From assembly GCF_008039615.1 (NCBI RefSeq), contig NZ_VDUZ01000077.1, positions 1 through 34,525 of the forward strand: a stretch of DNA of 34,525 nucleotides. The letters are read 5' to 3'. Source of the stretch: Vineibacter terrae (GTDB taxonomy: Bacteria > Pseudomonadota > Alphaproteobacteria > Reyranellales > Reyranellaceae). Below the pieces are notes generated by a model. It was not told where the DNA came from and ran no database searches. It saw only the letters and a program-made list of their open reading frames with translations. The position numbers were made by a program, and so were the translations under genes. Shown here piece by piece: positions 1 to 34,525 of the stretch; positions within the stretch are counted from its first letter, which is position 1; the number at the start of each line of letters is the position of its first letter.

Positions 1-45
1 CAGCAACGCGCCTTCGATCTGCTCGACCTGACACCCTCGCTGTAG
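1..45 (+). CDS. C-terminal end of an unidentified protein (partial)
   Basis: Reading frame 1 is open from the window edge and ends in TAG at 43-45, giving a 14-residue tail (QQRAFDLLDLTPSL). The codons have the G/C-rich third positions of the neighbouring genes, but the stretch is too short to identify. It could be the end of a plus-strand gene converging on the enolase-superfamily gene that ends at 124. Chance openness cannot be excluded. Confidence 0.35.
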   Translation, partial: QQRAFDLLDLTPSL

Positions 46-123
46 GCAGCACGAAACACTTCGCAGTCAACAAATCCCTGCGATCACAACAACTTGCTCA
101 ATTCCCTCAGGGGTAACTTCGGC

Positions 124-1236
124 TTAGAGGTTTGCTTCGAATCCACCGACGCGGCAGTCCTTCAGGATCTCCGGCCGGAAGCGCAGGCCATGGCCGGGCT
201 GCTCGGACGGCCGCAGCATGCCGTTTTCGGGAATGGCCGGCGTGGCCCAGAGGTCATCGTTCCAATCCATGTACTCGAGGTAGTTGGCGTTGGGGATCGA
301 GCACGTCAGATGCACCAGCAGCTCATGGAACAGGTGCGGGGCGATCTGCAGGCCCCATGTGTCGGCCACCGCCGCGATCTTGCGCAGCTCGGTGAGGCCG
401 CCGCGCATGGGGTCGGGTTGCAGGATCGGCGTCGAGGGGTGCTCGAAGAATGGCCGCAGGTCGAAGCGCGTGAAATGGCTCTCGCCGCCGACCACACGCG
501 TCTTCAATGCCTGCGCCACGCGGCGATAGCCCGCGAAGTCCTCGCACACTACCGGTTCTTCCATCCAATAGATATCCGCCTCGTCAAAATGGTGGCCGGC
601 CTGGATGGCGGTGTCGGCGGTCCAGCCCATGTTGACGTCGACCATGATCTCGATGTCGGGTCCCAGCGCGTCACGCATCGCATGCACGTTCTTCACGTCC
701 TCGCGCCAGGGCCGGATGTGCGCCGCCTGCATCTTGATCGCCTTCAGGCCCATGCCGGCGAAGTGCCGCGCCTTGTCGATCATGCCGTCGCGCCCCAGGC
801 CGCGCCACACGCCTGAGCCGTAGGCCGGTACCTCGGCGCGGCAGGCGCCCCACAGACGATAGAGCGGCAGGCCGGCGCGCTTGCCCATGATGTCCCACAG
901 CGCAATGTCGACGGCCGAGAGGGCAAACGTGGCGATGCCGCCGCGGCCGACCCAGTAGGTGCTGCGCCATAGGGTTTGCCAGATGCCCTCGATCTCGGTG
1001 GCATCGCGCCCCAGGATCGCAGGCGCCACCATCTCCTTCAGGCAGGCGTCGATCGTCTCCAGCCCGCCTGACAGAGGCTGCAGGTAGCCCATGCCGGTGA
1101 GCCCGCCTCGGGTCTCGATCTCCAGCACGAGCAGGGCGCGGTGCGTCGGCGGCATGATGCCGTTGGCCGGCGGCTCGCCGGCCCAGGGCGCCTGCAGCAG
1201 GGTCGTGCGCAGCGCGACGATCGTGGTGTCGGTCAT
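124..1236 (-). CDS. Mandelate racemase / muconate lactonizing enzyme family protein
   Basis: This 370-residue protein belongs to the enolase superfamily, whose members abstract a proton alpha to a carboxylate using a Mg2+-stabilised enolate; most bacterial members are sugar-acid dehydratases, racemases or cycloisomerases. Visible motifs are K168 in the KMQ strand, the metal-ligand strands VDVN (D200), WMEEP (E226/E227) and GGESH (E252), then D275 and H301 (APHLFHE), the expected His-Asp side of the active site. Length and order fit a complete capping domain plus barrel. I start at ATG 1234-1236, which has GGGAG upstream; the open frame runs further up to 1599, but that part is antisense to the dehydrogenase and does not look like protein. 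It is divergent from the SDR gene at 1418, so the two could share a catabolic role. The substrate cannot be read from sequence. Confidence 0.9.
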   Translation of the reverse strand: MTDTTIVALRTTLLQAPWAGEPPANGIMPPTHRALLVLEIETRGGLTGMGYLQPLSGGLETIDACLKEMVAPAILGRDATEIEGIWQTLWRSTYWVGRGGIATFALSAVDIALWDIMGKRAGLPLYRLWGACRAEVPAYGSGVWRGLGRDGMIDKARHFAGMGLKAIKMQAAHIRPWREDVKNVHAMRDALGPDIEIMVDVNMGWTADTAIQAGHHFDEADIYWMEEPVVCEDFAGYRRVAQALKTRVVGGESHFTRFDLRPFFEHPSTPILQPDPMRGGLTELRKIAAVADTWGLQIAPHLFHELLVHLTCSIPNANYLEYMDWNDDLWATPAIPENGMLRPSEQPGHGLRFRPEILKDCRVGGFEANL

Positions 1237-1417
1237 GGTGCGTTTCTCCCGGATCGAGAACCTATGGCCGCGGCTTGCATTTTTCCAGCGTCCCAGCGGC
1301 GGTTGGCCGGGGCGGCCGCTCGCGCGTCGGCCGCAGTGATGCAACAGGCTTGAGCCGCAGCGCAGGTCATGGAACAACCGGCGTCCTGAACCTTCATTCA
1401 TGCCGGGAGACAGCGCC
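1237..1417. promoter_or_regulatory. Divergent intergenic region
   Basis: This 181-base gap separates two divergent genes and must hold the promoters of both. It contains the Shine-Dalgarno sequences of each gene: GGGAG for the minus-strand gene, and GGGAG at about 1405 for the SDR. I see no convincing -35/-10 pair or operator. Confidence 0.4.
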
Positions 1418-2308
1418 ATGACCATTCGCTTCGACAATCGGGTCGCCATCGTGACGGGAGCCGGAAACGGGCTCGGCCGTGCCCATGCGCTGCTGCTGGC
1501 GTCACGCGGCGCCAAGGTCGTGGTCAACGATCCCGGTGGCGCCCGCGACGGGCGCGGCGGCGACAGCGCCGTGGCCGACAAGGTCGTGGCCGAGATCAAG
1601 GCGGCCGGCGGGCAGGCGGTGGCGAACTACGACAGCGTCGCCGAGCAGAAGGCGGCGGCCAACATCGTGAAGACCGCCGTCGATGCCTTCGGCACCGTCG
1701 ACATCGTCGTGAACAACGCCGGCATCCTGCGCGACAAGTCGTTCCCCAACATGTCGATGGACGATTTCCTGCTCATCCTGCAGGTCCATCTGATGGGCTC
1801 GGTCTACGTCACCCATGCCGCCTGGCCGATCCTGCGTGAGAAGGCCTATGGCCGCATCGTGCTGACGTCGTCGAGCTCGGGTCTCTACGGCAATTTCGGC
1901 CAGACCAACTATTCGGCCGCCAAGCTGTCGCTTGTGGGCTTCATGAACACGCTGCGCCTGGAAGGGCAGAAATACAACATCCTGGTGAACTCGCTGGCCC
2001 CCGTGGCCGGCACCCGCATGACCGAGGACCTGATGCCGGCCGAGCTGATCGCCCGCATGAAGCCGGAGCTGGTGTCGCCGATGGTGGCCTATCTGTGCAG
2101 CGAGGCCTGCACCCGCAGCGGCGAGATCTGGGCCGCCGGGGTGGGCTATTTCTCCCGCGTCGAGTTCCGCGAGGGGCCGGGCGTGCGCGTCGCCGGCCAG
2201 CCCACGATCGAGGATGTCGCGGCCAACATCGACAAGATCGCCGACCTGACGACCAGCACGGCCTATCGGACCGCCAACGAGGAGTCGCAGGCGGTGCTGG
2301 CGGGCTGA
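1418..2308 (+). CDS. SDR family oxidoreductase, multifunctional-enzyme-2-like (3-hydroxyacyl-CoA dehydrogenase type)
   Basis: This 296-residue short-chain dehydrogenase/reductase has the NAD(P)-binding motif TGAGNGLG at residues 13-20, NNAG near 99-102, the catalytic serine in the TSSSSG segment near 152, and the YxxxK motif with Y165 and K169. The stretch NDPGGARDGRGG after the second strand, and the long C-terminal tail, resemble the dehydrogenase part of peroxisomal multifunctional enzyme type 2 and its bacterial relatives, which oxidise (3R)-hydroxyacyl-CoA. That assignment rests on similarity of pattern only. I chose ATG 1418 because GGGAG sits eight bases upstream; the ATG at 1400 would place that ribosome binding site inside the gene. 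The gene is divergent from the enolase-superfamily gene. Confidence 0.9.
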   Translation: MTIRFDNRVAIVTGAGNGLGRAHALLLASRGAKVVVNDPGGARDGRGGDSAVADKVVAEIKAAGGQAVANYDSVAEQKAAANIVKTAVDAFGTVDIVVNNAGILRDKSFPNMSMDDFLLILQVHLMGSVYVTHAAWPILREKAYGRIVLTSSSSGLYGNFGQTNYSAAKLSLVGFMNTLRLEGQKYNILVNSLAPVAGTRMTEDLMPAELIARMKPELVSPMVAYLCSEACTRSGEIWAAGVGYFSRVEFREGPGVRVAGQPTIEDVAANIDKIADLTTSTAYRTANEESQAVLAG

Positions 2309-2429
2309 CACGGGGCGAGGCCGATAGCCCTTTCTCCCGTAGGGGTTCGGCCGATCGTGCTCGTTGCGTTCACGGTTTCCTCGAACGCGCTGTCGTGCTG
2401 TGCTACGACACGCGCGGAGGACGAAGCCG

Positions 2430-3620
2430 ATGGACGTTGCCCTGGGCCATGGGACTCGGCTCGAGCCAGTCACCGACTGGATCGCGCGTGAGGGGCGGCT
2501 CGAGCCGGAACTGCAGCGGTTCGTCATCAAGCTGATGGACCGCACCGTGGCCGCGGGCATACCGGTCTGGCGCTTCTATCTCGGCCTGCAGCTTCTGCAT
2601 CCGCAGCTGCAGGCCATGGGTATCGTCTGGCGCCGCGACCAGGCCGTCCAGGTGCAGGAGATTCCCCGCCGCCAGGGCATCCAGTACACCAGCGCCTATA
2701 TCGGCAGTCCGGTGCAGGAGATCCGCGAGCGAGGCGGCGAGGTCCGCTACCACCTGGATACCCTGACCGAGCAGCACCACATCACGCTGCACGAGATCAA
2801 GGCCGAAGGCGGGACGGATTATTTCGGCCTGGAGCTGCGCACCAGCCGTGGCCGGCTGTCACCCATCATCACCTTTGCTACCGACCGGCCCGAGGGCTTC
2901 AGCGATGTCGACCTGGCCGACCTGCGCCGGCTGGTCGACCATACCGGTGCCGTGGTCGAGATGCAGGTCACCCGGCTGGTCGCAGGCACGGTCATCCAGA
3001 CCTATCTCGGCCGCGAGACCGGCCGCCGCATCCTGGAGGGGCTGGTCAAGCGCGGCGACGGCGACCGCATCAACGCCGTGCTGTGGTTCTCCGACCTGCG
3101 CGACTTCACCGGCCTCAACGAGCGGCTGCCGGCCGATGAGCTGCTCGACATGCTCAACATGTACTTCGAGGCGATCGGGGTCGCCCTGAAGAAGCACGGC
3201 GGCGAGATCCTGAAGTTCATCGGCGACGGCGTGATGGCGATCTTCCCCATCGAGGATGCGATGTTCCTGCCCGACGCCACGTCCGGCGCCGTCGATGCCG
3301 CGCGCGAGGCGCTGTCGGCCATCGAGGAGATCAATGCCGGCCGCGTCGAGGCCGGCCGCGACGCGATCCGCTTCGGCGTCGGCCTGCATGTCGGCCTGGT
3401 GACCTTCGGCAATGTCGGCACCGAGGAAAGGCTGGATTTCACCGTGATCGGGCCGGCCGTCAACCGCTGCGCGCGGCTGGAGACGATGACCAAGGTGCTG
3501 AAGGAGCCGGTGCTGGCCTCGGCCGACTTCAACCGTGTCTGCCCGCGCCCGATGCGCTCGCTCGGACGTCATCGCCTGCGCGGCGTGCCGGATCCGGTCG
3601 AGATCTTCACCACCACCTGA
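2430..3620 (+). CDS. Class III adenylate cyclase
   Basis: This 396-residue protein makes cAMP from ATP. The C-terminal catalytic domain starts near residue 216 with WFSDLRDFT (metal-binding D222). It continues with ILKFIGDGVMAIF (K262 contacts adenine, D266 is the second metal ligand), then VGLVTFGNVG and LDFTVIGPAVNRCARLE, where D336 is the second adenine-selecting residue and N345 and R349 are the transition-state residues. The Lys/Asp pair argues for ATP rather than GTP. The N-terminal 200 residues, with VWRFYLGLQLLHPQL, match the regulatory half of rhizobial-type cyclases. No membrane segment is seen, so it is probably soluble. ATG 2430 is chosen because GGAGGA precedes it by eight bases; an in-frame ATG at 2364 has no such site. 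It is probably a single-gene unit. Confidence 0.93.
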   Translation: MDVALGHGTRLEPVTDWIAREGRLEPELQRFVIKLMDRTVAAGIPVWRFYLGLQLLHPQLQAMGIVWRRDQAVQVQEIPRRQGIQYTSAYIGSPVQEIRERGGEVRYHLDTLTEQHHITLHEIKAEGGTDYFGLELRTSRGRLSPIITFATDRPEGFSDVDLADLRRLVDHTGAVVEMQVTRLVAGTVIQTYLGRETGRRILEGLVKRGDGDRINAVLWFSDLRDFTGLNERLPADELLDMLNMYFEAIGVALKKHGGEILKFIGDGVMAIFPIEDAMFLPDATSGAVDAAREALSAIEEINAGRVEAGRDAIRFGVGLHVGLVTFGNVGTEERLDFTVIGPAVNRCARLETMTKVLKEPVLASADFNRVCPRPMRSLGRHRLRGVPDPVEIFTTT

Positions 3621-3731
3621 GACGCCGTCTTCTTCCCTTGACCGCGGGCGTCGTGCGTGAATGCCCGCAGCCAGCCAAGCGCCGGCTCGACCCGAATTGC
3701 ACAGCCGCCGCACCGTCGTATACTCGCGCGC

Positions 3732-4256
3732 ATGCGACGCACGTCCTTCACCCACATGAATTGCTCGATTGCCGCTGCGCTGGACGTGGTGGGCGATCCG
3801 TGGACGCTGCTCATCCTGCGCGATGCGATGTACGGCGTCCGTCGCTTCGACGAGTTCCAGGCGAACCTCGGCATCGCGCGCAACGTGCTGACCGCCCGGC
3901 TGAAGGTGCTGGTCGAAGCCGGCGTGTTCCGCCGCGTTGCCTACCAGCAACGGCCGGTGCGCTATGAGTACCGGTTGAGCGACAAGGGGGCGGCGCTCTT
4001 CCCGGTGATCGTCGGGCTCAAGGAGTGGGGCGATCGCTTCGGCGCCGCAGCGCAGGATGGCCGGCCGATGGAGCTCGAGAACGTCACCACCAGCAGCCGC
4101 GTCGAGCCGGCGCTGATCGACGTCGCCAGCGGCCGCCGGCTCGACCTCAGCAGCGTGCGTGCCGTCGCCGGCGAGGGGGCAAGCCCCGAGACACGCCGCT
4201 TCTTCGAGCGGCTGGCCTTCGATCGGGCCACCACGCGCCGCGTGTCGCGCGGCTGA
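3732..4256 (+). CDS. HxlR family transcriptional regulator
   Basis: This 174-residue protein has an N-terminal winged helix of the HxlR type: CSIAAALDVVGDPWTLLILR, then FDEFQANLGIARNVLTARLKVL as the recognition helix region, and a wing with YEYRLSDKGAALFPV. The cysteine before the first helix is the redox- or aldehyde-sensing position in several family members, so a sensing role is possible but not shown. The part after residue 110 is a longer tail than in most HxlR proteins and is not recognisable. ATG 3732 has no clear ribosome binding site; ATG 3756 (MNCSIA) is an alternative, and an upstream extension to 3657 is unlikely. Its target is unknown; the cyclase gene upstream ends 111 bases away. 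Confidence 0.85.
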   Translation: MRRTSFTHMNCSIAAALDVVGDPWTLLILRDAMYGVRRFDEFQANLGIARNVLTARLKVLVEAGVFRRVAYQQRPVRYEYRLSDKGAALFPVIVGLKEWGDRFGAAAQDGRPMELENVTTSSRVEPALIDVASGRRLDLSSVRAVAGEGASPETRRFFERLAFDRATTRRVSRG

Positions 4257-4274
4257 GGCCCGGCGGCTTGGTCT

Positions 4275-4463
4275 CTAGGCAGGCTCGTCGTCGTCCCGCC
4301 GATGGCCGTCATGGGCGCGCTCGCCGCGGGCCTTTTCCAGCAGGCTGTGCTTCTTCTCGGCCTTGGAGCGGCCGAACTTCAGCCGGTTGGCCTCGGCGGT
4401 CCGTTCGCGCTCGGCCCGCGCCTTGCGTTTGCGCGCCTCTCGCAAGTTCACGATATCGGCCAT
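4275..4463 (-). CDS. DUF4169 family protein
   Basis: This 62-residue, highly charged protein begins MADIVNLREARKRKARAERE and continues with the NRLKFGRSKAEK segment that is the hallmark of DUF4169, a small family found mostly in Alphaproteobacteria. Its function is unknown. The Lys/Arg/Glu-rich sequence suggests one long helix. ATG 4463 has GAGG eight bases upstream; the upstream ATG at 4484 is rejected because the family begins at MADIVNL. It converges with the HxlR gene, with 18 bases between, and diverges from the AsmA gene. Confidence 0.85.
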   Translation of the reverse strand: MADIVNLREARKRKARAERERTAEANRLKFGRSKAEKKHSLLEKARGERAHDGHRRDDDEPA

Positions 4464-4564
4464 GCGTGACCTCGCAGGAACCATAAAGTCGCCGCTATTA
4501 TTCGCTGTTTATCCTACACTGAAGACGGGGTGCCAACACGCGTTGCGCATGGCGAGGACGAGCC

Positions 4565-7500
4565 ATGAAAAAGGTTCTGATCGGTGTCGGTGTTGGGGTG
4601 GTCGTGCTGGTGGGCGCGGTGGCGGCGGTGCCCCTGCTGGTCGATCCCAACATCTTCAAGCCGCAGATCATCGCCCAGGCCAAGCAGGCGACCGGCCGCG
4701 ACCTGGTGATCGACGGGCCGTTGAAGCTGTCGATCCTGCCGGTGCCGACCGTCTCGGCCGAAGGCGTGCGCTTCGCCAACATGCCGGGCGGCAAGACGCC
4801 GCAGATGGTCGAGCTCAAGGCGGTGCGCGCCGGCGTGTCGCTGCTGCCGCTGCTGTCGCGCCGCATCGAGGTCAGCGAGCTGCGCCTGGTCGAGCCCCGG
4901 ATCGCGATCGAGGTCGGGCCGGATGGGCGCAGCAACTATGATTTCAAGCGCACCGACGCCGGGCCGCCGCCATCGGCCCCGGGCGGCGGCCAGCCGGGCA
5001 ACACCGCGACCGCCAGCGACGGCAGCAAGTTCACCGTCGCCGTCAATCGCGTGGTGATCGAGAACGGCACCCTGACCTACAGCGACGCCGTGGCCCGGCG
5101 CGACGACCGGCTCGAGAAGATCGACCTGACCCTGTCGGCGCCGTCGCTCGAGGGGCCGTTCGCGGCATCAGGGTCGCTCACGGCCAACGGCGTGCCGGTG
5201 AGCCTGGACGGCAAGGTCGGGGCCAAGGCGGCCGCCGGCGTGCCGATCGACCTGATGGTCAAGACGGCCGCCGGCGAAGCACGGCTGGCTGGCACCGCGA
5301 CCGAGCTGACGCCGGCGGCACGCTTCACCGGCACCGCCAAGCTGACCGCGGCCGACCTCGCCGCCTTCGTCCGCGGCCTCGCCGGCGCGGCAGGGATGCC
5401 GGCGCCGAGCCTGCCGCCGGCGCTGGCGCGCAAGGTCGCTTTCGACGGCGCGGTCGAAGCCTCGGCCGATGCCATCACCGCGCGGGACTTCAAGCTGGCG
5501 CTGGGCGACGATCAGGGCGGCGGCACGCTGTCGGTGGCGCTCAAGCCGGCGACGCGCATCGAGGGCAAGCTGTCCTTCGCCAAGCTCGACCTCGACAAGT
5601 GGCAGGCGGCGGCCGAACCGGCGCCGGCCGCGCCGTCATCGGCGCCTGCAGCCAAGCCACCGGCGCCGCCAAGCGGCGCCCGTCCTGCCGCGCCGGTGGC
5701 GTCGCCGGCCTTGCCCGCCAACCTCACCGTCAAGCTGGTGCTGGACGCGGCCGAGATCACCTACAACGGCAGCGCCGTGCGCAAGCTGGCGGCTGACCTG
5801 GCGCTGGAGAACGGCCAGCTGGCGGTGCGCCGCATCGAGGCGCTGCTGCCCGGCAATGCCCAGCTCGCCGGGACGATGACCGCGGCCGCCGACGGCAAGT
5901 CCTACAGCGGCGACCTCAGCCTGGCTGGACCCAGGCTGCGCGAGACCCTGGGCTGGCTGAAGATCGACGTGGCGCAGGTGCCGTCCGACAAGCTGGCCGC
6001 GTTCGCCTTCAAGGGCAGGCTGCAGTCGGCGGCCGGCAATACGCTCACCGTCAGCGATGCCACGGTGCAACTCGACGGCATGACGGCGCGGGGCGGCGTC
6101 AGCGTAGCGCTGGGCGCGCCGATGAAGATCACCGCCGACCTACAGGCCGACACCGTCGATGTCGACGCCTACCTGCCGAAGAAGGCCGCGGCGAGCCCCG
6201 GCGGCAAGCCGGCGGCGGGCGCGCCCGCCGGCAAGCCCACGGCGCCGCCGCCGGCGATGGTGGATGCGCGCGTCAAGGCCAAGGTGGCGCGCATCATCTA
6301 CAACGGCGAGCGCATCGAGGCGGTCGATGCCGACGTGACCTATCGCGACGGCCGCCTGACCTTCGGCGACACGCGGATCGGCAGCGTCGCCGGCGCTTCG
6401 GTGGGGCTGAAGGGATCGATCGCCAACCTGGCGGCGACGCCCAGCTTCGATCTCGTCGTCAGCGTGCAGACCAGCGACGCCGACCGGCTGCTGAAGCTGG
6501 CCGGCGCCAGCTCGCCGGTGAAGGGCCCGATCGGTGCCGTGTCGCTGCAGGGCGGCGTCGGCGGCACGGTGGCCGACCTGACGTTCCGCGACTTCACGGC
6601 CAACGCGCTGGGCGCGACCCTGAAGATGACCGGCAAGGTGTCGCCTGCGGCCGGCAACCCGCGCTACGACCTGTCCGCCTTCAGTTTCCAGACCGCCGAT
6701 CTCGACCGGCTGCTGTCGGCGCTGGGCGATGCCAAGGCTGGCGACGGCATCGGCGCCGTCTCGGCCAGCGGCGCCATCAAGGGCGACACCAAGACCATCG
6801 CCTTCAACGGCAGCTTCTCGGCCAAGGGCGTGCAGGGCAGCGGCGCGGTGAACGTGGCGCTGGGCGGCCAGGTGCCGCGGATCGCCGCCAACCTCAAGAC
6901 CAGCGAGCTGAACATCGACCAGCTCACGGCGCAGGGAAGCGGCAGCGCGCCTGCTGCCGCCGGCGGCTCGGCGGGCGGCGGCGGTGGCCGTCATTCCAAG
7001 GCGCCGATCAACCTTGCCTTCATGAAGGGCATCGATGCCGATGTCGACCTCACGGCGCCGGCGATCATCAAGTCGCCGTGGCGGCTGGACAACGCGGCGC
7101 TGAAGGCTTCGTTGAAGGGCGGCGTGCTCACCATCACGCGCCTGGCCGGCGGCGTGTATGGCGGCACGGTTGACCTTTCGGGCACGGTGAGCGCGCTCAA
7201 CAACAGCTTCAACGCGCGCATGACGGCTACCAACGTCAACGTCGGCACCGCCGCGCGGGCGCTGGGCGACACCAAGCGGGTCGACGGCGTGGCCACGCTC
7301 AGCCTGTCGCTCAGCGGCAGCCTGGCCAGCACGGCCGATCTCGTGGCCAGCCTGAACGGCGACGGCAAGATCAACGGCAACGTGCGCTTCAACGCCAGCG
7401 CCCAGGAGCAGCTGGGCGGCGCGCTGGCAGGCAGCGCGCTGAAGCAGCTCGGCAAGCGCCTCGACAAGATCACCGGCGGCACCGGTGCCAGCGACGAGCT

Positions 7501-7918
7501 CGGCGACCTGCGCGCGGTGCTGAAGGTGGCCAACGAGCGCTTCGCCAACCGCACGGGGCCGGTGGCGGGCACGATCGCGATCCGCAACGGCACCCTGCAC
7601 ACCAGTGATCTGCGCGTCGATGGCAACCGCGCCTGGGCGATCACCGAGGCCGACGTCAACCTGCCGGCCTGGACCATGGTCGCGACCACGAACGTGTTCA
7701 TCGAGGAGGCGCCGCAGGCGCCCTATGCGATCGTCAGGCAGAAGGGACCGGTCGACAATCCGAGCCGGTCGGTCGATCGCGGCCCGGCCGCGGCCTCGGT
7801 GCGCCCGCCGGCCCAACCCGACGCGCAGCAGCCGGGCGCCGCACCGCAGCAGCCGCAGCAGCCTCAGCAGCAGCCCAAGCCCACCGATCCGCTGAAGAAG
7901 CTCAAGAAGATCTTCTGA
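4565..7918 (+). CDS. AsmA family protein
   Basis: This 1117-residue protein belongs to the AsmA family, inner-membrane-anchored proteins facing the periplasm that are related to bridge-like lipid transfer proteins and are thought to affect outer-membrane phospholipid balance. Residues 4-25 form a single N-terminal membrane anchor rich in Val and Gly. It is followed by the typical AsmA start (LVDPNIFKPQIIAQAKQATG, then LVIDGPLKLSILPVPTVSAE). The long middle consists of repeated beta-strand stretches broken by Pro/Ala-rich linkers near residues 345-375 and 540-560. The C-terminal AsmA domain is followed by a Gln/Pro-rich tail ending in PLKKLKKIF. The start has GAGGACGAGCC just upstream. It is divergent from DUF4169 and followed by a palindromic repeat block. 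Confidence 0.88.
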   Translation: MKKVLIGVGVGVVVLVGAVAAVPLLVDPNIFKPQIIAQAKQATGRDLVIDGPLKLSILPVPTVSAEGVRFANMPGGKTPQMVELKAVRAGVSLLPLLSRRIEVSELRLVEPRIAIEVGPDGRSNYDFKRTDAGPPPSAPGGGQPGNTATASDGSKFTVAVNRVVIENGTLTYSDAVARRDDRLEKIDLTLSAPSLEGPFAASGSLTANGVPVSLDGKVGAKAAAGVPIDLMVKTAAGEARLAGTATELTPAARFTGTAKLTAADLAAFVRGLAGAAGMPAPSLPPALARKVAFDGAVEASADAITARDFKLALGDDQGGGTLSVALKPATRIEGKLSFAKLDLDKWQAAAEPAPAAPSSAPAAKPPAPPSGARPAAPVASPALPANLTVKLVLDAAEITYNGSAVRKLAADLALENGQLAVRRIEALLPGNAQLAGTMTAAADGKSYSGDLSLAGPRLRETLGWLKIDVAQVPSDKLAAFAFKGRLQSAAGNTLTVSDATVQLDGMTARGGVSVALGAPMKITADLQADTVDVDAYLPKKAAASPGGKPAAGAPAGKPTAPPPAMVDARVKAKVARIIYNGERIEAVDADVTYRDGRLTFGDTRIGSVAGASVGLKGSIANLAATPSFDLVVSVQTSDADRLLKLAGASSPVKGPIGAVSLQGGVGGTVADLTFRDFTANALGATLKMTGKVSPAAGNPRYDLSAFSFQTADLDRLLSALGDAKAGDGIGAVSASGAIKGDTKTIAFNGSFSAKGVQGSGAVNVALGGQVPRIAANLKTSELNIDQLTAQGSGSAPAAAGGSAGGGGGRHSKAPINLAFMKGIDADVDLTAPAIIKSPWRLDNAALKASLKGGVLTITRLAGGVYGGTVDLSGTVSALNNSFNARMTATNVNVGTAARALGDTKRVDGVATLSLSLSGSLASTADLVASLNGDGKINGNVRFNASAQEQLGGALAGSALKQLGKRLDKITGGTGASDELGDLRAVLKVANERFANRTGPVAGTIAIRNGTLHTSDLRVDGNRAWAITEADVNLPAWTMVATTNVFIEEAPQAPYAIVRQKGPVDNPSRSVDRGPAAASVRPPAQPDAQQPGAAPQQPQQPQQQPKPTDPLKKLKKIF

Positions 7919-8100
7919 ACTCTTCACCTCTCCCGCGAGCGGGAGAGGTCGACGAGCGCGCAGCAGCCTGCCCTGAGCTTGCCGAAGGGCTCGGCGGGTG
8001 AGGGGTTGCACACGAGGCGCCTCGTCCTGGTCCCTCACCCTCCCATTGCGCTTCGCGCACTGGGCCCCTCCCTCTCCCGCTAGCGGGAGAGGGGTGCCTT
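7919..8100. repeat. Palindromic repeat block between asmA-like and RHH genes
   Basis: Two copies of the same palindrome lie here in a convergent gap. The first has stem CCTCTCCCGC (7927-7936) pairing with GCGGGAGAGG (7939-7948). The second has an 11-bp version at 8070-8080 and 8083-8093. Between them are a CCCTGAGCTTGCCGAAGGG hairpin near 7970-7990 and a CCCTCACCC-rich stretch. This looks like a composite REP-like intergenic element. It may also act as a bidirectional terminator, although no T-run follows the stems. Confidence 0.7.
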
Positions 8101-8333
8101 CAGCGCCTCCAGCACGTGCAGCCGCAGGGCGCTCGAGAGGTTCGTGGCGTCGCGCAGGTCGCGGCCCTGCAGCCGTTCGCGGTCGATGTCGGCGACGAGT
8201 GCGTTGAGCGACACGCCGCGGCGGGCGGCGATCGCCAGCAGCTCGTCCCAGAACGCCGCCTCCAGCGACACGCTGGTGCGGTGGCCGCCGATGGTCACCG
8301 ACCGCTTGCGGATGCGTGCGTCGCCGCCGTCGC

Positions 8334-8337
<4 letters not shown>
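8080..8337 (-). CDS. Ribbon-helix-helix domain protein
   Basis: This 85-residue protein carries a ribbon-helix-helix DNA-binding fold: the strand [16 protein letters not shown], then helices [14 protein letters not shown] and [13 protein letters not shown]. Small proteins of this type often sit beside fumC in Alphaproteobacteria. It starts with GTG at 8335-8337, overlapping the fumC stop by three bases, so the two are translationally coupled in one operon. The last residues (APLSR) and the TAG stop at 8080-8082 are encoded inside the downstream palindromic repeat. The DNA target is unknown; autoregulation of the operon is possible. Confidence 0.82.
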
Positions 8338-9743
<1,406 letters not shown>

Positions 9744-9795
9744 GACCACCTCCGGCATCTCATGTCGGGTTCGACGGGGCGAGGGTCAAGGCCGC

Positions 9796-9882
9796 CGTCA
9801 TCCCGAGCGCAGTGAGGGATCTCCTGCGATTGACGCACTGTGCGCCCGGCCGCGGGAGATCCCTCGCTGCGCTCGCGATGAC
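9796..9882. repeat. Long palindromic intergenic element, copy 1
   Basis: The left arm begins GTCATCCCGAGCGCAGTGAG and continues with GGATCTCC. The right arm near 9854-9882 is its near-complement (GGGAGATCCCTCGC ... GCGATGAC). A partial extra copy of the end (CGCTCGGGATGACG) follows at about 9893-9906. A second copy of the element lies at 16403-16488. It sits between gltD and fumC and could fold into a long hairpin in the transcript. Confidence 0.75.
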
Positions 9883-9911
9883 AAGGTGGACGCTCGGGAT
9901 GACGCGGTGCG

Positions 9912-11363
<1,452 letters not shown>

Positions 11364-11533
11364 GGGACTAACTCCGAAATTCCAGTGTCTCAGATTTCCT
11401 TTCCTCCCCAGCGAAGCTGGGGAGGTGTCCCGAAGGGGCGGAGGGGAGGCGACGTGGTCTCAGTTACAAGAATCACGTCGGCTCCCCCTCCGGCCTTCGG
11501 CCACCTCCCCCAACTGCGTTGGGGGAGGGAACA
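11364..11533. repeat. Hairpin-rich repeat between gltB and gltD
   Basis: Two strong palindromes flank this gap. The first is CCTCCCCAGC (11403-11412) with GCTGGGGAGG (11416-11425). The second is CCTCCCCCAAC (11504-11514) with GTTGGGGGAGG (11518-11528). Between them are inverted stretches of CGGAGGGGAGGC and CCCCCTCCGGCC type. This resembles a composite mobile palindromic unit. It lies inside the presumed gltBD transcript, so it may set the ratio of the two subunits. Confidence 0.7.
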
Positions 11534-16183
<4,650 letters not shown>

Positions 16184-16402
16184 GGCGAGCTTCCTTCAAC
16201 GCTGACCGCTATGTGCGAACGTGCCGGCGCGGTTCCCGCCGCGGGGGCACGCAAACTGTATGCCGCAAAGCGACGGCAGATGCGAGTCGATTCGTCAGCT
16301 ATCCTGCCACATTTTTTGAACATTTCGCAGCTTTCTGACGACAAGGGGCAGGCCTGCGACATTTCGTGTCTCGGGTTTGGCCGGTCTGGTACTAAACGTC
16401 CC

Positions 16403-16488
16403 CGTCATCCCGAGCGCAGCGCGGGATCTCCCGCGAATGGCGCACCGTGCGTCTTTCGCAGGAGATCCCGCGCTGTGCTCGGGATGAC
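16403..16488. repeat. Long palindromic intergenic element, copy 2
   Basis: The left arm starts GTCATCCCGAGCGCAGCGCG and runs into GGATCTCC. The right arm from about 16460 to 16488 reads GGAGATCCCGCGC ... CTCGGGATGAC, its near-complement. The sequence closely matches the element at 9796-9882 in both arms, while the loops differ. Confidence 0.75.
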
Positions 16489-16512
16489 AGGAATGTCGCG
16501 GCGAGGGCGCTC

Positions 16513-16541
16513 TTGCTGCGGCGCAATATGACCCTTATAAG
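16513..16541 (+). promoter_or_regulatory. Putative sigma-70 promoter of typA
   Basis: TTGCTG (16513-16518) and TATAAG (16536-16541) are separated by exactly 17 bases. Transcription would start near 16548, leaving a leader of only about 20 bases before the typA start codon. This is inferred from spacing and consensus match only. Confidence 0.5.
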
Positions 16542-16568
16542 CCGCGCACCCCTGAACCGGCGGCCCCC

Positions 16569-18398
16569 ATGGACATCCGCAACATTGCCATCATTGCCCA
16601 CGTCGACCACGGCAAGACGACCCTGGTCGACAAGCTGCTGCAGCAGAGCGGCACCTTTCGCCAGAACCAGCAGGTGGCCGAGCGCGCCATGGACTCCAAC
16701 GACCTGGAGCGCGAGCGCGGCATCACCATCCTGGCCAAGTGCACCTCCGTCGTCTGGAAGGACGTGCGCATCAACATCGTCGACACGCCGGGCCACGCCG
16801 ATTTCGGCGGCGAGGTCGAGCGCATCCTGTCGATGGTCGACGGCGTGGTGGTGCTGGTCGACGCGGCCGAAGGGCCGCTGCCGCAGACCAAGTTCGTGGT
16901 CGGCAAGGCGCTGCGGCTGGGCCTGCGGCCGATCGTGCTGATCAACAAGGTCGACCGGCCGGACGCGCGCGTGCATCAGGTGCATGACGAGATCTTCGAC
17001 CTGTTCGCGGCGCTGGAGGCCAGCGACGAGCAGCTCGACTTCCCGACGCTGTTCGCCTCGGGCAAGCAGGGCTGGGCGGCGGAGTCGCTGGAGGCCGAGC
17101 GCACGGACCTGTCGCCGCTGTTCGACCTGGTGCTGCGCCACGTGCCGCCGCCGGAGGTGCAGCCGGACGAGCCGTTCCGCATGCTGATCACCACCCTGGA
17201 GTACGATGCGTTCCTCGGCCGCGTGCTGACCGGGCGCATCCAGTCGGGCTCGGTGAAGGGCAACGCCACGGTCAAGGCGATCTCGCGCGACGGCCAGCTG
17301 ATCGAGCAGACGCGCATCACCAAGCTGCTGGCGTTCCGCGGCCTGGAGCGGCAGGGCGCCGACCTCGCCGAGGCTGGCGACATCGTGGCCATCGCCGGCT
17401 TCAAGACCGCGACCGTGGCCGACACGATCTGCGACGTGGGCGTGCAGTGGGCGCTGCCGTCGCAGCCGATCGACCCGCCGACGCTGGCGATGACGTTCCA
17501 GGTCAACGATTCGCCACTGGCCGGGCGCGAGGGCGACAAGGTCACCAGCCGCATGATCCGTGCGCGGCTGATGCGCGAGGCCGACGGCAACGTCGCCATC
17601 CGCGTGCGCGACACCGAGAACGCCGATGCCTTCGAGGTCGCCGGCCGCGGCGAATTGCAGCTGGGCGTGCTGATCGAGACCATGCGCCGCGAGGGCTTCG
17701 AGCTGGCGGTGGGCCGCCCGCGCGTGCTGTTCCGCACCGACCAGCAGACCGGCCAGCGCCAGGAGCCGATCGAGGAGGTCGTGGTCGACGTCGACGAGGC
17801 CTATTCCGGCGTGGTGATCGAGAAGATGAGCCTGCGCAAGGCCGAGCTGAAGGACATGCGCCCCTCGGGCGGTGGCAAGACGCGGCTCACCTTCCATGCG
17901 CCCTCGCGCGGGCTGATCGGCTATCACGGCGAGTTCCTGACCGACACCCGCGGCACCGGCGTGATGAACCGCATCTTTCATGCCTACGGCGCCTATCGCG
18001 GCCCGATCGCGGGCAGGCGCAACGGCGTGCTGATCGCCACCGATGCCGGCGTCTCGGTGGCCTATGCGCTGTGGTACCTCGAGGACCGCGGACCGATGCT
18101 CATCGACCCCGGCGTGCAGGTCTACCAGGGCATGATCATCGGCGAGCACACGCGCGACAGCGACCTCGACGTCAATCCGCTGAAGGAAAAGCAGCTCACC
18201 AACATCCGCACCACGTCCAAGGACGAGGCCATCCGGCTGACGCCGCCGCGGCGCATGTCGCTGGAGCAGGCCATCGCCTATATCGAGGAGGACGAGCTGG
18301 TCGAGGTGACGCCCAAGTCGATCCGCATCCGCAAGCGGCACCTCAACCCCGAGGACCGCAAGCGCGCCAAGAAGATGGCCGCCGCCTCGGGCGAGTAG
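16569..18398 (+). CDS. typA: Ribosome-associated translational GTPase TypA/BipA
   Basis: This 609-residue GTPase of the elongation factor family acts on the ribosome and helps 50S assembly and stress adaptation. The G motifs are AHVDHGKT (residues 10-17), the switch I block [18 protein letters not shown] and NKVD. After the G domain come the beta-barrel domain, the EF-G-like domains III and V, and the BipA-specific C-terminal domain ([18 protein letters not shown], then a basic tail [14 protein letters not shown]). Length and ends are normal. The start is the ATG of [15 protein letters not shown]; a ribosome binding site is not obvious, and the short leader from the 16513-16541 promoter may explain this. 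Confidence 0.96.
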
Positions 18399-18983
18399 GG
18401 ACGGGCGCGGCTGGTACCGCGCGGACGGACCTGTCCGCGATTCCGGGCGGGACAATTCGGGACAGTGCTGCGAATCGGCCTGCGCTGTTTGCGCTGTTTC
18501 CAGAAATTCGAAATCCTGAGCGATTGCAAGGACTTGCGGGCGGCCCGATTTCGGCCTCGAAACCTCCAACAATTGCGCGGTTTCGGTTGCGAGGTCCGAG
18601 CTGTCTTCGCGGTCGGGCCGCGTCGCTCCAGCGACGCTCTTCAGCTCGGCCAAAGCACTCGGCCGGCCGCCGGCCATGAGCGTCGCTGGAGCGACGCGGC
18701 CCGACCATGGCCAGAGCGGCATTGGTAGCGATGACGGACACGGCATGTTGCGTGCGCGGCCCAGGTGATGAGGGAGGGAAGGTGTCCGCCATGACGGCGG
18801 CGGACCGGGTGCCTTCGGCGACACCAGCGAAGCGCCCGTGACGCCCCGCAATGGTCCTCAGGACCGGTCGCGGCACATGCCCCGGCGGCGGGAACGCGCA
18901 CTACAAACGTCACTTATAAGTAGCATGTTCCTGTTTGAAGAACAAGAAAAATCAGGAATGTCCCGAATGGCGGCGAGGCCTGA
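18399..18983. other. Intergenic region with palindromes, no gene seen
   Basis: I see no credible gene in these 585 bases. A 7-bp hairpin (CGCGGAC 18420-18426 with GTCCGCG 18433-18439) could end the typA transcript, although no T-run follows. A 29-bp perfect inverted repeat lies at 18611-18706 (listed separately). A 10-bp palindrome, ACTTATAAGT, is at 18912-18921, and an imperfect TTCCTG/CAGGAA pair lies near 18927-18958. Confidence 0.5.
18611..18706. repeat. Perfect 29-bp inverted repeat
   Basis: The arm at 18611-18639 (starting GGTCGGGCCGCGTCGCTCCA) is exactly complementary to 18678-18706, with 38 bases between. Each arm also contains an inner palindrome, GTCGCTCCAGCGAC. No coding sequence lies between the arms. 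It may be a REP-type or MITE-like element, or the ends of a lost small insertion. Confidence 0.8.
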
Positions 18984-19406
18984 CTATCCGGTGGCCTGGC
19001 CAACCGACCAGTCCGTCGTTCTCAGTCCCGGGACGCGGTTGAACTCGTTGGCATTCGCCGTGACCAGGAGCGCCGCGCGGCGGCGTGCTTGTGCCGCGAT
19101 CAGGATGTCGTAGGGACCGATCGGCGTGCCAGCGCGCTCCGACTCGGCGCGTATCTCGCCGGCTTCCTGCGCATCCTCCGGCTCGAACGGCCACGGCGTC
19201 ACGTCGAGCGCCAGGAAGGTCGACAGCGCCGTGGCGTTGGCTTGCGGCTGGGCGCTCTTCTTGATGCCGTACCACAACTCATAGAGGACGATCGCGGATA
19301 TGCCGATGACCGTCCCCTCGACGAGAGCGGCCTGCAGCCGATGCCGGACCTCAGGCTTGCGGCCGTTGATGGCCGCGATGACGACGTTGGTGTCGAGGCA
19401 AATCAT
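18984..19406 (-). CDS. vapC: PIN domain toxin, VapC family
   Basis: This 140-residue PIN-domain ribonuclease is the toxin of a type II toxin-antitoxin pair. The acidic metal-binding residues are in place: D5 (MICLDTNVVI), E43 (SAIVLYELWYGI) and D100 (GPYDILIAAQA), with the usual C-terminal LVTANANEFNRVPGL and DW ending. The likely targets in the family are tRNA or rRNA. The start ATG at 19404-19406 overlaps the vapB stop by four bases, so the toxin is translated after the antitoxin. All conserved positions are present and the length is normal, so it looks functional, unlike the neighbouring higBA pair. Confidence 0.9.
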   Translation of the reverse strand: MICLDTNVVIAAINGRKPEVRHRLQAALVEGTVIGISAIVLYELWYGIKKSAQPQANATALSTFLALDVTPWPFEPEDAQEAGEIRAESERAGTPIGPYDILIAAQARRRAALLVTANANEFNRVPGLRTTDWSVGQATG

Positions 19407-19672
19407 TGGTCGAACGACACATCATCGTCGTCATCGGGCATTGGCGGCTGCTCGGGGCGGCCTTCAGGCAGGAAATCGGCGCCGCCCTGCCGGTCGAGCT
19501 CGGCGAAGATCGCCTCGATGTCCCGGGCATCCCGTTCCATCGGCTCCAGGAGCACGCCCAACCCCAGGCGTCGCACGCGCACTTCCTTGCCCGGGAGGCG
19601 GAACTCCTTGGGCAGGCGCACGGCCTGGCTGCGACCGTGCTTGAAGAGCTTCGCGATACCGGTTTCGGTCAC
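19403..19672 (-). CDS. vapB: AbrB-type antitoxin, VapB family
   Basis: This 89-residue protein has an N-terminal swapped-hairpin AbrB/MazE DNA-binding domain (IAKLFKHGRSQAVRLPKEFRLPG, then VRVRRLGLGVLLEP) and an acidic C-terminal toxin-binding tail ending in DDDDDVSFDQ. It should neutralise VapC and repress its own promoter. Translation starts at GTG 19670-19672, with a strong GGAGGA site five bases upstream. The gene overlaps vapC by four bases. Confidence 0.9.
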   Translation of the reverse strand: MTETGIAKLFKHGRSQAVRLPKEFRLPGKEVRVRRLGLGVLLEPMERDARDIEAIFAELDRQGGADFLPEGRPEQPPMPDDDDDVSFDQ

Positions 19673-19686
19673 GACTTCCTCCGGTA

Positions 19687-19705
19687 GATATTGAGGGTAT
19701 ATATC
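19687..19705 (-). promoter_or_regulatory. Putative vapBC operator/promoter
   Basis: Just upstream of the vapB ribosome binding site, an A/T-rich stretch has GATAT and ATATC half sites in inverted orientation around a GAGGG core, overlapping a TATATA sequence suitable as a -10 box. This is the expected place for autoregulation by VapB or the VapBC complex. Assigned by position and symmetry only. Confidence 0.35.
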
Positions 19706-19772
19706 AAAGAATGAAGAATGGGGGGAAGAATCTGGAAGGTACGGCCGGTGTGCCGCCCGCCGCGACGATGTC

Positions 19773-20551
19773 GTGACGGCAGATAACCTTGTCGTGCTGG
19801 GGCTGGCTGGCGGCTACCCCGAGGCGGCCAGCCGATCGGCCGAACGGCGGCGCCGGGATTGGGGGCGGTCGTATCTCGAAGCCGTGCTGACGCTCGACCT
19901 GCGCGATATCGCCGAGGTCGACCGCCTGGTCGAGCTGCCCCGGTTTGCGCGGCTCGTCGCCGAGCATGCTGGCCAGCTGGTGAACTACTCCCAGCTGGGC
20001 AACAGCATGGGCGTCACCTGCAAGACCAGCCAGTGCTACGCCGGCCTGATGGAGCAGATGTCCTGGTTGCCACGTTGCGGCCCTGGCACACCAACGCCAT
20101 CAAGCGCATCGTCAAGACGCCGAAGCTGCATTTCCTGGACTCTGGCCTGCTGGCGACAAGCCGCGGCGTGACGTTCGAACGGATCAGGAGAGATCGCTCC
20201 ATCCTGGGCGCCTTGCTCGAGAGCTTCGTGTTCGGGGAGATCATGAAGCTCGTGACGTGGTCGGACCTGCGGCCGACGCCGTACCACTTCCGCGACCAGG
20301 ACAGGAACAAGGTCGACATCGTGCTCGAACGCGATGACGGAACGATCGTCGGCATCGAGGTGAAGGCCAGCATCACGGTGAGAGCCACCGACTTCGCCGG
20401 CCTGCGAAAGCTGGCCGGCGCCTGCGGCTAGAGGTTCGCCTTCGGCGCCGTGCTGCATGACGGGGACACGATCGTACCGTTCGGCAAGCGACTTGCGGCG
20501 ATGCCGGTCTCCTGTCTGTGGAGTGGGTCGCCGACGCGACGCACGCGATAA
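19773..20551 (+). pseudogene. DUF4143 family ATPase, degenerate 3' part
   Basis: This is a remnant of a DUF4143 protein (an AAA+ ATPase followed by a DUF4143 nuclease-like domain). The frame from 19773 gives GGYPEAASR, the RDIAEVDRLVELPRFARLVAEHAG block and LVNYSQLGNSMGV. Near 20060 the match jumps to the next frame (LVATLRPWHTNAIKRIVKTPKLHFLDSGLLA ... FVFGEIMK ... NKVDIVLERDDGTIVGIEVKAS), consistent with loss of one base. A TAG at 20429-20431 interrupts the end, after which the family-typical tail continues (GAVLHDGDTIVPFGKRLAAMPVSCLW) to TAA at 20549-20551. The whole N-terminal ATPase domain is missing, since the vapBC promoter lies directly upstream. Three independent lesions make this clearly dead. 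Confidence 0.82.
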
Positions 20552-21275
20552 AATCCAAGATATGGGGCAGCCGTTTTTGATACCCCCTGTCGATATTTTC
20601 TTCAACGGATCACCCAGAGGTTTCGTAGCGACAGAGGGGTGCATTCTCGATGCGCTACGGATCTCGTTGACGAGTTTGATATCCGCCTTGCCGTGAGGCG
20701 TGCTCTGCTGAGTGCCAGGAAAACATCGCGCAAGGTATTGGCATGCATTTGCATATTTGTTAGTGTACTCTTCAAGAAGAACGCATAACGCATGCAACCG
20801 CTGGATGTTGATGCGATTGGGGAGCCAAATGTGCTGCGAATGCGCGACTGGGCCGCCGCTGGCGCAGCCATTAGATCGGGATCGTAGATCTCACAATTTT
20901 CATAGAACAGCGGTGGACGATCCACGGCGGTGTAACGTTTCTATGGTGCACCGCCCCAAGCCCACACGCCTCCTCAGTGGAAGATCGAAGTGACGCTCGG
21001 GTTGCGGTCACTGCCGGTTTGGAGCGATCGACCATTGGCAATGTGTCACGGGCTACCTTTGGATGCCCCGTGTCGCGGTGGTCTGGCTGAGTCGTCGCGG
21101 CCTGCACATGACAGCGCGAGACCTGGTTCCATTGGTCCGACCGTATCGGTTTGGCTCGATCAAGGTGTCTTCGGAATGAGGTGTCGTTGCCTTGGGCGCG
21201 CATGCACCCGGTTTGTAGCTTGGTGACGCGTCCTCCCGCTGAAGTCTCTGGGAAACGCAGCAGCCGTGGATGACC
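20552..21275. other. Low-GC stretch without recognisable genes
   Basis: These 724 bases separate the DUF4143 pseudogene from the cas3 fragment. The composition is less GC-rich than the chromosome on either side. Short open frames exist on both strands, for example minus 20602-20925 and plus 20990-21226, but none has a ribosome binding site or a sequence I recognise. A 31-codon frame at 20792-20887 is equally unsupported. I regard this as decayed mobile or defence-island DNA. Confidence 0.45.
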
Positions 21276-22898
21276 ATGAATTTTGAGACCTTTTTTTCTT
21301 CAGGGGCCGGCGGCAAAAAACCACGCCCGTACCAGGAGAGGCTCGCCGAGGAGGATTGGCCCGAGACACGTATCATACCGACCGGTTTCGGAAAAACTGC
21401 CGCGGTGCTTGCCGCCTGGCTTTGGAAGATCGGCAAGCGCGACCCGGGAACGCCTCAGCGGCTTATATATTGTCTTCCGATGCGAACACTGGTTGAGCAG
21501 ACAGAGGTCGCCGCGAAAGAGTGGATCGCCGCGGCGGAGAAGGCCTTTCCAGACCTTGCGCCGATTCATCTCGATGTGCTGATAGGCGGGCGGAGCAACG
21601 GGAGGCGACTCCCTGAATGGATGCTTCAACCCGAGCGGCCAGCTATCCTAATTGGGACACAAGACATGCTGGTCTCCGCCGCCCTGATGCGCGGGTATGG
21701 CGTCTCCCGCTATCGCTGGCCGGTGGATTTCGCCCTGCTGCATAATGGTACGCTGTGGGTTTTCGACGAAGTCCAGCTCATGGGTGCGGCACTTCCCACC
21801 TCGGCACAACTTCAAGAATTCCGACGCCGATTTGGTATGGCGCGCGAGTCCCGCACCTTGTGGATGTCGGCAACGCTCGATCCTTCCTGGCTGAAAACAG
21901 TGGATTTCACACCAGAGGACATAAGCCGCCAGCACGATCTGTCGCAGGCCGATCTTCATGAAGCGGGACATTTGTGGCGTGGCGTCAAGCGGCTCCACCG
22001 CTTGGACATGACTGCTTCACCCGCGTCCAGAGGTGATGGACTCACGAGGTACGCGGCCGAGCTTGCGGAACAAATCCACACCCTGGCTAAGCCGAGAACG
22101 AATACGATTGTGTTTCTCAATACAGTCGCACGTGCGCAGGCAGTTTTCGATGCTTTCAACAACAAAAGTCCTATCGGCGAGGCAATTCTCGTCCATTCCC
22201 GGTTCCGTAAGAAGGAACGGGATGAACGCATGGACGCACTGAAAAGCGAAACGCCATCGGCGGGAAGAGTTGTCATAACCACGCAGGCGTTGGAAGCCGG
22301 GATTGACGTGTCCTCGCGTGTGCTCATCACCGAGCTTGCCCCCTGGTCGTCACTCGTACAACGATTTGGGCGCTGCAATCGTTATGGCGAATGCGGCAGA
22401 GAGGGCGCGGATGTCTTCTGGGTCGACATGCCAGAACAGGAGGAAGCGCCTTATACCGCACAGGAGTTCGGGGAGGCGCGGGAGAAGCTGGAGCATCTTT
22501 CCGCATGCGGACCGGCTGACATCGCCGCTATTGCACCTTCCGCCCCGAAGCGGGGAGCAGTCATCCGGCGACGTGATGTGCTTGATCTCTATGACACCGA
22601 CCCGGACCTGTCCGGCTTTGATGTCGATGTGTCGCTCTACGTCCGTGATGCGAGCGATACCGATGTGCGGCTGTTCTGGCGCCACGTCGAGGAGGGGAAG
22701 GAGCCGGCATTCGATGCGCCTGCACCTGATCGAGCGGAGCTGTGCCCGGCGCCGATTGGCGGAGCAAAACAATTGCTCAGCCGCGCGGGCGTACGCGCCT
22801 GGGTATGGAACGGTCGGGAGCGGAGATGGCTCGGCATAGGCAAGACCGGCGTTTTCCCTGGGATGACTCTCTGGGTCGATAGGGCGTCAGGTGGTTAG
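21276..22898 (+). pseudogene. cas3: Cas3 helicase, type I-G (I-U)-like, C-terminally truncated
   Basis: This is the N-terminal 540 residues of a Cas3 DNA helicase, the enzyme that unwinds and degrades targets in type I CRISPR systems. Visible motifs are MNFETFF and PRPYQERLAE at the start, Walker A PTGFGKT (35-41), the DEVQ box (164-167), SAT (198-200), TTQALEAGIDVS (motif V) and VQRFGRCNR (motif VI, 362-370). These fit the I-G/I-U Cas3 form, where the nuclease HD domain follows the helicase. The frame stops at TAG 22896-22898 directly after PGMTLWVDRASGG, well short of the length of the family (roughly 850-950 residues), and no HD domain is found. The helicase core is complete, so a helicase-only protein could still be made, but target degradation by it is not expected. 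ATG 21270 is an alternative start. Confidence 0.85.
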
Positions 22899-23137
22899 CG
22901 GCCACGGAGCAGGGCTGATACATCGGGCTGCTTCAGTCCTAGGATCTTGGCAGCCGCGGCCTGTGACAGCTTTCTCTCCGCGAGGATGTGCGTGATCTGC
23001 CGCAGCAGAGCGGCACGCACGAGCATGTCGTCGGCATTGCGGAAACCTAGATCGGCGAAGACGTTGCCGCTGCCATGGAAGATCTCGTCCTCAACGGTTC
23101 TTAGTGAATCGGCGGGTTGTTTCTTACGCGGCGCCAT
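22895..23137 (-). pseudogene. higA: HigA-like XRE antitoxin, C-terminally truncated
   Basis: This 80-residue protein has an XRE helix-turn-helix (LLRQITHILAERKLSQAAAAKILGLKQPDVSALLRGR) and the N-terminal EIFHGSGNVFADLGFRNADDM block typical of HigA-type antitoxins encoded after Gp49-like toxins. It stops immediately after LRGR, where relatives continue for another 15-30 residues of helix and dimerisation segment. The TAA stop (22895-22897) overlaps the stop of the truncated cas3 on the other strand. ATG 23137 is the natural start. The start overlaps the restored frame of higB, as in intact pairs. Whether the shortened protein folds is unclear. Confidence 0.78.
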
Positions 23138-23485
23138 TGCTCATGCTCCTTTCGTGCCGCCTGAGACGGCGCTCGATCAGGTCGATGTCCGGCTTCGGCG
23201 TTGCGCCGCCTTTCTTCGATTTTTTCTGGAACACATGCAGGACGTAGATGCCTTCAAACTGGACAGTGTAAACGCCCTGTAGGTGCTGCGGTCATGATCC
23301 TCGATCACCTCGACAACACCGCCGCCGCCAAATCCCTTGAGAGGCTTCGCGCCGGGCGGATGGTCCCCGCACTGCGCGAGATAGAGCGCGTACCCGAAGG
23401 TGCGCTGCACCTGATCCGGCAGCTCCTTGAGAGCGGTGCGGCTGTTGGCGATCCAAGCCAGCGGCTTGAGATTGCCGATCACCAT
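23124..23485 (-). pseudogene. higB: HigB-like (Gp49 family) toxin, frameshifted
   Basis: The 5' part encodes a RelE-superfamily toxin of the phage Gp49/HigB type: LKPLAWIANSRTALKELPDQ, YALYLAQCGDHPPGAKPLKG, then FGGGGVVEVIEDHDRSTYRA. Near 23270-23276 the reading frame is lost. Moving one base over restores VYTVQFEGIYVLHVFQKK, then SKKGGATPKPDIDLIERRL, the standard end of the family, with TAA at 23124-23126 overlapping the start of higA. The simplest reading is a one-base deletion. As it stands, the frame runs on to 23177 with a nonsense tail. The toxin is presumably inactive, which would remove the pressure to keep higA intact. Confidence 0.82.
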
Positions 23486-23807
23486 ATAGCAATACTACTA
23501 TAGACGGGCAGGGCGTCAAGATCTGACAAGACTACCCATTCCATGCTGCCTTGCGCCCTTGGACTGTCGAACCAGCCGCTTCGTGCACGGTCGTTTGCTC
23601 GTTTCATTTGCACGAGAATGAGAGTACTATCACCTACCAATAGAAGCAAAGTGAAGTCACGTGAGGGGCTTCGGTCCCGCAAGGGGGGATTCACGTCATG
23701 GCCGTTGTCCACTGGCAGGCACGCCGGGCAGGGCGTGAAAGATTTGCGCGGGCAATAGACGTACTCGTTCACCATGCGCGCCGGCACACGTCGGCGCCCG
23801 GTGAGCC
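23486..23807. other. Intergenic region upstream of cas4-cas1
   Basis: No gene is supported in these 322 bases. A minus-strand open frame (23479-23817) contains a cas4-like peptide only because it reads the inverted 42-bp copy of cas4 at 23746-23787; the rest of it resembles nothing. The region should hold the promoter of cas4-cas1, but no clear -35/-10 pair is visible. From about 23790 the composition changes sharply to high GC. Confidence 0.5.
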
Positions 23808-25616
<1,809 letters not shown>

Positions 25617-25623
25617 GGCGGGC

Positions 25624-25917
25624 ATGGCGGACGAGCGGCTCTACATCATCGCCTACGACATCGCCGACAGCCGGCGCTGGCGGCGCGTGTTCAAGACCAT
25701 GCAGGGCTATGGCGAGTGGCTGCAGCTGTCGGTGTTCCAGTGCCGGCTGGCGCGCCGGCGCCGGGCCGAGCTGGAGACGCGGCTGCGCGAGCTGGTGAAG
25801 GCGGGCGAGGACCATGTGCTGATCATCGATGTCGGGCCGGCCGACCGGATCGCGCTGGCGATCGAGAGCATCGGCAAGAGCTTCGCGCGCGTCGAGCGGC
25901 AGGCGACGGTGATATAG
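25624..25917 (+). CDS. cas2: CRISPR-associated endoribonuclease/scaffold Cas2
   Basis: This 97-residue protein has the ferredoxin-like Cas2 fold: strand RLYIIAYDIADSRR with the conserved D12, helix RRVFKTMQGYGEWLQ, then LSVFQCRLARRRRAELETRLRELV and DHVLIIDVGPADR. Cas2 forms the core of the Cas1-Cas2 integration complex. The gap after cas4-cas1 is seven bases, and GAGGCGGG upstream serves as ribosome binding site, so the two genes form one transcript. It is followed directly by the array leader. Length and conserved residues are normal. Confidence 0.95.
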   Translation: MADERLYIIAYDIADSRRWRRVFKTMQGYGEWLQLSVFQCRLARRRRAELETRLRELVKAGEDHVLIIDVGPADRIALAIESIGKSFARVERQATVI

Positions 25918-26225
25918 CAGGGTGACTGGGCTGGGCTGGGCCTGGCCGAGCCGGCGGGGCAGGGCAGCTTCCGGCGAGGTCGGCGGTGGATCGGGCGGTG
26001 GCCTGTCGGTCCGTGGTCGACAGGCTGCCGGCGCGTTTCGAGCGGTCCAATGGCGCCGCCGGGGCGCAGACCGCTCGAAATATGATAACGTGTTGAGGAG
26101 GCTTGGGTATTGGACATCGTGAATACGCATCGCCAGCAAACGTCTCGCCGGTTCTCGCCGGCTGTCGGGGACCGCTCGAAAACGTCGGCCGGACGGAAGC
26201 TGGCTCAAGGGCTTGCGGACCGGCC
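25918..26225 (+). promoter_or_regulatory. CRISPR leader
   Basis: These 308 noncoding bases separate cas2 from the first repeat. They contain a 12-bp inverted repeat (TTTCGAGCGGTC 26036-26047 with GACCGCTCGAAA 26069-26080) followed at once by TATGAT (26081-26086), a good -10 box. A third copy, GACCGCTCGAAA, is at 26170-26181, 44 bases before the first repeat. That this end is the leader is supported by the terminal repeat mutation at the far end and by the adjoining adaptation genes. Array transcription is inferred to run left to right. Confidence 0.75.
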
Positions 26226-29200
26226 CTCTCCGAGGCTGAAGAGCCTCGGCCTCATTGAAGATTCGTAGTTGGTACGAGTGTCATTCCACCGACCGATGCT
26301 CTCCGAGGCTGAAGAGCCTCGGCCTCATTGAAGACGGCGAGCAGATGCGCTCGATGACGGATGAGGTGGACCGCCTCTCCGAGGCTGAAGAGCCTCGGCC
26401 TCATTGAAGACGCGTTCGGCAGGGACGTTCCGTTGCCGGCTGGCGACTCTCCGAGGCTGAAGAGCCTCGGCCTCATTGAAGACGGTCCGGCCCTGGCCGA
26501 AGCGGCGGTGCGCCAGCATCCCTCTCCGAGGCTGAAGAGCCTCGGCCTCATTGAAGACCCGCGGGCACGGCTCAAGGCGTCGTCGATCTCACCTCTCCGA
26601 GGCTGAAGAGCCTCGGCCTCATTGAAGAGAGGGCGTCGGTGGCTGGACGTTTCTATACCGGGCGCCTCTCCGAGGCTGAAGAGCCTCGGCCTCATTGAAG
26701 AGGACGCGTCCTCGCCGCAGCAGATGCCATTCGTGCCCTCTCCGAGGCTGAAGAGCCTCGGCCTCATTGAAGAACGGGATCTTCTGGCGCTCGATATGGC
26801 GAAGAAAGAGCTCTCCGAGGCTGAAGAGCCTCGGCCTCATTGAAGAAAGTACCGCGATGCGCTCGACGGTCATGGAACTACGCTCTCCGAGGCTGAAGAG
26901 CCTCGGCCTCATTGAAGACCCGGCGATCGCGGTGGCGCATACGCTGCGCGCTTCCTCTCCGAGGCTGAAGAGCCTCGGCCTCATTGAAGAAACGCCGCGG
27001 CGGACAACTGGCGCGATGCCTACCGCGCTCTCCGAGGCTGAAGAGCCTCGGCCTCATTGAAGACGCAGCCAGCCGCGCAAGATCGGCGGCGTTCTCCGCC
27101 TCTCCGAGGCTGAAGAGCCTCGGCCTCATTGAAGAACCATTAGGTACTGACGCGGCACATCGGTTGGCGTCGTCTCTCCGAGGCTGAAGAGCCTCGGCCT
27201 CATTGAAGAATCAGCGCGACTATAAATGGCTGATGCGCGGTCAAGACTCTCCGAGGCTGAAGAGCCTCGGCCTCATTGAAGAGCGGTGGCGGCTCCGGTG
27301 GCGGCCTCGGTAGCCTGCTTCTCTCCGAGGCTGAAGAGCCTCGGCCTCATTGAAGAACGGATATGCCACTCGTGAACATGGCGTCATAGACGTTCTCTCC
27401 GAGGCTGAAGAGCCTCGGCCTCATTGAAGAGAGGCCCATATCAAGCCACACCTTGGCCATCGGCCGGTGGCTCTCCGAGGCTGAAGAGCCTCGGCCTCAT
27501 TGAAGACTGGTCGTGCCCTTGCCAGGCTTGCCGTCCTTGTCGCCGCTCTCCGAGGCTGAAGAGCCTCGGCCTCATTGAAGATGTGGGCAACAAGGAGTCT
27601 GGATGCCGAGGGCGGCGCGACTCTCCGAGGCTGAAGAGCCTCGGCCTCATTGAAGATTCGTCGTCGACAGGTTCGTTCTCGTCGACAACAGCTCTCCGAG
27701 GCTGAAGAGCCTCGGCCTCATTGAAGATTCTCCGCGTCGCGCTCTTCCCTGCCGTAGAAGAAGGCTCTCCGAGGCTGAAGAGCCTCGGCCTCATTGAAGA
27801 TCAAGCTGGTTGCTGACGAGCCCACACTACGCTGGGCTCTCCGAGGCTGAAGAGCCTCGGCCTCATTGAAGAGCCGCTGCGGCCGGCGAAGTGCCCTCGC
27901 CTGGGGAACGGCTCTCCGAGGCTGAAGAGCCTCGGCCTCATTGAAGATTGCCGATGGCGCGATAGTGGCGAGCGTAGTCCGCGTGCCTCTCCGAGGCTGA
28001 AGAGCCTCGGCCTCATTGAAGACCAGATCGCCAGCGAATTCGAGTATATCGAACGTGGACTCTCCGAGGCTGAAGAGCCTCGGCCTCATTGAAGAGCATC
28101 CTTGTTTCGGCTTCATTCCTTTCGGCAGCACGCTCTCCGAGGCTGAAGAGCCTCGGCCTCATTGAAGAGGCTATTGTCGCGCGGCCGTTCGACAAGCTTC
28201 TGGACTCTCCGAGGCTGAAGAGCCTCGGCCTCATTGAAGAGTTCGCGTGGCATCCGGTGAGAACAGGTAAGCGGGAGCTCTCCGAGGCTGAAGAGCCTCG
28301 GCCTCATTGAAGAGCGCGCCACGGCAGCCGCGAGGAGCTGATCAAACATGCTCTCCGAGGCTGAAGAGCCTCGGCCTCATTGAAGAGCGCCATCAGGGAG
28401 GACGACATGGCCAAGAAGAAGCTCTCCGAGGCTGAAGAGCCTCGGCCTCATTGAAGGCTTAAGGTCCTTGTCCCCGCTGACGATAACCATGTCCTCTCCG
28501 AGGCTGAAGAGCCTCGGCCTCATTGAAGGCAGGCTTGGCACGACGGACCGCGGCAGCCATGGCTTCTCTCCGAGGCTGAAGAGCCTCGGCCTCATTGAAG
28601 GACTCACTTCTTCGTGGAGCTTGTTGATGAGTGCGAGACTCTCCGAGGCTGAAGAGCCTCGGCCTCATTGAAGGTAGAGGAAGTCCTGAAGAGCTCCGGC
28701 CACGCGGTCAAGCTCTCCGAGGCTGAAGAGCCTCGGCCTCATTGAAGGCTGGCTGATATCGCGGAACTGCTGGCGCATGCCGACAAGCTCTCCGAGGCTG
28801 AAGAGCCTCGGCCTCATTGAAGGAAGCGAGCCGGCTTCGACGCGATCGACTCTGGCCGTCTCTCCGAGGCTGAAGAGCCTCGGCCTCATTGAAGGCGAGC
28901 GCAGCATCCATGTGACGGCGCCGCAATCGACACGCTCTCCGAGGCTGAAGAGCCTCGGCCTCATTGAAGGCTAAAGACCCCAATAGACTTCAACAAATCT
29001 TGCAAACTCTCCGAGGCTGAAGAGCCTCGGCCTCATTGAAGGGGTCGGTACTGACACTTCGGCTCCGGACACTCTTGGCTCTCCGAGGCTGAAGAGCCTC
29101 GGCCTCATTGAAGGTCAGCCAGCGTGGGGCGCTTTGCCTTTGCCATTTTGCTCTCCGAGGCTGAAGAGCCTCGGCCTCATTGAAGGGACCAAAGCGTGGG

Positions 29201-29585
29201 ATCGCCTGCTGGACTCTTTGGCGCTCTCCGAGGCTGAAGAGCCTCGGCCTCATTGAAGGAGGTCGATCGCCGTGATGTGGCCCCCGGCGCGTGCGCTCTC
29301 CGAGGCTGAAGAGCCTCGGCCTCATTGAAGGCACTTCTTGCCGTTGACACGGGACTGCAGCTGCTCGCTCTCCGAGGCTGAAGAGCCTCGGCCTCATTGA
29401 AGGAGGTAGTCGCCGCGCATCGTCGATGTCAGTTGCTGCTCTCCGAGGCTGAAGAGCCTCGGCCTCATTGAAGGATCGAAATGGCACGTGATCAAATCCG
29501 CCTCGGGCGCGCTCTCCGAGGCTGAAGAGCCTCGGCCTCATTGAAGGGCCGGCATCGCGGCGACCGGCTGCACGCCGACCGTGAT

Positions 29586-29621
29586 CTCTCCGAGCCTGAA
29601 GAGCCTCGGCCTCATTGAAGG
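29586..29621 (+). repeat. Variant CRISPR repeat 47
   Basis: Base 10 is C instead of G, giving CCGAGC in place of CCGAGG. This breaks one pair in the centre of the predicted 7-bp stem, since its partner C19 is unchanged. Confidence 0.9.
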
Positions 29622-31040
29622 AGACCCTTGGCGTCCTCGAGGTTGGCGCCCGCGAGGTTCTCTCCGAGGCTGAAGAGCCTCGGCCTCATTGAAGGGTCGG
29701 CGCTTCGATCTCGATCCCAACGAAATGGTCAAGCTCTCCGAGGCTGAAGAGCCTCGGCCTCATTGAAGGGCAGCGGGCACCTATAAGCCCGTGCCGTGGA
29801 CTAGCACTCTCCGAGGCTGAAGAGCCTCGGCCTCATTGAAGGTTTGCGACGTCCGACAACGGCCCCATGCCGGCCAAGTCTCTCCGAGGCTGAAGAGCCT
29901 CGGCCTCATTGAAGGCTGACCAAGCACGGAACCCGGGCTGTGACCCTGCCGCTCTCCGAGGCTGAAGAGCCTCGGCCTCATTGAAGGAAGGCTGGCGCGT
30001 ACCTGGGCGGCGCGGACCTGGGCGCTCTCCGAGGCTGAAGAGCCTCGGCCTCATTGAAGGGGGGTCGCGCCTCCGCTGTATGACGCCAGAAACAATCGCT
30101 CTCCGAGGCTGAAGAGCCTCGGCCTCATTGAAGGCCTCCAAGAAAGGCGCGGGTGACCATGGCGGGGCGGGCTCTCCGAGGCTGAAGAGCCTCGGCCTCA
30201 TTGAAGGCCACCGCCTCCCGGCTCTGGTCGAGGTTGGCGCGAGCTCTCCGAGGCTGAAGAGCCTCGGCCTCATTGAAGCATCGTTGATGGCGCGCTCAAC
30301 ATGGATGATGTCATCCTCTCCGAGGCTGAAGAGCCTCGGCCTCATTGAAGCATGTCGGCGACCGTACGGGTGCCGCTGCGGCCGGTTCCTCTCCGAGGCT
30401 GAAGAGCCTCGGCCTCATTGAAGCCTGGTCGACGTGCTGTTCTTTATCTGCCAGCCATCCGCTCTCCGAGGCTGAAGAGCCTCGGCCTCATTGAAGCAGG
30501 TCTTCCTGTCTTTTGCTAGGATGCCACCAACTACTCTCCGAGGCTGAAGAGCCTCGGCCTCATTGAAGCCGAACCGCTCCAAGTCATCCCACCATTGAGT
30601 CCGAGCTCTCCGAGGCTGAAGAGCCTCGGCCTCATTGAAGCGTCGACGACGTCGCCGTGCCCCTCGCCGGGACCGGGCTCTCCGAGGCTGAAGAGCCTCG
30701 GCCTCATTGAAGCTCGTGGCGTTCCGCTCGCCGGTGCACTCACTTTTCCGCTCTCCGAGGCTGAAGAGCCTCGGCCTCATTGAAGCATGATCGAGGCCAG
30801 ATCGGCGAGCACCTGCTGGCGGCTCTCCGAGGCTGAAGAGCCTCGGCCTCATTGAAGCACCCGCGATGAGATCGCCACCCACTTGCCGCGCGCCCTCTCC
30901 GAGGCTGAAGAGCCTCGGCCTCATTGAAGCGCAGGAGATTCCGGGTTGCCACTTTGAGTTTAACGGCGACTCTCCGAGGCTGAAGAGCCTCGGCCTCATT
31001 GAAGCCAATTCTACTCCAACAACAATCTGTCTCCAGTCTC

Positions 31041-31076
31041 CTCTCCAAGGCTGAAGAGCCTTGGCCTCATTGAAGC
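31041..31076 (+). repeat. Terminal CRISPR repeat with paired substitutions
   Basis: The last, oldest repeat reads CTCTCCAAGG at its start and CCTTGG in its right arm. Base 7 is A rather than G and base 22 is T rather than C. These two bases pair with each other in the stem, so a G-C pair has become A-U. The 36th base is C. Confidence 0.9.
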
Positions 31077-31206
31077 GGAGTCCCGAAGCTGGCCGAACTC
31101 TACACGCGCGCTTCGAGGTAGAACGCCTCAGGCGCCGCACGCAAACGTCGCCGCCGGCAAGGGCGGCGGCGCGCGCACGCCGCGGCGCGGGCCGTCGTGC
31201 CATGCG
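31077..31206. terminator. Array trailer with possible bidirectional hairpin
   Basis: The 130 bases between the last repeat and the convergent lipoprotein gene contain a GC hairpin, CGCCGCC (31149-31155) with GGCGGCG (31162-31168). It could end transcription of either the array or the lipoprotein gene, but there is no T-run. No gene is seen. Confidence 0.3.
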
Positions 31207-31419
31207 CTAAGGCCGCGACATCCGCGCGACGCAGGCGTCGTAGGCGGGCGTGCCGGACGGATAGCCCTGCCGCACGCAGGTGTCGCTGGCGCTCGGGGCC
31301 GGCGTCACGACGGCGGGGGCGGGGGCCGGCCGCGGTTGCACGACCTTCTCCTCCTTGTAGGAGCACGCGCCGAGCACCGCGAGAATGGCAACAGCTGTCA
31401 GAAGACCTTTGGCTGGCAT
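31207..31419 (-). CDS. Small lipoprotein of unknown function
   Basis: This 70-residue protein starts MPAKGLLTAVAILAVLGACS, a signal peptide ending in a lipobox LGAC, so the mature protein should begin at the lipid-modified C18. It continues with a Pro/Ala-rich linker and a short region with two cysteines (DTCVRQGYPSGTPAYDACVARM) that could form a disulfide. The function is unknown. ATG 31419 is chosen for its strong AGGAGG site six bases upstream; the open frame extends to 31518 without support. It converges with the CRISPR array. Confidence 0.78.
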   Translation of the reverse strand: MPAKGLLTAVAILAVLGACSYKEEKVVQPRPAPAPAVVTPAPSASDTCVRQGYPSGTPAYDACVARMSRP

Positions 31420-31586
31420 GGAATACCTCCTGCTGGGCCGGTCACGGGCGGTGCGTGCGCGAACCTTCCAGGCAGTCCCGGAGAGGCGCCGCCCGCGCCC
31501 GTCGTTGATGACGATCACCTGACGAGAACGAGCCTGGTGCGGGCATGTTCCCGGCGCTGCGCGCCGTCACACCGATGCCCCACAGG

Positions 31587-31608
31587 GCCGCGCCCGAAAG
31601 GGCGCGGC
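31587..31608. other. GNRA-capped hairpin upstream of an SDR gene
   Basis: GCCGCGCCC (31587-31595), GAAA and GGGCGCGGC (31600-31608) form a perfect 9-bp stem with a tetraloop. It lies in the 253-base divergent gap between the lipoprotein and the FabG-like gene. It may be a transcript-end or leader structure; no T-run follows. Confidence 0.4.
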
Positions 31609-31672
31609 TGTCGGCAGCCTCGCGCCTCGGCTATAGACCCACTCGTGTCGACAGGATGCGAGGGAGATGGCG

Positions 31673-32437
31673 ATGAGCCTGCAGGGCAAGACGGCCTATG
31701 TCACCGGCGGCAGCCGCGGCATCGGCCGCGGCATCGCGCTGGCGCTGGCGCAGGCGGGCGCCGACGTGGCCGTGGCCGATCTCGACGGGGACGGCGCCGA
31801 GGCGGTCGCGGCGGAAGCGCGCACGCTGGGCCGGCGCGCCGTGGCGCTGCGCGTGGACGTGACCCGCAGCGCCGAGGTCGAGGCCATGGTGCGGGCCACG
31901 GTCGAGGCCTTCGGCCGGCTCGACATCACCGTCAACAGCGCCGGGGTGATCGGCATCAGCCCGCTGGAGACGATGGCGGAGGCGGAGTGGGACCGCGTCC
32001 TGGGCGTCAACGCCAAGGGCGTGTTCCTGTGCTGCAAGGCGGCGCTGCCCGAGCTGCGCCGCGCCGGCGGCGGCCGGATCATCAACGTGGCCTCGATCGC
32101 CGGCAAGCGCGGCTCGCCCAACCTGGCGCACTACTGCGCCTCGAAGTTCGCCGTCGTCGGCCTCACCAGCGCGCTCGCCAAGGAGGTGGCGCGCGACGGC
32201 ATCACCGTGAACGCGATCTGCCCCGGCATCGTGCGCACCCATATGTGGGACCTGCTGTCGCAGGCGCGCCGCCGCGGCGAGGAGACGGCGGAGGCCGCCT
32301 GGCAGCGCAGCGTGCAGGACCTGATCCCGCAAGGCCGGCCGCAGACGGCCGAGGACATGGGGGCGCTGGCGGTCTACCTCGCGACCGCCGGGAACCTCAC
32401 CGGCCAGGCCATCAGCCTCGACGGCGGCATCACCTGA
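31673..32437 (+). CDS. SDR family oxidoreductase, FabG-like
   Basis: This 254-residue short-chain dehydrogenase has the cofactor motif TGGSRGIG (residues 11-18), the catalytic S141 (NVASIAGKRGS), Y154 and K158 (HYCASK), and the C-terminal GQAISLDGG typical of classical SDRs. D36 after the second strand (VADLDG) favours NAD(H). The NNAG motif reads NSAG here, a modest deviation. The substrate is unknown; sugar-alcohol and 3-oxoacyl substrates are both common in such proteins. ATG 31673 is preferred over 31667 because AGGGAG lies six bases before it. Confidence 0.9.
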   Translation: MSLQGKTAYVTGGSRGIGRGIALALAQAGADVAVADLDGDGAEAVAAEARTLGRRAVALRVDVTRSAEVEAMVRATVEAFGRLDITVNSAGVIGISPLETMAEAEWDRVLGVNAKGVFLCCKAALPELRRAGGGRIINVASIAGKRGSPNLAHYCASKFAVVGLTSALAKEVARDGITVNAICPGIVRTHMWDLLSQARRRGEETAEAAWQRSVQDLIPQGRPQTAEDMGALAVYLATAGNLTGQAISLDGGIT

Positions 32438-32454
32438 CGCGCCCGGGTCGTGGG

Positions 32455-32697
32455 TCAGCTTGAATTCCTGGCGCCGCCTGGCCGGTCCAGCGTCGGGCCA
32501 TCGTAGTACAGCGACCACAGATCCGGACATCTGCGGCTGCGCTGCTCCCGGCGTGCCGTGTCCATGAGGAACCGCGTTTGGCGACACAGCGCGGCGCTTT
32601 GCCGACACAGCCGGTTGCTGCGCTCGCAAATCTCCCGGCTGCGGGATATCACGTCCAGATGCCGCCCGCGATCGCGGGACCAATCATCGAAGGGCAT
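32455..32697 (-). CDS. Small hypothetical protein
   Basis: This possible 80-residue protein starts MPFDDWSRDRGRHLDVISRS and continues with a helical stretch containing regularly spaced Cys, Arg and Gln (ICERSNRLCRQSAALCRQTR). I do not recognise it. ATG 32697 has GGAG about ten bases upstream, and the stop lies 17 bases from the convergent SDR stop, a natural arrangement. The spacing of the repeated motif suggests an amphipathic helix or coiled coil. It could be a chance frame. Confidence 0.42.
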   Translation of the reverse strand: MPFDDWSRDRGRHLDVISRSREICERSNRLCRQSAALCRQTRFLMDTARREQRSRRCPDLWSLYYDGPTLDRPGGARNSS

Positions 32698-33190
32698 ATG
32701 CGCTCTCCGCTGGAATGCAGGCGGGAGCGCAGAGCCGTCTCTCAGCCACCGGCGCCCGGGACGTGCCACTTGCCGGTGATGATCGCATTACGCGCGCCGA
32801 TGGGCGCGGGTTGCAAGCCGTCATCCATGGAACCGACCCGCCACCCGCGCCCGGCAGCATTGACGGGGTGTCGCCGATCCGGTATCGTGATAAAACGCTC
32901 ACTTAGTTTCGGGGTAGTCCATTACGCGCGTGCGTAGCGCGTCCGCCGGGCGTCAGCCGGTGCCGTAACGATCGCGTCAGCAGACATATCCCCGCCGGCA
33001 TGCCGGCGGGGCCGGGCAAGCGTCGCGTAGGGCATTGTCGCTCGATCGACGAGACCAACCACAGAGGCACAGCGACACAGCGATCACGCGAGAGGAGCTG
33101 CATGCGCGCCGGAGGCACGCAGCTCATGTCTTCCCGTGCGCTGTGTCTCTGCGGTTCGTCTTCAAAGCGACCACGGGGAAAGGTGCGGCC
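32698..33190. other. Palindrome-rich leader region, no gene seen
   Basis: These 493 bases precede the 299-residue protein and hold three structures. One is a promoter at 32860-32888 (listed separately). Another is a perfect 22-base palindrome at 32990-33011 (half site CCCCGCCGGCA). The third is an imperfect 18-bp inverted repeat, AACCACAGAGGCACAGCG (33057-33074) against 33139-33156. Within the last is a smaller GAGCTGC/GCAGCTC pair. No convincing open frame was found. Confidence 0.5.
32860..32888 (+). promoter_or_regulatory. Putative sigma-70 promoter
   Basis: TTGACG (32860-32865) and TATCGT (32883-32888) are 17 bases apart. It points toward the gene at 33191 and would give a leader of about 300 bases containing two strong palindromes. 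Based on consensus match only. Confidence 0.45.
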
Positions 33191-34090
33191 ATGTCGAGCG
33201 ATAGCGAATTCCTGTATCCCGGCGAGTCGCCGGGTTCCGAGAGCCTGAAGGTGGTGCGCCTGGCGCGGCGCGTGCGCGAGATGCGCATCAAGACGCCGCA
33301 GGCGCATGCGGCGGTGGTCGGGCTGCTGAGCACCCGCATCCTGATGTTCACGACGGAGGAGATGGAGAAAGAGCGCGGCCGGATGAAGGACATCCTGTGG
33401 AGCGCGCGCATGAAGCTCATGCAATGCGGCCTGGGCGAGGACGGGGTGCGGGTCTACGTGCCCTACAAATGCGCGCCGATCGAGCAGCCCGGGATCGTCG
33501 TGCTCTATGCGCTGGACATGGCGCCGCCGCGCACGGGGCCGTACATGTGGGACCGCCAGCCGCGCATCCAGGCCGCGGTCGGGCCGGAGCTCGAGGCGTC
33601 GCTGAACATGGAATACGACGCCAAGGCGCGCGACGCCGACGAAAAGCGGGAGGAGGTGAAGAGCTACCTCACCTGCCAGATCGAGGTGGCGATCTGGGAC
33701 GCCAAGACCAACACGCGGCAGGTGCAGCTGATGCCCGGCGCCAAGCTGACGCTCAAGGTCGGCGCCAACAGCATCGAGGAGGTGACGGCCGAGATCGAGG
33801 CGCTGAAGCTGAAGCTGCGCGCGCTCAAGATCGTCGACAAGATCACCTGGGGCACGATCAGCAAGGTCGAGATCTCGCTCAAGGGCGAGGCCGGGCTGGA
33901 GTTCAAGCGCCAGGTCGACGGCACCGCGGAACGCCTGCTGAAGGAATGGCAGGCCAAGATGAAGCTCAGCCTCGCCGCCGACCTGAAGATCCCGGGCACG
34001 TCGATCAGGCTGCCGATCGAGATCACGCCCTATGTCGACGCGGCGGGCAAGACGGGCGTGGAGTTCCAGATCAAGGTCCTCGACTGGTGA
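33191..34090 (+). CDS. Protein of unknown function, 299 residues
   Basis: I do not recognise this protein. It has no signal peptide or membrane segment. The first third is basic and helical (LARRVREMRIKT, then EEMEKERGRMKDILWSARMK). The middle contains YVPYKCAPIEQPGIVVLYAL and GPYMWDRQPRIQAAVGPELE. Residues about 195-220 form a probable short coiled coil (SIEEVTAEIEALKLKLRALK). The C-terminal part alternates hydrophobic and polar residues (EISLKGEAGLEF, TSIRLPIEITPYVD, GVEFQIKVLDW), as in beta sheet. ATG 33191 follows AAAGGTG; the frame extends up to 33035, but that part is the inverted repeat. Codon use matches the chromosome. Confidence 0.75.
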   Translation: MSSDSEFLYPGESPGSESLKVVRLARRVREMRIKTPQAHAAVVGLLSTRILMFTTEEMEKERGRMKDILWSARMKLMQCGLGEDGVRVYVPYKCAPIEQPGIVVLYALDMAPPRTGPYMWDRQPRIQAAVGPELEASLNMEYDAKARDADEKREEVKSYLTCQIEVAIWDAKTNTRQVQLMPGAKLTLKVGANSIEEVTAEIEALKLKLRALKIVDKITWGTISKVEISLKGEAGLEFKRQVDGTAERLLKEWQAKMKLSLAADLKIPGTSIRLPIEITPYVDAAGKTGVEFQIKVLDW

Positions 34091-34091
34091 G

Positions 34092-34382
34092 TCACCGTCC
34101 GTCGGGCAGGGCCATGACCTTGCCGGTGAAATCGACGAGCAGCGACAGCTCGCGCCCGTCCTTGGCGGCCCTGGCGATCACGCCTGCCTTGGTCGTGCGC
34201 AGCTCGCTCACCTGGTAGCCGGCCCGCTTCAGGGCGGCGAGCGCATCGCGCTCGGCCTGGGTCCTTCCCTGGGGCGTGCCGGCGGCCGGCTGCGCCTGCG
34301 CCAGGGCCGGCCACGCACCCCCCGATGCGACGAGGCCCGCGCCCAGGATCAGCGCCAACGCCGCCTTGGTCGTCAGCTTCAT
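34092..34382 (-). CDS. Small secreted PepSY-like protein
   Basis: This 96-residue protein has an N-terminal signal peptide (MKLTTKAALALILGAGLVAS, with a likely cleavage after ALA or AQA near residue 30). The mature domain (AALKRAGYQVSELRTTKAGVIARAA, then GRELSLLVDFTGKVMAL) fits the PepSY pattern of helix plus a strand ending in a VDxxTG turn. PepSY-type domains are linked to inhibition of proteases or to envelope sensing. The start ATG at 34382 has GGAG four to seven bases upstream. It converges with the 299-residue protein, whose stop is two bases away. Confidence 0.75.
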   Translation of the reverse strand: MKLTTKAALALILGAGLVASGGAWPALAQAQPAAGTPQGRTQAERDALAALKRAGYQVSELRTTKAGVIARAAKDGRELSLLVDFTGKVMALPDGR

Positions 34383-34417
34383 GACTCCGTGCCTCTGCGC
34401 CTGAAAGGAAACAGAAC

Positions 34418-34525
34418 TCACGCGGTCGTAGCCATGGGTGTGATTTCGACATGATATCCGAGGCTTGCGAGCTGTTTGACGAGGCGGTTGGTGCGACTCT
34501 GCTTGGAGCGGCGAGTGAAGTGGTC
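34418..34525 (-). CDS. C-terminal end of an unidentified protein, running off the window
   Basis: The minus strand is open from the window edge to TGA at 34418-34420, giving 35 residues (DHFTRRSKQSRTNRLVKQLA, then SLGYHVEITPMATTA). The basic NRLVKQLASLGYHVEI tail resembles the ends of some insertion-sequence transposases, but I cannot confirm this from so short a piece. The less GC-biased codons fit a mobile element. Confidence 0.45.
   Translation of the reverse strand, partial: DHFTRRSKQSRTNRLVKQLASLGYHVEITPMATTA

Follow-up and report, generated by a model that had tools for sequence, protein, structure and literature searches.

It is already known that changes in CRISPR repeats can be propagated along an array and that the repeat ends of type I-E arrays are PAM-derived. 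The propagated repeat mutations treated in the available part of the CRISPRDetect paper (PMC4869251) resemble the case described here, in that all later repeats take over any change that the leader-proximal repeat has acquired. Likewise, type I-E repeats with a PAM-derived end have a last base that is the odd one out and may vary between repeats, as presented in the accessible text of Swarts et al. 2012 (PMC3338789). Position 36 of the repeat analysed here is the spacer-side attack site, a likeness to the ruler-guided second-site integration of type II-A, where altered repeats led to mis-sited events according to the available sections of Kim et al. 2019 (PMC6895254). For processed prespacers of Methanosarcina type I-G, correct integration was reported in 60-70% of cases at the spacer side and 80-90% at the leader side (PMC10504553, available portion). 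According to the excerpt of Vink et al. (PMC8482600), the repeat does not predict the PAM base at -1, and only types I-C and I-E often match at this position.

The window considered here, that is, the whole analysed stretch of 34,525 nucleotides, is the entire contig C77 of the Vineibacter terrae genome (8.76 Mb, 135 contigs). Its array resembles type I-G (formerly I-U) systems with a Cas4-Cas1 fusion in having this fusion together with Cas2, a Cas3g helicase and a repeat ending in CCTCATTGAAG, as well as spacers of 35-40 nt and a TTC flank at a self target. With a probability of about 0.68, we read this locus as a type I-G array in which rare errors made during spacer integration are preserved at the repeat ends.

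Three blocks of repeat ends in the window

By means of a script, 67 repeats were located on the + strand of the window (26226-31076), with the 35-base core CTCTCCGAGGCTGAAGAGCCTCGGCCTCATTGAAG in common. Read from the leader side outward, the 36th base was A in repeats 1-30 (26226..28386), G in repeats 31-55 (28422..30207) and C in repeats 56-67 (30244..31076), with no mixing, as the earlier note had claimed; a random ordering of 30 A, 25 G and 12 C would give three clean blocks with a probability of about 10^-27. The leader was assigned to the left side on account of the end of cas2 at 25917 and of the degenerate terminal repeat on the right, and the leader region (25918..26225, +), from cas2 to repeat 1, was defined by its position. 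All repeats on the leader side of each change carry the changed base, which supports the earlier proposal that new repeats are copied from the leader-proximal one. Since base 36 is copied in this way, the blocks represent the three age layers of spacers that had been suggested, the C block being the oldest, followed by the G block and the A block as the youngest. This order is backed externally, as C is the last base of the second-oldest repeat in 63 of the 67 arrays or segments described below. The transition spacers are spacer 30 (35 nt; 28387..28421, +), placed at the A/G border and corresponding to the G to A change, and spacer 55 (36 nt; 30208..30243, +), at the G/C border and corresponding to C to G.

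Changes in the core were confined to two of the 67 repeats. Repeat 47, inside the G block, presented an isolated inner change (position 10, G to C), and the terminal repeat 67 presented G to A at position 7 and C to T at position 22, which form a compensatory stem pair. The window repeat was found nowhere else in the same genome, nor in the three other genomes of the genus searched for sister arrays.

To place these blocks among related systems, genome contigs were scanned with an alignment of five Cas4-Cas1 proteins, and the arrays of the best 80 of 185 relatives, together with arrays from plasmids and other genomes, gave 67 arrays or segments, with L061 kept apart. This sample includes segments of one array (L075, L123 and L128), close relatives (L067, L068 and L070) and arrays derived from metagenome assemblies. 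A search of the phylum for Csb1, positive in 5 of 398 genomes, supplied two further usable arrays, both without a last-base switch. The majority last base was C in 58 of the 67 arrays or segments, G in five, T in three and A in one. Block switches of the last base were observed in six arrays: the window, L044 (G107 C10), L051 (T2 G6 C1), L059 (T12 C2), L084 (T73 C3 G3, then C) and L094 (G75 C4), single deviating terminal repeats in L052, L122, L128, L047 and L056 not being scored as switches. These arrays comprise ten last-base changes, five C to G, two C to T and one each of G to A, G to T and G to C, with none from C to A; two of the ten, those of L059 and L051, depend on the last one or two repeats. 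Capture of a random base would account for this spectrum better than typical mutation does.

The array kept apart, L061, was informative in another respect. Here the register of the repeat shifted: TTGAAGC is the end of repeats 13-26, with one change in repeat 13, and the start of repeats 1-11 lies about six bases further towards the leader, where the sequence is leader-like. These younger repeats end in CCTCATT or CCTCATC, and repeat 12 has both ends. The base at the new end again forms blocks, T in repeats 9-11 and C in repeats 1-8, so that it is the junction, rather than a particular sequence, that is labile.

Cas genes and interference status of the host

The genes cas3, cas4-cas1 and cas2 lie upstream of the array and have type I-G models as their best matches. 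A Cas4-Cas1 fusion and a Cas2 of the I-G kind are thus both present beside the array, encoded by cas4-cas1 (23808..25616, +; Cas1g with a Cas4 domain, E 5.6e-177 for Cas1g) and cas2 (25624..25917, +; Cas2g, E 2.3e-30). The cas3 gene (21270..22898, +; Cas3g) encodes a helicase part of 542 aa that ends before the HD nuclease part: it aligns with the Cas3 of the relative L044 up to residue 469 of a 733-aa reading of the L044 protein, or about residue 552 of an 816-aa reading, and the HD part of that protein starts near residue 597, so that the window Cas3 holds the helicase part only. In L044, the gene order is cas3, cas8g, csb1, csb2 and then cas4-cas1; in the window, cas3 and cas4-cas1 are only about 900 bases apart.

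No Csb1 (Cas7) was found in the host genome with the PF09617 profile, which was positive in three of four comparison genomes. The Cas8g (Csx17) profile gave no match in the host genome either and was positive in two of the four others; the latter result is the weaker negative, because this profile misses two genomes that hold Csb1. Protein searches of the host genome for Cas8g and Csb2, run without a positive control, did not find them. Judging from these gene contents, the host genome has probably lost interference, although assembly gaps might hide genes. The earlier note had envisaged three working types of crRNA handle, a claim left without support because the effector genes Csb1 and Cas8g were not found in the genome and Cas3 ends before its HD part. 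Moreover, given a TTC PAM, the ends AGA, AGG and AGC would all already mismatch at -3 and -2.

The youngest block carries a spacer directed at the host itself. Spacer 4 (26483..26521, +) matches the host chromosome in 39 of 39 positions (contig C9, 157583-157621), within a putative response regulator gene. Three younger spacers precede spacer 4 on the leader side, which suggests that insertion continued in a cell no longer acting on the target of this spacer. If so, an apparently interference-dead system with a young and perfect self-targeting spacer would represent natural adaptation without immunity.

Proposed integration errors and other possible sources of the last base

The positions at which repeats change were compared in 55 arrays of at least six repeats, comprising 1537 repeats, after the two oldest repeats of each array were dropped; L061, owing to its register shift, arrays of fewer than six repeats and repeats with more than four mismatches were left out. 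The last base presented eight block changes and no isolated one, and the first base presented nine isolated changes and no block (three each in L084 and L062 and one each in L059, L065 and L086), the first base being set by within-array conservation, a soft definition, with three of the nine coming from the old end of L062. A tenth first-base difference, in L087, rests on four repeats and stands outside this count. Across the inner positions, about 33 per array, there were 12 isolated changes and one block. Per position, block changes were therefore about 130 times commoner at the last base than inside the repeat, and isolated changes about 25 times commoner at the first base than inside. Fisher tests by events gave 4e-5 for first versus last base and 1.4e-4 for inner versus last, with events of the same array not being independent; counted by arrays, first versus last gave 0.008. 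With the two terminal repeats dropped, 49 of the 55 arrays (L059 counted in) had no last-base change, and when only the oldest repeat was dropped, the L059 switch also appeared. The single inner block, at position 15 of L084 (A to G to A), is an inherited change inside the repeat, indicating that inner inheritance is possible. The edge-only layering observed in the window and in related arrays points to the spacer-inserting enzyme over ordinary mutation.

Such an origin would work through the strands of the repeat. Each new spacer enters beside the leader; of the two strands of the parental repeat, the bottom one passes to the new leader-proximal repeat and the top one to the older repeat, and it is the spacer-side end of the bottom strand that is joined to the prespacer. 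A one-base displacement of this spacer-side joint would replace the final base of the new repeat, most simply by a base of the prespacer, and since the new first repeat serves as the template of all later insertions, the altered base would be inherited as a block. A misplaced leader-side joint would instead alter the first base of the older copy, and this change would remain isolated because that copy is never copied again. The asymmetry between first and last base in the data matches what the mechanism predicts, and we infer that the base-36 error arises at integration. In the window array, the first such event (C to G) would date back about 55 insertions and the second (G to A) about 30, if deletions are ignored. 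Taken further, and only tentatively, about one acquisition in 150 to 200 in type I-G might misplace the spacer-side joint and write a prespacer base into the next template, and arrays might then be a heritable log of integrase errors. Owing to the strand topology of integration, this log would retain the errors of the spacer side and lose those of the leader side, and in the genome studied here it may have continued in a system that adapts but does not interfere.

A different source of base 36 would be the PAM of each spacer, as in type I-E of E. coli, with a preferred PAM that changed twice. In favour of such an origin, the last base of E. coli K-12 repeats does go with the spacer according to the available text of Swarts et al. 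(PMC3338789), and C-ending arrays agree with a TTC PAM at -1, as verified in the TTC flanks of two Cereibacter spacers with repeats ending in C. However, TTC was also found where the repeat ends otherwise. The target of spacer 4 has the flank CTGCTTTC, with TTC and thus C at -1, and the A of its repeat was therefore not derived from the protospacer; likewise, the flanks of L044 spacers 12 and 81, whose repeats end in G, end in TTC, and three Rhodothermus spacers with repeats ending in G match phage RM378 with C, T and T at -1. Among ten matches of at least 85% identity to spacers whose repeats do not end in C, the repeat base equalled the -1 base in three (window spacers 30 and 42 and L044 spacer 63), and none of the three TTC-flanked matches among the ten was of this kind. 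The PAM is thus likely TTC regardless of the repeat end, judging from these flanks, and in the cases that could be tested base 36 is accordingly not PAM-derived. The earlier note had weighed the possibility that the base belongs to the individual spacer and not to its place in the array, and the C at -1 of the spacer 4 and L044 TTC matches speaks against it. Moreover, the last bases of the E. coli K-12 array (L121), GTGGGGAGT, are interspersed, unlike the blocks of the window. Protospacer flanks and the contrast with E. coli K-12 led us to reject a PAM-derived base 36, to which we assign next to no probability. Searches of phage sequences gave no match for the window array, the L084 array or the first 7901 bases of the L044 array, and the window array matched five plasmid records, in each case along the repeats.

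Two ordinary point mutations at an unconstrained last base of the leader-proximal repeat, then copied on, would also yield clean blocks, the last base being unpaired and adjoining the spacer, and propagated repeat changes are an accepted idea in the available part of PMC4869251. Nevertheless, ordinary mutation would strike older repeats too. In a simulation in which any copy could mutate at any time, a rate tuned to 8.2 block changes gave 34.8 isolated ones, and over five rates none of 300 runs gave at least eight blocks with none isolated; about 35 isolated last-base changes are thus expected where none was seen. The inner positions present the reverse picture, with isolated changes outnumbering blocks 12 to one. 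In addition, C to G makes up five of the seven changes from C (p 0.0002 on the assumption that a tenth of changes are C to G; 0.045 if each replacement base is equally likely). The earlier note had proposed two successive mutations of the template; inheritance as blocks stands, and ordinary mutation as their source is doubtful, so that we regard it as unlikely, though the strongest of the alternatives. Far less probable is an exchange of the leader-side part of the array with an array of a different repeat end base. The A to G to A change at L084 position 15, whose borders differ from those of the last base, would suit it, but the window repeat is confined to one array in the genome, its core is identical in all three blocks, and two events with arrays differing by a single base would be needed. 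Selection for each new end base, such as for crRNA handle recognition or escape from an inhibitor, has in its favour solely that the changed base sits at the end of the crRNA handle; changes running in several directions and back (C to G to C to T in L084) and the effector genes not found in the host genome make it highly improbable.

Coming back to integration errors, the transition spacers themselves were searched for their sources. In eight scans, two of them for window spacer 55, no viral contig matched exact 21- to 25-base pieces of window spacers 30 and 55, L044 spacer 107, L084 spacers 73 and 79, L094 spacer 75 or L059 spacer 12. Genome searches of the order, which covered 76 genomes with few candidates scored per genome and were not exhaustive, gave no accepted transition-spacer protospacer. 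One match of spacer 30 in a same-genus genome (30 of 35 positions), with -1 equal to the new base A, was judged to be due to chance, as it had no TTC flank and included a shared 20-base stretch over a gene start. In length, the ten transition spacers did not fall clearly below the other spacers (mean z -0.31); capture of a base would predict that they are one base shorter. Among neighbouring spacers in general, the first base was common to both in 378 of 1412 cases against 408 expected, with no excess.

Comparison with described systems

If the integration-error reading is right, natural arrays would document how faithful integration is, a property otherwise measured in vitro, would allow the strand topology of Cas1-Cas2 integration to be tested from genomes and would put spacer layers in order. 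No description of inherited changes that affect the spacer-side repeat base alone was found in a literature search of partial coverage. In relation to type I-G systems, the locus differs in that its genome is without detected Csb1 or Cas8g, its Cas3 is without the HD part and its base 36 is arranged in blocks. Differently from the propagated mutations in the available part of PMC4869251, the inherited changes of the type I-G arrays analysed here occur almost only at the spacer-side last base and without the isolated changes of ordinary mutation. The type II-A study of Kim et al. (PMC6895254) consisted of experiments with repeat mutants, and its available sections record no inherited one-base changes. 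Finally, in type I-E the last base follows the spacer and is not inherited, according to the accessible text of PMC3338789, whereas in the window it goes with array position and is inherited; the proposed reading would thus separate the copying of the last base, as in type I-G here, from a last base taken from the PAM, as in type I-E.

A self-matching spacer and an incomplete cas operon

Spacer 4 of the type I-G array (26483-26521), which lies in the youngest block of spacers, was identical over its whole length (39/39) to a stretch of the host chromosome (contig C9, 157583-157621), and this target fell within a response-regulator-like gene and was flanked by TTC, the likely PAM. Profile searches for the type I-G effector proteins Csb1 and Cas8g found neither in this genome. 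Upstream of the array, in the region 21270-23808, Cas3 ended ahead of its HD part, and the interval between cas3 and cas4-cas1, of which about 900 bases were left, lacked the usual effector genes. Immediately upstream of cas4-cas1, on the minus strand (23689-23787), lies an inverted piece of sequence that looks like the beginning of Cas4 and is possibly the scar of a deletion.

Other loci in the window and the genome

The terminal and oldest repeat of the array (repeat 67, 31041-31076) presented two stem changes, at positions 7 and 22, that preserved the base pair. Elsewhere in the window, a PIN-domain gene adjoined an apparent DUF4143 protein gene with a broken frame (18984-20431). A second CRISPR was found on contig C92 (4394-6048) with a different repeat, GTCGCTCCCCGTGCGGGAGCGTGGATCGAAAC, present in 22 copies in one orientation and 4 in the opposite one; in the portion displayed, two adjacent spacers were similar.

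Repeat variation in related type I-G arrays

In the related array L084, repeat position 15 carried an inner block (A>G>A) spanning six repeats, whose borders did not match those of the last-base blocks. At the leader end of L061 (9250-11174), the register of the repeat unit had moved by about six bases, and one hinge repeat possessed both the old and the new ends. The central base of the L061 stem-loop was T or A, interspersed among the repeats, and the two versions, CTTTAAG and CTTAAAG, were each the reverse complement of the other, giving the appearance of a flipped loop.
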